Positions 1-64,000 of a DNA stretch of 64,000 nt are shown here, one piece after another (within the stretch, counting starts at the first letter, position 1; the number at the start of each line of letters is the position of its first letter). The stretch is from assembly GCF_013266735.1 (NCBI RefSeq), contig NZ_JABSNU010000002.1, forward strand, positions 124,001 through 188,000, given 5' to 3'. The notes below the pieces were generated by a model. The model made no database searches, had not been told where the DNA came from, and worked only from the letters and a program-made list of their open reading frames with translations. The translations under genes were made by a program, and so were the position numbers. The DNA comes from Pedobacter foliorum (GTDB lineage Bacteria > Bacteroidota > Bacteroidia > Sphingobacteriales > Sphingobacteriaceae).

Positions 1-46
1 TTAATGTAAAACTAAATAAAATCGCCCGCCCTGCCTAGTGGTTACT

Positions 47-1099
47 TTACCATTTCAACAATATCCTTTGCGCAGAAAAGCCTGGTCCAAAGCTTAACAT
101 CAAACCCAAATCCCCGGGTTTTGGCTCACCCTCCATAAATCGTTCTAAAACATAAAGTACTGTAGCGCTCGACATATTCCCAAATAACCTTAAAACAGCT
201 TTAGTGTCTTCAATGTTCTTCCCTAATTTACCAAATAGATCGTCAACAAGCTGTACAATTTTTTTACCTCCCGGATGAAAAATCAAATGATCAATATCAT
301 CAATCATCAAATTGTGTTTTGCCAAAAAGGGATGGATTATATCCGGGAAATGACTTTCTATTGTGTCAGGAACATTAACATCTAAAACCATTTGCAATCC
401 GCTATTTACCAGTTTAAAACCCATCATCTGCTCTGCGTTGTAGAAATGATACATTTCATCCGCAATAATTTCAGGCCCTACATCATCAACATGAGAAGAA
501 AGCAATGTACACGCTACACCATCACCAAAAATTGCAGCACTAACAATGTTGGTCATAGAAAAATCGTTTACCTGAAACGTAGCTGTAGGCGATTCGTATG
601 CAATGATAGCAGCTCGTTTTCCAGGGTTAGATTTCAGAAAGTTATTTGCGTATATCATACCCGAAACACCGGCGGCACAACCCATTTCTGTAACCGGTAA
701 GCGAACTATATCTTGCTTTAATTTTAAATTATTGATGAGGAACGCATCCAACGATGGAATCATAATACCTGTACAGCTTACGGTAATTAAGTAGTCAAGG
801 TCCTGAGCTTGCCACGAAGCTTTTTCTAGAGCTTGTTTTAAACATGCTGTGCCAAGCTTTATTCCTTCCCTAACATATATGTCATTCCTTTGTTCAAAAG
901 TCAAATCACTAAAAACTTCTTCCGGCGACATGATGGAATAACGCTGATCTACTCCTGCGTTTTCAAATATCTTTTTTACTTTTTTAATAAAGCGTTCATC
1001 TTGTCCACTTAACCATGAATCTAAAAAGGGAACAATCTCTTCAGTTTTTCTTGAATACTGGGGCAGCAGCTTACTAACGGTTTTGATCTTGACGCTCAT
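47..1099 (-). CDS. Type III polyketide synthase (chalcone/stilbene synthase family)
   Basis: The 350-residue protein has the size and landmarks of a type III polyketide synthase, which condenses acyl-CoA starters with malonyl-CoA to make resorcinols or pyrones. The catalytic triad is visible: Cys141 in MGCAAG, His275 in LIFHPGG and Asn308 in LFGNMSSAT. The C-terminal glycine-rich loop is SFGPGF (336-341). No signal peptide is present, so it is cytoplasmic. It is the last gene of a three-gene minus-strand operon, 20 bp after the methyltransferase. By analogy with SrsA of Streptomyces phenolic-lipid operons, a long-chain acyl starter is likely. That is inference from gene order; the chain length cannot be read from the sequence. 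Confidence 0.93.
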   Translation of the reverse strand: MSVKIKTVSKLLPQYSRKTEEIVPFLDSWLSGQDERFIKKVKKIFENAGVDQRYSIMSPEEVFSDLTFEQRNDIYVREGIKLGTACLKQALEKASWQAQDLDYLITVSCTGIMIPSLDAFLINNLKLKQDIVRLPVTEMGCAAGVSGMIYANNFLKSNPGKRAAIIAYESPTATFQVNDFSMTNIVSAAIFGDGVACTLLSSHVDDVGPEIIADEMYHFYNAEQMMGFKLVNSGLQMVLDVNVPDTIESHFPDIIHPFLAKHNLMIDDIDHLIFHPGGKKIVQLVDDLFGKLGKNIEDTKAVLRLFGNMSSATVLYVLERFMEGEPKPGDLGLMLSFGPGFSAQRILLKW

Positions 1100-1119
1100 G
1101 GGAGATTTTTATGGTTTTG

Positions 1120-1833
1120 CTAATCGAAAGTTGGAATGATCCATTGATACCGGAATGCCCATTTCCATTTTATGGTATGTTTTTTAAAGTTCAACGCTTT
1201 GGAATAGGATAGGAGGTCTTGCTTTTTAAATCCTCTGAGTATTGAAACCAATCCGTCATCTTTAGACATCTTATTGAGCCTGAAAACAAAGCATATTAGG
1301 GTAAACAAATAATATGCAACAGCGCTTCTATGTAAATCATTAACAACAATGCCTATCCTTGCTTGTTTTCTAAATCCACTCATTAGTTTTAGGATTTCCG
1401 CATCTTTGAAATGATGAAGTGTTAATGTGCAAAGGATAATATCATACTTTTTGTATTGTTCAATTTCATCGAAAATATCTGTACATACGTAGCTGATGTT
1501 GGAGTAGTTTTTGGACAACTGCCGGGCGTGGTTAACGGTATAGCTGTTGGCATCTATTCCTACCAAATTAAACTTTAAGTTGTTGTTGGTAGCGTAGCTT
1601 GCCAACGTTCTCAACATATCACCATTGCCACAACCTACATCTAAAATGCTGATCTCCGCTGGTGTATGGTTTTTAATTAAAGAATTTACCCCCTGCAGTG
1701 TCACCTTATTTCCACCTAGCAACCTGTTTATGCTTGCAATTTTGTCTAAAGCATCCCTTAATATTTCTCCTTCCATAGAGAAATTGTCCATTATTTCAGG
1801 CTCTTCGCTTCTTCGACTGGTGTTTACAAGCAT
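1120..1833 (-). CDS. Class I SAM-dependent methyltransferase
   Basis: The 237-residue protein has SAM motif I LDVGCGNGDM (65-74), followed by an acidic residue at the end of strand 2 (VGIDAN) and a motif IV-like stretch IILCTLTLHHF, typical of Methyltransf_11/25 enzymes. The ATG is directly adjacent to the stop codon of the FAD oxidoreductase (zero spacing), which supports translational coupling and the chosen start. A hydrophobic stretch near YYLFTLICFVF may associate with membrane or lipid. The likely role is O- or C-methylation of the polyketide made by the next gene, as SrsB does in the Streptomyces srs operon. The substrate is inferred from context only. Confidence 0.87.
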   Translation of the reverse strand: MLVNTSRRSEEPEIMDNFSMEGEILRDALDKIASINRLLGGNKVTLQGVNSLIKNHTPAEISILDVGCGNGDMLRTLASYATNNNLKFNLVGIDANSYTVNHARQLSKNYSNISYVCTDIFDEIEQYKKYDIILCTLTLHHFKDAEILKLMSGFRKQARIGIVVNDLHRSAVAYYLFTLICFVFRLNKMSKDDGLVSILRGFKKQDLLSYSKALNFKKHTIKWKWAFRYQWIIPTFD

Positions 1834-2958
1834 TTAGATTATCGGTTTACCGTGGGTCTTTTTTATTATAGCAGGTAATATTAAAGGGAATTTAATCAAT
1901 AGATTTAACAATGGAGCAAACAGTTTTTCTTTTCTTATAATACATGATAAGAGTTTTCCAACAGCAAGTCTTTTTTTAAAATTCCGATTCCATTCTTTTT
2001 TATAGCTGCTTTCAAATACAGATCTGGAGGAGATTGTTCCGTTTAAAAATTGAATGGTTAATTCAGCACAAATTTTGGCACTATGTATAGCCATCGCCAT
2101 GCCGTTTCCGCAAAGTGGGTGGATTAACCCTGCGGTATCTCCAATCATCAAAACATGATTAAAGACCGGCTCTTTTTTCTCAAAAGAAACCTGACTTATC
2201 GTTAATGGCTGATCAAATAATGGAACACATTTTTCAAATATCTCTTTTAGCTGAGGGTTCTGATAAAGCACCTGCTTTTGAAAATCTGCAATGTTTTTGT
2301 GAGTTTTAAAACTTTGGTAATCTGTTAGGTAACAGATGTTGATAACACTATTCTCTACTTTAGATACCCCACAATAACCTCCTTTGAAATTATGAAGCGC
2401 AACCAAATCATCAGGGAAATCTCCATTGTAATGTGCTTTAACCGCAAGCCATGGCGACTTTTTTTGAATAAATAGCCGTTCCATTTTTTGATCTAGAGAA
2501 GAGCGCTTCCCATAGGCGCCAATTACTATCCTGGCATTGAGTAAGCCGCTTTTTGTTGTGCCAACGCTAAAAGTTTCATCTTTAAAATCTATTGAGGTTA
2601 CTAAGTCGGTTATAATATCACACCCATTTTGCAAGGCCTTTTCGTTAAGGAAATTATCAAGCGTAAACCTGCTAATTCCAAAGCCACCAAGCGGCAGCTT
2701 GCTGTGTATTGTTTTTCCTGAAGCAGATGAAATTGATAATCGGTTAATTGTTGTCGGCTCGAGTTGAGCAGGATCGAGATCAAGCCATTTTAAATAGGGC
2801 AGAACCTCATTAGAAATGTACTCGCCACAAACCTTATGATGAGGGTAGGTGTTTTTCTCAATTAGTGTAACCTTAAACCCGAATTTTAAAAGGTGAATGG
2901 CATAAGTTAAGCCAGCCAAACCACCACCAACTATAATTACGTCATTTTCGGATTTCAT
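1834..2958 (-). CDS. FAD-dependent oxidoreductase (geranylgeranyl reductase / monooxygenase-like)
   Basis: The 374-residue flavoprotein has an N-terminal Rossmann fingerprint GGGLAGL (11-17) ending at Glu34 and a second FAD motif MIGDTAGLIHPLCGNGMAMA (271-290). CGEYIS (44-49) is a feature common in the geranylgeranyl-reductase/FixC-like branch of group A flavoproteins. It is the first gene of the operon with the methyltransferase and type III PKS. By gene order it is the counterpart of SrsC, which hydroxylates alkylresorcinols to quinones, but similarity to GGR-type reductases leaves a reductase role open. Family confidence is high; reaction confidence is low. Confidence 0.87.
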   Translation of the reverse strand: MKSENDVIIVGGGLAGLTYAIHLLKFGFKVTLIEKNTYPHHKVCGEYISNEVLPYLKWLDLDPAQLEPTTINRLSISSASGKTIHSKLPLGGFGISRFTLDNFLNEKALQNGCDIITDLVTSIDFKDETFSVGTTKSGLLNARIVIGAYGKRSSLDQKMERLFIQKKSPWLAVKAHYNGDFPDDLVALHNFKGGYCGVSKVENSVINICYLTDYQSFKTHKNIADFQKQVLYQNPQLKEIFEKCVPLFDQPLTISQVSFEKKEPVFNHVLMIGDTAGLIHPLCGNGMAMAIHSAKICAELTIQFLNGTISSRSVFESSYKKEWNRNFKKRLAVGKLLSCIIRKEKLFAPLLNLLIKFPLILPAIIKKTHGKPII

Positions 2959-3038
2959 AGTGCGTAATGGGTTTAGTAATTACAACACTATAAAAGTCGA
3001 TATTGTTCGTTAATAATTATGTTTCAATTTTAAGAATC

Positions 3039-3278
3039 TTAAACATTAAACTCATCTAATGAATAAGGCAACTCTTCGCAAAGAAAGCCGTACCTCATTA
3101 AAATTTTTCTCACAGCAGGAATATAAGATCTGGCACTAACTACTCTCAATATTTTATCCTCATCCTCGAAAGCAAAGGTCCAGTTTTTTGTGCCAAGCAA
3201 ATTGTCCATTTTGTGTTTTATGGTACTCAGATCATGCATATCCCGTACCGAAGTTTTAAAAATAGTAATGTCCATCAT
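3039..3278 (-). CDS. Small HMA-fold-like protein without metal-binding cysteines
   Basis: The 79-residue protein shows a beta-alpha-beta-beta-alpha-beta pattern: DITIFKTSV, DLSTIKHKMDNLL, WTFAFEDED, ILRVVSA, IPAVRKILMRYGF, CEELPYS. This resembles the heavy-metal-associated ferredoxin-like fold, but the CxxC metal-binding loop is absent, so it may bind something other than a metal or act in regulation. ATGs are adjacent at 3278 and 3275. It is separated from the LytTR regulator by 120 bp containing one copy of an 18-bp repeat, and lies 80 bp upstream of the polyketide operon. It could be co-transcribed with either. Function is unknown. Confidence 0.6.
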   Translation of the reverse strand: MMDITIFKTSVRDMHDLSTIKHKMDNLLGTKNWTFAFEDEDKILRVVSARSYIPAVRKILMRYGFLCEELPYSLDEFNV

Positions 3279-3360
3279 TTTTATTTATTGGGTCTCTGGT
3301 TACCCGAACTTAATAGTTATTTAAAGATGATTTATTTGTATGTATTAGAAAAGAGAATTT

Positions 3361-3378
3361 GTGCCGAAACGGACAAAA
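3361..3378 (-). promoter_or_regulatory. Candidate LytTR-linked site, copy 1
   Basis: The 18-mer GTGCCGAAACGGACAAAA (plus strand) lies 82 bp upstream of the small HMA-like gene. An identical copy in the same orientation occurs at 6252-6269, upstream of the barrel-kinase-regulator operon. Its core CCG-AAA-CGG is a dyad. The two copies lie upstream of the two transcription units of this locus, so it is a plausible binding site for the response regulator encoded between them. Binding is inferred. Confidence 0.5.
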
Positions 3379-3398
3379 ATGAAGTTGAATAGTAATAA

Positions 3399-4160
3399 CT
3401 ATTTCCTGGCAAGCCAATCTAGAAATTGAGGAGTCTTTTCTTTACTTATGGTGATGGTTTCCTTAAACGGTACAGAAAGGTTTATGATCAGTTTGCGAGA
3501 GAAAAAGTGAGCGGCATCTTTAACAGCAGCTCTGTTCAACAGGCATTGTCGATTAACCCTGAAAAAATCGTCGCCACACATACGTTCCAGCTCTTCCATT
3601 TTTTTATTTACACCATACATCTTATCATCAAATGTAAATAAGCATGTCTCTTCATGTTTAATGTAAAACAAGGCAATATGCTCCATTTTTATGGGGATGA
3701 TCTTGTCTTTAAGTGTAACTAAAATAGAAAATGCTTTCTGTTGAGGTTTGTTTGCAAATAGATCAAGAATAGAATCGTAAGAAACGGCCGAAGTAGTAAA
3801 TTCCTTGCGTAAGGTTTGATATTTTTTTAAAGCCTGTTCAACTGTCGAAGAAACAATCGGCTTTAGTATATAGTCAATGCCTGTTGTACGGAAAGCGTTA
3901 AATGCATATTCATCATAAGCAGTACAAAAAATGATTGGCGCTGTAACCTCTACAGATTTAAATATATCAAAACTTAACCCATCACCGAGTTGAATATCAC
4001 TAAAGATCAGATCAGGCATAGGGTGCATTCTAAAATAGTGAATAGCTTCTTTTACAGAACCTAAGGTTGTAACAATCTGAGCATTAGGTTGTAGTCTAAT
4101 GATCAGGTCAGCAAGATCCTCAGCTGTTATTTTCTCATCTTCTATAATTACAATCTTCAT
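3399..4160 (-). CDS. LytTR-family response regulator
   Basis: The 253-residue protein has an N-terminal receiver domain (1-120) and a C-terminal LytTR DNA-binding domain (about 150-250). The acidic pocket is Glu7/Asp8, the phospho-acceptor is Asp55 in LIFSDIQLGD, and the conserved lysine is Lys100 in YILKPI. The LytTR part contains the expected FFRVNRQCLLN-type segment. The gene overlaps the 3' end of the kinase gene by 26 bp, as expected for a cognate pair under translational coupling. LytTR domains usually bind short direct repeats; the 18-bp sequence found twice nearby is a candidate target. Confidence 0.93.
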   Translation of the reverse strand: MKIVIIEDEKITAEDLADLIIRLQPNAQIVTTLGSVKEAIHYFRMHPMPDLIFSDIQLGDGLSFDIFKSVEVTAPIIFCTAYDEYAFNAFRTTGIDYILKPIVSSTVEQALKKYQTLRKEFTTSAVSYDSILDLFANKPQQKAFSILVTLKDKIIPIKMEHIALFYIKHEETCLFTFDDKMYGVNKKMEELERMCGDDFFRVNRQCLLNRAAVKDAAHFFSRKLIINLSVPFKETITISKEKTPQFLDWLARK

Positions 4161-5202
4161 GTTTTAATATTTTTAAGCTAACAGAAAAGGTAAGTCCATC
4201 GTCTCTGATGTCAACTTCGTCGCCGGATAACAGGTTATATCTTTCCGCAAGATTGGCTAAACCACTTCCTGTAGAATATTCCTGGTTTGATTTAAGCTGA
4301 ATGTTATTGATTACGCTTATCCACTTGCCATCTTGTCTTATGGTTATATTAAGTGGGGCAGCATCCGTAAGTTCATTGTGTTTAATCACGTTTTCCAAAA
4401 GTGGCTGAAGAGAAAAGACCGGAAGCACAAGACCTAAACTTTCTTCTTCCTGAATATCTAAATTAAAGCGCAATGCATCACCAAACCTTACTTTTTGCAT
4501 TTCAAGGTAATCTGCACATAGTTTAAGCTCATCATGTAGTGGTGCTATTCCAGTTTTATTAGTTGATATAGACACGCGTAGAAAGTCGGACAAGCGGATT
4601 AAATAATCTTCAGCTTTTTCAGGACTCCTTTTAATTAGTGATTTTAAAATGTTGAGTGCATTAAAAAGAAAATGTGGGTGTATTTGCTGAAGCAATAATT
4701 CATTTGCAGCCTGAGATCTTGCAGCAATTAAACGTGAGTTTTCCAGCTGTACCTGAGTGTTGAAATCCTGTACGATAATAAAGTTTTGAAGGAGAAGGGC
4801 AATAGCATTAATCACGAATCCTTGTATGCTAAGGTACAAGTAGATGATATTCCCTTTTACTTTAAATGGCGTTCGTTTAAATATTAGGTCGTGACTGCTA
4901 AGGTATTGACCAAGCCAATAGATGAATAAAATGACAACGGTACTCATTGCAAAGCTTAGCACATAAAACCAAGCTGGACATTTACTTAAGGTTGGTGTTT
5001 TTTCGTCTCTAAAAATCACTAATAAGCCAATATTGGACAAACATATCATTATCATAAGAAGGATAAAGAACACCGATTTTTGCAGAGCAATATATAGTTG
5101 TCCATCTTCTATAAAAGAGGAAAGCATTAAAAAGAAACTGACCGCTATAGAAAAACAGCAGCTTATTCTGACTAAACTTTTAACAGGAAGTTTCGTTTTC
5201 AT
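4135..5202 (-). CDS. LytS-type sensor histidine kinase
   Basis: The kinase has about four N-terminal hydrophobic segments (one near LVRISCCFSIAVSFFLML, others following to about residue 145), then a His_kinase domain with the phospho-acceptor motif QIHPHFLFNALN and an ATP-binding region with PLLENVIKHN and GSGLANLAERY. The ligand-sensing part is the short membrane region; no periplasmic domain is evident. I place the start at the ATG at 5202. The frame can be extended three codons to a TTG at 5211, but the ATG is the more usual start. It forms a pair with the downstream LytTR regulator and follows the barrel gene by 35 bp. Confidence 0.93.
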   Translation of the reverse strand: MKTKLPVKSLVRISCCFSIAVSFFLMLSSFIEDGQLYIALQKSVFFILLMIMICLSNIGLLVIFRDEKTPTLSKCPAWFYVLSFAMSTVVILFIYWLGQYLSSHDLIFKRTPFKVKGNIIYLYLSIQGFVINAIALLLQNFIIVQDFNTQVQLENSRLIAARSQAANELLLQQIHPHFLFNALNILKSLIKRSPEKAEDYLIRLSDFLRVSISTNKTGIAPLHDELKLCADYLEMQKVRFGDALRFNLDIQEEESLGLVLPVFSLQPLLENVIKHNELTDAAPLNITIRQDGKWISVINNIQLKSNQEYSTGSGLANLAERYNLLSGDEVDIRDDGLTFSVSLKILKHEDCNYRR

Positions 5203-5237
5203 TTTGTGCAAATATATTCATGATTGGCGAAGAACTT

Positions 5238-6197
5238 TTATTTTATCACAAAGGCCGCGTTTATGTTGAAAAAGGGAGCCGATATTTTGGTTCTCGACCT
5301 ATAATCATTTATCTTTTCATTTACTTTTATCAGACGGGTCGACATCGAGTTTTTGTAGCCTCCTTTTAAACCTAATAGCAAGTTTTTCTCAAATAGATAA
5401 TCATATCCCAGATGCATGTAAATATCGGTTGAAAGCCATTCGTAATTCCCTGACCTGAACTGCATTTGAGCATCTTGTTTTAGAAAAAAGGAATTGCCGT
5501 TAAGTTCAACACCAGTGCTAACCCAGCCATTTAATGTACTGGATCTTCTAAATATAATTTTTTGAGGAAGTACTGCATCCAATTCCCAAAGACTATTAGT
5601 GAATTTATGCCAATAAGAGAATAAAGGAAAGAAGGGGACGAGGCTCGACTGGTCTAAATTTACAAAAGCACCTAAAGTGGTTAAAGTTTCAGGGCTTGCT
5701 TTTAAGATCATTGAAGTTGAAAAGGAGCCGGTTAGTTTTTTAATGCCAATGAAATTTGAGCTTCCAAACAGGAAGGAAACTCTGTGGAAGATAGGTCTGT
5801 TGAACAATTTACCACTATACATTACGGAAAAGGCGGCATCAAAATCATCTGTGTTCCAGTGTGATTTGCGGTATAAATCAGGAGTGGTTTTGTTAAAGTA
5901 AGTTGTGTTTTCACGCGTGTATGTAATACCTGCGTGCATAGAAAGTTTGTTTTTTGAATAAAGAGGAATGATGGTTGAAATATTGAAACGATTGGAAGAA
6001 AGTTCTCCCTCATGCTCCAAATTGCCATTTTTAGAATATACTTTATAGTCAGAATCGCCGAAATAATCTTTTTGAATAGTTACAAGTTTAAAAACAGGAT
6101 AACGTTTTTGAATCGTTTTATTTTTTTCAAGTGTATCCTGCGCACATAAAGTGCTTGTGCCGGTAACCAACGATAATGACAATAATAAAATCCTCAT
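5238..6197 (-). CDS. Outer-membrane beta-barrel protein upstream of a LytTR system
   Basis: The protein of about 319 residues starts with a clear signal peptide (MRILLLSLSLVTGTSTLCAQ), so I use the ATG at 6197 rather than a TTG six codons upstream. The mature part alternates hydrophobic and polar residues in many short strands and ends FFNINAAFVIK, an aromatic/hydrophobic end typical of outer-membrane barrels. It resembles the uncharacterised Bacteroidota barrel family often labelled DUF6268, but I hold that assignment loosely. It is the first gene of the barrel-kinase-regulator operon, with the 18-bp repeat 54 bp upstream. It may be the output or the sensor partner of the two-component system. 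Confidence 0.65.
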   Translation of the reverse strand: MRILLLSLSLVTGTSTLCAQDTLEKNKTIQKRYPVFKLVTIQKDYFGDSDYKVYSKNGNLEHEGELSSNRFNISTIIPLYSKNKLSMHAGITYTRENTTYFNKTTPDLYRKSHWNTDDFDAAFSVMYSGKLFNRPIFHRVSFLFGSSNFIGIKKLTGSFSTSMILKASPETLTTLGAFVNLDQSSLVPFFPLFSYWHKFTNSLWELDAVLPQKIIFRRSSTLNGWVSTGVELNGNSFFLKQDAQMQFRSGNYEWLSTDIYMHLGYDYLFEKNLLLGLKGGYKNSMSTRLIKVNEKINDYRSRTKISAPFFNINAAFVIK

Positions 6198-6251
6198 GAA
6201 ATTGTGTTTCCACAAAAATGAATGCTTAGGAGGATCAATTAAAGGTGTTTA

Positions 6252-6269
6252 GTGCCGAAACGGACAAAA
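6252..6269 (-). promoter_or_regulatory. Candidate LytTR-linked site, copy 2
   Basis: This is an identical 18-mer to 3361-3378 in the same orientation, 54 bp upstream of the barrel gene start. It is the likely control region of the barrel-kinase-regulator operon and suggests autoregulation. No textbook -7 element could be fixed next to it. Confidence 0.5.
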
Positions 6270-6335
6270 CAATACCTGAAGTGTCGGTGTATTTTGATTT
6301 GTTTTTAAAGATGTGATAAAGAAGGGAAGATACTT

Positions 6336-7322
6336 TTAAAAATCATAGCATCTTAATGATCTCATTTTTCTCATGTTTCTAGGCCCTAAATAAATACCTA
6401 CAGAAAATTCATGACTACCATAATTGTAATACTGTAGCTTGTTTAGCGAATAGTCATAAGAATAGCCAATTCTTAAATTCTCTGTTGCAAAAAGCTCGAA
6501 CATCATGCCTAATGCATTTTTTTTAGTAAGGTTGTTTTGCAGATACTTTTTATTGTACAAAGGAACAGTTGTTCTGTAAAAGCCACCAATCCATACTTTT
6601 TCATTAAGCAGGAGGAAGGCATTAACGTCAAGAGAAGTTGGACCTTTAATATCGTCTTTTAATAAAATAACAGGTTTTATAGCCCATCCGTAACTAATGG
6701 GTATCATAGTTCCTGCTGTTAAAAATATGTGGGGTTGAGGAACAGGAACAAGAAGGTTGTTACTATAGCTCTTTGCTGCCCAGCTCGCTATGAGGTTACT
6801 TGCAGAAAGTCCGGCAAAGTATTTTTCATTAGAATAGAAGATTCCGGCTCTGGCATCAGGGAAAAACCTCGATTGCATTCCATCCGGGATAATTTCGTCA
6901 CCTGGATCTATAGCATCTAATTTATCACCATCAAGGCTAAGTTGCATTACGCCTGCCGCTAAACCAAAAGAGAGTTTAGAGTTTTCATCATAACCCAATT
7001 GGATTTTATAGGCATAATTGGCATATGCAGAAAGGTTCTTTTGAGCACCTATTTTGTCGTTTGAGGCAATAAATCCAAGACCGACATCACCTTCTTCAAT
7101 AGCACCATCCACTGCCACAGAAACTGTAGTTGGTGCGCCCCTTACGCCAACCCATTGGGCGCGGTAAAAAGCTTGTATATAAAGTTCTTTTTTATAACCT
7201 GCGTAAGCCGGGTTAATATGAATGGTATTGAAAATGTATTGCGTAAACTGACTGTCTTGTTGTGCATTAGAAGTACAAACAATTCCGATAGATATAAAAA
7301 ATAGGAGTAAGATTCTCTTCAT
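6336..7322 (-). CDS. PorP/SprF family T9SS-associated outer-membrane protein
   Basis: The 328-residue protein has a signal peptide ([21 protein letters not shown]) followed by QDSQFTQYIFNTIHINPAYA, the hallmark N-terminus of the PorP/SprF family, and then a beta-barrel-like body. In Flavobacterium johnsoniae, SprF is needed to secrete the adhesin SprB and its gene lies downstream of sprB; later work places PorP/SprF-like proteins as membrane anchors for type-B-sorted cargo. Here it is the last gene of the surface-protein operon. Its start codon overlaps the stop of the preceding gene by 1 bp, so it is probably the dedicated partner of that gene product. Confidence 0.93.
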   Translation of the reverse strand: MKRILLLFFISIGIVCTSNAQQDSQFTQYIFNTIHINPAYAGYKKELYIQAFYRAQWVGVRGAPTTVSVAVDGAIEEGDVGLGFIASNDKIGAQKNLSAYANYAYKIQLGYDENSKLSFGLAAGVMQLSLDGDKLDAIDPGDEIIPDGMQSRFFPDARAGIFYSNEKYFAGLSASNLIASWAAKSYSNNLLVPVPQPHIFLTAGTMIPISYGWAIKPVILLKDDIKGPTSLDVNAFLLLNEKVWIGGFYRTTVPLYNKKYLQNNLTKKNALGMMFELFATENLRIGYSYDYSLNKLQYYNYGSHEFSVGIYLGPRNMRKMRSLRCYDF

Positions 7323-8266
7323 TATTGTCTGCCTCTTAATAAAGTGATGTATCCCTTATATATTTTCCATTCATTACCTATTTTCAGTTTTAACAGGTAG
7401 AAGTAAGTACCCTCATTAAGTCCACGGCCAGTCCACTCATTATTGTATCCTTTTTTAAAGTAAACGGTTCCTCCCCATCTGTTTAGGATGGTGATTTCAT
7501 TTTCATAGTGGTCTATGCCACGTATAGTAAAGGTTTCATTTTTTCCATCTCCGTTTGGCGTAAATACGTTTGGAATAAAAATATCCGACACTACTGTTGT
7601 TGCGGTAGAGGTATTGTTAGCTAGAATAGGATCTGGTTCATTTGCCGAAACTGTAGCCGTGTTTATAATTTCACCAGGTTTGATTGCCTTTGTTTTTATT
7701 CTTAAATCGGCAGATTCTCCGTTTTCCAGTTTGTCTATTTCCCATAGAACGGTTCTGGTAGCAAAGCTATACCTTGCACTACTGCCTGCAGTAGGGGTGA
7801 GCTCTTGAAACTCTACTTCTGGAGGTAGTTGATCGGTAACTTTGATATTAGTTGCCTTGTCGCTTCCATTATTTTTTACGTTAATGGAATAGTTAAATGC
7901 GTCGTTTAGTGATAGTGCGCGGTTGTCTGATGTTTTAGTAATCATCACATCGGCACTTAGTAAGTTTACTGGTGGGCCTAAAACAATGACTTTGTCAGAA
8001 ACATCTGATTCACAGCCTCCTGAATTAAAGGATACTACGGTATAGATACCAGGGATGGTAACAATGTATTCGATAGTCGTAGCATCCGGTATAATTTGAT
8101 TGTCTTTAAACCATTGGTAAGTAGATGCGTTAACAGAATTTGCCCGCAACTTTAAAGTACCTCCCGCAGGGAGATTCACAGTTTGCGGATCAGCAGCTTG
8201 CGCAAAGCATGCCGTTGCACTGAGCAACAGCATACTTGACACAAAACTTATTTTTCTGTTAAACAT
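7322..8266 (-). CDS. Ig/DUF11 protein with T9SS type-B sorting domain
   Basis: The 314-residue exported protein (signal peptide ending near CFAQA) is built of an Ig/PKD-like domain (about 27-95; YQWFKDNQ), a DUF11-type repeat (about 100-215; [30 protein letters not shown]) and a C-terminal gliding-motility/CHU_C domain (about 230-314). The last begins [17 protein letters not shown] and contains [10 protein letters not shown] and GTYFYLLKL, which are diagnostic of type-B T9SS sorting signals. It should be secreted across the outer membrane and attached with help from the adjacent PorP/SprF protein. It is the only protein in the operon that carries the sorting domain. Confidence 0.92.
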
Positions 8267-8285
8267 GAATACTGAAATAATTAAT

Positions 8286-9038
8286 CTAAGAAACTGATAT
8301 AGTTGGTGTACCAGGTTTTGGAGTAACTTTTATTGTCGTGCTTCCGGTTTCTTCACATGGTGTTCCTGTAGATCCTTTCACTAGCTTGCCTCCTTGAGCT
8401 ACATATTTAGCTTTTGATGTAATGGTATAGGTACCCACAGTAGTACTAGTCATGTTAAATTTTGTTTGATCAGTAGCATCAACAGTACCTGCATTAGTAG
8501 TAGATCCTGACCAATCATAAGCAAAATCCACACCTGCAGGAAGAGTATTGCCTGCAGTAACAGCAGCAGCAGCAGTTACTATTGTTTTAGTAGTATTTGT
8601 TGATCCAGCCTCACAATAGGTTGAACTTGCTGGTGTTAGAGTTACTTCAAATGGAGGTAATAGGTAAACATCTATAGCCGAAGATACATCACCGGTACAT
8701 CCACCTGGAGCAGCACTAATAACATGCGATTTCCAAAAATGCTCACCAGCACCTGTAAGATCTGTGCCTCCTGTTACTATTAGAGCTCCAGTTTCCGTTG
8801 CTGATACTACTTTTTCAACTACAGCGGAGCCTGCGATAGGTACTCCTGCGGCATCAACTTTCTGCCAAAATACTCTATCTCCTGTGGCCAATGTATAGTC
8901 AGGGTTGGTATAACTAAGAGTTACTGATCCTGTTCCGCAGATATAAATATCTGGAGTTGCAGCTAAAACACTTACAGGTAATACAAAAGCAAATAGTAGT
9001 GCTATTGTTAATTTGATTTTTGAAATTTTCGTTTTCAT
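8286..9038 (-). CDS. Exported Ig/PKD-like domain protein
   Basis: The 250-residue protein has a signal peptide ([26 protein letters not shown]) and two or so Ig/PKD-like modules rich in Thr, Ser, Ala and Val, with paired cysteines (ICGTGSV, GGCTGDV, YCEAGS, PCEETGS). It ends with [12 protein letters not shown], which looks like an inter-domain linker rather than a domain end. No T9SS sorting domain is present. It lies 30 bp after the 1513-residue gene and 19 bp before the type-B-domain gene. It could be a structural subunit that assembles with its neighbours. No enzymatic motif is visible. Confidence 0.75.
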
Positions 9039-9068
9039 GATTATTTTTTGTTTAAGTAAAAAATGTGA

Positions 9069-12000
9069 TTATTGAGTTGAAATATGTGCTTGTCCAGGTT
9101 TTGTATGTACCACTACATTAAAATTTATTGGGGCGCTTATACAGCCATTTCCGTTTCTGACAGTAAGAGTGCCTGAATAAGTTCCCGCTGCAATATTTGC
9201 AGGAACAGTTATGCTTATGGGAGATGATGGTAATGTAGAAAATGGAACGTCCGAAAAACCTCCGGTTTGCGCTAAATTACCCCATGTTATACTATATACT
9301 GTTGGGTTTGCAATTCGTGCAGAGTAACTTAAAGAAGTGTTAGTAATCTCTTGACAGACAAAAGGGGTACTTCCTAAAGTAATGGATGGTGATGGGTTTA
9401 CCGTTACTATGACTCCTTCTGTATTTGTACAGCCATTTTTAGTTAGATAGTAAACATATGTAACTATTATCGGTAGTGATGTGGTATTGATTAATTTTTC
9501 GCTTATTGATCCAATGGATTCATCAGTAACAGCAGCATTACTTAAGCCAGGGACAGCAGCCCTAGTCCACGTAAATGTAACGTCATCTGTAGTGCTTTCA
9601 GGAGTATAATTAAAAATTGTATTACTACAAATTGGGGACGGAGTTTGTGTTGAGCTAAGTTTTGGTATTGGATTAACAGTTACTTTAATTTCAAAATCTT
9701 TAGAACATCCATTTACAGTTAAATTATAAATATAAATTACATCAATTGGTAAAGTTGTTGTATTAATTAGTGTTTCATTTATTGGTCCTGAATTGGGGGT
9801 TGTAACCGCACTATTACTTATTCCTGAAACAACTGCCCTTGTCCAAGTTAAAACCGTTCCATTTATTGAGCTAATAGGATTATAATTAAAGACTGTATTG
9901 CTACAGGTGGCAGTTGGTAAAGGAGATATTAGTGTTGGTGTTGCTTTAACGACTACCGTTGCTGTTCCTGTTTGACTTTGCACACATTGAGTTGAACTGT
10001 TGTCCTTTACGCTAATTAGGTTATAGATAAACGATCCAGATACGTCGGTAGGAGCGGATAGGCCTACTGAATTTCCAGTAGTGGTAGAGACGGTTTGGGA
10101 ATTGCCCCCATTAATGTTGTAAGTGAAAGTATATGGTGCTGTACCGCCATTAGCAGTAAAAGTAATTGATGGAGCCGTTGCATCTTTGCATATTGAGGCT
10201 GTACCTGAAATTGTAGCTGTAGGCAATGGATTTACAGTAACTGCAACGGACACGCGTGGGCTTTTGCATGTGCCATTTGTGGCTTCTACATAATAAGTAT
10301 CACCGTTAGCCGATGGTGTAGCCGTAGTATATGTTGTACCTGTAGATAGGGATGTTCCGCCCGAAGCAGTTGCGTACCAATTGTAAGTTAACCCTGCGGT
10401 TGGATTTGAAACTACAAATACTCCTTTTGCATCAGAGCATATCGCAGCAGCAGTTGGGAGCGGAGAAACAGGTAAATCATTTATCGTTATATTTACTGCG
10501 CCTCTAGTTAGTAATTTGCAGCCAAACCTTACTGGTTGAATGTAAAATGTTACTGTGCCTGTGTAAGAAGTAGTATTAATTGTTGTTCCAGTAATTAAAT
10601 TTCCACCAACTGGCGCATCATACCATTCAAATGTAGTACAGTTATCAGTTGGCGTGGGCAGTGTAACTAGATCTCCCTTACAAACGGAGATATTATTATC
10701 AATGGTAGGTGCGGAAGGGAGTTTTGTGTTTGTTACACGCTGAATTTCATGTATATTGATTGTTGTTAATACGTTTGCTAGCCCGCCGTTAAGAATTTCT
10801 ATTCTGTCATAGGGCTCAGGCGTAGGTGCTAAGATAATAGCGGCTCTTGTGTTGTTTGCTAATAATTTGATTGATAGTAGATTGCTTGATTGATCTAGGG
10901 GAGGGCCAACAGGAGAAGCCCCTAAATATCTTTGTATTGAAAAGCCGGTAAGCAGGTTTACACCAAGTAGCGATGCTCCCGTAGATACAATTATTTTTAT
11001 TGAGTCGCTCGGTAAACTTGGACTTGAAAACATAACTAGTTCTCTGGCTTGGGCCAATAGGCCAACACCACTAAACATTACAGCATATGAGTTTATATCG
11101 CCATCTATAGATTTTAGTGCATCAGATACCCCAACACTGACATTTAAAGCGCCGATACCAAGATCTTTTACACCATATAGTACATCTACAACGTCCCCTT
11201 TGGTACAATCAACAGCAGGTGTAGGTTGGGTATAATAAGCATCAAAAATTTGTGCGTTTTGTGCTAAGCTTAATAGTGAGCCTAAAACAATTCTAACACC
11301 CCTATATGCTTTTGGGCCTGTACTGGTTGATGGGGTAATTGTAAATTCGAATGTATTGTCGCCAGGTAATAATTTTAATAAGGATGCATTAATAATTTGC
11401 GGGGTTCCAATCTCTGATCCGTCACTGTTTATACCAACTATTGATAAATTTGGAAGTAAAGAAAGAAGTGCTGCTGATAAACCTAATTTTACTGTAGCCG
11501 GGGTTCCTGCATTAACTTGGCTACTCCAAAAGAGATCTTGAGTTACAGTTCCAACACCTAGTAATCCTAGTCCACTAGTCATAAGTGAAGCAGTAGCTGG
11601 ATTCCCATCTACGGCATTATCTTTATTTGTAACATTTCCAGTTATTACGCTTGACCAGGTTGTGGAATTGGCATAAACTCTTTTAGTTAAAGTTGGACAG
11701 ATTGTTCCATCGTAAACCGTAACTGTAGCTGTTCCAGAACTAGAACAGGGGCCATTTGTAGAAATAACATTGTAGGTGTATGTTCCTGGGGTAGAAAATG
11801 GGCCGACTGTTGCAACACCTCCAGAAGAGGTAATTTCGGTCTCAGTTTGGTCATACCACTTTATTGTAGATCCAGGCGAAACAGCAGTCAATGTTACACT
11901 GATTCCTGGATTTATTGCGGAGGCCGATTGTATTATGGAAAGGGGAGCTGGTGAAGTAATTGTAATATCAAGACTTTGATCACTATAGCAGCCAGTAGGC

Positions 12001-13610
12001 AAGGTATATCTTACCCAATATTTGTTTACACCAGGAGGAGGTGTCACTGTTGTAGATGTTAAAGCCGCTCCACCTTGTGCAGTTGACCACAAATATGTGC
12101 CCCCAGCAATATTTGAAGTTGGATTTAGTGTAGTTAAATCTATTGAATAACCAGCGCACCATAATTGGTTTGGAATTGATGTTAAAGTTGGGGTTGGTAA
12201 TATTGTAACGGCAAATGTTTGTGTGTTTTCGCAGCTAGTAGTTAGATCTTTAGTTGTATAACTTATAGTTACATTTCCACTTTGATGTGTAGTCACTTTA
12301 CCATTCGCATCAACCTCTGCCTTAGTGGGATCATTACTTGTCCAAACACCGCCAGATGTAGCATTTGTTAATGTGATAGTAGATCCGTTGCAAACGGAGT
12401 TAAGCCCTGTAATTGGGCTGTTTTGTGGTAATGGCAGAGATTTTACTTGAACATTGTATCTTAATTGATTGCTGCAACCTGATTTTACTCCTTCAACGTA
12501 GTAGTTGGTAGTTGTTCCATTAGTTAATCCTGTAACAGGATAAGATGCGCCTGTAAAAATGGGGCTTCCTCCTGAAGCAACACTGTACCAATTATAAGTT
12601 ACTCCACTTTCGGGGTTTTGAATTTTAATTGTAGCTGCGGTTCCACATATATTCAATAGGCCAAGGATAGAGGCATTTTCTATCGAAATATTGGGTACTT
12701 TTTGCACCTCAACTATATTTAGTCCACCAGTAAGGCTAAGTAGTCCTCCAAGCTTAAATTGAACCCTGTCGAAAATTCCACTAGGAACAAAATCAAAAGT
12801 GTATTGCGTTTGTCCTGTCAATGTTATATTTAGCAAACTCCCTAGTACAACAGGGCTTCCAACAGGATTGGCTCCATTAAAAGCTTGCATAGACATATTT
12901 CCTAGAACGGCAATACCCCCAGGAAGTATGAATGAAGTTCGGATAGCATCACCTGTATTGGAGTTTTCAGGGAAATAAATAATTTCTTTTGCTTCACCTA
13001 ATAAGGTTACGTTTAAGTTAGCAGATGTAGTGATATTGCCATCAATAGCATAGCCAGGGGTTTGGATCGAACTTAAAAGACCTGTTTCAGTGGAGGTAGC
13101 AAATGGTAATCCACAGTTAGAAGGATTTGTTACATTATAAAATGCATAGTATAGATTTGCCTTGTTATTAGTTGATGATAATAAATTGTAGTTTAGTTTT
13201 ATGGTAATAGAATTAAAGGTATTGGTAGAAGTTATTCCTATAAAATAGTTGTTGTCAGGAGAGTTAAATATTAGGGGAGAGGGAATAGCAACAGGTGATC
13301 CCGAATTGGCTGCCGTAATTGTAATGTTGTCAGCCGAACTTACTTTTATGTATACTGTCTGGTTGGCAGGAACGGTTGTACTGAATCCCAATTGAATTGA
13401 AGCGGCTCCACTAAGTGCCCCAACTGACATTTTTGCAAATAGTTCATTAGAAGATGCTGCATTTCCCTCATCAGTTACTCCAGAATTTGAGCTTATGACA
13501 TTGTTTGCATATATTCTTCCTTGCCCCTTAACCTCTCCTCCAAAAACCATCAACATCACTGTGAACAGTAATGCTAAACTTGGAAAGGATGAACGGCAAA
13601 TTTTTAACAC
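9069..13610 (-). CDS. Giant repetitive Ig/PKD-like surface protein
   Basis: The 1513-residue exported protein begins with a signal peptide ending near GEVKGQG. The start is GTG at 13610: no in-frame ATG exists before the upstream stop, and the next Met would remove half the signal. A module marked by the A(I/V)DGN-type motif and IVLGSLLS/KLGGLLS strands occurs in about four divergent copies (near 30, 170, 625 and 800). They are mixed with Ig-like domains (YNWYATASGG, FEWYDAPVGG) and two adjacent PKD-like copies near the C-terminus (FTWTRAAVPG, LTWTRAVVSG). It ends HTKPGQAHISTQ without a T9SS sorting domain. It is the probable adhesin-like component, first in an operon with PorP/SprF. Confidence 0.85.
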   Translation of the reverse strand: MLKICRSSFPSLALLFTVMLMVFGGEVKGQGRIYANNVISSNSGVTDEGNAASSNELFAKMSVGALSGAASIQLGFSTTVPANQTVYIKVSSADNITITAANSGSPVAIPSPLIFNSPDNNYFIGITSTNTFNSITIKLNYNLLSSTNNKANLYYAFYNVTNPSNCGLPFATSTETGLLSSIQTPGYAIDGNITTSANLNVTLLGEAKEIIYFPENSNTGDAIRTSFILPGGIAVLGNMSMQAFNGANPVGSPVVLGSLLNITLTGQTQYTFDFVPSGIFDRVQFKLGGLLSLTGGLNIVEVQKVPNISIENASILGLLNICGTAATIKIQNPESGVTYNWYSVASGGSPIFTGASYPVTGLTNGTTTNYYVEGVKSGCSNQLRYNVQVKSLPLPQNSPITGLNSVCNGSTITLTNATSGGVWTSNDPTKAEVDANGKVTTHQSGNVTISYTTKDLTTSCENTQTFAVTILPTPTLTSIPNQLWCAGYSIDLTTLNPTSNIAGGTYLWSTAQGGAALTSTTVTPPPGVNKYWVRYTLPTGCYSDQSLDITITSPAPLSIIQSASAINPGISVTLTAVSPGSTIKWYDQTETEITSSGGVATVGPFSTPGTYTYNVISTNGPCSSSGTATVTVYDGTICPTLTKRVYANSTTWSSVITGNVTNKDNAVDGNPATASLMTSGLGLLGVGTVTQDLFWSSQVNAGTPATVKLGLSAALLSLLPNLSIVGINSDGSEIGTPQIINASLLKLLPGDNTFEFTITPSTSTGPKAYRGVRIVLGSLLSLAQNAQIFDAYYTQPTPAVDCTKGDVVDVLYGVKDLGIGALNVSVGVSDALKSIDGDINSYAVMFSGVGLLAQARELVMFSSPSLPSDSIKIIVSTGASLLGVNLLTGFSIQRYLGASPVGPPLDQSSNLLSIKLLANNTRAAIILAPTPEPYDRIEILNGGLANVLTTINIHEIQRVTNTKLPSAPTIDNNISVCKGDLVTLPTPTDNCTTFEWYDAPVGGNLITGTTINTTSYTGTVTFYIQPVRFGCKLLTRGAVNITINDLPVSPLPTAAAICSDAKGVFVVSNPTAGLTYNWYATASGGTSLSTGTTYTTATPSANGDTYYVEATNGTCKSPRVSVAVTVNPLPTATISGTASICKDATAPSITFTANGGTAPYTFTYNINGGNSQTVSTTTGNSVGLSAPTDVSGSFIYNLISVKDNSSTQCVQSQTGTATVVVKATPTLISPLPTATCSNTVFNYNPISSINGTVLTWTRAVVSGISNSAVTTPNSGPINETLINTTTLPIDVIYIYNLTVNGCSKDFEIKVTVNPIPKLSSTQTPSPICSNTIFNYTPESTTDDVTFTWTRAAVPGLSNAAVTDESIGSISEKLINTTSLPIIVTYVYYLTKNGCTNTEGVIVTVNPSPSITLGSTPFVCQEITNTSLSYSARIANPTVYSITWGNLAQTGGFSDVPFSTLPSSPISITVPANIAAGTYSGTLTVRNGNGCISAPINFNVVVHTKPGQAHISTQ

Positions 13611-14124
13611 TATGAGCGGTAAATTAGTTTAACCTATACTATCTGTGAATAATTTTTAGGACAAATAATTACACCGTTGTATAGTTTAACAAACTTATTA
13701 CAGTTCCTTCAATGATTTTCGTTCATTACATTCAGTTTGACCAATCTTATGCTCCATGCTTTAAGAGTGGAAATTAGTTTTTGGGTGATTTTTTTGTTTT
13801 TAATATATTGTTTTACAGGTTGTTTTGTTTGATGGTTGAGTTCATTCATTTTGTTCACAATTAAGCCTTAAACAAAGTTGTTTCTATTCACTTATTCTGT
13901 TGATCAATTTTCTGCCTAAATTATACTAGATGCCCTAGATTTTCGTTCAAAAATCAAATCCGCGTGCCAGCGTAATCAAGGAACTTTATAGCAATTTTTC
14001 GAAAATAAAAAAGGGATTGTCTTTTCTTTAATTGAAAGTTAACATGAATAATATATTGTGTGTTTTTTTGGACAGAAGCTTTAGCCTGCTTTCGCTGTTT
14101 TGCATAATCTTTTTAACATAATTA
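13611..14124. other. AT-rich intergenic region upstream of the surface-protein operon
   Basis: About 500 bp with no credible gene on either strand. It should hold the promoter of the minus-strand surface-protein operon. Apart from the possible -7 element noted separately I see no strong dyad or repeat in it. Confidence 0.6.
13690..13697 (-). promoter_or_regulatory. Possible -7 element of the surface-protein operon
   Basis: Read on the minus strand this is TAAGTTTG, an exact match to the Bacteroidota -7 consensus TAnnTTTG, about 80 bp upstream of the GTG start of the giant gene. A matching -33 TTG at the right spacing is not obvious, so the call is weak. Confidence 0.3.
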
Positions 14125-14338
14125 GGTCTCGTAAGGACCATATTTCGTGCTGGGAGCCAGAACAGATTAGTCAGGGGATGAGCAGGAGTTTGGCAGGGGC
14201 AACTCAGGCGATTTACCTCACGCTGGCCTGAGAAGAGCCTGAGAGACCCCTCAGAAAAGCCTCATTATTCCCTACGGGGAATACAAGCGGTTCCGACTGG
14301 GTACACAACAGAAGTAACAGAAAGAAGTAGATTTTTTT
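14125..14338. other. GC-rich block with hairpins; relic or dispersed repeat
   Basis: This stretch of about 210 bp is clearly richer in G and C than its surroundings. It begins with a hairpin (GGTC 14125-14128 / GACC 14136-14139). It contains repeated CCTGAG/CCTCAG words around 14225-14255 and a perfect ATTCCC-TACG-GGGAAT hairpin (14267-14282). One plus-strand frame is open through most of it but is broken by a TGA after QAIYLTLA. It could be a decayed coding remnant, a structured RNA or a dispersed element. It abuts the 3' end of the orphan 251-residue gene. I could not match it to a known RNA family. Confidence 0.4.
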
Positions 14339-14339
14339 C

Positions 14340-15095
14340 CTAAAACGGAGGGGGTGGGGGCGAAAGCACAACTGTTACAATTTTAAGAGTATCAGAGTTC
14401 CCAGTTTGCCAATCAGTATACCCAAAATATTGATCACCTCTTAAAAACATGCTGTCATATGAATCAAGAAACTGATTAAATAATGCGTTATATATTGTGT
14501 ACTCTTCCTTGTCATCCAGATACATTACTTGCAGTCCATCGATTACCATCAAATTAACAGCATAAGGTATAAACTTGTAGTCATTAAACTTGGTTTCAAT
14601 GGTTTCTTTAAGCTCCTTAAAGATCGATTCGAATTCTTTAAATGGGGATGCTGTTACTATATTTATTGAAGGATAATGCATTGGGTAAGCACCATCGCCT
14701 TTCTCAATTATGAAAGTCTCATCCACACCATAAATTGTGAAAAAATTACCGACTAAACTTATTGCAAAGCTCAGCTTTTTTACGGTTTTGAAAGTTTCTG
14801 TTTCGGTTTGTTCAATTATTATATCGGCACTATAACTAGGAGCTTGTCCGTAGGTAGTTCCTATTACTTCCAAATTATAGTGTTTACTGATTTCCTCTGT
14901 GAATTGAGTCCATGACTTATATGTTTCTGCTTCATTAATAGCACTACCTAATTTGGTGCCCAGTTCCTTTATCCCAGGGTAGTCAAAGTATGCATTTGAT
15001 ATTCGCTTAATTCCTATCGGATAAATGTGCTTAATTGCTTCGTAAATAGGCCAAAAATCCTGATTGTGGGTGTTAAAAGAAAAATTATGCTTCAT
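14340..15095 (-). CDS. Orphan protein of unknown function
   Basis: This 251-residue protein was not recognised. It has no signal peptide or membrane segment, so it is probably cytoplasmic. It is rich in aromatic and acidic residues (FWPIYEAIKHIYPIGIKR near the start) with alternating predicted strands and helices. It ends with an unusual VVLSPPPPPF tail encoded by the sequence next to the GC-rich block, which may be an acquired read-through end. It is a single gene in a gene-poor area. A decayed copy of its first 20 or so codons and its upstream region lies at 15683-15795, so the locus has undergone duplication. Confidence 0.6.
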   Translation of the reverse strand: MKHNFSFNTHNQDFWPIYEAIKHIYPIGIKRISNAYFDYPGIKELGTKLGSAINEAETYKSWTQFTEEISKHYNLEVIGTTYGQAPSYSADIIIEQTETETFKTVKKLSFAISLVGNFFTIYGVDETFIIEKGDGAYPMHYPSINIVTASPFKEFESIFKELKETIETKFNDYKFIPYAVNLMVIDGLQVMYLDDKEEYTIYNALFNQFLDSYDSMFLRGDQYFGYTDWQTGNSDTLKIVTVVLSPPPPPF

Positions 15096-15197
15096 AAGGT
15101 AAGAGCTGGTGGGATTCTACGAAACAAGATAAGAAATATATTTTTACCTTATGTAAGGGAAGTTATGGGAGGAGGAGGTTGTATGATGTCGTGTAGC

Positions 15198-15560
15198 TTA
15201 TAACGTCTCGATTTCTTTGATGGAAAGGCCTGTGGCTTCAGCAATTATATAGAATGCAATATCTTTGTTTTTGAAATTACGGGCAATTTGCTTTTTTTCT
15301 TCCAAAGCCTTGGCGCGCTCTAAAAGAGTGCCTCGCTCAATACCTTGCTCAACGCCTATTCTTTTGCTTCTTTCTAATGAAATCTCTCTAACACCCATAG
15401 GTTCAGTTATTCCAGTTAGTTGTTCAGCTTCTTGTTCAAATTTAATCATCATCTCCTTTTCTGGAGGAAGTAGCCTGTTGAACCCTTTGTCGAGAAAGAT
15501 GAATTCTTTTTTCAAGTCTGTTTGCTCGGATATATATATATATATATGTCGGTTAGGAGT
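15198..15560 (-). pseudogene. C-terminal remnant of an Rpn/PD-(D/E)XK transposase-like nuclease
   Basis: About 115 codons resemble the C-terminal end of Rpn-type recombination-promoting nucleases: a helical region with GVEQGIERGTLLERAKALEE, then ARNFKNKDIAFYIIAEATGL and SIKEIETL, where these proteins carry an 'xxGLSxxEIxxL' tail. The nuclease core is missing. The frame runs into a (TA)n tract at 15530-15546, and the only upstream start in frame is a TTG at 15563. Full-length family members are about 290-300 residues. I read this as a 5'-truncated pseudogene whose break lies at or near the TA repeat. Confidence 0.65.
15530..15546. repeat. (TA)n dinucleotide tract
   Basis: Seventeen bases of alternating T and A at the broken 5' end of the Rpn-like remnant. 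It is either the point where the gene was truncated or a slippage-prone tract that expanded afterwards. Confidence 0.8.
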
Positions 15561-15682
15561 CAAATATATATGGGTTTTGGATTAAGAAACAAATAAATAC
15601 TTTTCTTGATTATCTGATTGTATGTTGTTTTTGGTAGAAGTCAATAATTTGAAAGTATTGACAAAAACTTATAGCACTACCA

Positions 15683-15795
15683 ATGGCATCCTAAATAAGC
15701 CAAAAAACTTGAATATGGGTATTGAAAGAGAAATTATGCTTCATAATATAAGAGCTGGTAGAATTTGACCAAGGCAAGATAGAAAATGTATTACT
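15683..15795 (-). pseudogene. Decayed duplicate of the 5' end of the orphan gene
   Basis: On the minus strand from 15744 this reads MKHNFSFNTHIQVFWLI-stop, against MKHNFSFNTHNQDFWPIYEA in the intact gene at 15095. The DNA match continues about 50 bp upstream of the start (for example TAAGAGCTGGT and a following AAGATA), with many substitutions. This is therefore a partial, eroded duplication of the promoter and first codons, lying on the far side of the Rpn-like remnant. No coding function remains. Confidence 0.75.
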
Positions 15796-15956
15796 GATAT
15801 CAGAACCTATTAAGGATGACCTTTTTGAGTTAATTGCTGTGATGTAAGTGTTTGTTTATTAGTCTTGTATGTGGTTTCGTGTTTTCTGTATGTTAACCGG
15901 ACTGGTCTTAATTGGGTGAAGAATTTATAATTCTTTAATCTTTTTGATGTATTGTC
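15796..15956. other. Gene-free AT-rich stretch
   Basis: No credible gene. A plus-strand frame of about 27 codons without a start (ending LFELIAVM-stop near 15841) follows the decayed duplicate and may be another relic. Confidence 0.4.
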
Positions 15957-16154
15957 TTAATAAACAAAGTTTAGTTTTGCTAAACAAATAAAAAAGTTTA
16001 TTTTTACTAAACAAATCCAAATAAAGTTTATATTTACTAAACAAAATACCAAACAACTACAAAACAAATACCAAGCAAACACTAAATAAACAATCACCAA
16101 ACAAACAAACACCAAGCAAACAAACAACCACCAACCAACCAATCATCAAACAAA
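15957..16154 (+). repeat. Tandem small hairpins followed by a G-poor CAAA-rich tract
   Basis: Three imperfect tandem units of 27-30 bp each carry a short dyad: GTTTAG/CTAAAC at 15969-15985, GTTTA/TAAAC at 15996-16012 and 16026-16042. They are followed by a run of CAAA, ACCA and AAAC words; from 16027 to 16154 the plus strand has only two G residues. The tract ends about 110 bp before the first SusC gene, so it probably forms its promoter region or untranslated leader. Function is unknown; the transcript would be unstructured in the G-poor part. Confidence 0.65.
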
Positions 16155-16266
16155 GGAGTGTAGGGCTCTTTAGATAAGTAACAAGTAATAAGTATAAAAG
16201 GAATAAGGAATTCTTGCTGATAGAAAAGTATACCTGTTCCCTAAACAAATTTTGAAAGAATAAATT

Positions 16267-18675
16267 ATGGAATTACTACCCAAATGTATTTGGAAAACTA
16301 TGTTTCTTTTTCTCGTATTCCTCGGAATATCGAAAGTACACGCACAGGATACCCTGGTGGTAGATAGTGTGGTATTATCCAACCGAAGTGGTCTTGAGAA
16401 TGTTTTACAAGGCAACATAGCCGGATTAAGGATAAAAAGCTGGTCAGGTACTCCTGGTGCCCAGTCCATCATTAATCTTCGCGGATTAAACCTGGATCCA
16501 ACGGATCAATCTACGATGCCACTTATTATGATTAATGGTGTCCCCATTATCTCAAGTCCATCAAATGTAACCGGAATCAACCCCCTTAGTTATTTTTCTT
16601 CCGATCAGATTGAACGAGTCGAAGTCATTAAGGAAATAGATCTCCTTGCTAAATATGGGGTATTGGCGGCAAATGGAGCGCTTAATATCATCATGAAAGA
16701 AGGGAAGACCGGAGCTATTCATGTTAGAGGAAGTGCTTTTGGCGGAGCCAACTTCTTGCAGGACATGGACCACCAAAAAGATGCTTTCTATAATTTCAAT
16801 ACCAGCGGCCGTAGGGCAGTTTATGGGAACGGAGGCATAGTTAATGAGCAAAATATAGTTGTTGATGGTGGTGGCGATTTCGGTTCTTATCTGTTTGGTT
16901 TAACAAATTATCAGGATAAAGGCACAATAAAGGGTTCCGGATTTGGACGCCAGTCTTTATTTCTAAACGCCAAGTATAATATTTCAAAGGAGTTTTCGGT
17001 ACATTTCTTTAATAACCTGGCACTTGCGAACAGGAATGGCCGCTATGCAGGAGAATTTAATCGCGATCTTCTTCTTCCTGTTGTTAACGATGAGAGTTTC
17101 TTCATGAATAAGAATAGAAATATCGGGTTGGTTTCTTCTATGGCACTCAATTATCAGTTTAGCCCTAAGTTTAAAATCAGTTCGGTAGCCGGATTGTCTT
17201 ATGAAGGTGCTAGTCGCGATATGTATGTTCCTTCAAATGTATTAGATGGCAATATTTACGCAGCAAGCGCTGCATATAAGAGACAGTTACTTACCGTAAA
17301 TACTTCCTTAAACTATCTTCATGATTTCTCCGACGCCTTAAAATTAGACATGACGATCGGAAACGAGCTCAGAAACACCGATAACAGATTGACTTCGGTG
17401 GATGGGAAGCGCAGTCTGGAAAACGGAGGCTCTAATTATGTAAAAGTAGTTACCGGGTACAATGCAAGTCAGACAAATGCATTTTCGGATCACGAGATGG
17501 AAAAGCTATTTTCCTTTTACGGAATCTGGAAATTCAAATATAAGGAAGACATGACGGTAAACATGGTTCTTCGTACAGATGGAAGTTCATTCTATGAAAA
17601 GAAATGGGCGTTATATCCGGCGTTAGGTATTCATTATGATTTGAAAAACAGCTTAAAAATACCAGTTAAAGTTAATGCTTCAATCGGTAAAACCGGAATA
17701 TTGAATAAACCGGAGATTTATAGAGGACAATTGGAGGGATATGGAGATTATTTCGGTGGTAATGAATTAGGTATAGGCCTGCTTTATCCGGCTTTTCAAG
17801 ATGCAAAGAGTATAAATGTTTATCAGTTTGATGCCGGAGTTGCAGTGGATATTAATCGATCCATGAACTTTTCTGTTAATTATTTCAATAAGATTTATAA
17901 GGATTTTATCTACCAAAGATACTTGCCTAATATTAATGGTATTGATTATCAATATGAAATGGGCGGATCACTTGGCCTTTCAGGATTTGAATTTAATCTT
18001 GATGGAAAATGGATAAACAAGCGCGACTTCAGCTGGTCTAGTAACTTGAATATAGCTGCCTATAAGAATAAAGTAAGGACCATGCCTGCCGATATTAACA
18101 ATACCAATTTAGTTCACCTGAGCACGCTAACAGAGGGGGATGCTTTAACTTCCTTAGTTGCCTATCAAGGTAAACAACTAAAAATAATTGGTAACAGTGA
18201 ACCTAAGGCCTTTGGAGGTATTAGTAATACTTTGAGGTATAAAAATATTTCGGCCAGCATGACATTAACTTATGCATGGGGTGCAGATGTTTCAGCTGAA
18301 TCTTTTACAAGTAAATATTACGCAGACAATGTAGGCAACGACTTTCCACTTAAAAATGGTGAAAGCCCGTATTACACCACCAGTACAGATGCTAACGGTC
18401 GTACCATTTATCAAGGAATTAGACAGGTTGAAGACGGAAGTTTTATTCGATTGAATAAGGTAGCTGTTTCCTACAATTTCGGTTCTATGTTTAAACGTAT
18501 GGCATCAATTAGTGATGTGGTCGTGTTTGTTCGTGGAGATAACTTGCTTACACTGTCAAAATATAGCGGCGTTAATCCGGAAGAGAATATCGCCGGAATT
18601 AGGAAAAGCGACTTGAGTTTTACTGGTACCCCACTGTCATCTTCGGTTGTATTGGGTTTGAAATTGGTTTTTTAA
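16267..18675 (+). CDS. SusC-like TonB-dependent receptor lacking the N-terminal CNA_B domain
   Basis: The 802-residue protein has a signal peptide ending at KVHAQ and enters almost directly into the plug domain (VLQGNIAGLRIKSWSGTPGA, IINLRGL, IMINGVPI, IERVEVIKEIDLLAKYGVLA, GALNIIMKEGK), then a long beta-barrel ending SSVVLGLKLVF. The carboxypeptidase-regulatory-like domain and TonB-box linker usual in SusC proteins of about 1000 residues are missing. It pairs with the SusD gene 17 bp downstream and is the first gene of a long plus-strand PUL-like operon. It should form a TonB-powered importer for a large or complex substrate. Confidence 0.93.
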   Translation: MELLPKCIWKTMFLFLVFLGISKVHAQDTLVVDSVVLSNRSGLENVLQGNIAGLRIKSWSGTPGAQSIINLRGLNLDPTDQSTMPLIMINGVPIISSPSNVTGINPLSYFSSDQIERVEVIKEIDLLAKYGVLAANGALNIIMKEGKTGAIHVRGSAFGGANFLQDMDHQKDAFYNFNTSGRRAVYGNGGIVNEQNIVVDGGGDFGSYLFGLTNYQDKGTIKGSGFGRQSLFLNAKYNISKEFSVHFFNNLALANRNGRYAGEFNRDLLLPVVNDESFFMNKNRNIGLVSSMALNYQFSPKFKISSVAGLSYEGASRDMYVPSNVLDGNIYAASAAYKRQLLTVNTSLNYLHDFSDALKLDMTIGNELRNTDNRLTSVDGKRSLENGGSNYVKVVTGYNASQTNAFSDHEMEKLFSFYGIWKFKYKEDMTVNMVLRTDGSSFYEKKWALYPALGIHYDLKNSLKIPVKVNASIGKTGILNKPEIYRGQLEGYGDYFGGNELGIGLLYPAFQDAKSINVYQFDAGVAVDINRSMNFSVNYFNKIYKDFIYQRYLPNINGIDYQYEMGGSLGLSGFEFNLDGKWINKRDFSWSSNLNIAAYKNKVRTMPADINNTNLVHLSTLTEGDALTSLVAYQGKQLKIIGNSEPKAFGGISNTLRYKNISASMTLTYAWGADVSAESFTSKYYADNVGNDFPLKNGESPYYTTSTDANGRTIYQGIRQVEDGSFIRLNKVAVSYNFGSMFKRMASISDVVVFVRGDNLLTLSKYSGVNPEENIAGIRKSDLSFTGTPLSSSVVLGLKLVF

Positions 18676-18692
18676 CATTGATGATATAAAAA

Positions 18693-19994
18693 ATGGACTA
18701 TATGAAATTTTGGAAGTTCATCCCGATCGTAGCACTAACTCTCCTTTCTTCGTGTAAGGATTCCCTGACGATCGATGATTTAGAAAACAGGACTGTTGCT
18801 AGCGGCTATTATAATTCGTCGCAACGAGTAGAACAAGCTGTTATTGGGGGGTATGTTAATCTTAGGAGAGCATTATTGGCTAATTATGCCTGGGTAATGT
18901 ATGGTGAGGCACGAACAGGAGATCTGAACGTTGCCGTTAACTACCAGCAAGCGGTAGCAAACCAACAGCTTACTGTCGATCAGCGTAATGTGAAACAGCT
19001 TACTGACTGGGGATATTTCTACGATGTGATAAAAGATGCAAATGATGTACTTGATATAGTAAATAAGGCAGATGCTGGTGTGCTAAATACCTATCATCGC
19101 AATTTGTATAAAGGTGAAGCATTGGCACTCAAATCTATGGCTTATTTCTACCTTGCCCGAATCTGGGGAGAGGTTCCCTCTGCCGAAAAGAATAATTTCG
19201 GATTGCGTCTAACTATCCAGGAGTCGGTTACTCAGGCGGCCACTTGGGCTACAGAAGCTCAAGGACTTTTGCCTTGGTTACATATCAATGATGATGGTAT
19301 CGAAAGCTATGCTTTAACGGCTGTGAGATTTAATAAAACAGCAATTAGCTCACTCTTGGCTCAGGAGGAATTATGGCTTGGTAAATCACAAAATGCATAC
19401 GACATGCTGAACAAGACATTTACAGTAACTACCCGTGATAGTATATCCAATTTCGGCTTATCGGTTGGGGTAGATAGGCGGACTGAGATTCCTAAATTAC
19501 CTCTGGATGAATCTATTGTAAGTATGCCTCTGGATAGGTTTAATGAGATTTATCCTGCGGGAGATGGCCGCCGCCAAATGTTTAATGTTTCAACCAGCGA
19601 TAAGAAAGCTACGCTGATCACTCAAAATGCAGATATAATGGAACTTCTGCCTGCACGTGAGTTGAACCTGCTTTTTGCGGAGGCAGCCTGGAGAAGCGGA
19701 CGCCTGGAAGAAGGGAAAACGTATCTGGTAAAGGCAGCGGTCGGAGCAAAGGAAGATTATACCGCCTTAACCGAAGCAACATTTGCAGATGCACTTTTAC
19801 AAGAACGCAGACGCATGCTGGTTGGTGGTGGACAGCGCGTTTTCGATCTGATCAGGTTTGGTAAAGTAAGTACATATATCCCGGTATTTACCGAAAGCGA
19901 TGTGCAAAAAGGAGCTGCCTATTGGCCGCTTTCAGCGAACAGCTTAAAGAATAATTCATTGAGTCAAAACAGTTATTGGTTATCGAAAAATTAA
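18693..19994 (+). CDS. SusD/RagB-like surface lipoprotein
   Basis: The 433-residue lipoprotein has signal MDYMKFWKFIPIVALTLLSSC with lipobox Cys21 (ATG at 18693; an alternative ATG at 18702 gives the same lipobox). The TPR-rich SusD fold is visible from KGEALALKSMAYFYLARIWG, and the C-terminal signature ALLQERRRMLVGGGQRVFDLIRFG is typical. It ends QNSYWLSKN, as SusD proteins commonly do. It forms the lid of the SusC pore encoded just upstream and binds substrate at the cell surface. It is shorter than the usual 500-600 residues, matching its shortened SusC partner. Confidence 0.93.
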   Translation: MDYMKFWKFIPIVALTLLSSCKDSLTIDDLENRTVASGYYNSSQRVEQAVIGGYVNLRRALLANYAWVMYGEARTGDLNVAVNYQQAVANQQLTVDQRNVKQLTDWGYFYDVIKDANDVLDIVNKADAGVLNTYHRNLYKGEALALKSMAYFYLARIWGEVPSAEKNNFGLRLTIQESVTQAATWATEAQGLLPWLHINDDGIESYALTAVRFNKTAISSLLAQEELWLGKSQNAYDMLNKTFTVTTRDSISNFGLSVGVDRRTEIPKLPLDESIVSMPLDRFNEIYPAGDGRRQMFNVSTSDKKATLITQNADIMELLPARELNLLFAEAAWRSGRLEEGKTYLVKAAVGAKEDYTALTEATFADALLQERRRMLVGGGQRVFDLIRFGKVSTYIPVFTESDVQKGAAYWPLSANSLKNNSLSQNSYWLSKN

Positions 19995-19999
19995 ATCTA

Positions 20000-22900
20000 A
20001 TGAAGACATTAATTAAAATAGCTTGTTTTCTTTTCGCAGTATTGATGATTCCTGTGAGTGTAATGGCTCAATCGGTGAAGACCGGTAAGGTAATTGATCA
20101 ACGCGGAGAAACGGTGGTCGGGGCGACAATTAAAGTACAAGGTAAGAACGTAGGGGCCGTCACTGATGCGTCAGGAAATTTCCGCTTGCAGCTGAGTGTT
20201 GGCGATGTATTACTCTGTTCGTATATAGGCTACCTGCCTGTTAAGATAGTTTATAAACGTGATGCTGACTTAACCATCCGTTTAAACGAAGACAGTAAAA
20301 CACTCGGAGATGTGCTGGTTGTAGGTTATAAAAGTCAGTCCAAAACAGAGATCACAGGTTCGGTCGCTTCTGTGAAGATGGATAAAATAACCGAAACTCA
20401 GGCGGCTGAGTCTTTCGAATCATTATTGCAGGGAAGAGTAGCTGGAGTTAATATTCAGCTGAATTCCGGTGAACCGGGTGCTACTCCTGTAATCATCATC
20501 AGAGGTTTGGCAGCGGTAAGCCGCGATGATGCATCGCAGATGTCTGAGCCTTTGTATGTAGTAGATGGAATTCCAATCATCTCAAAAACAAGTAGTGAGT
20601 TTGCAGTTACCAGTACCAACGTACTGGCTGATCTTAACCCAAGTGATATTGAGGATGTAGTTGTTCTGAAAGATGCTTCTGCTGCTGCTATCTATGGATC
20701 TAGGGCGGCTAATGGGGTAATTTTGATAACTACCAAAAAAGGAAAAACGGGCAAGCCTCAAATCAACCTCAATATCCGTACAGGTGTTAATATCGTTCCA
20801 CAATTGCTTGATGTGGCAGGCGGTAATAAAGAGCGTGAGCAGGTAGCACGTCTTTACAATCTTTATGCGCCCTATGGCACATTTATGCCTGCTATGTATA
20901 CTGATGTAACCAATCCTTTCTATCACAATTCATCAGATTGGCAAGGTTACTTGTATAATACATCAATTACTCAGGATTACAATGGTTCGATTCGTGGTGC
21001 TGGCGACTTTGGTCAGTATAGTATCAGTTTGGGATATATGGATAACGTAGGAATCAAGTTTAATACTGGGTTCAAAAGATATAGTACTATGGCCAGTACT
21101 ACTTTTAATGCTTTTAATAAAGCCTTGATTATAAATAATACACTTGCAGTTTCGCGCACAGATAAGACCAGGCCACCTGGGGCGCTTGGAAGCAATTACT
21201 CATCCTTACTTCCACTTCCTAACAATCCGGCTGTAAAAGGTGCAGAAGTATACGAGTCAGGAAACATTGCTGATGTTAATGACCGTGTACGTTTTAGTTC
21301 AGATGCTACGTTGAACATAACAAAGGACCTAAGTTATAAAGCCAGTCTGAGTATGGAATACCTTCGCGCGATGAAGGATTCTGTTGGAGAATCTAGACGT
21401 ACGCTGAGAGTGGCAAACAGAAGTGCAGTAGGAGAAAACCGAAACCTGCTTTTTCAAAATACAGTAACTTATGCGCCTAAGTTTGGAGATGGGCACAGCC
21501 TTAGTATTCTGGTAGGGCAAAGTGCGGAGAAACTGGAGTCTAAAATTACTAAGGTAAGCAGTGTAAGCAGTGCTCAAACCCTTTCGCAAACCGTTAATTG
21601 GCCAAATGGAGGCAGTATTGGAAGTAGCGATTATACGGCCAATACATTAATGTCTTACTTCAGCCGCATGGATTATTCTTACAAGCAAAAGTATTTGGTT
21701 GGAGCTTCCATTCGTACCGATGGGTCTTCTAAATTCGGTAAGGCTAACCGATGGGGTGTATTCCCCTCTGTTTCGGCAGGATGGAATTTCAGTAAAGAAA
21801 AAGGTCTGGCTGATTTGAGCTGGCTAACGAGTGGAAAAATACGGGGAAGTTATGGACTATCCGGAACGACTTGGGACAACGATTATCTTGCCTTAGGTTT
21901 GATGGACGGTGGTCAACTTGATCAGTACAATTCCCTTATTCAGATTACTTATGGTGGAATGGGAGGTTTTACACCTACCTGGAAAAATGGATTCAAAAAT
22001 GAGAATCTTACCTGGGTTAAAACTTCAATGGGTAATATTGGTTTAGATCTATCCTTATTCAAGAATAAGATTGAATTCATCTTTGATGCTTATGAGAAAC
22101 TGACCAAAGGATTGCTGTTAACCACCTCACTGCCTACCACTTCAGGGTATAACGAGGTTTACCGAAACGCAGCAAACGTGCTCAACAGAGGATTGGAATT
22201 TACGTTGAATACCAATATGGAACTAGGCCCTAGTGTTACCTGGAGCACAGGTTTGAATTTTGCCTACAATAAAAATCGTGTTATAGCACTTCCCGACGGA
22301 AATGCTGACATTATTAAAATCAGTACTTCGGGCCAGGACTTTGGATCGATCGTTCGTACTGGTGCCCCTCTTAATGGATTCTTTTTTTATGAATCACAGG
22401 GGATTTACCAGGCAGAAAGCCAGATTCCAGTAAACCCCAAAACAGGTAAAAGATTAATTGGATTGCAAAACAAGGCACTAAAGGTCGGCGATCGTAACTT
22501 CAAAGATCAGAATGGCGATTACAAGATAGATGTTGCCGATCGTGTATATTCCGGAGACCCAAACCCGAAATGGACAGGTGGATGGACAAATGATTTATCC
22601 TATAAAGGATTCAGTTTGAATGTAGTTTCAACTTTTGTTATAGGTAGAGATATCGTCAATAACCAGTTGCTGGACAGGCTTAAGCTAGGGAAGAATTTTG
22701 CCGGAGGATCCTCTCTTCCAAACTTTGATAATTATGCTATCTGGGAGAAAAGTGGCGATATCGCCAAGTATCCTACCTTAAACCCTTGGGGTGATGCTTC
22801 GCAAATCATCAACTATGATTCAGAATACGTTGAGGACGGGTCTTATTTCAAAATCAAATCGGCGACTTTGTCTTACAACTTTACAAAGAAACTGTGGAAG

Positions 22901-23068
22901 CATCTTCCTTTTGATAGAGCAAGAGTTTATTGCACGATGGACAACGTGGTTACTTTCCAAAAATACAGTGGTCCTGATGCAGAATTGGTTACAATAGATG
23001 GTTTCGACGATTCTAAAGGCTATCCGATGAGAAGAATGGTCTTGTTTGGGATTTCTTTAGGCTTATAA
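20000..23068 (+). CDS. SusC-like TonB-dependent receptor
   Basis: A full-length SusC of about 1022 residues. I start at the ATG at 20000, 5 bp after the SusD stop; the frame opens upstream but that would overlap SusD and spoil the signal peptide (MKTLIKIACFLFAVLMIPVSVMAQ). Domains in order: CNA_B/CarboxypepD_reg-like (GKVIDQRGETVVGATIKVQG), TonB-box region, plug (GRVAGVNIQLNSGEPG, IIIRGLAAV, YVVDGIPI, VVLKDASAAAIYGSRAANGV) and a 22-strand-type barrel ending RMVLFGISLGL. It forms a second importer pair with the following SusD. Confidence 0.95.
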   Translation: MKTLIKIACFLFAVLMIPVSVMAQSVKTGKVIDQRGETVVGATIKVQGKNVGAVTDASGNFRLQLSVGDVLLCSYIGYLPVKIVYKRDADLTIRLNEDSKTLGDVLVVGYKSQSKTEITGSVASVKMDKITETQAAESFESLLQGRVAGVNIQLNSGEPGATPVIIIRGLAAVSRDDASQMSEPLYVVDGIPIISKTSSEFAVTSTNVLADLNPSDIEDVVVLKDASAAAIYGSRAANGVILITTKKGKTGKPQINLNIRTGVNIVPQLLDVAGGNKEREQVARLYNLYAPYGTFMPAMYTDVTNPFYHNSSDWQGYLYNTSITQDYNGSIRGAGDFGQYSISLGYMDNVGIKFNTGFKRYSTMASTTFNAFNKALIINNTLAVSRTDKTRPPGALGSNYSSLLPLPNNPAVKGAEVYESGNIADVNDRVRFSSDATLNITKDLSYKASLSMEYLRAMKDSVGESRRTLRVANRSAVGENRNLLFQNTVTYAPKFGDGHSLSILVGQSAEKLESKITKVSSVSSAQTLSQTVNWPNGGSIGSSDYTANTLMSYFSRMDYSYKQKYLVGASIRTDGSSKFGKANRWGVFPSVSAGWNFSKEKGLADLSWLTSGKIRGSYGLSGTTWDNDYLALGLMDGGQLDQYNSLIQITYGGMGGFTPTWKNGFKNENLTWVKTSMGNIGLDLSLFKNKIEFIFDAYEKLTKGLLLTTSLPTTSGYNEVYRNAANVLNRGLEFTLNTNMELGPSVTWSTGLNFAYNKNRVIALPDGNADIIKISTSGQDFGSIVRTGAPLNGFFFYESQGIYQAESQIPVNPKTGKRLIGLQNKALKVGDRNFKDQNGDYKIDVADRVYSGDPNPKWTGGWTNDLSYKGFSLNVVSTFVIGRDIVNNQLLDRLKLGKNFAGGSSLPNFDNYAIWEKSGDIAKYPTLNPWGDASQIINYDSEYVEDGSYFKIKSATLSYNFTKKLWKHLPFDRARVYCTMDNVVTFQKYSGPDAELVTIDGFDDSKGYPMRRMVLFGISLGL

Positions 23069-23086
23069 TTTATAAAAAATAAAAAG

Positions 23087-24613
23087 ATGAAAAATAAGAT
23101 AATTACCATGTGTCTGCTCATTTTGATCCTTACAGGGCCAAGCTGTAAACGTTGGCTAGATGAGCTCCCTATCAATACGGTTACAGAAGATCAGGCTTGG
23201 AAGACGGGAAGTGATGTTGAGGGCGCAATAGCTTCGGCCTTTGCTATTTTCCGCAGAGGATTGTCTGGATTAACGAAAGACGATACCCCATCAACTACAC
23301 GTAATGGGTCGTGGGGCGACTATTATTTCTGGGGTGATGCACGTTCGGGTGATTGGATTACTCCAAACAACGACGGGGATTGGCAAGCTGGTTTCCAAAA
23401 TCATTTGATCCAGCGAACTGAGCTGGAGCCAATGACAAACTGGAGACTCTTTTATCGTACAATTGAGCAATGCAATCTTGTACTTGAGAAAATCCCAAGT
23501 ATTAACGATGGGCTAACACAGGAAAGAAAAACCCAACTAATAGCTGAGGCTCATTTTTTGAGAGGAATGGCACATTTTTACGCTGCGAGAATTTGGGGAG
23601 ATGTACCTATAAATCTTAAAGCCCGTAATGTGGATCCTATTGGCAGAGAGCCTCTTAAGGCTGTTATGGAGATGGTTGTTAGTGAGGCTGATCTGGCTAT
23701 TCCTAACCTTCCATGGCAGTATAAAGGGACAAGGAAAGAGTCTATGTCGAGAGGTACAAAAGGTGCGGCTTTAGCTTTAAAGGCACATGCATTGATGTGG
23801 CTTAAGGATTACCAGGGTGCTTCGAATGCCATGAAAGAAATTATGGATTCCAACATTTTTAAACTGGTAACCATGGATGGATTGAGAGTTTTATTTAATA
23901 CAGGAGAGTCGGAAGAGGTAATATTCGAGATGTACTATGATGTTAAAAAGGGCGAGTATTCAGACTACTATGGTCACATTATGACCTATTATCTAATGAA
24001 TCCTTATACCTCAAGAGGGGAACTGTCATTGGCTGTGCCTAAATCAAAGATTTTAGAAATTTATCCTGACTATGCTAAAGATAAATCGGATAAAAGAGTT
24101 CCGGCATTTTTTGAAAGTATTGATGTTTCAGTGAGCAACAGTGAGCTTCGCCCAGTATTGCCTGATCCGCTACAAAATGGTGAGCGCGCAATCATGTTTG
24201 CTAAATTTAGAAAGGTAAAAGACAGAACTTACAATTTAATGGATGCACCGGTTCCAATTTTCCGATATGCTGATATATTGCTTTTAAAGGCAGAAGCTGA
24301 TGCTAGACTTAACCGCATCAGCGATGCGCTTGAGAACCTGAACAAGGTTCGGTTGCGAGCTGGCATTCCACTTTTCACGAGAGATGATCAACCAGTAGTG
24401 ATTGATGAGATTCTAGAAGAAAGGCGGAGAGAATTAATTGGCGAGTTTCATCGTGTTTACGATTTAGTTCGTGTGGGCCGTCTTCATGAATTCAATCCAT
24501 TTATCACCGCGCAAGGTGAAAAGGATGGAGCTGGATTTTTTCCGGTCAGCGACGAAGCTTTCGCAAACAATCCAAGAATGGAACAAACTTATTACTGGCA
24601 GTTTAATCAATAA
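23087..24613 (+). CDS. SusD/RagB-like surface lipoprotein
   Basis: The 508-residue lipoprotein has signal MKNKIITMCLLILILTGPSC (lipobox Cys20). The N-terminal segment KRWLDELPINTVTEDQAW and the helical core LIAEAHFLRGMAHFYAARIWGDVP are classic SusD features, and the C-terminal EILEERRRELIGEFHRVYDLVRVG closes the family match. It is the cognate lid for the SusC 18 bp upstream. With the first SusC/D pair it makes this a double-transporter locus. Confidence 0.95.
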   Translation: MKNKIITMCLLILILTGPSCKRWLDELPINTVTEDQAWKTGSDVEGAIASAFAIFRRGLSGLTKDDTPSTTRNGSWGDYYFWGDARSGDWITPNNDGDWQAGFQNHLIQRTELEPMTNWRLFYRTIEQCNLVLEKIPSINDGLTQERKTQLIAEAHFLRGMAHFYAARIWGDVPINLKARNVDPIGREPLKAVMEMVVSEADLAIPNLPWQYKGTRKESMSRGTKGAALALKAHALMWLKDYQGASNAMKEIMDSNIFKLVTMDGLRVLFNTGESEEVIFEMYYDVKKGEYSDYYGHIMTYYLMNPYTSRGELSLAVPKSKILEIYPDYAKDKSDKRVPAFFESIDVSVSNSELRPVLPDPLQNGERAIMFAKFRKVKDRTYNLMDAPVPIFRYADILLLKAEADARLNRISDALENLNKVRLRAGIPLFTRDDQPVVIDEILEERRRELIGEFHRVYDLVRVGRLHEFNPFITAQGEKDGAGFFPVSDEAFANNPRMEQTYYWQFNQ

Positions 24614-24633
24614 CCTCAAAATACGCAGTTGAA

Positions 24634-25269
24634 ATGATAAAATTAATTAAAGCAATCGCATTCATTGGAATCCTAATTATTGTAGGATGCAATGACAAGT
24701 ATTTTGCCGATGGAGGTAATCTACCCATCGACCATTCTGGGGCTCTAGGAGTCTCCACTATGGATTACCTGAAAAGTAAAAGTGAGTATGATACATTGTC
24801 TAGGCTCATCACCCTCACTGGCTTGGAAGAAGCTGTTAACGCAAAAGGAAATACATTTCTGGCACCAAGGGATTATTCAATACATAATTATTTTAAATTG
24901 ATATTCCCGGATCCTACAAAGCAACCCGAAACATTAGATGCTATTCCTGCTGAAGAGATGGTCAAGATTACTCAGATTCTAAAGAATTACATCATTCCTA
25001 ATGAAGAAATAGTAGGCAGTAAATTGTCGAAAACATACAGTTATGTAACAACTTTAGGCGGTACAAAAGCTCGGTTTAACATTGTGCAGGATGATTATTT
25101 GGGTAATGTAAACTTGGGAGCAAAGTTCATCATCTTTTCTTTGAACCTTAGTACCTCGGATCAGTTTACATTTTATATGCCGGTTGATGTTGCAACATCA
25201 GACTTACGTTCTACGAACGGGGTGTTGCATTTACTGAATTCTAACACACATATTTTTGGATTTAATTAG
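24634..25269 (+). CDS. Fasciclin-domain lipoprotein
   Basis: The 211-residue lipoprotein has lipobox LIIVGC. One fasciclin (FAS1)-like domain spans about 45-205: YDTLSRLITLTGLEEAVN, GNTFLAPRDYSIHNYF, YIIPNEEI and the closing TNGVLHLLNSNTHIFGF, which parallels the FAS1 'NGVIHVID' motif. FAS1 domains mediate adhesion or ligand binding. It sits between SusD and a DUF5007-like lipoprotein. A similar fasciclin plus DUF5007-like pair occurs in the second SusC/D locus of this window, so these two probably act together as accessory surface lipoproteins. Confidence 0.8.
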   Translation: MIKLIKAIAFIGILIIVGCNDKYFADGGNLPIDHSGALGVSTMDYLKSKSEYDTLSRLITLTGLEEAVNAKGNTFLAPRDYSIHNYFKLIFPDPTKQPETLDAIPAEEMVKITQILKNYIIPNEEIVGSKLSKTYSYVTTLGGTKARFNIVQDDYLGNVNLGAKFIIFSLNLSTSDQFTFYMPVDVATSDLRSTNGVLHLLNSNTHIFGFN

Positions 25270-25279
25270 AGTAAAGGAG

Positions 25280-26131
25280 ATGAAACGCAAAAGAAAAATA
25301 GCAAGGGTTTTAACAAGTACCATCTTAGTATGCGGATCACTATTGATGAGTGCCTGTACTAAAATTCCACAAGAGGGAAGTATAGCCCCGGATATCACCT
25401 ATAAAAACAGAAAGCAATATGCAACTTCAGGCTTAGAGCAGAATATAGGCGTTTTTCAGACCTCAACTTCTACACTGCCGCTGAATTTTGAAATTGTAGA
25501 TATTAAGGAGGTTAGTGGTAAAAGCATAAGTGCCTTAAATGAGAATATAGCAATTGTTAAGTATAAAGCACCCATTATAGGTAACGAAAGCCCTGCAGAA
25601 TTGGCTTTGAAAACAGATACGGTAATGACCCCTGCATTGAGCATAAACAAATATACTGGTCAGGTAGAAGTTTTGGAGGGCAATAAGATTCCGGCAGGGG
25701 AGTACCACTTTAATATTAAGGTAACTAACCAATCGGGTAGTAAGATATTGCAAGATGCACTTGTGATAGAATTTAAAGAGTTTGAGGTGAAAACATGGGC
25801 GTCTGGAATGCTAAAGCAACCTGAAATAGAACGTGTTGGAGATACACCTAACCAAATTCGGTTTGTAGGATATTTAGATGGTGCTCCACTTGCCGGCGAC
25901 CAGATTGATTTTACGAAAAACCGTGCAGCAGGGTTTAAAGGAACATTTGTGAACGATGCAAATGATGGTGAAATATGGAGCGTGAATTTTCCGGTAAAAG
26001 AGGCAGATACTTATTGTACCTGGAGAATGGTGAGTTCCTCTGGAGGAACCAATACAGTAAGTTATGAGGCATTCAATTTCAATTTTGTGATAGGCCTTCC
26101 TGGTAGTTATGTGATTCGATTATATAAATAA
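25280..26131 (+). CDS. DUF5007-like surface lipoprotein
   Basis: I choose the ATG at 25280 (about 283 residues), just after the preceding gene; a TTG eight codons upstream would overlap it. The lipoprotein signal is KRKRKIARVLTSTILVCGSL with lipobox LMSAC. The mature part is rich in beta-strands and resembles the DUF5007-type proteins that accompany fasciclin lipoproteins in Bacteroidota SusC/D loci. It shares position and general features (two beta-sandwich-like halves, SGSKILQDALVIEF) with the 59127-60260 protein. Role unknown; probably ligand binding at the cell surface. Confidence 0.6.
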   Translation: MKRKRKIARVLTSTILVCGSLLMSACTKIPQEGSIAPDITYKNRKQYATSGLEQNIGVFQTSTSTLPLNFEIVDIKEVSGKSISALNENIAIVKYKAPIIGNESPAELALKTDTVMTPALSINKYTGQVEVLEGNKIPAGEYHFNIKVTNQSGSKILQDALVIEFKEFEVKTWASGMLKQPEIERVGDTPNQIRFVGYLDGAPLAGDQIDFTKNRAAGFKGTFVNDANDGEIWSVNFPVKEADTYCTWRMVSSSGGTNTVSYEAFNFNFVIGLPGSYVIRLYK

Positions 26132-26137
26132 AGAAAA

Positions 26138-27775
26138 ATGAAAAGCTTTTTTAAATATTCCCGCTTAATGCTGACGGTCTGTCTGATGACCGGTCAGTTT
26201 GCTTATGCACAGACGGGCAAAAGCAAAAAGATCCTTGTGATTGGAGTAGATGGTATTATTAATTCTGCCATTGATTATGCTTCAACACCCGGTATCGACA
26301 AGCTTACTGCAGATGCATCATACAGTATGAATGGCTATGGAGGTATTCCTGCATATGCAAGTTCAGGTTGGGCAACAATGCTTACCGGTGTTTCTTCTGA
26401 TAAACATGGAGTAACAATAAACAAATCTTTTGCTGGGAACAAGTTTGCCCAATACCCATCTGTTGTTAGCAGAATTAAGTCTGGTGCTCCGGCTATTGTG
26501 TTGGCTTCTGTGGTTCGCACACCTGAAATCAACACGTTATTAAATCAAGCTGCTGATCATAAATTTCAGTTTGGTTCTGATGAGGATGTTTACAAGAAAT
26601 CTGTTGAGATGTTGAAGCTCCCGGAAATGGGTGCGGTATTCTTACAGTTTAGTAGTCCATCAGAAGTAGGAGCGGATGTTGGATATCAGCTTCGTCAGGC
26701 CAGGTATATATTAGCCATCCAAAAGATCGACGAGTACGTGGCAGGATTACAAGCTGCTATTCAGTCACGTAGTGGTTATGCCAATGAAGATTGGGATATT
26801 TTCTTTGTCTCTACACACGGAGGAACAGAGTCTGGGGTGCCTCAGAGCACTAGTCCTGAAGAGGTTAATGTACCTATTATTCTTTCTGGAGGTGAGCTGG
26901 ACAATAAGGAATTGGTTGGAGCAGCATTGCCTCCTCGTGAAAACGCTGATAACATCCTTACTATCAATAAAGCGGCTTCGGGCGATAGAACTTATGTACG
27001 GATTCCTATTAAGGGTACGGCACTACAGGGCATGAATAAATTTACCATTGAGACCTGGATAAAAGCGGGCGCTAATTCAAGCGATCCTTCGATTATAGGT
27101 GATAAAAACTGGGATTCAGGTGGTTTGCCGGGTTTTACCATTTGTAGAAGTGGATCAAACTGGAAGATTAACATTGCCAACAATAAGTCAGAACGTTATG
27201 ATGTGGGGTCGGGAAAAACGATTGAAGATGGTAATTGGCATCACCTGGCTGTTACGTTTGATAAAACTAAATCAATTAAGATTTATCAGGATGGTGAAAA
27301 AGTAGCGGAATCTGTTTTAACCTACAAGGATGGAGACAATATGGCTTCACCATTCGATTATCTATGCCTTGCACAAGATGGAACACAGACCTATAGTGGT
27401 GGAGCACCAAACTGGGCAGGTTCTTTTAATGAGGTAAGGATATGGACTGACGTACTTTCTACTGAAACTATCCAAAAGTATATGTACCTCCGCAACATTG
27501 AAAGCAGCAATCACCCAAATAGGACTGCGCTGAACCTTTATCTAAAAATGGACGATGTAAGGGGTACCGTGGTGAGAGATTATAGCGGTAAAGGAAACAA
27601 TGGTGAACTGGTTGGGGCTGCTAGTGAACGTCACCCGTATTATCCTATTGGCCTTACAGATGTATCTGTAAATATTTTGGGTCACATGGGGATGCGTGTT
27701 GATGGCAGCTGGGGATTGGAAGGAAGTGTACTGAAGTCGAACGTTCCGTTTCGTCTTTTTAAAGTGAACAACTAA
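26138..27775 (+). CDS. Alkaline-phosphatase-superfamily pseudoenzyme fused to a LamG domain
   Basis: The 545-residue exported protein (signal to FAYAQ) has an N-terminal phosphodiesterase-like domain (about 28-275; ILVIGVDGI, YASSGWATMLTG) and a C-terminal LamG/concanavalin-like domain (about 290-505; FTIETWIKAG, DGNWHHLAVTFD, FNEVRIWTDVL). Compared with the intact enzyme at 29880, the metal ligands are lost: HLDHVDG becomes QFSSPSE, SDHGG becomes STHGG, and the final GHGG histidine is replaced. The Ser in the nucleophile position remains. It probably binds a phosphorylated or phosphonylated ligand without hydrolysing it, with LamG giving sugar or protein binding. Confidence 0.8.
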   Translation: MKSFFKYSRLMLTVCLMTGQFAYAQTGKSKKILVIGVDGIINSAIDYASTPGIDKLTADASYSMNGYGGIPAYASSGWATMLTGVSSDKHGVTINKSFAGNKFAQYPSVVSRIKSGAPAIVLASVVRTPEINTLLNQAADHKFQFGSDEDVYKKSVEMLKLPEMGAVFLQFSSPSEVGADVGYQLRQARYILAIQKIDEYVAGLQAAIQSRSGYANEDWDIFFVSTHGGTESGVPQSTSPEEVNVPIILSGGELDNKELVGAALPPRENADNILTINKAASGDRTYVRIPIKGTALQGMNKFTIETWIKAGANSSDPSIIGDKNWDSGGLPGFTICRSGSNWKINIANNKSERYDVGSGKTIEDGNWHHLAVTFDKTKSIKIYQDGEKVAESVLTYKDGDNMASPFDYLCLAQDGTQTYSGGAPNWAGSFNEVRIWTDVLSTETIQKYMYLRNIESSNHPNRTALNLYLKMDDVRGTVVRDYSGKGNNGELVGAASERHPYYPIGLTDVSVNILGHMGMRVDGSWGLEGSVLKSNVPFRLFKVNN

Positions 27776-27786
27776 CATTTAATGAT

Positions 27787-28269
27787 ATGGCAAAGAAATT
27801 GAATTTGAAATTCGCCTTTACTATGCTGGTTGCATTGATTGGCACTCTAGGAATGAGCTCCTGCAAGAAGGAGCTTCTGCAGCAGGGAGGACTTAATCCT
27901 GGACAGCTCGTTGCGGGCAGGATATATGGGACCTGGGCAAACCCAAAGGATATTGTTACTCCTAAAAATGTGCCTGCAGATGTGTTTGGCGCGATGCGTT
28001 TGGTATTTACTACTGATGAAGCAGGTAATCCATCTAAATTCATGGCACAGGACTGTCCGGTAATATTTGGTAATACTACTGGTACCTGGGGAGTATCCGG
28101 AGATGAAAATAAAGCTAAAGTTACGCTCACGAGTGTTGAGCCCGTTAATGATTTCGATGTAAAAGTATCCTCAACTTCCCTGATTCTTTCATTTTATATG
28201 GGATGGGAAAATACGGATACCAAGGAAACAGGAAAAGGAAACTTTAGCGTTACGCTGACCCGTCAGTAA
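27787..28269 (+). CDS. Small lipoprotein of unknown function
   Basis: The 160-residue lipoprotein has signal KFAFTMLVALIGTLG and lipobox MSSC. The mature part is a single beta-rich domain of about 130 residues with TGTWGVSGDENKAKVTLTSV, a lipocalin-like pattern seen in several Bacteroidota DUFs. It is not recognised with certainty. It lies 11 bp after the pseudo-phosphodiesterase gene and should be surface or periplasmic-facing. It is a member of the same operon by spacing and strand. Confidence 0.7.
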   Translation: MAKKLNLKFAFTMLVALIGTLGMSSCKKELLQQGGLNPGQLVAGRIYGTWANPKDIVTPKNVPADVFGAMRLVFTTDEAGNPSKFMAQDCPVIFGNTTGTWGVSGDENKAKVTLTSVEPVNDFDVKVSSTSLILSFYMGWENTDTKETGKGNFSVTLTRQ

Positions 28270-28319
28270 TACTGATCTGAAATAAATATTTTGAACCAAT
28301 TCCAATAGAAAACAGGGAT

Positions 28320-29852
28320 ATGAAAATAAATAATACTATCAAGAAATTTGTTGCACCGTCAGCATTAATCATGCTTTTTGCTGTATTTTTCACGTCATGC
28401 AAAGAGAAATTTGACTATACAGTTGATACTGGCAACCCGGTTGTGATTAGTTATAATCCAACTTCAGGAGTGGAAGCTGTTGCAATTACCAGCAATCTGG
28501 TAATCACATTTGACGAGATTATCAAAAAAGGAACAGGGGGAATCGTAATTACCGGAAAAACAGGTACAAAACGTATAGATGTTGCCTCTGATGAAGTTAC
28601 CATTGGAGCAGATAAGCGCGTGCTGATCATTAATCCGGAAGACTTTGAGGGAGATGAAGAGTACACCGTTAGCCTGGAAAAGGGAATCGTGACAGATCTG
28701 TTGGGGAATGCCTATATGGGTATGCCTGAAGGATTCACGTGGACCTTTAAAACAGTAGGGAAAAGTGGTCTTCCGCTAACATCTCTTAGTCCTATACCGG
28801 GGAGCACAGATGGTTCATTGCTTAAGCTGGAAATGACTTTTGCTGCGGATGTAAAAAAAGGAGCAGGAAATATCACGGTGTTCCAGTCGCCAGGTAACCA
28901 AAAGATTGCAGAATTGGCTGTTACCAGCCCCGCAGTTGTGATTGAAGGGAAACGCGTAACTATTAAGCTGCCGGCACCTCTGGAATTCTCTACAAGTTAT
29001 TATGTACTTGCCGATCCGGGTACGATTACCGATGCCAACGGGAAAGCATTTGAAGGGTTTGCAGAACCTACTTCATGGAGTTTCACAACAACAAGCGGTA
29101 GTGCAAACGCATTGATTGCACATTTACCATTGGACAATGATCTGTCGGATATTAGTGGAAATAAGTTAGATGCAATGCTTGGGGAAACAGCCAGTGGCAA
29201 AATTACCTTTGTTACAGATGCTGTTAGGGGAAGAGTTGCTTCATTTGCTGCGGGCTCTTATGCTGTATTACCTAAACACAACTTATTGAGACCAGGGCTT
29301 AGTCAAAGTTTCAGCTTTAGTTTTTGGGTAAAAGTGAAGGGCATAGGATCGGATCCTGCAATCTTCTCTAACTCTAGTTGGGATAGTGGTGGTAACCCAG
29401 GTTTTGTGTTAGCTACTGACGGAGGAGACACCTATACAGGAGCATCAGGTAGAGGCTGGTTGCTTAAGATAACTGGTGATGCTGCGGGAGCAAGTAACCG
29501 GATGGACTGGAGAGCTGGTGAAACTACACCAAAAGCCCCTCCATTGTCTGATGATAAATGGCATATGGTGACAGCTGTACTTGATCAGACAGCTAAACGA
29601 CTGCATGTATACATTGATGCAACTGAATATATACAGGCCACGAAACCTGCCAGTTACGACCTTAATACCTTGCTAGGCCCACTTTGGGATTCAAAGAATG
29701 ATTATCCATTTACAATTTGGGAAGATGGAACAGGACTTTACAATGCAGGTGATGATACCAGAAAAACGTTAACCGGTTTAGTAGATGATGTAAGGATTTA
29801 CAAGAAAGCACTGAGTACCGCTGAAGTGGCAGGGCTATATGTAGCTTACTAA
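28320..29852 (+). CDS. Big_5/LamG surface lipoprotein
   Basis: The 510-residue lipoprotein (lipobox FFTSC) has two bacterial Ig-like Big_5 domains (about 38-142 and 150-260; NPTSGVEAVAITSNLVITFDE, PGSTDGSLLKLEMTF) and a C-terminal LamG-like domain (about 265-510; FSFSFWVKVKG, DDKWHMVTAVLDQT, LVDDVRIYKKALS). The LamG segment shares SWDSGGNPGF with the WDSGGLPGF of the pseudo-phosphodiesterase two genes upstream, so the two LamG domains are related. It is probably a binding protein that presents substrate to the SusC/D importers. Confidence 0.88.
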   Translation: MKINNTIKKFVAPSALIMLFAVFFTSCKEKFDYTVDTGNPVVISYNPTSGVEAVAITSNLVITFDEIIKKGTGGIVITGKTGTKRIDVASDEVTIGADKRVLIINPEDFEGDEEYTVSLEKGIVTDLLGNAYMGMPEGFTWTFKTVGKSGLPLTSLSPIPGSTDGSLLKLEMTFAADVKKGAGNITVFQSPGNQKIAELAVTSPAVVIEGKRVTIKLPAPLEFSTSYYVLADPGTITDANGKAFEGFAEPTSWSFTTTSGSANALIAHLPLDNDLSDISGNKLDAMLGETASGKITFVTDAVRGRVASFAAGSYAVLPKHNLLRPGLSQSFSFSFWVKVKGIGSDPAIFSNSSWDSGGNPGFVLATDGGDTYTGASGRGWLLKITGDAAGASNRMDWRAGETTPKAPPLSDDKWHMVTAVLDQTAKRLHVYIDATEYIQATKPASYDLNTLLGPLWDSKNDYPFTIWEDGTGLYNAGDDTRKTLTGLVDDVRIYKKALSTAEVAGLYVAY

Positions 29853-29879
29853 AAGTAATTGACTGATAAAAGAATAGAT

Positions 29880-30824
29880 ATGAAACGTATTTTAGGTATA
29901 TGTGGGATTTTGTTACTGGGCTGCATGAAGTTGCAAGCCCAGCAACTACCAAAGGGTAAACCATTGTTTGAGCATGTAGTCATCATCGGAATTGATGGAT
30001 TCAGTAGCGAGGGGCTAATGAAGGCTGATGCTCCTGTGATGCATAAGATGATTGCTGAAGGAGCTTTTAAGTATGATGCAAGAACAGTATTGCCATCATC
30101 AAGTTCTTCGAACTGGTCAGCTATGATTCTTGGCGCAGGCCCTGAAATCACTGGGATTACTTCAAACGACTGGAAGCCTGATGGTAAGGGGATGAAGCCT
30201 GTTGTGGTTAATAAAGTGGGCCGTTCACCGAGTATTTACGATATTGTACGTCAGCAGCGCCCTAAGGCAGAGCAAGGGGTTGTTTTTCACTGGGATGATT
30301 ATGGTCGCTTATTACAAAAAGAAATGGTTAACCATTATGAGCATGCTGAGACAGAAACTGAAGCCGCTGTGAAGTTTTCAGAATATATTGCTGCCAAAAA
30401 ACCTGTTTTTGCATTACTTCATTTAGATCATGTTGACGGTGCAGGGCATAAAAACGGGCACATGTCTGCAGCTTATTTACAATCTATTGCCAAAGCAGAC
30501 AGCTTAATAGGAATGGTTTTAAAATCGATTGAAAAGTCGGGAATGAAAGATAAGACCTTGGTGATGATTGTTTCTGATCATGGAGGGATTAATAAAGGGC
30601 ATGGCGGAGAATCTGCGGAAGAAATCACCATCCCGGTTATTTACTACGGACAAGGAGTTAAAAAAGGATATAAAATACAGCAACCTGTATACCAATATGA
30701 TGTGGCGGCTACTGTGGCATTTGCCTTGAACCTAAAGGTTCCTTATTCATGGACATCGCGTCCTGTAAAGGCTGCTTTTGTTGGTTTTAATGAGCCTGAA
30801 AACCTATCTGTTGGGCTTGAATAG
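29880..30824 (+). CDS. Exported type I phosphodiesterase/nucleotide pyrophosphatase family enzyme
   Basis: The enzyme of about 314 residues (ATG at 29880; a TTG seven codons upstream is rejected because it lengthens the signal) has signal MKRILGICGILLLGCMKLQA. The two-metal alkaline-phosphatase-superfamily site is complete: IGIDGF (first Asp), a Ser-rich nucleophile loop SSSSSNW, HLDHVDGAGH (Asp and His), VSDHGG (Asp-His) and a distal His in GHGGES. The family includes phosphodiesterases, pyrophosphatases and phosphonoacetate hydrolase. It acts in the periplasm or at the surface. The next gene is a PhnZ-like C-P cleaving enzyme, which suggests release of a phosphonate or phosphoester group. 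Confidence 0.9.
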   Translation: MKRILGICGILLLGCMKLQAQQLPKGKPLFEHVVIIGIDGFSSEGLMKADAPVMHKMIAEGAFKYDARTVLPSSSSSNWSAMILGAGPEITGITSNDWKPDGKGMKPVVVNKVGRSPSIYDIVRQQRPKAEQGVVFHWDDYGRLLQKEMVNHYEHAETETEAAVKFSEYIAAKKPVFALLHLDHVDGAGHKNGHMSAAYLQSIAKADSLIGMVLKSIEKSGMKDKTLVMIVSDHGGINKGHGGESAEEITIPVIYYGQGVKKGYKIQQPVYQYDVAATVAFALNLKVPYSWTSRPVKAAFVGFNEPENLSVGLE

Positions 30825-30858
30825 AGTGTTGTTTTTAAATTATGAATAATCCAATAAT

Positions 30859-31446
30859 ATGCATTTACATCAGTCAGATATCGTAGCAAAAGTTGATGAA
30901 ATATTCAGCATGTATGAAAAATATGGAAATGAGGAATATGGGGAGGATGTAACCCAGTTGATGCACATGATGCAGTCAGCAAATTGTGCAATCAAAGAGG
31001 GTGCTTCCAATGAAATGGTGATTGCTGCTTTTCTGCATGATATAGGTCATTTTTTAGAGGGTAAAGAAGATATGGGGGGATACGGTAGGCAAGATCATGA
31101 CCATCTGGGTGCAGAATATTTACTGAATTCCGGTTTCCCGGAGCGATTAGCAAAATTGGTAAACAGTCATGTGAGCACAAAAAGGTACCTCACTTTCAAA
31201 GACCAGAATTATTTAAATGAGCTTTCGGAAGCCAGTAAGATCACCCTGAAATTTCAGGGTGGCCCTATGAGTGCCGCTGAAGCACTCGCTTTCGAGGCAG
31301 ATCCTATGAAAGACCTTTATATTAAGATTCGTTTGTGGGATGACCTTGGAAAAGAGACCGATCTTTTGGTTACTAAGGATGAGGTAATGAACATGAAACA
31401 AAGGGTTACAGATTACCTTATGCAAGTACACGAGGTAAGAGAATAA
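30859..31446 (+). CDS. PhnZ/TmpB-like HD-domain diiron oxygenase (C-P bond cleavage)
   Basis: The 195-residue cytoplasmic protein closely follows PhnZ in length and order. Diiron ligands expected for the family are all present: His36, His60-Asp61 (FLHDIGH), His80, His104 and Asp161 (RLWDDLGK). The phosphonate-contacting lysine region (HVSTKRYL, Lys108) and the conserved DMGGYG and FQGGPM segments are also kept. PhnZ oxidatively cleaves 1-hydroxy-2-aminoethylphosphonate after hydroxylation by PhnY; TmpB acts on the trimethylated analogue. The substrate loop differs (EEYGED; in PhnZ a Tyr and Glu here contact the iron and substrate amine), so the substrate may differ. No PhnY-like gene lies in the window. 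It is last in the PUL-like operon. Confidence 0.87.
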   Translation: MHLHQSDIVAKVDEIFSMYEKYGNEEYGEDVTQLMHMMQSANCAIKEGASNEMVIAAFLHDIGHFLEGKEDMGGYGRQDHDHLGAEYLLNSGFPERLAKLVNSHVSTKRYLTFKDQNYLNELSEASKITLKFQGGPMSAAEALAFEADPMKDLYIKIRLWDDLGKETDLLVTKDEVMNMKQRVTDYLMQVHEVRE

Positions 31447-31455
31447 GAAAGCTAT

Positions 31456-32262
31456 TTATATTGCCATGAGGATTGGAAAGAATATATACCAATTTTCTTG
31501 AAGCGACCTTATGGCAAGTTCGACTGTGGAGCTAGTACTTGTTTTTCTTAGCATATTTTTTCTGTGCTGCTCTACTGTTGATCTGCTGATGAATAGCGAA
31601 TCTGCAATTTGACCGCTGTTTTTTCCTTTTACAAGATGACTGAGGATTTCTTTTTCACGTTTGGAAAGTATGGTTTTACTGATTTTACCAACAGATTTCC
31701 CTTTTGATACATCATAGTAGCTTGGCTCGCCTTCTAAGCCAATAAAAGATAAGGTCGAGCCATTCTCTTTTTTTAAATGACTAATAACTGTATGAACATC
31801 TAGAACTCTGATTACAGCTCCTTTTTCGTTAGTTTGTATAGTTATGGCTTGCTGTAAAATACGGATATTCTTACCGTCTTTGCGCCTTATTCTATAGTCG
31901 TAGCTTACTTTGTACTTTAAAACCTTGTCAGCAGGAAGTTGGTTAAAAAAGGCGGTAACCTGGTTTTCGAAATCAAGAAAATAGGGTAGATCATCAGGAT
32001 GTATATTCTCTAAAATAAAACTAAGCGTAAACTCTTCCTCGGAAGACAATCCTAAAATTTTTGTGACCGAATTGCTTGTCCATTCTACTTGGGCAGTAGG
32101 GCAATTGAATATGAAGTAATAGAAATCCCCTACATGAAAAATGTTTAGCATTTTTTTATACAACTCTATTTCCTGAGAAGGGGATTCATTTTTGTTGTAT
32201 TTGGCTATTTTATACCAGATTTCTTTGGTATTGTCATTTTTAGCGGGTTCAATATCTACCAT
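31456..32262 (-). CDS. PAS-LuxR transcriptional regulator (paralogue A)
   Basis: The 268-residue protein has a PAS-like sensory region (about 45-180; GDFYYFIFNC, VTKILGLSSEEEF, IHPDDLPYF, YDYRIRRKDGK) and a C-terminal LuxR/GerE helix-turn-helix (about 200-260; LSKREKEILSHLVKG, IADSLFISRSTVEQHRKNM). It lacks a receiver domain. It is convergent with the PhnZ-like gene, 9 bp away, and next to a paralogue on the same strand. It could control the PUL-like operon in response to a small ligand; that is inferred from position only. Confidence 0.88.
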   Translation of the reverse strand: MVDIEPAKNDNTKEIWYKIAKYNKNESPSQEIELYKKMLNIFHVGDFYYFIFNCPTAQVEWTSNSVTKILGLSSEEEFTLSFILENIHPDDLPYFLDFENQVTAFFNQLPADKVLKYKVSYDYRIRRKDGKNIRILQQAITIQTNEKGAVIRVLDVHTVISHLKKENGSTLSFIGLEGEPSYYDVSKGKSVGKISKTILSKREKEILSHLVKGKNSGQIADSLFISRSTVEQHRKNMLRKTSTSSTVELAIRSLQENWYIFFPILMAI

Positions 32263-32403
32263 TTTTCAAGTTTGATATAAAGTATTAGCTTGTGCTAAAG
32301 GATAGTTTGAATTATAGCTAAAGCAAAGCGTTACATTGTACAAATGTAACAACCCCAGACTATGTAAAAAATACACCTTTAGGCGTATTTAAATGTAATT
32401 AAC

Positions 32404-33180
32404 CTAAATTAAACCCTGTAAAATACAAGATTTAATGAGCTGAGCCGTGTTTTTACACTCAGATTTAGCTAAAATATTATTTCGGTGTTTCTTAACTGTA
32501 AGGGCACTTATAAAGAGTTTTTCAGCTATAGTATTGTTATTTAGTCCCTCGGCAATATATTTTATGATATCTATTTCTCGTTTGGAGTATTTTGGTGCGT
32601 TTTGATTGTTGTTTCCCGCATTTAAATTCATGTAGGAGGGTTCATTATCTAATCCGATAAGGGAAAATTGATAGGTATTGGAGTTGCTCAGATGGTCAAT
32701 TCGTGTGTGGATGTTTAAGGATTTTCCATAACCTCCGTCGCTATCCAGCGTTAACATTAAAGCCTGATGATTCATTAATGCATATTCGCCATTTTTCATC
32801 CGTGCGCGAAAGCTATAATTCATTTTGTACTTTAACATTTTTTCTCTTCCCACATTTTTGTAGAAAAAATCGGAAATTAATGATTCGGTTTTTGCTACAA
32901 AATCTACGTCTTCCGGGTGAATAGCGTTAAGTACATCATTAAAAATTACGGTTTTGGGATCAAAGCCATGCATCTCATAGATAGAAGGACTAACATTTGA
33001 TAATGACATGTCATAGAAATCTATTACGTAATAATAAAAATGGCCAGTACTTATTATAGAATTTGTTAAATCATCAAAGCTTATTTGAGGAAAAGAAGTA
33101 TTCTCTTTGGCTTTGTTTTCCGCAGAAAACCAAACCTCATGAAGTTTCTGTATTTCAGTGTTCATTAAATTGGGAGGCAT
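32404..33180 (-). CDS. PAS-LuxR transcriptional regulator (paralogue B)
   Basis: The 258-residue paralogue of the gene at 31456 has the same arrangement: PAS-like region (about 40-175; GHFYYYVIDFYDM, IHPEDVDF, MNYSFRARMKNGEY) and LuxR-type HTH (about 195-255; YSKREIDIIKYIAEG, IAEKLFISALTVKKHRNNI). Shared phrases such as SFIGLEGEPSYYD versus SLIGLDNEPSYMN show tandem duplication. It is separated from paralogue A by 141 bp, so each may have its own promoter. A second in-frame ATG at 33165 is possible as start. Confidence 0.88.
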   Translation of the reverse strand: MPPNLMNTEIQKLHEVWFSAENKAKENTSFPQISFDDLTNSIISTGHFYYYVIDFYDMSLSNVSPSIYEMHGFDPKTVIFNDVLNAIHPEDVDFVAKTESLISDFFYKNVGREKMLKYKMNYSFRARMKNGEYALMNHQALMLTLDSDGGYGKSLNIHTRIDHLSNSNTYQFSLIGLDNEPSYMNLNAGNNNQNAPKYSKREIDIIKYIAEGLNNNTIAEKLFISALTVKKHRNNILAKSECKNTAQLIKSCILQGLI

Positions 33181-33349
33181 TTAGATAATACTAAAATACT
33201 GATTTGTTACTTATGATGCCAATTTGTTTAGAATCTTTTGTCTCCTGTCACAATTTACCCCTCTAATTGTCAGTTATGCCCTCTGTTAATTGCATTTAAG
33301 TGTAGTAACTTAGTATAGTTAAATTGCTTAATCCTAAAGCTTAAAACCT

Positions 33350-34192
33350 ATGAAAAATTTAATTTATCCCTGCTTAACGCTCAAAGGTAAAATTGCAGAG
33401 GCATCTGATTTTTACATCCAAACATTTGGTGATGGAAAAGTTAGTCAAACCTCACCCTTTGTAATTCAAATTGAATTAAGTGGACAAAAGTTTATGCTAC
33501 TTAATGATGGGCCATCTTCAACACCTAATCCGGCTATTTCGTTTATGGTTATGTGCGAAAGTGGAGAAGAAACCGAAAACTACTGGCGTAAATTGATAGA
33601 TGGCGGAAGTATTTTAATGCCTCTTGATAGTTACGATTGGAGCCCCAAATACGGTTGGGTACAAGATAAATTTGGCGTTTCCTGGCAATTGTATACTGGC
33701 GATAAACCAAATGCCTCACAGAAGTTTTGTCCTACATTAATGTTTACCGGTGCCAAGGTAGGAGAGGCTGCAAATGCATTGCATTTTTACACCAAATTGT
33801 TCCCTAATTCGAATGTTGAGGGCATTATGAAATACAGTGAGACCGATGGTGATAATGTTGATTTTGTGAAACATGCTCAATTTACGATTAATGGCCTTGT
33901 AGCAATGGTCATGGATAGTTCTGCGGGCCATAAATTCGGCTTTAACGATGCCATTTCGTTGGTTGTAGAGTGCGAAACACAAACCGAGATTGACAAATAT
34001 TGGGAACAGTTAACAGCAAACGGTGGACATGAGGTTGCTTGCGGTTGGTTAACTGATCAGTATGGTATTAGCTGGCAAATTATACCAAAAGCACTAGGTA
34101 AATTGGTTAGCGATCCTGAACGCGGCCAAAGGGTAATGGGGGCGTTAATGAAAATGAAAAAATTGGTTATAGCAGATCTGGAAAACGCTTAG
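33350..34192 (+). CDS. VOC family protein with two PhnB-like glyoxalase domains
   Basis: The 280-residue protein consists of two tandem vicinal-oxygen-chelate domains of the PhnB-like (3-demethylubiquinone methyltransferase-like) type: domain 1 (1-125; PCLTLKGKIAEASDFY, PKYGWVQDKFGVSWQL) and domain 2 (126-265; PTLMFTGAKVGEAANALHFY, GWLTDQYGISWQI). The paired D(K/Q)(F/Y)G(I/V)SWQ motif is characteristic. It is cytoplasmic and a single gene. The PhnB name is historical and does not imply phosphonate metabolism. The reaction is unknown. Confidence 0.88.
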   Translation: MKNLIYPCLTLKGKIAEASDFYIQTFGDGKVSQTSPFVIQIELSGQKFMLLNDGPSSTPNPAISFMVMCESGEETENYWRKLIDGGSILMPLDSYDWSPKYGWVQDKFGVSWQLYTGDKPNASQKFCPTLMFTGAKVGEAANALHFYTKLFPNSNVEGIMKYSETDGDNVDFVKHAQFTINGLVAMVMDSSAGHKFGFNDAISLVVECETQTEIDKYWEQLTANGGHEVACGWLTDQYGISWQIIPKALGKLVSDPERGQRVMGALMKMKKLVIADLENA

Positions 34193-34207
34193 TATTTATA
34201 GGCTTGC

Positions 34208-35005
34208 CTAAATTCCAAAAACTCTGGTTAATTCCTCTGAGCTTATTTTGCCATAGTTTTCAAATAGGTGATTCACTATCTCTGCCTTTTGTTTCTTTTT
34301 ATCATTTGAATCCGATGCCATTTTAATCAATTCTATTTGTTGTACCAGCATTTCTTTACTAACTAGTATGGGGTAGAATTTGGCTATTATAGACGATTTA
34401 GCCTCTCCATTGGCATTTGATTGATAGCATAAAATTACCTGATCTTTAATCGGTCCTGATTCTGTTGAAAAAAGCTTGTTAGAGAAAATGAGCCCATTTT
34501 GGCTATGCTCTATTTTTCGAGTTATTGTAGTGTTGTCTGCCGTATATTGTACAAAAAAAAAGTTCGAATTATCTAGTTTATAAGACGGTTTAATAGCTAA
34601 TGGTTCATTTTCAATTAGCAAGATACGATCTTCAGTTTCGGAAGATGAAAAATAGGTTTCTGGGGTATTGCCTTCCGACATAATAGATCGGGTACTTAAA
34701 TGATGAGTACCTGAAGCAGGGACAAGATTTGCTTTAAGGACCGCTAAGAGTTCGCCCTTGCTATCAATTTTTGCTGTTTGGGCTGTAATGTCAAAGCGCC
34801 CCTTTCCTGGGCTTATACACGATATTTTTGATGTCTTATCACCAAATATAAGTTTGTCGTCTGGGTTAAGTGCATCTCCAACCTTTACCGGGCTTTTTGT
34901 TCGGCTTAATATCACTTTACCCTTTATAAAAGTAACATAGTATTTTTCGGCAGGAGAAAACACTGTTGTAAATGTTAAGAGGAAGACTAGAAGTAAATTT
35001 TTCAT
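34208..35005 (-). CDS. FecR-like exported protein
   Basis: The 265-residue protein has a signal peptide (MKNLLLVFLLTFTTVFSPAEK) and an N-terminal FecR-like beta domain (about 22-75; IKGKVILSRTKSPVKVGDAL, KLIFGDKTSKISCISPGKG). The central part (about 120-210) resembles an Ig-like beta-sandwich, and the end is helical (KKQKAEIVNHLFENYGKISSEEL). FecR-like domains of this stand-alone type are found beside CHASE2 and caspase-like genes in other bacteria. It is the last gene of the six-gene protease operon, 2 bp after the CHASE2 gene. It probably acts in the periplasm as a ligand- or partner-binding module. Confidence 0.72.
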   Translation of the reverse strand: MKNLLLVFLLTFTTVFSPAEKYYVTFIKGKVILSRTKSPVKVGDALNPDDKLIFGDKTSKISCISPGKGRFDITAQTAKIDSKGELLAVLKANLVPASGTHHLSTRSIMSEGNTPETYFSSSETEDRILLIENEPLAIKPSYKLDNSNFFFVQYTADNTTITRKIEHSQNGLIFSNKLFSTESGPIKDQVILCYQSNANGEAKSSIIAKFYPILVSKEMLVQQIELIKMASDSNDKKKQKAEIVNHLFENYGKISSEELTRVFGI

Positions 35006-35007
35006 AA

Positions 35008-36189
35008 TTATTTTTCGTTAAAATAAGATTCACGTAATTCTATGACCCAGGTTTTGAATTGATTCTTACTCCATTCAGCCTGTCTTAGTCGTATTATATA
35101 TCGGATTAAATTTATGTAAAGTGTTAGAATTAATACCTGGATATGGATGTTGAAGAAAAAATAGGAACAGACTGACAATACCGATAGGTATGTAGCACTT
35201 ACTAATAAAGGGCCTAACCACTTTATGTTTTTAACCTTTACATCATCGTCTTTTGGAAAAAGCATCAGTCTGGAGAAGGCTGTATATGCAACTATCAGGA
35301 AAATAATCCAATACCAGGTTATTAAATGATATCCGGACTTTAAAGTGAGGTAAACATTTAACAAAATCAACGTTCCAGGAGTCGGACCGAAAACGGTTTC
35401 ATGGATGTCACTATTAAAATCTCCCATCACAATGATTCTATTAGCCAAAAAATCGCTTGCAATTATTTCATCTGGGAGAATAAGCAAATCTGATAGACTT
35501 ACAACTGGATATTCCCCTTGTTCAAATAACTCATGAGACCTGATCTGATAGTCAATTATTATTGAGTTTAAACTTGGCTTATTATTATCCCAGTGCCAAT
35601 CCTCAGTGTAAGAAAAAGCCCTTTTCTCCAGTTTCTCGTACATGTAGACAGGGATAGTTGGTTTGTTGTCATCCTGAAATAACTTGAACTTTAGAAAACC
35701 CTCACTGGCCCTACTGTAATCTGCTATTGCATTTGGGACTTCGATGTCCAGTTTTTCAACTTTACTGTCATCATCGAAATGAGTTGGGAAAACAATGTCG
35801 TTTATTCCTTTAACACTGTTTTTTAGCAAGCTGTCATTTTCTGATACACCTTTTAGAAAAACATCGCAGATGGTGAATCTTACTAATTTTTGGTGCTTTT
35901 TTAATATTGTGAAAAACTGAGCTAGTTTAGCGCGGTCAGTAATAACTTCATTTCCTAACGCATCTTTAAGCGGGATTAGTGCCTTGTCATATGCCAGATT
36001 TATAAATAAGAAATCCTTTTTAGGAGGGTCTTCATCAATTTGTAAAACAACCCGTTTTAGTATTGACGACCATTGGATAAGCATTCGTTCATCGCCATAA
36101 CTGTAATCTGTATTTACCCAGAAAACAGTAAGAACAAAGAGAACAAAAGCATGAAGAAAACTTATTAGCCATTTAATCCATGTTTTCAT
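35008..36189 (-). CDS. CHASE2-like membrane sensor protein
   Basis: The 393-residue protein has an N-terminal transmembrane helix (about 8-25; WLISFLHAFVLFVLTVFW), a long extracytoplasmic region (about 30-275) with CHASE2 features (FINLAYDKALIPLKD, SLLKNSVKGINDIVFP, LANRIIVMGDFNSDIHET, TPGTLILLNVYLTLK) and three C-terminal helices (about 283-370). The typical downstream kinase or cyclase is missing; only a short cytoplasmic tail follows. It overlaps the upstream caspase gene by 4 bp and lies 2 bp before the FecR-like gene. It probably senses an extracytoplasmic signal on behalf of the protease operon. Confidence 0.78.
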   Translation of the reverse strand: MKTWIKWLISFLHAFVLFVLTVFWVNTDYSYGDERMLIQWSSILKRVVLQIDEDPPKKDFLFINLAYDKALIPLKDALGNEVITDRAKLAQFFTILKKHQKLVRFTICDVFLKGVSENDSLLKNSVKGINDIVFPTHFDDDSKVEKLDIEVPNAIADYSRASEGFLKFKLFQDDNKPTIPVYMYEKLEKRAFSYTEDWHWDNNKPSLNSIIIDYQIRSHELFEQGEYPVVSLSDLLILPDEIIASDFLANRIIVMGDFNSDIHETVFGPTPGTLILLNVYLTLKSGYHLITWYWIIFLIVAYTAFSRLMLFPKDDDVKVKNIKWLGPLLVSATYLSVLSVCSYFFFNIHIQVLILTLYINLIRYIIRLRQAEWSKNQFKTWVIELRESYFNEK

Positions 36190-38375
36190 TTCTTGGTAAA
36201 TATAAAATCTCCGCCTACGTGCCCAGCCAGTTCAAGCGTGCCATATCTTGGTTCCGTTTTCGATTCCGTCATCACTGCTTCAATAATCTGGTTGATGAAC
36301 ATTTTTTGCGCGGTCAGGTATTTCTCTTTGTTATCACTCAATGCCTTTACCAAGTACTTCATAAATACGCTTACATCAGGTACCTCGGTGTCGTTTCCAG
36401 AGGTGATGGCAACTCTTGTAATTTTGTTTTCCATTTCTTTGATAGCCGGAGGTGCATCTTTTAGACCCCGGGTTTTGAATACCGAACCAGAAAAACAGGC
36501 GTCTGTAATAAGTAAAGTGTGTCTGGAGGGGAGCTTTGCAATAAGGTCCAGCACATCCTTATTAGGCAACCAGGTATTTATATCTTTATATTTAGCATCT
36601 GTTAACAACCAATACCCCTTTTTTTCTTTTTCTACCCAAATGCCATGGCCGGCATAAAAAATCAGCAGATTATCCTCAGGCTGCAAAGTGCTGGTCAACT
36701 CCATCAATTGCCTTTTAATTTCTTTATTCCCCGGATTAAACAGGGTTAAAATGTTACTTTCAACAAAATTATAATTGCTTTTAAGGATCAGTTTTAATTT
36801 GATGGCATCAGCAATAGGATTTTCCAGGGAAGGAATACTGCTATCGTCGTAGTTTTGTGCAGCAATCAACAAACAGTAATTCTTACCTTCCTGTGTAATA
36901 ACCGGACTGATTTCATTGCCGGCAACCTGGGTAATCTTTTCAATTTCAAAAACCAGTTCCCCGTTATTACCCGATGCATCTTCTGCTACCAAGGTAAATT
37001 TATTGATTCCATCGACCAGCCTTACATCCCCCCAAAAATCACCACCATTCTGTGCATATATTTTGTTGCCATTGATGGTTACACTTTTAAGACCTGATGG
37101 GTCTTTTGCGACTCCTTTGATCATGACAGTTGCTTCCGCAGCGGTAATTTTAAGGCCTCTTTTAATATCAGGTTCGGTAATGACAATTTCAGGTGGACTT
37201 TTATCAGATTTTGCTTCTTGTACCAGGTGACTTTCCAACTGGGCCAATCCGTTTATTGCAGGCTGGTAATCATCTTTATACAGTAACGCAAGCTCATAAT
37301 CTGTTTGGGCTTTGGTGTAATCCTTTAAGCCAGCATGAGCTTCGGCTCTCCCAGTCAGGTATCTGTACTTTGCCCATGAACCAGATGTTTCATTTATTAT
37401 CAGGTCATTATACTTAAACTCAAAGGCAGCTTTAAATTTAGCTATGGCAGGTTCATAAGCCTTTGCAGCTAATTCGATAAGACCTGAAGTATAAGCAACA
37501 TCGGGAATTTTCTCGGAAAAAGAAGCTTCTTTAAAAGCTATTCTGGCCTGGGCAACATTGCCCATTTTTGCGTAGGCTTGAGCCTTAGTCAACTTTGCCT
37601 TGTCTCTCCAGTACCTGGATATTCCTTTGTCTTCTTTTCCTACCCTGTCGCATAAAGCAATGGCCTCTTCGTATTTCTCTTCGGCCAACGCAAGCCTGGC
37701 ACTGAGATATACAGGTGATAATTGCCGATCCCCATGTCCCCGCTTTCCTTCATAAAATTTATTGAGCGTATCTATGCAGTGCCGTGCAGCTGTAAAATCA
37801 CCAGACTGTATAGCCATTTCTCCGAAAGCGGTATATTTATCACTGGTTAACAGCCCACTATTGGTTACCTGGCCAAGCATATCGGTAACTAAACCACCCA
37901 ATTTTTCCAGGGCACGGTAATCATTCAACGTCTGTTTTAGGTCTCCGTCAAATACATTTGCCGATGCCCGATCATTATAAGCCCGAATCAAGAACTTATC
38001 TACAGACTGGTATGTGTAACGGCGTACTATATTCCCTTCATTTTCTACGAGGATGCGGGGGTACCCCCTTATCACTTTCAAAATTAAATCCCATTCTGCA
38101 TTTGCGCCCTTGATATCTCCAATCTTCATTTTATGTTTAGGAAAATCACTCAGTGAATTTAGCAATGGGTAAGTGGTTATCGATTCCCGGTATTGCTTAT
38201 CTGCAGTAACATAATCTCCTTCTTTCCAGCTTTTTTTAGCTTGCTCATAAAGTTTATATGCTTTTTTATGAGCTTCAACATCTTTATCTCTTTCCTCTCC
38301 AGATTGTGCAAATACCTGCATAGCTATGCAAATCATCAAACCTCCCAGTAATAATGTACCTTTTATCTTTTTCAT
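36186..38375 (-). CDS. Exported caspase-family (C14) protein with TPR repeats, copy A
   Basis: The 729-residue protein has signal MKKIKGTLLLGGLMICIAMQVFAQ, TPR-like helical repeats (about 25-390), an Ig-like domain (about 400-480; ITEPDIKRGLKITAAEATVM, DPSGLKSVTINGNKI) and a C-terminal caspase domain (about 495-729). The catalytic dyad is His577 (FYAGHG) and Cys627 (ITDACFSGS). It is nearly collinear with the 714-codon gene upstream and overlaps it by 4 bp. The domain is predicted to be periplasmic. Peptidase C14 members outside animals (metacaspases, orthocaspases) usually cut after Arg/Lys; specificity here is unknown. Confidence 0.92.
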   Translation of the reverse strand: MKKIKGTLLLGGLMICIAMQVFAQSGEERDKDVEAHKKAYKLYEQAKKSWKEGDYVTADKQYRESITTYPLLNSLSDFPKHKMKIGDIKGANAEWDLILKVIRGYPRILVENEGNIVRRYTYQSVDKFLIRAYNDRASANVFDGDLKQTLNDYRALEKLGGLVTDMLGQVTNSGLLTSDKYTAFGEMAIQSGDFTAARHCIDTLNKFYEGKRGHGDRQLSPVYLSARLALAEEKYEEAIALCDRVGKEDKGISRYWRDKAKLTKAQAYAKMGNVAQARIAFKEASFSEKIPDVAYTSGLIELAAKAYEPAIAKFKAAFEFKYNDLIINETSGSWAKYRYLTGRAEAHAGLKDYTKAQTDYELALLYKDDYQPAINGLAQLESHLVQEAKSDKSPPEIVITEPDIKRGLKITAAEATVMIKGVAKDPSGLKSVTINGNKIYAQNGGDFWGDVRLVDGINKFTLVAEDASGNNGELVFEIEKITQVAGNEISPVITQEGKNYCLLIAAQNYDDSSIPSLENPIADAIKLKLILKSNYNFVESNILTLFNPGNKEIKRQLMELTSTLQPEDNLLIFYAGHGIWVEKEKKGYWLLTDAKYKDINTWLPNKDVLDLIAKLPSRHTLLITDACFSGSVFKTRGLKDAPPAIKEMENKITRVAITSGNDTEVPDVSVFMKYLVKALSDNKEKYLTAQKMFINQIIEAVMTESKTEPRYGTLELAGHVGGDFIFTKK

Positions 38376-40435
38376 TTCTTATTAAATATAAAATCACCCT
38401 CAACATGCCCCGCCAATTCCAATGTACCATATCTGGGTTCTGTTTTCGATTCTGTCATCACCGCTTCAATAATTTGGGTAGTAAACATTTTTTGTGCAGA
38501 CAGATATTTATCCTTGTTTTCGCTCAAAGCTTTTACCAGGTACTTCATAAATACGCTTACATCAGGCACCTCAGTATCATTACCAGAAGTGATGGCTACA
38601 CGCGTAATTTTGCTGTTCATTTCTTTCAACGCCACAGGAGCATCAGCTCCAATACTACGGGATTTAAAAACAGAGCCTGAAAAACAGGCATCAGTAATCA
38701 AAAGTGTATGTCTCGAAGGTAATTCCGCAATCAGATCCAATACCTGTTTGTTTGGTAGCCATGTATTTACATCATTTCGCTGTGCATCTGTAAGCAGCCA
38801 ATAACCTCTTTTCTCTTTATCTACCCAAATACCGTGACCAGCATAAAAGATCACAAGGTTGTCTTCAGGTTGCAAAGCTTCTTTTAATTCCAGGAACTTC
38901 TTTTTAAAATCATCGCGTTGCGGATTAAACAGACTATAGATATTATCCTCCCCAAAATTGTAACTGTTCTTAAGGATGAGTTTTAGCTTTATTGCATCAG
39001 CGATAGGGTTTTCCAGGGAGGGGATTGTTGAATCGTCATAGTTCTGACTGGCAATAAATACGGCATAGTTTTTACCCTGTTTTTCTGTTACCGCTATAGG
39101 TGTTACTGCAATTGGTGTGGCGGCTTTTTCTATTTCGAAAACTTGTTTGCTTATATTTTCCGCCAGGTCGGTTGCTATAATCTCAAACTTGTTTACACCA
39201 TCCGCTAATGCGACTGTTCCCCAAAAATCACCTTCCTCTTTTGAATATATCGTCTGTCCGTTAATAGTGGCAGATTTTAGACCCGAAGGGTCTGAAGCAA
39301 TTCCCTTGATCATGATATCTTTTCCGACGGCTACAACTTTCAACCCTCGCATATTGGTGGGTTCTAATATCTTTATTTCTGGACCGGTTTTGTCGGCTTT
39401 ACGGGCCACAATCTGATTTCCTTCCAGTTTGGCAAGACCATCTAATGCAGGTTGATAATTGGGATTATAAATCAATGCAGCATCGTAGTCCTTTTTAGCA
39501 TTACCGTAATCTTTTAAACCCAGGTAAGCTTCAGCGCGGTAAGTGTAGTACCGAAATTTCCCTCTTCTTTCAATTTTATTCAAGGCAATTTTGCCTGGCT
39601 TCATCGCCTCGGTAAACATTGGAATCGCCTGGGCATATTCTTTCTGACTCAAAGCTAATAATCCCTGATAGTATGTCAGGGATTCCCAAACTAATATCCT
39701 GTCAATTTCCTCAATACTTTTCTTTAAATTTTCTGTATCACCTTTTCCAAAGTAGGCAAAAGGGAGCATTGATTTAGACATTTTTTTGGCAAGCCTGTAA
39801 TCTTCTCCTTCAACACTAATTCTGTTAAGCCTGGAAATAACCTCATCATATTTTTTTTCTAATAACAAGCTGTAAATTCCTGACACAAAAATGCCACGCT
39901 TATAATCTGCTTTTTCAGCGAGTGATTTTATAGTTTTGAGATTTTCTAAATCGCTTGTTTGATAACATGCGTCAATTGCCAACCAACAAGATGTTTGCTG
40001 CAAATACGTAAATGACTTTGCAGTTCGTGATTGCAAATGTTCAATAGCCACTCTTATTCCCACAGCAGGGTCACCCATATCAAGATTACTTACAGTTTGA
40101 GTATAAAAATTGACCTCGAGGCTACCTTCCCGACTGTCCTTGCTACTTAAATTCTGTTTTTTAAAACTTGCAATCAAAGCATCCCAGCATCTATTTGCAC
40201 CTTTAACATCACCAGACTTTAATTTTTCAAATGCAATGGTCGACAACTTTGCAACCGGAGCCTTTTCATTAGCTTCAAATAATAATTTGTCCGCTTCCAG
40301 TATTTTTCCTTCTTTTCGTAATTTATCGCTTTTGGTAATTAATTCTCTTGACTCCCTGGCTTCATTTCCTGACTGAGCTAATAAATCGCCTGTACAAAAC
40401 ATTAAAAGCAATATTGTTAATAGTTTTATTTTCAT
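38372..40435 (-). CDS. Exported caspase-family (C14) protein with TPR repeats, copy B
   Basis: I start at the ATG at 40435 (687 residues), which gives a clean signal peptide (MKIKLLTILLLMFCTGDLLAQ) 4 bp after the previous stop; a longer frame to 40516 would overlap the upstream gene. Layout: TPR-like repeats (about 20-350), Ig-like domain (about 365-440; EPTNMRGLKVVAVGKDIM) and a caspase domain with dyad His534 (FYAGHG) and Cys584 (ITDACFSGS). Its Ig and caspase parts are strongly similar to copy A, down to EPRYGTLELAGHVEGDFIF at the end. The TPR parts have diverged much more. This points to duplication with changed partner-binding regions. Confidence 0.92.
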   Translation of the reverse strand: MKIKLLTILLLMFCTGDLLAQSGNEARESRELITKSDKLRKEGKILEADKLLFEANEKAPVAKLSTIAFEKLKSGDVKGANRCWDALIASFKKQNLSSKDSREGSLEVNFYTQTVSNLDMGDPAVGIRVAIEHLQSRTAKSFTYLQQTSCWLAIDACYQTSDLENLKTIKSLAEKADYKRGIFVSGIYSLLLEKKYDEVISRLNRISVEGEDYRLAKKMSKSMLPFAYFGKGDTENLKKSIEEIDRILVWESLTYYQGLLALSQKEYAQAIPMFTEAMKPGKIALNKIERRGKFRYYTYRAEAYLGLKDYGNAKKDYDAALIYNPNYQPALDGLAKLEGNQIVARKADKTGPEIKILEPTNMRGLKVVAVGKDIMIKGIASDPSGLKSATINGQTIYSKEEGDFWGTVALADGVNKFEIIATDLAENISKQVFEIEKAATPIAVTPIAVTEKQGKNYAVFIASQNYDDSTIPSLENPIADAIKLKLILKNSYNFGEDNIYSLFNPQRDDFKKKFLELKEALQPEDNLVIFYAGHGIWVDKEKRGYWLLTDAQRNDVNTWLPNKQVLDLIAELPSRHTLLITDACFSGSVFKSRSIGADAPVALKEMNSKITRVAITSGNDTEVPDVSVFMKYLVKALSENKDKYLSAQKMFTTQIIEAVMTESKTEPRYGTLELAGHVEGDFIFNKK

Positions 40436-40439
40436 TTTC

Positions 40440-42161
40440 TTACTTCTTAATAAATATAAAATCTCCTCCCTCATCACCGGCTTCTTTAATCTCTCCATAT
40501 TGCGGTACTTGTCCATTTGCGCTATTGTTGATTACAGCCTCCCTAAAGCTTGAATACAACCTTTCTGCTGATAAATATTTGGCCGTATTTTGCATAAGGC
40601 GTTTTACCAGATATTCAATGAATACGCTTTTATCAGGCACTTCCTTTAATGTTCCGCTAGTCATTGCTTTTCGACTCTGCATGTCATAAAGCTCTTTTAT
40701 GGCTTTTGGCGCACCAGTTAAAATAGCTCGGCTTTTAAAAATACTCCCAGCAAAACAAGCATCGGTAATGAGCAATGTATGTTTGGATGGAATGGCAGTG
40801 AGATACTCTTTTAAATCGGCATTGGTAACCCACGAAGAGCGGATTGATCTCCCTGCATCAGAAGGAAACCAATATCCTTGTTTTCGTGCAGGATCCCATA
40901 AGCCATGGCCTGCATAAAAGATCAGAACATTATCTTCAGGTGTTATTTTATGTGAAAGGGTTTCTAATGAACTAAATAGTTCTGCACGTGTTGGATTTGT
41001 TAATAAAGTAACATTTTCCTCATCAAAAGTATAACCCGTAGTTAGTATGTTGTGTAATGATTTTGCATCCGCAATGGGTTGATCCAAATCGGGAATACTT
41101 TCGTCATTATAGTCTTGAATGCCAATAATAAGCGCATAATATTTGCCTGTTGAGCTTATGGTTTTTACATTTACGGGTACAATTGGCACTGGTTGCGGGT
41201 CTTTACTGGCAGGATTTCTATTAATAATAAAGTCAAATTCTCCAGTATTCATCATCCCGTCGGTGGCCTTTACTTTAAGCTTATTGTCGCCTGTAGCTAG
41301 CGTGATGTCTGCAGAGAAGTTTCCTGCTCCGTCTATCCTGGCATTAATGCCGTTTACCTGTACTCCTTTAATACCGCTATTATCAGTAGCTGTTCCGGTT
41401 ACTGCAATTTTACTTCCGCTTTGAACTACTTTTAAACCACGAGTAACAACAGGGTTGGTGATGGTAATTTGAGGTGGGGTTTTGTCTGAACCTGCAAATG
41501 CTGCAGCAATAGATGGGGGAGGGGATAGCAGATAATTTATCTTCAAATAGTCAACGCCAAGTGTAACGCCTTCGCCAATGTCAAACCCAATATTACTGCC
41601 ATACATTTCGATACCTGTTTTTTTAAATACAACTACATCATTAATGAAACAGACTACAGATGAACCTACACGTACAATCTTTATTTTATTGTATTGCCCT
41701 GGTTCTGATTTCACCGCTTTGGCCGCAGTTGTATCTTCAACTTTTGTATAGATATCAGACTTGTCGAAAGAAGTAAAGGCGACCACTCCATTGGACGAGA
41801 ATACAAAACTATTATTTACAGAAGGTTTGCTTGGAAGACCTCCAAAGATAATTCCAAATGTTGATCCCTGGTCTCCACCTTTTATACGTGATATGGAAGC
41901 CTCTATGCTAAAATCCCGACTAATATCCATGTCAAAGTTTAGGACCTTTTCAAAGAATTTGTTTGCATTTTCTTCATTCAATAGCAAAAAACCAGAATCT
42001 GTTCTAACGGTAAAATTATCTGTAGGTTCTTTATCCCAGCCATCTGGGGTAGTAAAATCGGAATGAAATATTAATTCTTCATTTGCGTTGGTTTGCGCAA
42101 ATAAAGAATTTAAAGAAGTAGCTGCCATCAGTAAGAACAGCATTAACCTAAATTTTTTCAT
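40440..42161 (-). CDS. Exported caspase-family (C14) protein with a LamG/DUF1080-like head
   Basis: The 573-residue protein has signal MKKFRLMLFLLMAATSLNSLFAQ. In place of TPRs it has a beta-sandwich head of about 30-210 (HSDFTTPDGWDKEPTDNF, YNKIKIVRVGSSVVCFINDV, IGFDIGEGVTLGVDYLKINY) like LamG/DUF1080 domains. An Ig-like domain (about 228-312; ITNPVVTRGLKVVQSG) and a caspase domain with His419 (FYAGHG) and Cys469 (ITDACFAGS) follow. It is the first of the three caspase genes, 10 bp after the papain-like gene. The sandwich head suggests recognition of a glycan or peptide ligand. Confidence 0.92.
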   Translation of the reverse strand: MKKFRLMLFLLMAATSLNSLFAQTNANEELIFHSDFTTPDGWDKEPTDNFTVRTDSGFLLLNEENANKFFEKVLNFDMDISRDFSIEASISRIKGGDQGSTFGIIFGGLPSKPSVNNSFVFSSNGVVAFTSFDKSDIYTKVEDTTAAKAVKSEPGQYNKIKIVRVGSSVVCFINDVVVFKKTGIEMYGSNIGFDIGEGVTLGVDYLKINYLLSPPPSIAAAFAGSDKTPPQITITNPVVTRGLKVVQSGSKIAVTGTATDNSGIKGVQVNGINARIDGAGNFSADITLATGDNKLKVKATDGMMNTGEFDFIINRNPASKDPQPVPIVPVNVKTISSTGKYYALIIGIQDYNDESIPDLDQPIADAKSLHNILTTGYTFDEENVTLLTNPTRAELFSSLETLSHKITPEDNVLIFYAGHGLWDPARKQGYWFPSDAGRSIRSSWVTNADLKEYLTAIPSKHTLLITDACFAGSIFKSRAILTGAPKAIKELYDMQSRKAMTSGTLKEVPDKSVFIEYLVKRLMQNTAKYLSAERLYSSFREAVINNSANGQVPQYGEIKEAGDEGGDFIFIKK

Positions 42162-42171
42162 GTTTAATTAA

Positions 42172-43596
42172 TTATTGGTGTCCCATTTCTACCATCATTG
42201 GTACAATACTTTTCCCTTTGCTAAATCCATCAAAGGCAATTTTATCATTGGAGAATTTGATGTTCCCAGCTTCAACTATTTTTTCCTCAAGAACTTTAAA
42301 GATTCTTTCATTGAAACTGCCTTCACTAGTCTTGATTTTTGAAATGAGGTCATCAATATTTAATTCATCTTTGCTGTATAATACACATAGCAGATCTTTT
42401 CCCGGCTTGTCATCAAACTCTATGAAATGATCTTCATCAGGAATGGCGACATCATTTTTTTTGTCGGTAAGTGCGGCACTTATGCCATCTTCATAAGGGA
42501 AAATTTTGGTGATTTCATTACTCAGGTCGGTACTGATTGCGTAAACATACGCAGGCTCATTGTTAGAAATGTAAATACGAAATCTGGTTCCTGAATTATA
42601 CGTGGATTTGGTTTGATAAATAGATAAAGGGCCGGTGGTTGACTTTGCAGGAGTTACTTTTAAACCTCGAGTTGAAGTTAGCAGTGTAACAGGCATATCT
42701 GCATTGTTAGCAAGAGTTAATCTGATACTGCCTGAAAGATCTGCAATTGTAGGTGAAGCCTCCGGTAGATCTATAAATTCATATGCATATCGGGTGAATT
42801 TTGCAAAATCTTCATACCTGACCCAGGTATAACCCTTATTTCCCCACCTGGTTCCCCAACTGTTCTGAACTTCAAATGCTCCGCCAAATTGGTCATCACT
42901 ATAACCAACCACGCACATAGCATGACCGCCGTAACTTTCTAAAGGTTGTTCTGTAGGAGTCCATACTTCTTTTGCACTCATAAATGAATTCGGACAAATC
43001 ATACCAAATACTACTGGTTTTTTCTCAGAAATAGACTTTTTTACAGATTGAATTTTTAGTTGAGAGGAAGCTCCAGCATCAAAAAGACGCATATAATCCT
43101 TGATTTTGGAGGATTTAGCAAGTGCCAGCTGACTTTCTGTAATGGACGGGGTACATACAACGGGCAAGTCCTTGTAATAAATTGCCCCTTGCTGTTTCAT
43201 TATTTCCATAGCGTAGGAGATTACCGATCCCCCAACACATGAATTGTCATTAGGTTTAAGCATCCGGAATAAAAATGCCGGAGCATAAGCATTATCAGTT
43301 ATCGTTTTTTGATCTAACCAATTATTTTTAATTGCCTCAACAATGGTTTTGCCACAATAGGCAACTGCCCATGAAGTACAGGTGCCATATGAACCCTGGT
43401 TACCGGGAGTAGGGGTATATGCTTTTATACTTGCTGATGGAGGTAAAACTGTTAAACTTCGGGTGAGTTTTGCTTTTTGTGGAACCGAAGCATAAACTTC
43501 GTCGTTAAAATCCATGCCTGTAACATATTGGGCATGAGTAGAATTAGTAAGGATTGCTAATGACAATAAGCAAATGAGAGGTATTTTTTTTGTCAT
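42172..43596 (-). CDS. Exported papain-like (C1) cysteine protease with DUF4384-like domain
   Basis: The 474-residue protein has signal peptide to HAQ (residue 23) and a C1 peptidase domain (about 55-275). The active-site set is complete: Gln67 (PGNQGSYGTC), Cys73, His225 (YGGHAMCVVGY) and Asn245 (VQNSWGTRWGNKGY). The segment about 300-415 (FRIYISNNEPAYVYAISTDL, KIFPYED) resembles DUF4384, a domain found with caspase-like and kinase proteins in other bacteria. The tail is helical. It is the first gene of the six-gene operon and could process or activate the caspase-like proteins. That order of action is inference. Confidence 0.9.
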   Translation of the reverse strand: MTKKIPLICLLSLAILTNSTHAQYVTGMDFNDEVYASVPQKAKLTRSLTVLPPSASIKAYTPTPGNQGSYGTCTSWAVAYCGKTIVEAIKNNWLDQKTITDNAYAPAFLFRMLKPNDNSCVGGSVISYAMEIMKQQGAIYYKDLPVVCTPSITESQLALAKSSKIKDYMRLFDAGASSQLKIQSVKKSISEKKPVVFGMICPNSFMSAKEVWTPTEQPLESYGGHAMCVVGYSDDQFGGAFEVQNSWGTRWGNKGYTWVRYEDFAKFTRYAYEFIDLPEASPTIADLSGSIRLTLANNADMPVTLLTSTRGLKVTPAKSTTGPLSIYQTKSTYNSGTRFRIYISNNEPAYVYAISTDLSNEITKIFPYEDGISAALTDKKNDVAIPDEDHFIEFDDKPGKDLLCVLYSKDELNIDDLISKIKTSEGSFNERIFKVLEEKIVEAGNIKFSNDKIAFDGFSKGKSIVPMMVEMGHQ

Positions 43597-43624
43597 AAAC
43601 TAAAATACCCAAAATCAAATGCAT

Positions 43625-43652
43625 AAAAAATACCCATTTATGGGTATTTTTT
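43625..43652. terminator. Bidirectional Rho-independent terminator
   Basis: A perfect hairpin AAAAAATACCC-ATTTAT-GGGTATTTTTT: the stem ends in A/T runs on both sides, so it can work on either strand. It lies just after the 106-residue gene (minus strand) and upstream of the papain-like gene, separating the two transcription units. Confidence 0.85.
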
Positions 43653-43681
43653 ATTTAAATCTATTTGTCAATTTGGATCTA

Positions 43682-44002
43682 TTATAAAGACGCTAATGTG
43701 GCTTTTATGGTTTTATCTAATGCGCGTTGTACCGCATCTTTATATAAAGCAAAATTAGCCAGACGAGCTTCTTCTGAGTCACTTTCTCTGAGTGCTTTTT
43801 TGCCATCTTTTACTTCCTGTAACTCATTTTTGTGTAGATCACCAAATGTTTCAGGTTCTTTGTTTTTTAATATCCTCACAGTGTGTGAATATTGCTCATG
43901 AATATCAATAAGAATTGCTAAATTCTTTTCATCATAATTGTTTATGCCAACAGTTTTTGTTGACAGCTTTTCAAGCTTTCCTCTTTCTTTTGCGTAACCC
44001 AT
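43682..44002 (-). CDS. Small helical protein of unknown function
   Basis: The 106-residue protein is cytoplasmic, highly charged and predicted mostly helical (KERGKLEKLSTKTVG, LAILIDIHEQYSHTVRILKN, EARLANFALYKDAVQRALDK). It was not recognised. A terminator hairpin follows. The ATG is 30 bp from a 20-bp direct repeat; its other copy covers the 3' end of the 45272-45907 gene. Without the intervening ATPase cassette, this gene would follow that gene directly, so the two may once have formed one operon. Confidence 0.55.
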   Translation of the reverse strand: MGYAKERGKLEKLSTKTVGINNYDEKNLAILIDIHEQYSHTVRILKNKEPETFGDLHKNELQEVKDGKKALRESDSEEARLANFALYKDAVQRALDKTIKATLASL

Positions 44003-44032
44003 AATTGTTGCAATATACCAGTTCTGTTTCAG

Positions 44033-44052
44033 AATTATACTATAGCTGAAAA
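44033..44052 (+). repeat. 20-bp direct repeat, left copy (cassette boundary)
   Basis: AATTATACTATAGCTGAAAA, identical and in the same orientation as 45265-45284. The two copies bound a segment of about 1.2 kb that contains only the ATPase gene and its control region. The ATPase stop codon is 12 bp inside this boundary. Confidence 0.9.
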
Positions 44053-44064
44053 CGTGTGTTAAGT

Positions 44065-45189
44065 TTATAATAAAAACTCATGAAAATTATCTGGAGTAAT
44101 TATTTTAGTCTCCGTATCCGGATAGGCATCTAAGAATGTTTTAGGGAATTTAGTTTTACTTTTTACATTCCATTTTACTTCATAAGCATTCATTAAGCCG
44201 TTGCGCTCTTCAATATAATCAATTTCCTGTTGGGCATGCGTACGCCAGAAATATTGATTACAATTAATTTGCTCATAAGCAAGGAATTTAACACGTTCGC
44301 TAACTATGAAATTTTCCCAAAGTGCTCCGATGTCCTGACGTAATACTGCTGGGCTAAATTGGTTAATGACGGCATTTCGAAGCCCATTATCATAAAAATA
44401 AAATTTGCGACTCTTTTTTAATTCATTACGTAAATTTCGACTTAATGAACTAAGTCTGAATATGATAAAGGATTTTTCTAATAAGTCTATATATTTTTCT
44501 GTAGTTTGGTTATCTAACCCTGTCAACTGCCCTAATTCATTATACGACACTTCACTACCAATTTGAAAAGCAAGCGCTTGTACTAGCTTTTCCATCTTAT
44601 CTGGTTTTTGGATTCTTTCCCATGTAAGAATATCTTTATATAGATAGCTACTGGAGAGCTGCTTTAAACGCGATTCTTCTTCCCCAGGATTATTAACAAT
44701 TTCTGGATAATAACCATAGATTAATCTATGGTTTAGTAAACGTTTCTCTTCGAGAAGCCCATGATGGTTAACCATTTCAGAGAATGAAAACGGATATAAA
44801 TTGTATTCCCATTTACGACCAGTTAATGGTTCATTAATACTATTTGCAAGTTCAAATGCCGATGAACCAGTAGCGATTACTTTTACCTCTTTAATTTGAT
44901 CAATAATTAGTTTTATACATAGTCCTATGTTTTCTATCCGTTGAGCTTCATCAATAACCAATGTTCGCGCCTTTCCAATTAGAGATCTTAAAAGACTTGA
45001 TGTTGGGTTAGATAACAATGCACGAATATCTGCGTCATCACCATTCCACCATAATACATCAGTTTTAAAGTTGGATGATAGTTGTTGCAATAAAGTACTT
45101 TTGCCAACCTGGCGAGGCCCAAGTAATATGATGGCCTTTTCATCGTTTAAGCGGTGCTTGATTGATTCTGTTATTGCTCTTGAAATCAT
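44065..45189 (-). CDS. AAA_14/DUF4143 ATPase
   Basis: The 374-residue protein has an N-terminal P-loop ATPase (Walker A GPRQVGKST near 23-31, Walker B TLVIDEAQ, sensor IATGSSAFEL, then LTGRKWEYNLYPFSF) and a C-terminal DUF4143 nuclease-like region (YLFLAY-type segment EIDYIEERNGLMNAYEVKW, with Glu and Lys as in PD-(D/E)XK folds). It is cytoplasmic. Bacteroidota genomes often carry many copies; cellular role is unclear. It is the only gene in a direct-repeat-bounded cassette. Two palindromes lie immediately upstream, the nearer only 5 bp from the ATG, suggesting tight repression or autoregulation. Confidence 0.93.
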   Translation of the reverse strand: MISRAITESIKHRLNDEKAIILLGPRQVGKSTLLQQLSSNFKTDVLWWNGDDADIRALLSNPTSSLLRSLIGKARTLVIDEAQRIENIGLCIKLIIDQIKEVKVIATGSSAFELANSINEPLTGRKWEYNLYPFSFSEMVNHHGLLEEKRLLNHRLIYGYYPEIVNNPGEEESRLKQLSSSYLYKDILTWERIQKPDKMEKLVQALAFQIGSEVSYNELGQLTGLDNQTTEKYIDLLEKSFIIFRLSSLSRNLRNELKKSRKFYFYDNGLRNAVINQFSPAVLRQDIGALWENFIVSERVKFLAYEQINCNQYFWRTHAQQEIDYIEERNGLMNAYEVKWNVKSKTKFPKTFLDAYPDTETKIITPDNFHEFLL

Positions 45190-45194
45190 GAATT

Positions 45195-45212
45195 TTGCGA
45201 TTACAATCGCAA
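45195..45212. promoter_or_regulatory. Palindrome 1 upstream of the ATPase gene
   Basis: TTGCGATT-AC-AATCGCAA: perfect 8-bp arms around a 2-bp centre, 5 bp upstream of the ATPase start codon. It is the reverse complement of palindrome 2. A dimeric protein bound here would cover the start region. Confidence 0.8.
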
Positions 45213-45226
45213 ATATAATATAAATT

Positions 45227-45244
45227 TTGCGATTGTAATCGCAA
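45227..45244. promoter_or_regulatory. Palindrome 2 upstream of the ATPase gene
   Basis: TTGCGATT-GT-AATCGCAA: same arms as palindrome 1 with the complementary centre, placed 32 bp away centre to centre, about three helical turns. The pair could bind two dimers on one DNA face. Confidence 0.8.
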
Positions 45245-45264
45245 GTTTAATGATTTTTTGTAGC

Positions 45265-45284
45265 AATTATACTATAGCTGAAAA
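45265..45284 (+). repeat. 20-bp direct repeat, right copy, overlapping a gene 3' end
   Basis: Identical to 44033-44052. On the minus strand it contains the last four codons and TAG stop of the 45272-45907 gene plus the next bases. A duplicated gene 3' end bordering an inserted segment is what site-specific integration or a recombinational insertion would leave. Confidence 0.9.
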
Positions 45285-45907
45285 TGTCTATCGAATAGTT
45301 GCTCAATTTTTAGAATGGAGATTCGTCCTTTTCTGCCTGGACAAACCTCTTTTTCAAAAAACTGAGGGGCATAATAGTCTAGTTTTTTTATCTCATTTTT
45401 TGTGATCAGATACAGGTAAATTTCTCCTCCGTCGTAAATATAACTTCCAGTTCTATTGCCATCTTTATCAATACATGCATGGCCATCAACATAGTCATCG
45501 GCTAATTGCCAGGGTTTTTCCTTTCCAAGGTTTTTCCAAAAATTGAGGAGTTTTTTACGGCTAAAATAAACGGGTTGGAAATAAATATTGACATCAATTG
45601 GGACTAAATTTACAGCGACATAATTCCTATGTCTAATTTTCAACGCTACTGAAAACGGAAGTTTAATCCTCTTATCCAATCGGGGAAGGGCTTTATATGT
45701 ATAGGCCGTTATGGTGTCCGATTTTTTGCTTAAAATATAATAAGGTGAAAGCGGAAGCCAATTGGATGAATGCTGAAAAATAATTGTGCTATCGGCATTG
45801 GCCTGAAGAAACAATTGTAGCTCGTTTGGCTTCTCTTTTTTTTGTGCAAATACTGCAAAACTGATAGTGCCTAAAAGGAACTTTAATAACAGCGATCTGA
45901 GATTCAT
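45272..45907 (-). CDS. Exported protein of unknown function
   Basis: The protein of about 211 residues begins at the ATG at 45907 with signal peptide MNLRSLLLKFLLGTISFAVFAQ; the frame is open 30 codons further but the added part has no sense as a signal. The mature part is beta-rich with many aromatic and basic residues (YFQPVYFSRKKLLNFWKNLG, YIYDGGEIYLYLITKNE). It was not recognised. The stop codon lies inside the right 20-bp direct repeat. It is divergent from the DUF4833 gene (46063), with which it shares a 155-bp promoter region. Confidence 0.6.
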   Translation of the reverse strand: MNLRSLLLKFLLGTISFAVFAQKKEKPNELQLFLQANADSTIIFQHSSNWLPLSPYYILSKKSDTITAYTYKALPRLDKRIKLPFSVALKIRHRNYVAVNLVPIDVNIYFQPVYFSRKKLLNFWKNLGKEKPWQLADDYVDGHACIDKDGNRTGSYIYDGGEIYLYLITKNEIKKLDYYAPQFFEKEVCPGRKGRISILKIEQLFDRHFQL

Positions 45908-46035
45908 TAATGTGTAAGTCGAAGTTAAAGAAACGTATTTTTTTGCTATAAACAGAGAACTTTTGGAGCAATTAATTGTAAAAGATAATGTCGGCAATTT
46001 GACAATTGAATTTCAAGAGTTTAGAATTCTCTGTA

Positions 46036-46043
46036 TATCTTTG
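46036..46043 (+). promoter_or_regulatory. -7 promoter element of the DUF4833 gene
   Basis: TATCTTTG matches the Bacteroidota -7 consensus TAnnTTTG exactly, 19 bp upstream of the ATG. A TTTG at 45998-46001 is too far upstream to be a standard -33 element, so only the -7 part is convincing. Confidence 0.5.
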
Positions 46044-46062
46044 AGCCTTAATATTCTTACCA

Positions 46063-46656
46063 ATGAAAACCGCCAACATACTAACTATTAATAAACTGCT
46101 ATTATTTAGTTTATTAAGTGCTGTGATATTGAATTTCGCTGCACTATCTGCATACGCTCAAACAAATGATAAAAGTGACCCATCCCCTATAAAGTTTCCA
46201 ACTCCAAAGGGAATTGAGAATCAGCTTTTTTATTTGCAAAGAGATCCAAATACCAACACTATTATTTGTGAATTAAATGCTAATACAAATGGTGAAGTGG
46301 ACAGAACGGAACCAATTCTTGTATATTGGATTCGCTACGGCGATAGTGGCGAGAAAAAGGATTTAAACTATATCCAAAGGAAATTCGCTTATGGAATTCA
46401 AGCAAAAGAAATAGGTAAAGATCATTTTGAACTTAGGTTTGTATCTCATAAAAAACTACCGATGTATCTGCTTAGATCTGATAAGGATAAAAAGTTTCAT
46501 GTTTACGTTACCGTTAACAATAAAAAGATTCAGCTCGACAGGATTTTTGTGCGAATAGAAGGTGGTTCATTTTGGCTCCCAAATGTTAAATATGTTGAGC
46601 TAAAAGGCATCAACACTGAAAACAACGCTGCGGTTTTAGAACGAATAAAAGTTTAA
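46063..46656 (+). CDS. Exported DUF4833 protein
   Basis: The 197-residue protein has a signal peptide ending at SAYAQ and a single DUF4833-like domain (about 45-190): LFYLQRDPNTNTIICELN, PILVYWIRYGDSGEKKDLNYIQRKFAYGI, HVYVTVNNKKIQLDRIFV. The family is found in Bacteroidota and related groups and has no known function. It is a monocistronic gene. Its last 4 bp overlap the convergent phosphoesterase gene, so each transcript reads into the other's end. Confidence 0.82.
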   Translation: MKTANILTINKLLLFSLLSAVILNFAALSAYAQTNDKSDPSPIKFPTPKGIENQLFYLQRDPNTNTIICELNANTNGEVDRTEPILVYWIRYGDSGEKKDLNYIQRKFAYGIQAKEIGKDHFELRFVSHKKLPMYLLRSDKDKKFHVYVTVNNKKIQLDRIFVRIEGGSFWLPNVKYVELKGINTENNAAVLERIKV

Positions 46657-47879
46657 GAAAGACTGTACTTTCCTACTTCTGATCCATCATCCTTTAGCAT
46701 AACTAAATCCAGCGTTTTACTATCAGCTTTTATTTTAATAAGGGTACGATTTCCATCTTTCGGTCCGCCACCAATAATAACAGGGTAGGGGTGTTCCGCG
46801 GATGGAGGCCAAACGCCGTAAGTATGCGTGTGGCCTGAAATTACCATGTCTATTTTGTGCTTTTTAAACAACGGAGCAAACAATTCCTGGCAATGCATTG
46901 GTCCATGCCAATCTCCCGAATGATACAAAGGAATGTGCATCATAACCACTCGGAATTTTGCCTTTTTATAGGCGCTTGATTTCATGATTTCCTCCAGCCA
47001 TTTTGCTTGCTCTTTGCGGTAACCATCAAAGTCTACAATTCCGGCATATACTGGGTGATCGTCTGGCTTATCTTCGCCGGTATCTAATACAATATTAAAA
47101 ACAGGCCCCCACTGATAAGCAAAGTAACCCTTGTCGTCTTTAGTAGAAAAATAGTCCTTTAATTCACGCGAAAACTTCCCTCTGGTTTCATGATTACCAC
47201 GAACAAACATAAATGGTTTTGTGCTGGCAAATACATCTGTAGATGGCTTCAGCATATTGTCAATTATCTGTTGCTCATCCTTTTGGAAATCAAAAATATC
47301 ACCATTGAAAAATACATAATCGTAGTCCTCGGTGTTTAATTTTAAAAGGTGTGGAATTGAGGCCGGACGATCATGTATATCGTTTAGTACGAGCCAGGAT
47401 ACTGACTCAGGGTTTGCTTTAGGTGTGTTAAAGGAATAGGTTTCACTGGTTATTGTATCTCCGTATTTTAAAGAATAGGGTTGGAAATCTGTAATTTCCT
47501 TAGATAAAACTCGATAGCTGTATTTTGTACCTGGTTTTAGGTCTTTTAATTTAACAAAGTTGATTCTGTTGTGAGCATCTACAAGACCGTCGGTTACATG
47601 GTGAGCTTTTAAATTTAGATTGGTTCCCTCACCATATTCAACCCAGCTATAACAGAGTTTGTTAGTTATCCACCTTATTGTCATGCCTTCTGCTGATGGT
47701 AATTGCAGATAAGGTTTAGTTAGAAAAACATGTCCATCTTCTGGAATTGCAGCAAAGGATTTTAGTACTTCGGCTGAACTGCTACCGGGTAAAAAGGCAG
47801 CTAGTGAACCTAACATTCCAACTTTTGAAACATTTCCTAGAAATTGTCTGCGTGGCAGGGCATTGTTTTCTTTTTTCAT
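46653..47879 (-). CDS. Exported metallophosphoesterase (purple acid phosphatase-like)
   Basis: The 408-residue protein starts with a Tat-like signal (twin Arg in LPRRQFLGN, then a hydrophobic stretch to residue 35). An FN3/purple-acid-phosphatase N-terminal domain (about 50-150; IRWITNKLCYSWVEYGEG, KPGTKYSYRVLS) precedes a calcineurin-like domain (about 160-370). Metal motifs are LNDIHD, NGDIFD, RGNHETR, MMHIPLYH and SGHTHTYG. Such enzymes hydrolyse phosphate mono- or diesters in the periplasm. It is a single gene; no regulatory site is visible except the downstream inverted repeats on its upstream side. Confidence 0.9.
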   Translation of the reverse strand: MKKENNALPRRQFLGNVSKVGMLGSLAAFLPGSSSAEVLKSFAAIPEDGHVFLTKPYLQLPSAEGMTIRWITNKLCYSWVEYGEGTNLNLKAHHVTDGLVDAHNRINFVKLKDLKPGTKYSYRVLSKEITDFQPYSLKYGDTITSETYSFNTPKANPESVSWLVLNDIHDRPASIPHLLKLNTEDYDYVFFNGDIFDFQKDEQQIIDNMLKPSTDVFASTKPFMFVRGNHETRGKFSRELKDYFSTKDDKGYFAYQWGPVFNIVLDTGEDKPDDHPVYAGIVDFDGYRKEQAKWLEEIMKSSAYKKAKFRVVMMHIPLYHSGDWHGPMHCQELFAPLFKKHKIDMVISGHTHTYGVWPPSAEHPYPVIIGGGPKDGNRTLIKIKADSKTLDLVMLKDDGSEVGKYSLS

Positions 47880-47945
47880 TACGAATAGGGGGGTGGTTCG
47901 TTTGGTGTTTTAATTGCAAGATAGTAAAATTTAGATATTTTGCTA

Positions 47946-48064
47946 ATGCACCTCGCCATCCTGAATTTATTTCAGGACCCCACAAGAGAAAGGAAACCCT
48001 GCTAGTGCGATGAAGCCCTGATAGGTGAGGGGTCCTGAAATAAATTCAGGATGGCGAGGTGCAT
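47946..48064. repeat. REPIN-like inverted repeat with 36-bp arms
   Basis: Perfect 36-bp arms at 47946-47981 and 48029-48064 surround a 47-bp loop. Each arm contains its own smaller dyad TCCTGAA-TTTAT-TTCAGGA, so the element is two REP-like hairpins in opposite orientation. Elements based on this TTTATTTCAG core are, to my recollection, dispersed in Sphingobacteriaceae genomes. It lies between the start of the phosphoesterase gene and the end of the pgl operon. No coding content. Confidence 0.85.
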
Positions 48065-48090
48065 AAAAAAGGCAACACGTTGGTGTTGCC
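48065..48090 (-). terminator. Rho-independent terminator of the glucokinase-gnd-zwf-pgl operon
   Basis: On the minus strand: stem GGCAACAC/GTGTTGCC with a 4-base loop (48071-48090) followed by six Ts (48070-48065). It lies 45 bp after the pgl stop codon and directly abuts the REPIN-like repeat. Confidence 0.9.
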
Positions 48091-48135
48091 TCAGTATAAT
48101 TGTTGTTTATTAACGAATTATCTATCTCGTACTTG

Positions 48136-48861
48136 TTAGTTATCTAACAAGCTTGCTGCTGCATCATCAAGAAACCAGGTAACACTACCATCAACAGGGT
48201 TGATTAATTGTGAAGGATACAATTTTGTATTCTTTTTAGGTGCTTCAATAACGTGTTTTACAGCTTGAGCCTTTGACTCCCCAAAAACAAGGAATGCAAT
48301 GTTTTTCGCCTTGTTAATAAGTGGTGCAGTAAAGCTGATTCTGTAGGTCGAAAGCTTTTCAACAAACACTGAATCTATTTCTACTTCTTTATTGTCAAGA
48401 ATAGTAGTTCCTGGGAATAATGAAGCGGTATGTGCATCATCACCCATTCCTAAAAGGATAAGATCGAATATGATATCTGCACCGTTAAAATGAGCAGATA
48501 TAGCTTTATTGTATTCAATCGCAGCCTTTTCAGGAGCCAAAGTAGTATCTACATAAAATATATGATCTGCAGCAATATCTAACGGATCCAGGATTGCTTT
48601 TTTAGCCATTAAGCCGTTGTAGCTTTCGTGGGTAGGCAATACATTACGCTCATCGCCAAAGAAGAAATATACTTTAGACCAGTCAATTTTATCGCGATAA
48701 GTAGTTGCTAATAACTCGTACAACGCTTTCGGAGAATTACCTCCGGTTAATACAAAATTAAAGCAATCATTTTCAGCGATTGACTTGTTGGCAATAGTTA
48801 CTATGTAATCTATCAGATCCTCAAATAATTCGCTTTGAGTTTTATAAATTAATAAGTTCAT
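48136..48861 (-). CDS. pgl: 6-phosphogluconolactonase
   Basis: The 241-residue protein is of the DevB/SugarP isomerase-like lactonase type, hydrolysing 6-phosphoglucono-1,5-lactone to 6-phosphogluconate. Diagnostic segments are FVLTGGNSPKALYELL (about 38-53), VYFFFGDERNVLP (about 64-76, phosphate-binding region with Arg) and LILLGMGDDAHTASLFPG (about 134-151, where the family has the catalytic GxDGHxASLFP; here DAH replaces DGH but the His is kept). Its ATG overlaps the zwf stop codon by 1 bp. It is the last gene of the operon, cytoplasmic. Confidence 0.95.
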   Translation of the reverse strand: MNLLIYKTQSELFEDLIDYIVTIANKSIAENDCFNFVLTGGNSPKALYELLATTYRDKIDWSKVYFFFGDERNVLPTHESYNGLMAKKAILDPLDIAADHIFYVDTTLAPEKAAIEYNKAISAHFNGADIIFDLILLGMGDDAHTASLFPGTTILDNKEVEIDSVFVEKLSTYRISFTAPLINKAKNIAFLVFGESKAQAVKHVIEAPKKNTKLYPSQLINPVDGSVTWFLDDAAASLLDN

Positions 48862-50372
48862 TATTCTTTATTTAGTGGTAAAGCAAACCAGTGGAAACCA
48901 TCTCTTGCGATTAATGCTTCAGCGTCTTCTGGTCCCCATGAATCTGCTGTGTAATTAGGGAAGCTTAAAGATTTTTTGCTTTCCCATGCGTTGATTACAG
49001 GCATTAATAATTCCCAGGCAGCTTCTACCTGGTCAGCGCGCATAAATTGCGTCTGATCGCCTGTCATAACGTCTAGTAAAAGAGTTTCGTAAGCTTCAGG
49101 TGTATCTGAACTGTAAGTGCCTTTGTAATCAAATACCATATCAACAGGATTCAATACCATATCTAAACCCGGTCTCTTACCTTGCACTTGCAAACGGATA
49201 CTCATTTCAGGTTGAATACTTATGATCAATCTGTTTTGTTGCCAGTGCTCAGTTACTCCCGATGGGAAAATATGGTGAGGAACATCTTTAAACTGAATGG
49301 TGATTAAAGAAGAAGTTTGGAACAAACGTTTTCCGGTACGTACGTAAAACGGAATTCCCTGCCATCTCCAGTTGTCTACAAAAAACTTAATTGCAGCAAA
49401 GGTTTCAGTATTTGAATTAGGATCTACGCCATTTTCATATCTGTATCCCGGTACTTCTTTTCCTTCAACCCAGCCTTTAGTATATTGACCTCTAACTGTG
49501 CTGAAACGGATGTCTTCAGGGCTAAACGGACGCATTGCTTTCAATACATCAACTTTTTTATTCCTGATTTCATCAGCATCAAAGTTAATTGGAGTTTCCA
49601 TACCAATTAAACAAAGTAGTTGAAGCAAGTGATTTTGAATCATATCTCTCAAAGCACCTGCACTTTCGTAATAACCACCCCTGTCGCCAACACCAAGTTG
49701 CTCTGTTACAGAGATCTGGATGTGGTCTATATAGGTGCGGTTCCAAAGCGGCTCAAGGAATGAGTTCGCAAAACGGAAAGCCATAATGTTTTGTACGGTT
49801 TCTTTACCCAGGTAATGATCTATACGATAGATCTGTTTCTCTGTAAATATGCCGGTAAGTATGGTGTTTAATTCTCTTGCAGTTTCAAGGTCTCTTCCAA
49901 AAGGTTTTTCGATTACAATACGACAGTTGTCTTCAGTACCAGCTAACCCATAGTCAGAAAGACATTTAGCGATAAGCGGGAACAGATTTGGAGCTACAGC
50001 CAGGTAATAAATAACCTGAGTTTTAGGACCAAATTCTTTTTGAAGTTTCTCTATGCTTTTTTTAAGTAAACCAAAGCTTTCAGGAGTTTCTACATCAACA
50101 GAATTATAAATAACATTTTCTGCAAATTTATCCCATTTATCCTGCTTTACCTTTCCAGATCTAGAGAACTTGTTTACGCCATCCATTAAGTTTTCTCTAA
50201 ACTTTTCATCATTTAGTGGTCTGCGGGCAGTTCCAATGATGGCAAATTTATCTGGCATGTAGCCATCAGAATATAAGTTATAAAGAGCGGGCGCAAGCTT
50301 GCGATAATTTAAGTCACCGGTACCTCCAAATATTACTACTATGGTTGGGTTAACGTTGAGGCTAGTTTTCAT
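48861..50372 (-). CDS. zwf: Glucose-6-phosphate dehydrogenase
   Basis: The 503-residue enzyme has normal family length. The coenzyme fingerprint is FGGTGDLNYRKL (15-26), and the substrate and catalytic region has EKPFGRDL (about 158) and RIDHYLGKETVQN (about 186), with His and Lys of the active site present. It oxidises glucose 6-phosphate to the lactone, making NAD(P)H. It lies 39 bp after gnd and is translationally coupled to pgl. Cytoplasmic. Confidence 0.97.
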   Translation of the reverse strand: MKTSLNVNPTIVVIFGGTGDLNYRKLAPALYNLYSDGYMPDKFAIIGTARRPLNDEKFRENLMDGVNKFSRSGKVKQDKWDKFAENVIYNSVDVETPESFGLLKKSIEKLQKEFGPKTQVIYYLAVAPNLFPLIAKCLSDYGLAGTEDNCRIVIEKPFGRDLETARELNTILTGIFTEKQIYRIDHYLGKETVQNIMAFRFANSFLEPLWNRTYIDHIQISVTEQLGVGDRGGYYESAGALRDMIQNHLLQLLCLIGMETPINFDADEIRNKKVDVLKAMRPFSPEDIRFSTVRGQYTKGWVEGKEVPGYRYENGVDPNSNTETFAAIKFFVDNWRWQGIPFYVRTGKRLFQTSSLITIQFKDVPHHIFPSGVTEHWQQNRLIISIQPEMSIRLQVQGKRPGLDMVLNPVDMVFDYKGTYSSDTPEAYETLLLDVMTGDQTQFMRADQVEAAWELLMPVINAWESKKSLSFPNYTADSWGPEDAEALIARDGFHWFALPLNKE

Positions 50373-50411
50373 TAGAATGTTATTATATATGCAGTGTAGG
50401 TTATAATATTA

Positions 50412-51824
50412 TTAATTGTTTTCGTTCCAGTTTGCATGGAAGATACCTTCTTCATCAATACGCTCAAAAGTATGTGCGCCAAAGAAGTCTCTCTGTGCCT
50501 GGGTAAGATTTAGTGGAGAATTTTCTGTTCTAAGAGAATCGTAATAGGTTAGGGCAGAGGCAAAGCAAGGAATTGCAATACCGTTGCTCAATGCTGTGAT
50601 AACTACGTTTCTTGTACCAGGTATAATTTCTTTTAACTGGTTTTGGATGCTCTCATCAGAATACAAATGAGGAAGCTCAGGTTGTTTTTTATAAGCTTGA
50701 TAAATATCTTCAAGTAATACCGCACGGATAATGCATCCACCACGCCAGATTTGAGAGATTTCTTTCAGATTTAGTTCGTATTTGAACTCCGCCGAAGCTT
50801 GCTCCAACAAGTGTAAACCTTGAGCATATGAAGTGATCATCGCAAAGTAAAGCGCTTGCTCTAATTGTACTTCAAACGCTGCTGTATCTTCAACTTTAGT
50901 TTGTTGATGAGGAAGTGCTTTTGAAAGTGCGACACGAAGGGTTTTGAATTTTGACAAGTCACGGGCACTTACCGATTCATTAATTGTTGGAATTGGCAAT
51001 TGTAAATCCATCGAAACTTGTGAAGTCCATTTTCCTGTTCCTTTAGATTTTGCCTGGTCTTTGATCACATCAATCAGGTATCCACCGGTTTTTGGATCTT
51101 TAACTTTAAATATGTCGCGGGTTACTTCCAATAAGAAAGATTTTAACCTGCCATTGTTCCATTTCTCAAATGTGCTGAATATTTGGCCGTTGTTATAGCC
51201 AAGTACATTCTTTAACAGATCATAAGCTTCAGCAAGGATCTGCATCATTGAATATTCAATACCATTGTGTACCATTTTCACAAAGTGACCTGATGCTCCA
51301 GGGCCGATGTATGTTACGCAAGGATCGCCATTAACTTTTGCTGAAACAGCTTCAAGGATAGGTTTTACAGCATTATAGGCAGTTTTATCTCCACCAGGCA
51401 TCATGCTTGGTCCAAAACGTGCACCTTCTTCACCACCAGAGATACCCATTCCAAAGAAATGGATGCCTTTGTCAGAAAGCTCAATTGCTCTTCTGCTAGT
51501 ATCAGTATAGTGTGAGTTTCCACTGTCGATAATCATATCGCCTTTATCAAGCAAAGGAACAACTTCCTGAATTACGCTGTCAACGATAGCTCCTGCAGGT
51601 ACTAAAAGCATAATTCTTCTTGGAAGCTCTAAGCTTTGTACAAAATCGGTTAATGATTCAAATCCTTTTAAGTTATGGGCTTTGCCATCTTCTTCAAGCT
51701 TTTGAAGCATGCGCGCGTCTTTGTCATAACCTGTAACCTGAAAGCCATTATCGGCCATGTTAAGCAATAAATTTCGGCCCATGGTTCCGAGGCCGATCAT
51801 TCCTAAAGTATATTTATTCTTCAT
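50412..51824 (-). CDS. gnd: 6-phosphogluconate dehydrogenase, decarboxylating
   Basis: The 470-residue protein has fingerprint GLGTMGRNLLLNMADNG (12-28) and substrate motif GISGGEEGARFGPSMMPGG, with HNGIEYSMMQ containing the catalytic Asn/Glu region. It converts 6-phosphogluconate to ribulose 5-phosphate and CO2. The residues after the second strand are GYDKDARM, where the E. coli enzyme has FNRS, which grips the NADP 2'-phosphate. An Asp there suggests NAD may be used; this is a prediction. It starts 4 bp after the glucokinase gene. Confidence 0.97.
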   Translation of the reverse strand: MKNKYTLGMIGLGTMGRNLLLNMADNGFQVTGYDKDARMLQKLEEDGKAHNLKGFESLTDFVQSLELPRRIMLLVPAGAIVDSVIQEVVPLLDKGDMIIDSGNSHYTDTSRRAIELSDKGIHFFGMGISGGEEGARFGPSMMPGGDKTAYNAVKPILEAVSAKVNGDPCVTYIGPGASGHFVKMVHNGIEYSMMQILAEAYDLLKNVLGYNNGQIFSTFEKWNNGRLKSFLLEVTRDIFKVKDPKTGGYLIDVIKDQAKSKGTGKWTSQVSMDLQLPIPTINESVSARDLSKFKTLRVALSKALPHQQTKVEDTAAFEVQLEQALYFAMITSYAQGLHLLEQASAEFKYELNLKEISQIWRGGCIIRAVLLEDIYQAYKKQPELPHLYSDESIQNQLKEIIPGTRNVVITALSNGIAIPCFASALTYYDSLRTENSPLNLTQAQRDFFGAHTFERIDEEGIFHANWNENN

Positions 51825-51828
51825 TATT

Positions 51829-52593
51829 TTATTTGTCGTTAGGACGAGTTGTGAATACGTGATATTTTTCGGCTACTTCCCAAAGTTTAGCACCTCCTTT
51901 GATGCCATCCTTGTTCGTAACCAAATGGATATTATGATCAAGCTCAAAGGTAATGTGCTTGGAATTTCCACCGCCTATATATAAGGTGTCGTAGTTAAAT
52001 ACAGTTTTGTAGATCTGAATGATTCGCTGTAGGCGTTCATTCCAATCTTTCTTTCCAATTTTTTCTAAAGCCTTAGTTCCTATGTAGTCGTCATAGTCTT
52101 TGGTTTTTGTAACCGGTAAGTGAGCTAGTTCAAAGTGGGGGAGTAGTTCGCCATCATAAACAAGTGCAGTACCAAAACCGGTACCTACTGTAAATACAAT
52201 TTCGAAGCCAATGCCACTAACTATTCCAAGAGCCTGTTGGTCGGCATCATTTATTAATCGAACCGGTCTCTTAAATAAATTACTTACTTGCTGAGCAAGG
52301 TCAATGTTAGTCCATTTATTTTTAGCGAGGTTAGGTGCTGTTTCTACTTTGCCACATCTCACATAGCCTGGAAAGCCAATAGATATTCTGTCAAAGCTAT
52401 CATCTAAAGATGCCACAAGTTCTTTAATGGTTTTGATGACCTCTTCAGGAGTTGAATTTTTTGGAGTAGGAAGCTTTTTGAATTCAGAGAGCAGGTCTCC
52501 TTTTGAACTTAAGATGCAAGCCTTAATGCTGGTGCCACCAATATCTATTGATAAAATGTTGTTTCCGCTTTCTTTTTTTTGCTTAACTGGCAT
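51829..52593 (-). CDS. ROK-family (polyphosphate-type) glucokinase
   Basis: The 254-residue sugar kinase has phosphate-1 motif LSIDIGGTSIKACIL (about 14-28), DRISIGFPGYV with NKWTNIDL (about 91), LINDADQQALG with catalytic Asp (about 115-117) and a phosphate-2 motif VGTGFGTAL. It lacks the ROK zinc motif CxCGxxGC and its compact length matches polyphosphate/ATP glucomannokinase-type enzymes. It supplies glucose 6-phosphate to zwf encoded in the same operon. It is the first gene of the operon; use of polyphosphate rather than ATP is inferred from family resemblance. Confidence 0.88.
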   Translation of the reverse strand: MPVKQKKESGNNILSIDIGGTSIKACILSSKGDLLSEFKKLPTPKNSTPEEVIKTIKELVASLDDSFDRISIGFPGYVRCGKVETAPNLAKNKWTNIDLAQQVSNLFKRPVRLINDADQQALGIVSGIGFEIVFTVGTGFGTALVYDGELLPHFELAHLPVTKTKDYDDYIGTKALEKIGKKDWNERLQRIIQIYKTVFNYDTLYIGGGNSKHITFELDHNIHLVTNKDGIKGGAKLWEVAEKYHVFTTRPNDK

Positions 52594-53017
52594 ATCTGTT
52601 TTATATAAAAGGCCTGTCTTTTTTAATATACTTCAAAATAACAAATTTTCATCCATTAAAAAGGGAATGTTTGTGCATTTATATTTTAATAATTACTACA
52701 ACGTGATAATTTTAGGATTATCTCTAAAATTGAAAGACTACCATATATATATAGGTATAGGAAATTATAGGGTGCAGTTATCTGTAAATGACAGTACTAG
52801 GTGTATAAATGACACCTAGTTACGATATCGTTGTAGTTTAGGTTTGTTTGCAATAAACGGCCTATTTAGCAATCGAATGCATAAAAGTAATAATGTGTAA
52901 AAAAAATGATGTAAAAGATTTGGATTATAAATTATCTTTCGTATTATTGTTATAGATAATCGATTTAGCACCATAAGTCATTATCGGGAACCAAATACTA
53001 ACCTAATAAGCCAAACT
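52594..53017. other. Divergent intergenic region between the pentose phosphate operon and the second PUL-like locus
   Basis: About 420 very AT-rich bp with no credible gene. It should hold the promoter of the minus-strand glucokinase operon. It contains the dyad at 52796-52820 and a short TA-rich stretch (52744-52753). Confidence 0.55.
52796..52820. promoter_or_regulatory. Inverted repeat, possible operator
   Basis: ACTAGGTGT-ATAAATG-ACACCTAGT: perfect 9-bp arms with a 7-bp spacer and no T-run, so not a terminator. It lies about 200 bp from the glucokinase start and 500 bp from SusC. It could be a repressor site for either direction. Confidence 0.4.
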
Positions 53018-53155
53018 ATGAATCAAACTTTTACTAAAAATCTGTGGGGTGAATTCTCGCTTCGAAAACACGATTATTTTCATGGGCATTACATGCCAAC
53101 TTTAAAAGCTAAGGCCGGACTACGTGTGCAAATTGCCGCAAAAATTCCTAGCTAA
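53018..53155 (+). CDS. Possible small protein upstream of SusC
   Basis: A 45-codon frame from ATG to TAA, starting MNQTFTKNLWGEFSLRKHDY and ending VQIAAKIPS. It was not recognised. Composition is balanced and basic, unlike the AT-rich junk around it, and it sits 156 bp before the SusC start on the same strand. It could be a leader peptide or a small protein, or chance. Confidence 0.35.
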   Translation: MNQTFTKNLWGEFSLRKHDYFHGHYMPTLKAKAGLRVQIAAKIPS

Positions 53156-53311
53156 AACGTTTTAAAAATATTTTAAATTATTTACTTGTTGTTGTTTAAT
53201 CTGCTTGAGCGGCAGGTGAGATGGCGTGCTTGTATCTAAAATTTAATCTATTCGTTTCTGTACAGTCAAATTAAAAAAGGTTTTCAATCAGTTAATACTT
53301 AATTATCTGTT

Positions 53312-56300
53312 ATGCGCTTTATTGCAAATATAACTTTCCTGGGTTTGTTGTGTTCATCAACATGTTCTTTTGGTAATGCCGCTAGGTCTGCCTGTAATTC
53401 GGATGTTTCTTCTTTTAAGATGAGTTTCCAAAAACAGACTGATTCTACCGAAGAGGATTCTGCCAAATTTAAAGTAGATACTACACGCTTCCAGCCTAAG
53501 TCCAAGAGGACCGTTTTTTCGCGGTTGGAATCTAAAAGTGATAATGTCGATCCTAAAAAGCTCGCTATTTTCCCTGCATTTACATTGCAGCAGTATTTAA
53601 AAGGTGAAGCTGCTGGTCTTTATGTTCAAGAACCGTCTGGCGAGCCAGGTACGGTTCAGAATATGTTTATTCGCGGAACATCGCAACCGCTTGTATCTCC
53701 ACGCGAACAATTTGCGACTCAACCGCTGGTAGTTCTTGACGGAATACCTTTAGTTGGAGAGCATCCTTTTGCTTACGACATCCAACAATTTAAATTTGAT
53801 AGAATAGGGCCTGCAACCAACAGTCTTTCTAATATCAATATGGATAATATTGAATCTGTAAAAATATTAAAGGATCTTGGTTCTACTTCTATTTATGGTC
53901 CTAGAGGGGCTAACGGTGTTATAGTGTTAACATCTAAGAAAACTGCTACCGTAAGAAAAATAAACTTTGAGTCATATATAGGTTTAGCAACACCTAGCCC
54001 GGTAACAACTATAAACGGTAAATTCGAGAATAGTTTTAGAAGACAATTCTATGATAAGTATACCGCTAATGGAAGTTATTCTGATATTGACACATACCCA
54101 CTTTATTTAAGTGATTCATTAAACAACGATTTTTACGGCCCTGCTAACTGGAACGACTTGTATTACAAAAATGCCTTGTCTTATTCAGTAAATGCCGGAA
54201 TATCAGGTGGTAGCGAAAGAGCTAACTTCCGTTTTGGTGTTGGGACCACTACAAGTGGGGGAGTAGGCGATAAAACTGGTGCTGATCGTTATACCAGTCG
54301 CTTTCAAATTAATATGAGACCAACCGATTGGATGGCCTTTACTGCTATTATTAATGCAAATCGCGTTGATCGTCAGCGAAATAAGAATGTTAGAGATCGC
54401 TTGTCTCAGGTGAACTACATACCGGATTTAAGTTCTCCAATAGCACCTAATAGCTTGAAATACGGACAATATCTAAATGAATTTGATAAAGGATTCGATA
54501 ATAACAGATCTAATATTGTTGAGGCATTAGTGAGGGTTGGTATAGATCTGGGTGCATTTAAATTCAATTCAACATTTGGTGTTGACAATAATGAAGGCTA
54601 TAGAGATATTTTCTATCCTAGAACTTTGTTACAAACTACCAATTATGCTTCAAACTACTATGGTTATAGCAGAAGGGCATTTTTAGACAACACTGCTGTT
54701 TACGATCTGAAGTTAAATGATGTACATTCATTTAATTTTGCAGTTGGTTCTTCTTTTCAATATGATACTTATAAGTATAACTATGCTTATGCTTATAAAG
54801 GAGCGAATGATTTTGTAAAACTGAATTTATTAGTTACTGATCCAAATGCAGGAAATTATTTAGAGCCTTTTGTATTTAAAAGAGAACTTGTTTGGAAATT
54901 TTTGGATAAAACCAGAAACAACATGATCTCATTTACAGGAAAAGCAAGCTACAACTATAAAGAGGTGTATACTTTTTCTGCCATGTTACGTGCTGATGCA
55001 TCATCAAATCAGCAACCAACTAATCGTTGGTTCTATTCGCCTATATTCTCAGCAAACTGGGATATGAAAAAGGATTTTCTTGATAAGAATGATGTTATTT
55101 CTGACTTAAACTTACGTGCTAGCGTTGGACGAATGGGTAGAGCAGAACAATTTGATAATTTCGCTCAGGGTCCTCAATATACTGCCTTCATAGGTTTTAC
55201 AGGTAACTTAATTGCTCCTGGTTATAATGGTTTTGCCACTTTAACTAGACCTTATAATTCTGGTGCTATTCCTTACGGTTTAGAATGGGCATATCAAGAT
55301 CAGTTAAATGTTGGTATTGACGCTGCATTTCTAAAAAATAGAATCAGGGCTTCGGTTGATGTGTATTCGAAAGAAGATAAAAATCAATTGTTAGCAGTAC
55401 CAGGCGCCGCAGAATACGGATACAACACTGTTGTTAGAAATGGAATGTCTATCGCAAACTCGGGTATTGATGTTGCAATTAGTGCTGATATCTTGCCTTC
55501 AACAAATAAAGTTTCATGGACCTCTTCAATTAATCTGAACTTCAATAAAAATAAATTAAAAGCATTGCCTGGAGGTTTATCTGAATTAATTATTGGTGAT
55601 AGACTTTTAAAAGTTGGTGAGTCTGTAGATAGTTACTGGTTATTGACAAATCAGGGTATCTATAATACGGATGCGGATGTTCCTGTAGGTGCAAATGGCG
55701 AAAAAATGAGCTTCAATGCAGTTACATTAAAAGGAGGAGATCCTAAGTGGAAAGATCTTAATGGTGACAATATTATCAGTAATAAAGACAAAACTTTACA
55801 AGGGCACGCCCTTCCGGTTGTTGCTGGTGGATTTAATAATGATTTCGGTTATAAAAACTGGACTTTAAGCCTAAACATGTATTTCAATTTGGGCAGAGAT
55901 TTAATAAATCAGGAAATGGCTAACCGTTTTGATTTTGTTAATCGCGAAGGTTTGAATAACATCAACTCTGTTAGAGAGGTTACTTACTGGGAAAAAAGAG
56001 GAGATTACTCCAAATATCCTTTGTATAACCCATGGAGCTCAGCAGCACCTTATCAGGTAAATCAGGATTTATTCCTTGAGGATGCTTCGTTCTTAAAGTT
56101 AAGAACATTATCGTTAGGTTATGATTTAACTAAGATGATGAAAAAGAAGATGCCAAGACTAGAGAGATTTTATGTTTATGGTAGTGTGCATAATGTTTTC
56201 ACCCTTACCAAATATACAGGACAAGATCCTGAGCTTGTAAACTATACAGGTTACGATACAGGATACGGAATGCAAATTCCTAGAACTTATATGTTGGGTG

Positions 56301-56317
56301 TAAAAATGGATTTTTAA
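53312..56317 (+). CDS. SusC-like TonB-dependent receptor lacking a clear CNA_B domain
   Basis: The 1001-residue protein has signal MRFIANITFLGLLCSSTCSF. The first 90 mature residues are polar and low in structure, without the CNA_B sandwich. The plug follows (YLKGEAAGLYVQEPSGEPG, NMFIRGTSQP, VVLDGIPL, VKILKDLGSTSIYGPRGANGV) and then the barrel, ending RTYMLGVKMDF. This matches the short SusC at 16267, which also lacks CNA_B and heads its locus. It pairs with the SusD 52 bp downstream. The substrate is unknown; no hydrolase lies within the window part of this locus. Confidence 0.93.
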   Translation: MRFIANITFLGLLCSSTCSFGNAARSACNSDVSSFKMSFQKQTDSTEEDSAKFKVDTTRFQPKSKRTVFSRLESKSDNVDPKKLAIFPAFTLQQYLKGEAAGLYVQEPSGEPGTVQNMFIRGTSQPLVSPREQFATQPLVVLDGIPLVGEHPFAYDIQQFKFDRIGPATNSLSNINMDNIESVKILKDLGSTSIYGPRGANGVIVLTSKKTATVRKINFESYIGLATPSPVTTINGKFENSFRRQFYDKYTANGSYSDIDTYPLYLSDSLNNDFYGPANWNDLYYKNALSYSVNAGISGGSERANFRFGVGTTTSGGVGDKTGADRYTSRFQINMRPTDWMAFTAIINANRVDRQRNKNVRDRLSQVNYIPDLSSPIAPNSLKYGQYLNEFDKGFDNNRSNIVEALVRVGIDLGAFKFNSTFGVDNNEGYRDIFYPRTLLQTTNYASNYYGYSRRAFLDNTAVYDLKLNDVHSFNFAVGSSFQYDTYKYNYAYAYKGANDFVKLNLLVTDPNAGNYLEPFVFKRELVWKFLDKTRNNMISFTGKASYNYKEVYTFSAMLRADASSNQQPTNRWFYSPIFSANWDMKKDFLDKNDVISDLNLRASVGRMGRAEQFDNFAQGPQYTAFIGFTGNLIAPGYNGFATLTRPYNSGAIPYGLEWAYQDQLNVGIDAAFLKNRIRASVDVYSKEDKNQLLAVPGAAEYGYNTVVRNGMSIANSGIDVAISADILPSTNKVSWTSSINLNFNKNKLKALPGGLSELIIGDRLLKVGESVDSYWLLTNQGIYNTDADVPVGANGEKMSFNAVTLKGGDPKWKDLNGDNIISNKDKTLQGHALPVVAGGFNNDFGYKNWTLSLNMYFNLGRDLINQEMANRFDFVNREGLNNINSVREVTYWEKRGDYSKYPLYNPWSSAAPYQVNQDLFLEDASFLKLRTLSLGYDLTKMMKKKMPRLERFYVYGSVHNVFTLTKYTGQDPELVNYTGYDTGYGMQIPRTYMLGVKMDF

Positions 56318-56369
56318 TTCAATATCACACATAGACAAATAATATTAAATACCATTTAAAATAGACGAA

Positions 56370-57911
56370 ATGAAAAAAATAGTTTTGCTGAGTCTTATCT
56401 TTTTTACCCTGATAACAGGTGGCTGTAAAAAAGCATTAGATATAAACTCAACCCGTGTGGTAAATGAAGGGAACTCCTGGAATAATCTGGAAGATTCAAG
56501 GGCTAAATTACTTGGAGTATACGGGTTAACCAGAGCAGCTTTAGCAGATAACAACGGACATTGGATATATGGTGATGTACGTATGGGTAACTTTGATAGC
56601 CCTATTCGCCAGGATCTGAAAGCGATTATAAAAAACGACCTGAAAGCGTTTTATCCTGTTGTTGAAGAGCTATCAAACTGGAGAAGATTTTATGCAATAA
56701 TAAATGCAGCAAATATTTTCCTGGAGCGTATTCATGAGGTTAAAGAAAAAGATGGAAGGTATACAGATAACAATATGACTGTTGACGTGGCGCAAGTAAG
56801 ATTTTTGCGTGCATTTGCTTATTTCTATATGATTAGAATTTGGGGTGATGTGCCTTTTATTACTTCATCACGTGATGGTAGTTTTGAAAACGTAAAAAGA
56901 GCTGATCACAATGCAATTTTAGAATTTGTTCAAGCGGAAATGCTTGCAGCTGCTGAAGTTTTGCCATACAGATATAGTGTGAATGATATTCAGCAACCAG
57001 GTCAGTATTACAATGAAGGAGAGGGAAGATGGAATGGAACATTGGTGAGAAAATTAAGTGCTTATGCTGTTTTGGCTCAGGTAGCTGCGTGGCAAGGAAA
57101 ATATGCGGATGTAACTGTATATACTAAGAACGTACTTGATAATTACGGAAGAGCTGGTATGTCTTATTCGAACACTGATTATCTTGCTGATCGTCGTGGA
57201 ATTTTTTACGATAAAAATAATAACCAACTTCTTGCTTTTGGTTTTATCTTCGGACATCAGGATGCTACATTTGTTGGTAATATTGAATCATTAACTCTTG
57301 CTGAGCCAATCGTAAACAAAAATCTACCGGATATTTTTGTTCCAAAGGATTCTATTCTATCGATATTTAAAGAGACTAATGATGGAAGGTTTAACATCGA
57401 TAGTACCGGTGTTACGCACTCTCAACTTTACTTTACCAATTTCCTTGGTAAGTATCCAATCTTTAGTAAGATAAAATGTATGCAGGATGGATCTAAAGAT
57501 CCTACTTTCAGAATTTTCTCAAGTGCAGTACTTTTTACAAGATTAGAAGATGTTACCTTATTAAGAGCTGAGGCACTTGCTGTATTGGGTGAAAAACAAG
57601 GAGCTATCGATGCCCTAAATATTGTTCGTCAATTTAGGTACAATGTTGACAATGCCGGCTCACGAGTAGACACTTATATTCCTTATTCTTCTGAAAGAAG
57701 TGGAAGTCTAATCAATGCTATTTTCAATGAGCGTAATAAGGAGTTTATGGGTGAAGGTTACAGATGGTTTGATTTAGTAAGATATCATAAAATTGTACAG
57801 AAGGATACTAAGTTTATGCAGTTGATTAACTCTGGCGGTATTTATTGGCCGATAGCTCAGTCTCTAATTGATCAGAACCCTGAGTTAGTACAAAATTCTT
57901 ATTGGAAATAA
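56370..57911 (+). CDS. SusD/RagB-like surface lipoprotein
   Basis: The 513-residue lipoprotein has signal MKKIVLLSLIFFTLITGGC (lipobox Cys19). SusD core helices are seen in VRFLRAFAYFYMIRIWGDVPF and LLRAEALAVLGEKQGAIDAL, and the closing motif is IFNERNKEFMGEGYRWFDLVRYH, ending LVQNSYWK. It is the lid for the SusC encoded just upstream. Confidence 0.95.
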   Translation: MKKIVLLSLIFFTLITGGCKKALDINSTRVVNEGNSWNNLEDSRAKLLGVYGLTRAALADNNGHWIYGDVRMGNFDSPIRQDLKAIIKNDLKAFYPVVEELSNWRRFYAIINAANIFLERIHEVKEKDGRYTDNNMTVDVAQVRFLRAFAYFYMIRIWGDVPFITSSRDGSFENVKRADHNAILEFVQAEMLAAAEVLPYRYSVNDIQQPGQYYNEGEGRWNGTLVRKLSAYAVLAQVAAWQGKYADVTVYTKNVLDNYGRAGMSYSNTDYLADRRGIFYDKNNNQLLAFGFIFGHQDATFVGNIESLTLAEPIVNKNLPDIFVPKDSILSIFKETNDGRFNIDSTGVTHSQLYFTNFLGKYPIFSKIKCMQDGSKDPTFRIFSSAVLFTRLEDVTLLRAEALAVLGEKQGAIDALNIVRQFRYNVDNAGSRVDTYIPYSSERSGSLINAIFNERNKEFMGEGYRWFDLVRYHKIVQKDTKFMQLINSGGIYWPIAQSLIDQNPELVQNSYWK

Positions 57912-57927
57912 CTAAGCATTAATAGAT

Positions 57928-59124
57928 ATGAAAAAATCAAGTTTATATAGTAGATATTTAGTAGCATTCTTGTTTAGTGCCATCATATTTCAAATGGGCT
58001 GTAAGAAAGAAAAGGGCTATTATCAAACCCCAAATATTAATTCGGGTACCAATTTAGACATCTATGATTACCTTAAAAGTAAACCGGGTGTTTATGATTC
58101 ATTGCTACTGGTTATTGATAAGTTAAAAATGGAAGGAACGCTCAGAGATAGTGCTATCACTATATTTGCAGTGTCTAATTCAAGTTTCCAGATTGCAATT
58201 AAAAACTTAAACGATGCCAGGAGAGCAAATAATAAGAAAGCAATATATTTAACGGAATTAGCATCGGGTAAGTCACCTAACATTGATCAGGAGAAGGCTA
58301 AAAATGATAGTATTCACCTGGATACTTTGGTTTCCAGATATATCATAAAGGGACTTTTTAAATCAACAGATTTTTCTGTGGGTGATGGACGTGATCTTGC
58401 CAGTATCCGTGGAAGTTATCCTATGCATGGTAAACGCCAGTATGCTGATGCTCAGGGGATGCAAAATGGAGGACCAGAGGTAATCGAGTTTGCAAATACT
58501 AAAAGAAGTGTATTTACTCCTAATTGGGCATTTGCATATACTAGTTCAGTTAATATTCAGGCAAAAAATGGGATAATTCATTTAGTTCAACCGGACCATG
58601 TATTTGGATTCGATGAATTTGTAAGACGACTTACATTTATACCACCACCAAAAAGTGTGTTTGATTTGGTTCTGGATAAATTCTATGTTACGTTTAACAA
58701 TCCTGATTATAAGGATGGAACAGCTGATCCAGGTGAGAACTTTACTAAGTTATTTGATAATAATGTGTTGACTAAGTTTATTTGCCACTTTAATGTGCAA
58801 AATGTTAAGCCGGTAACATGGACTTGGGAAGCTCATGAACCGATTGTATCGAATGTTTATACATTGACTACAGCAAACGATTCACAACAATATCCTCGTA
58901 ACCCTACTTCTTGGAAGGTTGAAGGTTCTCAAGACCGCCTTACCTGGACTATACTGGATACCAGACAGGATATGAAATTTGAGTCAAACTTTCAGAATAA
59001 AATCTATGATTTTAATAATGTAGTTGCTTATAAATATTATCGTATTGTATTTCTGTCCAACGCAGGGGATGATTTATTCCAGATGTCTGAGTGGACAATG
59101 AACTTCAGAAAAGTTTACCAATAA
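57928..59124 (+). CDS. Fasciclin-like lipoprotein with C-terminal discoidin-like domain
   Basis: The 398-residue lipoprotein (lipobox IFQMGC) has a fasciclin-like domain (about 45-235; YDSLLLVIDKLKMEGTLRDS, ITIFAVSNSSFQIAI, NGIIHLVQPDHVFGFDEF, the FAS1 signature) and a C-terminal discoidin/F5-8 type C-like domain (about 245-398; NPTSWKVEGSQDRLTWTILD, AYKYYRIVFLSN, FQMSEWTMNF). Discoidin-like domains bind sugars. The single-domain fasciclin lipoprotein at 24634 is the counterpart in the first locus. It is in an operon with SusC/D. Confidence 0.85.
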   Translation: MKKSSLYSRYLVAFLFSAIIFQMGCKKEKGYYQTPNINSGTNLDIYDYLKSKPGVYDSLLLVIDKLKMEGTLRDSAITIFAVSNSSFQIAIKNLNDARRANNKKAIYLTELASGKSPNIDQEKAKNDSIHLDTLVSRYIIKGLFKSTDFSVGDGRDLASIRGSYPMHGKRQYADAQGMQNGGPEVIEFANTKRSVFTPNWAFAYTSSVNIQAKNGIIHLVQPDHVFGFDEFVRRLTFIPPPKSVFDLVLDKFYVTFNNPDYKDGTADPGENFTKLFDNNVLTKFICHFNVQNVKPVTWTWEAHEPIVSNVYTLTTANDSQQYPRNPTSWKVEGSQDRLTWTILDTRQDMKFESNFQNKIYDFNNVVAYKYYRIVFLSNAGDDLFQMSEWTMNFRKVYQ

Positions 59125-59126
59125 AA

Positions 59127-60260
59127 ATGAGAGACATGTTTAAATTGACAAATGTTATGCACAACATATTAAGATATAAAGTAGTTCTGTTTTTGACTTT
59201 AATGATTGCTTTTTCAGGATGTCGCAAGATATTTGATCTGCCGAATGAAAAAGATTATTTAAGCACAAAAATGACATACAACAGATTTGAATTTCCCATA
59301 ACCTTGGGTAGGGTAAATTTATATCAGGGCGTTTTTAATGCTGATAATTCATCATTTCCTATGACCTTAGAAATCATAAATCCAAGATTTGGAGATGGCA
59401 GGTCAGCTGCAGATATGCTTGCTAAAAGGCCGGTATTGGTATGGACCGGTGAATATACCGGTAACGAAAAAAGTTTAGCTGAAATTGAAGCAAAAAGAAA
59501 AATAGAGGAGCGCCCGATGCTTGAAGTAAGACCCTCAGGTGATATCGTTGTTTGGGAATCAGCTACAAGTGATGTAATTCAGCCAAGAGATTCAATTTTA
59601 TACCCTCAGGATATCAGGTACTTTGATGTAAAAGTTAAGAATTCAGGAGGCACCAGAATTATGAAAAATCTGTGGCTGAATCCTTTTAGAGAAATTCCTT
59701 ATTTCCCAGCAGATGATATCAATCCATACAGTGGCAAGCCTAATACTACCACACCAGATGGAACTAATTTGAAACATAATTATCCTGGTATTTATGGAAT
59801 GATAGGTGAGGGGACTAATGATGAATTAACAGCAACCCAAGGTGGATTAAAGGGATTGGTATATACTTATATCAGAAAAGTACCTGGAGGTACCGGAAAT
59901 TCATTAAGATTCAAATTTTTAAATAAAGATTCGGTTGCAATTGATCCGGCTAAATTTAATCAAACGAAATGGGATCAGTTGGTTCACGGCTTTAACATGG
60001 AAAAAACCAGCGAGTACGTAAAGTATGATGTAGCTTATCCTATTCCCGTTGCCAGAATCCCAACTCGTTTTACTACGGGTGGTGTTAACAATTTAGGGGG
60101 TGGCAACATTGCACACGTTGAATTTGTTTATTCACGTAACGGATTCGCAGGGCGTAGAGAGCAGGGTGTGATAGTTCAGGATTTCGCTATATATGAAAAA
60201 GGCGATTGGGAGATTGTGTTTCACTTTAAAACAGTGAATCCGAAATTTGAAGATGAATAG
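59127..60260 (+). CDS. DUF5007-like surface lipoprotein
   Basis: About 377 residues from the ATG at 59127, 2 bp after the preceding stop; other in-frame ATGs at 59136 and 59157 also keep the lipobox IAFSGC. The mature protein is beta-rich with long loops (PNEKDYLSTKMTYNRFEFP, RYFDVKVKNSGGTRIMKN, RTFTTGG-like region, WEIVFHFKTVNPKFEDE). It resembles DUF5007-type proteins and follows a fasciclin lipoprotein, as at 25280. It probably binds a ligand at the cell surface. Confidence 0.65.
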   Translation: MRDMFKLTNVMHNILRYKVVLFLTLMIAFSGCRKIFDLPNEKDYLSTKMTYNRFEFPITLGRVNLYQGVFNADNSSFPMTLEIINPRFGDGRSAADMLAKRPVLVWTGEYTGNEKSLAEIEAKRKIEERPMLEVRPSGDIVVWESATSDVIQPRDSILYPQDIRYFDVKVKNSGGTRIMKNLWLNPFREIPYFPADDINPYSGKPNTTTPDGTNLKHNYPGIYGMIGEGTNDELTATQGGLKGLVYTYIRKVPGGTGNSLRFKFLNKDSVAIDPAKFNQTKWDQLVHGFNMEKTSEYVKYDVAYPIPVARIPTRFTTGGVNNLGGGNIAHVEFVYSRNGFAGRREQGVIVQDFAIYEKGDWEIVFHFKTVNPKFEDE

Positions 60261-60286
60261 AAATGTTAATGATAAAAATTAATACA

Positions 60287-63200
60287 ATGAGAAAACAAAT
60301 AATTTTGCTATCGATTTTTTTCAGCTGCATTTTTCTATGCAAGGATTTGGTGGCGCAAACAAAAAAGGTAACGGTTAGCGGAACTGTAACTGATGCAGGA
60401 ACCAAGGAAACTATGGTTGGTGTTAGTGTTGCAACAGGAAAACCTTTAAAAGTACTTACACAAACAGATTCTAAGGGACATTACTCTGTATCGGTAGATG
60501 ATGGAGCATCCCTGGTATTTTCATATATCAGCTATGGTACTAAAACAGTTAAATTAAACCCCGGACAAACATCATTGAATGTGTCCATTAAGGAGGATAA
60601 TAAAACTATGGAAGAGGTCGTTATTCGCGGTTATCAAAAGAGAACCAGAGAGGTAACTACAGGATCTTCATTTATAGTTACAGGTAAAGAAGTACAGGAT
60701 GTTCCGGTTTCAAACGTTGAGCAATTGCTTCAAGGTAAGGTGGCAGGTTTAAATATCCAGTTAAATACGGGTGCTCCGGGTTTACGTGGTACAGTAAATA
60801 TTCGTGGTTTATCAACCATCAGTACAACCGGTTCAGGTAATGAGACTTTCCTACAGCCAACTTCACCTTTGTATGTTATTGATGGTGTTCCTATGGATGC
60901 CGATAAAGCTTCTGAGTTTGGATTCCAGCAGCAAGGTCCTGGTGTAAGTCCTATATCTCTAATTCCGCAGGAAGATATTGCGAGTATTGAGGTTTTAAAG
61001 GATGCAACCGCTACAGCGCTATACGGTTCAAGAGGTGCATATGGTGTAATTTTAATTCAAACAGTACGTGGAAATTCTGAAGTTCCTCGTATCCGTTACA
61101 CTGGTAACTTCTATATGAATGCAATTCCTAAGCTACGTGATATTTTAGGCGGTACTTATGAACGTGATATAAAATTACGTCAAATTAACAACTATGGTAG
61201 GTTTAATGATATTAAGAACATCTCTAATACACCATTTTTAGCAGATAGTTTGAATCCTTATTACAACAACTCAACCGACTGGCAAGGTGTTTTTTATCAG
61301 AATACTTATAACCAAACACATAACGTGCAATTGGATGGTGGTGATAGTAAGTTCAGCTATAAAACCAATTTGAGTTATTTCTCAGATAAAGGTATCATTA
61401 AGAATACCGGTTTCGATAGGTATAGTTTGAACATGAATATGGACTACAAACCGACATCTAGAATTACATTTTTTGGATCGGTTAGGGGAAATGTTGGTAA
61501 AATTAAAAAAGCAAATGGAGTAGGATTATTGCAAACCGGTGTTGCTGATAATGGTAAAAAATCATCATTATTACCTGGTCCGTCGTTCTTTCAGGCTACA
61601 AGTGGTGTCTTATCAGCATTGAAGACAAATACTGATGCAGGACCTAAGAACCTGAATACTTATATTGAGGGGCGTTATGAATTGATTCCGGGTCTAAATA
61701 TTACATCAGCCGCCAGTTATGATTATAATAGCGATACAGAGGATACCTTTACACCTGCTGCTGCAAACAATCAGTTCGCTAAAATTTTCTCTTTCTACGG
61801 TTATACTTCGCAATTATATAATAGGAACAACATTTCATATGTTAAATCTTTTGAAGAAAAGCATAACCTATTTTTTAACTTCTTTAGTGAGATGTATGTT
61901 AAAAAGGGCCAATCTAGTATTACAAGATTAGAAAGATCTCCAAACGACCAATTCCAGGGACCATTGGGTTACGATGGTTATTATTCAAGAGGTGGTGGTA
62001 TTTTAACTACTTTCTACGATCAGAATCAGATTTCATTTGCGGCTGCTTTCACTTATGATTATAAAAAGAAATATATTTTAGATATTACTTATCGTATTGA
62101 TGGTACTTCAAATAATGGAAATAAGGATCCATATTCAAAAAACCCTTCAGTTGGTTTGAAATGGAACTTCAATAAAGAAAATTGGCTTAAAGATATTAAA
62201 TGGTTAAATTATGGTGATATCAGGTTAACAGGTGGTAAAAATATTTATCCGGTTGGTAATTTGGTTGATATCTATGGAGCTTACACTCCGAGAGGATTCT
62301 ATAACAATAATCCACGTATTGGTATTGATTATGGAAGAGTACCTAATCCATTGCTTAAACCAAAAAATGTAACTCAATTTAACTTAGGTTTTGACTTAGG
62401 CCTTTTTGATGGTAAATTGGATGTTATTTTTGATACTTATTATAAAAAGGTTAGCAACGAGTTGTTCCCTAGTTTCTTGTCTAACACCCTTGCTTTTAAT
62501 AATTTTACAAGTAATGATGCAGGACTTTCAAACTATGGATATGAGTTAACTTTAAGTAGCAGACCATTGTCTAAGAACAGTAAATTTACCTGGGCAGTGA
62601 ATGTGAATGGAGCGATAAATAATGACGTCTTAACACAGCTTCCAATTGAATATAATGGTCAAGTTATTGCTTTTGATTATTCTTCAGGTTATGAGCAACA
62701 TATCGCCAAAAGAGTAGGTAGAAACTCATTAGCTAACTACTTGTTTGTTAATCAAGGTGTATATGATTCAACTAGTGATGTGCCTATTGATCCGGTTACA
62801 GGTTTAAGGTATAGAAATGCTAATTCATCAAACGTTTTAAATTCGTTCCAGGGTGGTGATACTCGTTTCTTAGATTCCAATGGAGACTATATTTTGGATG
62901 GTAGAGATTTGCAGGTTGTAGGTAATACACAACCAGTATTAACAGGAGGTTTATCTAATACGTTAACGTATAATTTTGTATCTGGGTCTGCTGTTTCACT
63001 TAATATCTATGCTACCTATACAGCAAAACGCTCTATTTTAAATAATGCATTAGCCGACAGATTAAGATTGTTAAAAAATCCGTTTGGTCAAGATGCGGTT
63101 ATTCCTGTTGATGATTTAAATATGTGGACTGGACCTGGTTCTACTAATGCCAGATTTGCTAATGCTTTTGACTACGCACATGAGCAGTATGTTAATAACT

Positions 63201-63463
63201 ATAGATACGCACAAACACTTTGGATGGAGTCGGGAAGTTATTTTAAAATTAATCAGATAACTCTTTCTTATTCTTTTGCTAAGAAAATGGCCAAACGAAT
63301 TGGATTAAACAGTCTCCGTACTTTCCTTTCGGCTAGTAATATCATTACATTTTCTCCATATACAGGGCCAAATCCTGAGGGAGTTACTGCAATTGGTAGA
63401 GATGGTTCTGGTGGCTACCCGGTACCTAGAGTATATAACCTTGGTTTTAACGTAGGATTTTAA
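60287..63463 (+). CDS. SusC-like TonB-dependent receptor
   Basis: A full-length SusC of about 1058 residues. The ATG at 60287 gives the signal MRKQIILLSIFFSCIFLCKD; the longer frame to 60263 adds eight residues without benefit. Domains: CNA_B/CarboxypepD_reg-like (VSGTVTDAGTKETMVGVSVA), linker with the KTMEEVVIRGYQK motif, plug (GKVAGLNIQLNTGAPG, VNIRGLSTIS, YVIDGVPM, IEVLKDATATALYGSRGAYGV) and barrel ending YNLGFNVGF. It is the second importer of this locus, paired with the SusD cut by the window end. Confidence 0.95.
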   Translation: MRKQIILLSIFFSCIFLCKDLVAQTKKVTVSGTVTDAGTKETMVGVSVATGKPLKVLTQTDSKGHYSVSVDDGASLVFSYISYGTKTVKLNPGQTSLNVSIKEDNKTMEEVVIRGYQKRTREVTTGSSFIVTGKEVQDVPVSNVEQLLQGKVAGLNIQLNTGAPGLRGTVNIRGLSTISTTGSGNETFLQPTSPLYVIDGVPMDADKASEFGFQQQGPGVSPISLIPQEDIASIEVLKDATATALYGSRGAYGVILIQTVRGNSEVPRIRYTGNFYMNAIPKLRDILGGTYERDIKLRQINNYGRFNDIKNISNTPFLADSLNPYYNNSTDWQGVFYQNTYNQTHNVQLDGGDSKFSYKTNLSYFSDKGIIKNTGFDRYSLNMNMDYKPTSRITFFGSVRGNVGKIKKANGVGLLQTGVADNGKKSSLLPGPSFFQATSGVLSALKTNTDAGPKNLNTYIEGRYELIPGLNITSAASYDYNSDTEDTFTPAAANNQFAKIFSFYGYTSQLYNRNNISYVKSFEEKHNLFFNFFSEMYVKKGQSSITRLERSPNDQFQGPLGYDGYYSRGGGILTTFYDQNQISFAAAFTYDYKKKYILDITYRIDGTSNNGNKDPYSKNPSVGLKWNFNKENWLKDIKWLNYGDIRLTGGKNIYPVGNLVDIYGAYTPRGFYNNNPRIGIDYGRVPNPLLKPKNVTQFNLGFDLGLFDGKLDVIFDTYYKKVSNELFPSFLSNTLAFNNFTSNDAGLSNYGYELTLSSRPLSKNSKFTWAVNVNGAINNDVLTQLPIEYNGQVIAFDYSSGYEQHIAKRVGRNSLANYLFVNQGVYDSTSDVPIDPVTGLRYRNANSSNVLNSFQGGDTRFLDSNGDYILDGRDLQVVGNTQPVLTGGLSNTLTYNFVSGSAVSLNIYATYTAKRSILNNALADRLRLLKNPFGQDAVIPVDDLNMWTGPGSTNARFANAFDYAHEQYVNNYRYAQTLWMESGSYFKINQITLSYSFAKKMAKRIGLNSLRTFLSASNIITFSPYTGPNPEGVTAIGRDGSGGYPVPRVYNLGFNVGF

Positions 63464-63487
63464 TTGAAGTCACAAAACTAATAAGAC

Positions 63488-64000
63488 ATGAAAAGATATA
63501 TTATTTGCTTATTTATTATTGTAAGCGCTTCACAATATGGGTGTAAGAAATTTCTGGATATTACTCCAATAGATAAACTTACAGGAAACAATTTTTACAA
63601 AACCAGAGAGGATATGGAGGCAAATATCACCGATATGTATGGTGAGTTATTTGATAAGTATACCAGAACTTCATTTGCAGGAGCAACCGGAGAGTTTCGT
63701 TCGGGTGAGGTTATTCCTGCTGCACAAGGCGGTTTGGGCCGTTCAGCATCGGGGTTAATTGGTGGGCATACCAGGCAGGCGCCTAATTCTCAGGGAAGTA
63801 CAGAGCAGCAAAATGTTCCTCGTACTTCGGTTAATGATAGACTTTTGTTAGTTGCGATAGGACCTGGTGATTTTTCAGGGTATAACTTTAGGGACTTAAC
63901 CAGATGGGATGAATATTATAGAGTTATTCAATCGGCCAACCTACTGATCAGTAAAGTTGAAGATGGCATTCCGGCACTTACCGCAGAAGAATCTAAACGT
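63488..64000 (+). CDS. SusD/RagB-like lipoprotein (partial, cut by window end)
   Basis: The frame is open from the ATG at 63488 to the last base (171 codons). The start MKRYIICLFIIVSASQYGC is a lipoprotein signal with lipobox Cys19, followed by KKFLDITPIDKLTGNNFYKT, a typical SusD N-terminus, and DEYYRVIQSANLLI, the first conserved helix pair. About two thirds of the protein lies outside the window. It lies 24 bp after its SusC partner. Confidence 0.93.
   Translation, partial: MKRYIICLFIIVSASQYGCKKFLDITPIDKLTGNNFYKTREDMEANITDMYGELFDKYTRTSFAGATGEFRSGEVIPAAQGGLGRSASGLIGGHTRQAPNSQGSTEQQNVPRTSVNDRLLLVAIGPGDFSGYNFRDLTRWDEYYRVIQSANLLISKVEDGIPALTAEESKR

Follow-up and report, generated by a model that had tools for sequence, protein, structure and literature searches.

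A recurrent six-gene block in Pedobacter foliorum, in which caspase-like proteins join conserved cutting halves to fast-changing front halves, points to a previously undescribed protease system that is predicted to operate at the cell surface. Literature searches found no description of the full six-gene set, in agreement with an earlier note on this DNA. The block lies in a stretch of 64,000 nucleotides (the window), and its six co-directional genes have the coordinates claimed earlier and follow the order papain, cas1, cas2, cas3, CHASE2-like protein and small exported protein. Successive genes from papain to small protein are separated by +10, +4, −4, −4 and +2 nt, and the same set recurs in relatives, which supports the single operon proposed in that note. 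The features are as follows.

34192..43681, strand not assigned: whole block missing from the relative G699
43623..43654, − strand: hairpin and a following T-rich stretch immediately before the operon but still within the block, a terminator-like or leader element
42172..43596, − strand: papain-like cysteine protease (C1A) that leads the operon and appears to be exported, with DUF4384 at its C-terminus (Pfam, catalytic residues)
40440..42161, − strand: cas1, class I, with an unassigned non-TPR N-terminal domain, Ig-like domain and C14 domain, apparently exported (Pfam, alignment, tree)
40497..41138, − strand: cas1 caspase domain, residues 342-555 (PF00656, E 7e-18)
38372..40435, − strand: cas2, class II, with a signal-peptide-like start, TPR-bearing N-half, Ig-like domain and C14 domain (Pfam, alignment); the start is set at the signal-peptide-like sequence, and the listed reading frame extends to 40516
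38483..39070, − strand: cas2 caspase domain (PF00656, E 3.4e-11)
36186..38375, − strand: cas3, class II, with a signal-peptide-like start, TPR-like N-half, Ig-like domain and C14 domain (Pfam, alignment)
36324..36881, − strand: cas3 caspase domain (PF00656, E 1.5e-13)
35008..36189, − strand: CHASE2-like membrane protein without output domain (PF05226 below cut-off, hydropathy, homologues in the equivalent gene position)
34208..35005, − strand: small exported protein of 265 residues, earlier named FecR-like (homologue adjoins CHASE2 in 7/7 near-clade modules)

In order to judge whether the association is accidental, the gene neighborhoods of relatives were surveyed. The close CHASE2 clade occurs in seven of 399 family genomes; caspase genes and the small protein adjoin it in all seven, and six of these modules include the papain. 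The order papain, n caspases, CHASE2, small protein is fixed, with n being three in the window, nine in G021, four in G029, two each in G652 and G666, and one in G046, and the remaining genome (G806) has a caspase-CHASE2-small protein arrangement lacking papain, so that the modules hold 1, 1, 2, 2, 3, 4 and 9 caspases. In G699, the flanking genes are 91-96% identical to those of the window and lie ~70 bp apart, with exactly the six-gene block missing. Because the set recurs and is cleanly missing from a close relative, the association is more than chance, and the block, judged by this comparison, is a discrete unit of gain or loss. The ~70 bp junction of G699 differs in sequence from the hairpin region, and the two junction regions have no common word of 9 or more bases, direct or inverted. 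No tRNA was found within the window and no integrase or transposase among the six genes of the block, whose GC content (0.36-0.41) is similar to the remainder of the window.

The protease assignments of the earlier note hold. The first gene product matches PF00112 (E 5e-11) and PF14326 (DUF4384, E 5e-10), both above the Pfam cut-off, and Gln67, Cys73, His225 and Asn245 are invariant in six of six aligned sequences, that of the window included, which places it in papain family C1A with predicted activity. A plasmid search with this protein returned 28 records, all below 60% identity; three were opened, of which two were annotated, neither with a gene annotated as caspase, and one carried no annotation. 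Cas1, cas2 and cas3 all match PF00656 above its curated cut-off, and the His and Cys of the dyad are kept in 20/20 aligned full-length caspases, making them predicted active members of peptidase family C14. An Ig-like Glucodextran_B match precedes each caspase domain (above cut-off in cas1 and cas3, 25.2 against 27 in cas2), and TPR matches are above cut-off in cas2 and under it in cas3. As a genome search with PF00656 missed all three caspases, which hmmscan detects, absence in that type of search was not trusted. Metacaspase work links S1-type Asp residues to P1 Arg/Lys specificity; since an Asp stands two residues ahead of the catalytic Cys in 20/20 aligned caspases and a second S1-type Asp in 19/20, the enzymes probably cut after Arg or Lys.

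Cas1 is class I, a clade formed by W1, X1, F1 and V1 (support 91/81). Its N-terminal domain gave a weak 3keto-disac_hyd match (E 0.0085) and, against PDB sequences, no convincing match. In the cas1 structure model (mean pLDDT 51.8) the N-half is unreadable, and only the caspase half matched known structures (MALT1, metacaspases). The paracaspase MALT1 has a death domain. This low-confidence model suggests a likeness to MALT1 in its caspase fold with adjoining Ig-like domains, whereas cas1 is bacterial, has a signal-peptide-like start and shows no death domain, and the match covers the caspase part. A phage origin was rejected, cas3 having no match among 50,697 phage records.

The product of the fifth gene is a CHASE2-like protein of 393 residues that scores 22.2 bits against PF05226 (E 1.2e-4), under the curated cut-off of 26.3. 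Hydropathy gives four hydrophobic segments, one at the N-terminal end and three at the C-terminal end with almost no gap between the last two, fitting the CHASE2 pattern, and homologues 60-69% identical occupy the equivalent gene position in relatives. The tail extends ~30 residues past the last hydrophobic segment with no kinase match, in line with the proposed membrane protein without output domain. The FecR-like label for the 265-residue protein, in contrast, is not supported. Pfam gave no sensible match and NCBIfam none at all, and PF04773 gave none at E 1; in the whole genome PF04773 is found in 40 places (39 above cut-off), none of them at this gene. Comparison with 12 FecR proteins of the same genome reached an hhalign probability of 3.5%, and a PDB search with the structure model (pLDDT 71) found no similar fold at E 0.001. 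The match between the small proteins of the near modules and those of the distant ones was likewise too weak to support homology (~55 columns, E 0.0037, hhalign probability 8.9%).

Looser CHASE2-papain-caspase clusters were found across the phylum. The distant CHASE2 proteins adjoining papains at L078, L079, L080 and L083 score 84-99 bits to PF05226, and a CHASE2 profile built from the window missed such PF05226-detected proteins at E 1e-3, while the genome searches scored no more than four candidates per genome; counts of distant members are therefore to be read as "at least", and the weak papain loci G455, G439 and G489 were left out of the locus comparison. Papain-caspase pairs without detected CHASE2 occur in G651, G182, G141 and G229, so the sensor can be missing.

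Most discussion of bacterial caspases treats them as death or defense enzymes of the cytosol. Here, export was judged by hydropathy alone: the N-terminal 19-mer is above threshold in cas1-3 and the CHASE2-like protein and under it in the papain and the small protein, which are signal-peptide-like by eye, and a hydrophobic 12-mer lies near the start in 25/25 module-type caspases examined. The operon products are thus likely to be located outside the cytoplasm, as the earlier note proposed. Its further claim that export sets the system apart stands only in part, as exported homologues were already known: of 671 sequences in a 2012 survey (PMC3501461), 30 were classed as extracellular and 98 as membrane forms, the majority of the latter bearing an N-terminal helix, possibly a signal peptide. 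It is very improbable that the proteins are enzymes released from the cell for nutrition, predation or competition, as signal-peptide-like starts and the pairs without detected CHASE2 would allow, since the six window proteins showed no lipobox and no type IX sorting-domain match at E 1 in Pfam, and so do not qualify as type IX cargo, and a membrane protein shares the operon in the seven near modules.

The caspase arrays display a marked contrast between constant and variable halves. Class II C-halves (Ig plus caspase) are 67-80% identical in most pairs and up to 99%, whereas the N-halves are 14-46% identical outside the G029/G046/F4 group. Neighboring caspases in G666 are 42% identical in the N-half and 96% in the C-half, and S3 and S4 of G029 are 72% (dS 1.15) and 99% (dS 0.20), with a breakpoint at codon 306 as strong as which none of 2000 permutations was. 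Together with supported tree conflicts (Y1/Y2 and S1), these alignments show recombination within arrays that exchanges or homogenizes caspase halves. Near-identical Ig-caspase halves with diverged N-halves in neighboring caspases, combined with recombination, is by this comparison new. The caspase number of one to nine, the array recombination and the gain or loss of the block had been missed in the earlier note.

Ordinary recombination between repeats might account for array size and half-gene homogenization without functional diversification. Similar tandem copies are expected to recombine, dN/dS is below 1, and G229 holds a cut-down caspase gene with a signal-peptide-like start and the last ~75 residues. 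Such neutral duplication is nevertheless improbable given that the catalytic dyad is kept in every full-length copy aligned, that related protease halves carry TPR or non-TPR N-halves, and that orthologous N-halves change ~3x faster in amino acids at similar dS (W2-X2: dS 0.93 and 1.03; dN 0.22 in the N-half and 0.065 in the C-half). N-half dN/dS is 0.14-0.41 where measurable, so the faster change may be relaxed constraint.

Comparison with known systems revealed partial likenesses. In the operons described in PMC3501461, C14 proteases also occur in membrane or extracellular forms, and Bacteroidetes are one of four groups that have operons with several caspases; that account reports at most three metacaspases per predicted operon, whereas here there are up to nine (G021) together with a papain, a CHASE2-like protein and diversified N-halves. 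The EACC1/EACC2 conflict systems (PMC8195603, and Kaur et al. 2020 via it) likewise join a constant caspase-bearing part to a highly variable one, with proposed peptidase activation and occasional CHASE2 in that account. Here, in contrast, there are signal-peptide-like starts, several paralogues per operon and an N-terminal variable part, and the EACC1-associated NF047832 (cut-off 140 bits) falls far short of its threshold, with 63.8 bits for cas3, 62.0 for cas2 and 78.7 for cas1. The cyanobacterial metacaspase-CHASE2 described in PMC2853523 links the same two domains in one fused protein, unlike the separate genes and caspases predicted outside the cytoplasm here. Finally, in the Burkholderia BiofilmReg operon, as presented in PMC5192318, FecR accompanies a CHASE2-histidine kinase. 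A small exported protein gene adjoins a CHASE2 gene here as well, but proteases replace kinase and response regulator, the small protein lacks a FecR match, and the 393-residue protein is not fused to a histidine kinase.

PADLOC assigned the generic model PDLC02987 "caspase" to the three caspases; the other three proteins had no match at E 1, and no partner genes of a listed anti-phage system were present. Programmed death, in which activated caspases destroy the cell's own envelope proteins, is an often proposed role of bacterial caspases (PMC7475262, PMC3501461), and the invariant dyad would suit it; however, it is quite improbable here, as PADLOC yields only this generic model and, among the six gene products, Pfam recognizes neither an inhibitor nor any effector of lytic, pore or nuclease type. 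Among 87 proteins flanking the seven modules, eight PADLOC families had a single matching member each, and seven of these families are models for the same candidate; we see no defense-island context, and the flanking families are mostly metabolic (among 25 listed of 147).

These flanks agree with an envelope stress or protein-quality response, in which the CHASE2-like protein would sense an envelope signal, the proteases would clear or process surface proteins and the array would widen substrate range. The fusion of CHASE2 to a SpoIIE phosphatase once among looser clusters (G480) and to a cyclase on one further contig (L170) suggests signaling, the N-halves are under purifying selection, and the FecR/CHASE2-kinase operon of PMC5192318 is tied to biofilm regulation. 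The patchy distribution (7/399), the clean absence from a close relative and one to nine copies would be unusual for a core stress response, and we regard this explanation as unlikely on balance.

We tentatively favor, at somewhat less than an even chance, a sense-and-cleave protease module of the cell envelope whose protease array diversifies. In this view, the operon products would work outside the cytoplasm, and the CHASE2-like protein would form the membrane sensor or anchor together with its small partner; a signal would activate the papain to process the caspases, or the caspases to process the papain. By selecting what is bound, the variable N-halves would aim one cutting activity at several partners. 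Because the copies number one to nine, recombine and are patchy, the array fits changing targets or conflict at the envelope better than fixed housekeeping. Observations that count against conflict are the lack of a defense island, of a phage match and of dN/dS above 1, and the pairs without detected CHASE2. A possible but doubtful extension is extracytoplasmic recognition and execution, with a homogenized executioner half, diversified recognition halves, a papain activator and a CHASE2-like sensor resembling an immune or self/non-self repertoire.

A recurrent operon in which a papain and a membrane protein accompany one to nine apparently exported caspases would amount to a bacterial surface protease network. 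A scan of named genomes found two loci only, one in "Flavihumibacter soli" R14 (as G021) and the other in Solitalea agri (as G046). With the constant/variable pattern, what the front halves recognize can be tested directly in relatives that grow in culture, Solitalea agri among them.

The gene calls in the window agree with the earlier note in the positions of the six genes, all on the - strand, and the gaps between them, from papain to the small protein, are +10, +4, -4, -4 and +2 nt:

window 34208-43596, - strand: six-gene operon, transcribed in the order papain, cas1, cas2, cas3, CHASE2-like protein, small exported protein
just upstream of the papain gene: terminator-like hairpin

Pfam matched the papain gene product to papain C1A and DUF4384 and supported the three proposed C14 caspases, in each of which an Ig-like (Glucodextran_B-type) match precedes the protease, that of cas2 lying just under cut-off. 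TPR matches were over cut-off in cas2 and weaker in cas3. None of the four proteases has lost a catalytic residue, as had been claimed for the caspases. The CHASE2-like protein scored 22.2 bits against CHASE2, below the curated cut-off of 26.3, and Pfam assigned no family to the small exported protein (265 aa, earlier called FecR-like). A 19-mer hydropathy threshold was passed by cas1-3 and the CHASE2-like protein; papain and the small protein were below it and showed a signal-peptide-like start by eye only. On the basis of hydropathy, we infer that the operon products are probably located outside the cytoplasm. Neither a lipobox nor, in Pfam, a type IX sorting domain was found in the operon proteins.

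A CHASE2 profile was searched against 399 genomes of the family, giving matches in 11, seven of which form the clade nearest to the window's protein (E < 1e-184). In all seven, one or more caspases and the small exported protein adjoin CHASE2, and in six the papain lies at the opposite end of the module; the remaining module (G806) has one caspase and is without papain. The caspases number three in the window, nine in G021 (a record named Flavihumibacter soli R14), four in G029, one in G046 (Solitalea agri; Solitalea belongs to Sphingobacteriaceae) and two each in G652 and G666. The four weaker matches comprise G728, with caspase, CHASE2 and small protein ordered as in the near-clade modules; G155, where a WD40-caspase gene and a small protein adjoin CHASE2; and G708 and G654, with neighbours of LuxR-type similarity and no caspase match. 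Within the window's genus, 5 of 145 genomes carry a papain match (E 1e-100 or better), of which three have the whole module and two (G651, G182) papain and caspase only. Papain and caspase also occur in G141 and G229 of the same family, the latter with a further gene, a cut-down array member:

L043:7440-7820 (contig of G229), just upstream of papain: cut-down caspase gene, 126 aa, with a signal-peptide-like start and the last ~75 caspase residues

In PMC3501461, no predicted operon holds more than three metacaspases. The suggestion that the set was undescribed holds as far as the literature searched: no description of the six genes was found in work on bacterial caspases, CHASE2, FecR, DUF4384 and papain, most subscription journals lying outside this scope, and the set is absent from the accounts in the available portions of PMC3501461, PMC5192318, PMC8195603, PMC8283722, PMC7475262 and PMC2853523. 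For tandem caspase paralogues and gene conversion in bacteria, no bacterial caspase arrays appeared, by title, among the matches listed.

The operon behaves as a discrete block. The close relative G699 is collinear with the window (flanking pieces of 91-96% nucleotide identity) and has ~70 bp between a phnB-like gene and a 106-aa gene where the window has 9.5 kb that contain exactly the operon. No words of at least 9 bases common to both junction regions were found. Nearby indels are separate from the operon's presence or absence. Two PAS-LuxR regulator genes (window 31447-33246), missing at the same place in G699, form a second small indel beside the operon, and an AAA_14/DUF4143 ATPase gene (window 44065-45189), missing from G699 and elsewhere in G653, is a separate insertion or rearrangement. 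Of the 145 genomes of the genus, 38 encode relatives of a 241-aa protein (window 45272-45997); some of these are tandem copies, and several contain internal stop codons.

Comparison of 20 aligned caspases separated a variable front half (N-half) from an Ig and caspase half (C-half). Class II C-halves share 67-80% identity in most pairs and up to 99%, with g229 lower at 55-59%; leaving aside the closely related group G029/G046/F4, identity between N-halves is 14-46%. Class I (W1, which is cas1, with X1, F1 and V1) forms a separate clade (support 91/81), as does a third class of F8 and g141 (99/100). Among class I N-halves, those of W1 and X1 are alike at 70%, V1 is distant at 25%, and F1 carries TPRs instead. 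Neighbouring caspases in G666 are 42% identical in the N-half versus 96% in the protease half, and S3 and S4 of G029 72% versus 99%. The orthologues W2 and X2 have similar dS in the two halves (0.93 and 1.03), with dN of 0.22 (N) versus 0.065 (C). No dN/dS above 1 was found in the halves where measurable, several pairs being saturated.

Synonymous divergence between S3 and S4 is 1.15 in the N-half versus 0.20 in the protease half, and codon 306 marks the breakpoint (chi-square 59; 0 of 2000 permutations as strong). Their opening ~120 codons are also less diverged (dS 0.45-0.58), giving a mosaic pattern. Breakpoints elsewhere were detected in S2-A1 (1/500 permutations) and S2-S3 (14/500), and none in W2-X2 (296/500) or W1-X1 (324/500). 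The N-half and C-half trees conflict: in the C tree Y1 is sister to Y2 (100/98), but in the N tree the two fall in different supported clades (98/98, 97/97); S1 groups by its N-half with F9 (96/95) and by its C-half with F2/F3 (98/98); and S3/S4 also conflict, with weaker N support (91/99). Selection on the protein would account poorly for low synonymous divergence, and recombination, by either gene conversion or unequal crossing-over, is therefore the best explanation.

The operon is best read as an envelope sense-and-cleave module, in which the CHASE2-like protein and its small partner would likely be a sensor or anchor, activation would probably come from papain, and the caspases would be effectors whose N-halves may choose partners. 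A fixed sensor role for the CHASE2-like protein is argued against by papain-caspase pairs that occur without a detected CHASE2. S1-type Asp residues go with Arg/Lys specificity in metacaspases, and their conservation here suggests cleavage after Arg/Lys. The module may serve conflict, stress or death. Three results speak against defence: the 87 proteins flanking seven modules match eight PADLOC families, each through a single member only; the 25 flanking Pfam families listed, of 147, are mostly metabolic; and cas3 had no match among phage records.

Across the phylum, papain matched at E 1e-20 in 22 of 395 sampled genomes. Counting neighbouring matches as one locus, 10 loci were strong (E 1e-85 or better) and 15 weaker; every strong locus was opened, as were 12 of the weaker ones. 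A profile based on the window's caspases found a caspase inside the opened stretch at 9/10 strong versus 2/12 weaker loci (Fisher p 0.002, for a split picked after seeing the data and stretches of unequal length). CHASE2 was found at seven strong loci, the other three (G278, G262, G596b) lying outside the Pfam CHASE2 scan and the window's own protein being below cut-off. We highlight two clusters:

L085:3749-13054 (G480): FGE-sulfatase-type protein, two caspases, papain, CHASE2-SpoIIE phosphatase fusion
L170:1-9136: papain (truncated where the contig ends), caspase-FGE, small gene, second caspase with partial FGE, DUF4384-like protein (match under cut-off), CHASE2-cyclase

Together with L170, the phylum-wide clusters of papain, caspase and CHASE2 indicate that the association is broader than the window's clade. 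Some related versions signal into the cytoplasm (CHASE2-SpoIIE, CHASE2-cyclase); the window's version is without an output domain. L170 is filed in a viral collection, yet its genes look bacterial, and it holds a second, inverted papain start (4362-4802). Three distant modules (L078, L079, L080) encode, between papain and caspase, a protein of 161-170 aa that by eye begins like a signal peptide and has a hydrophobic stretch close to the C-terminus; the one scanned with Pfam matched no family.
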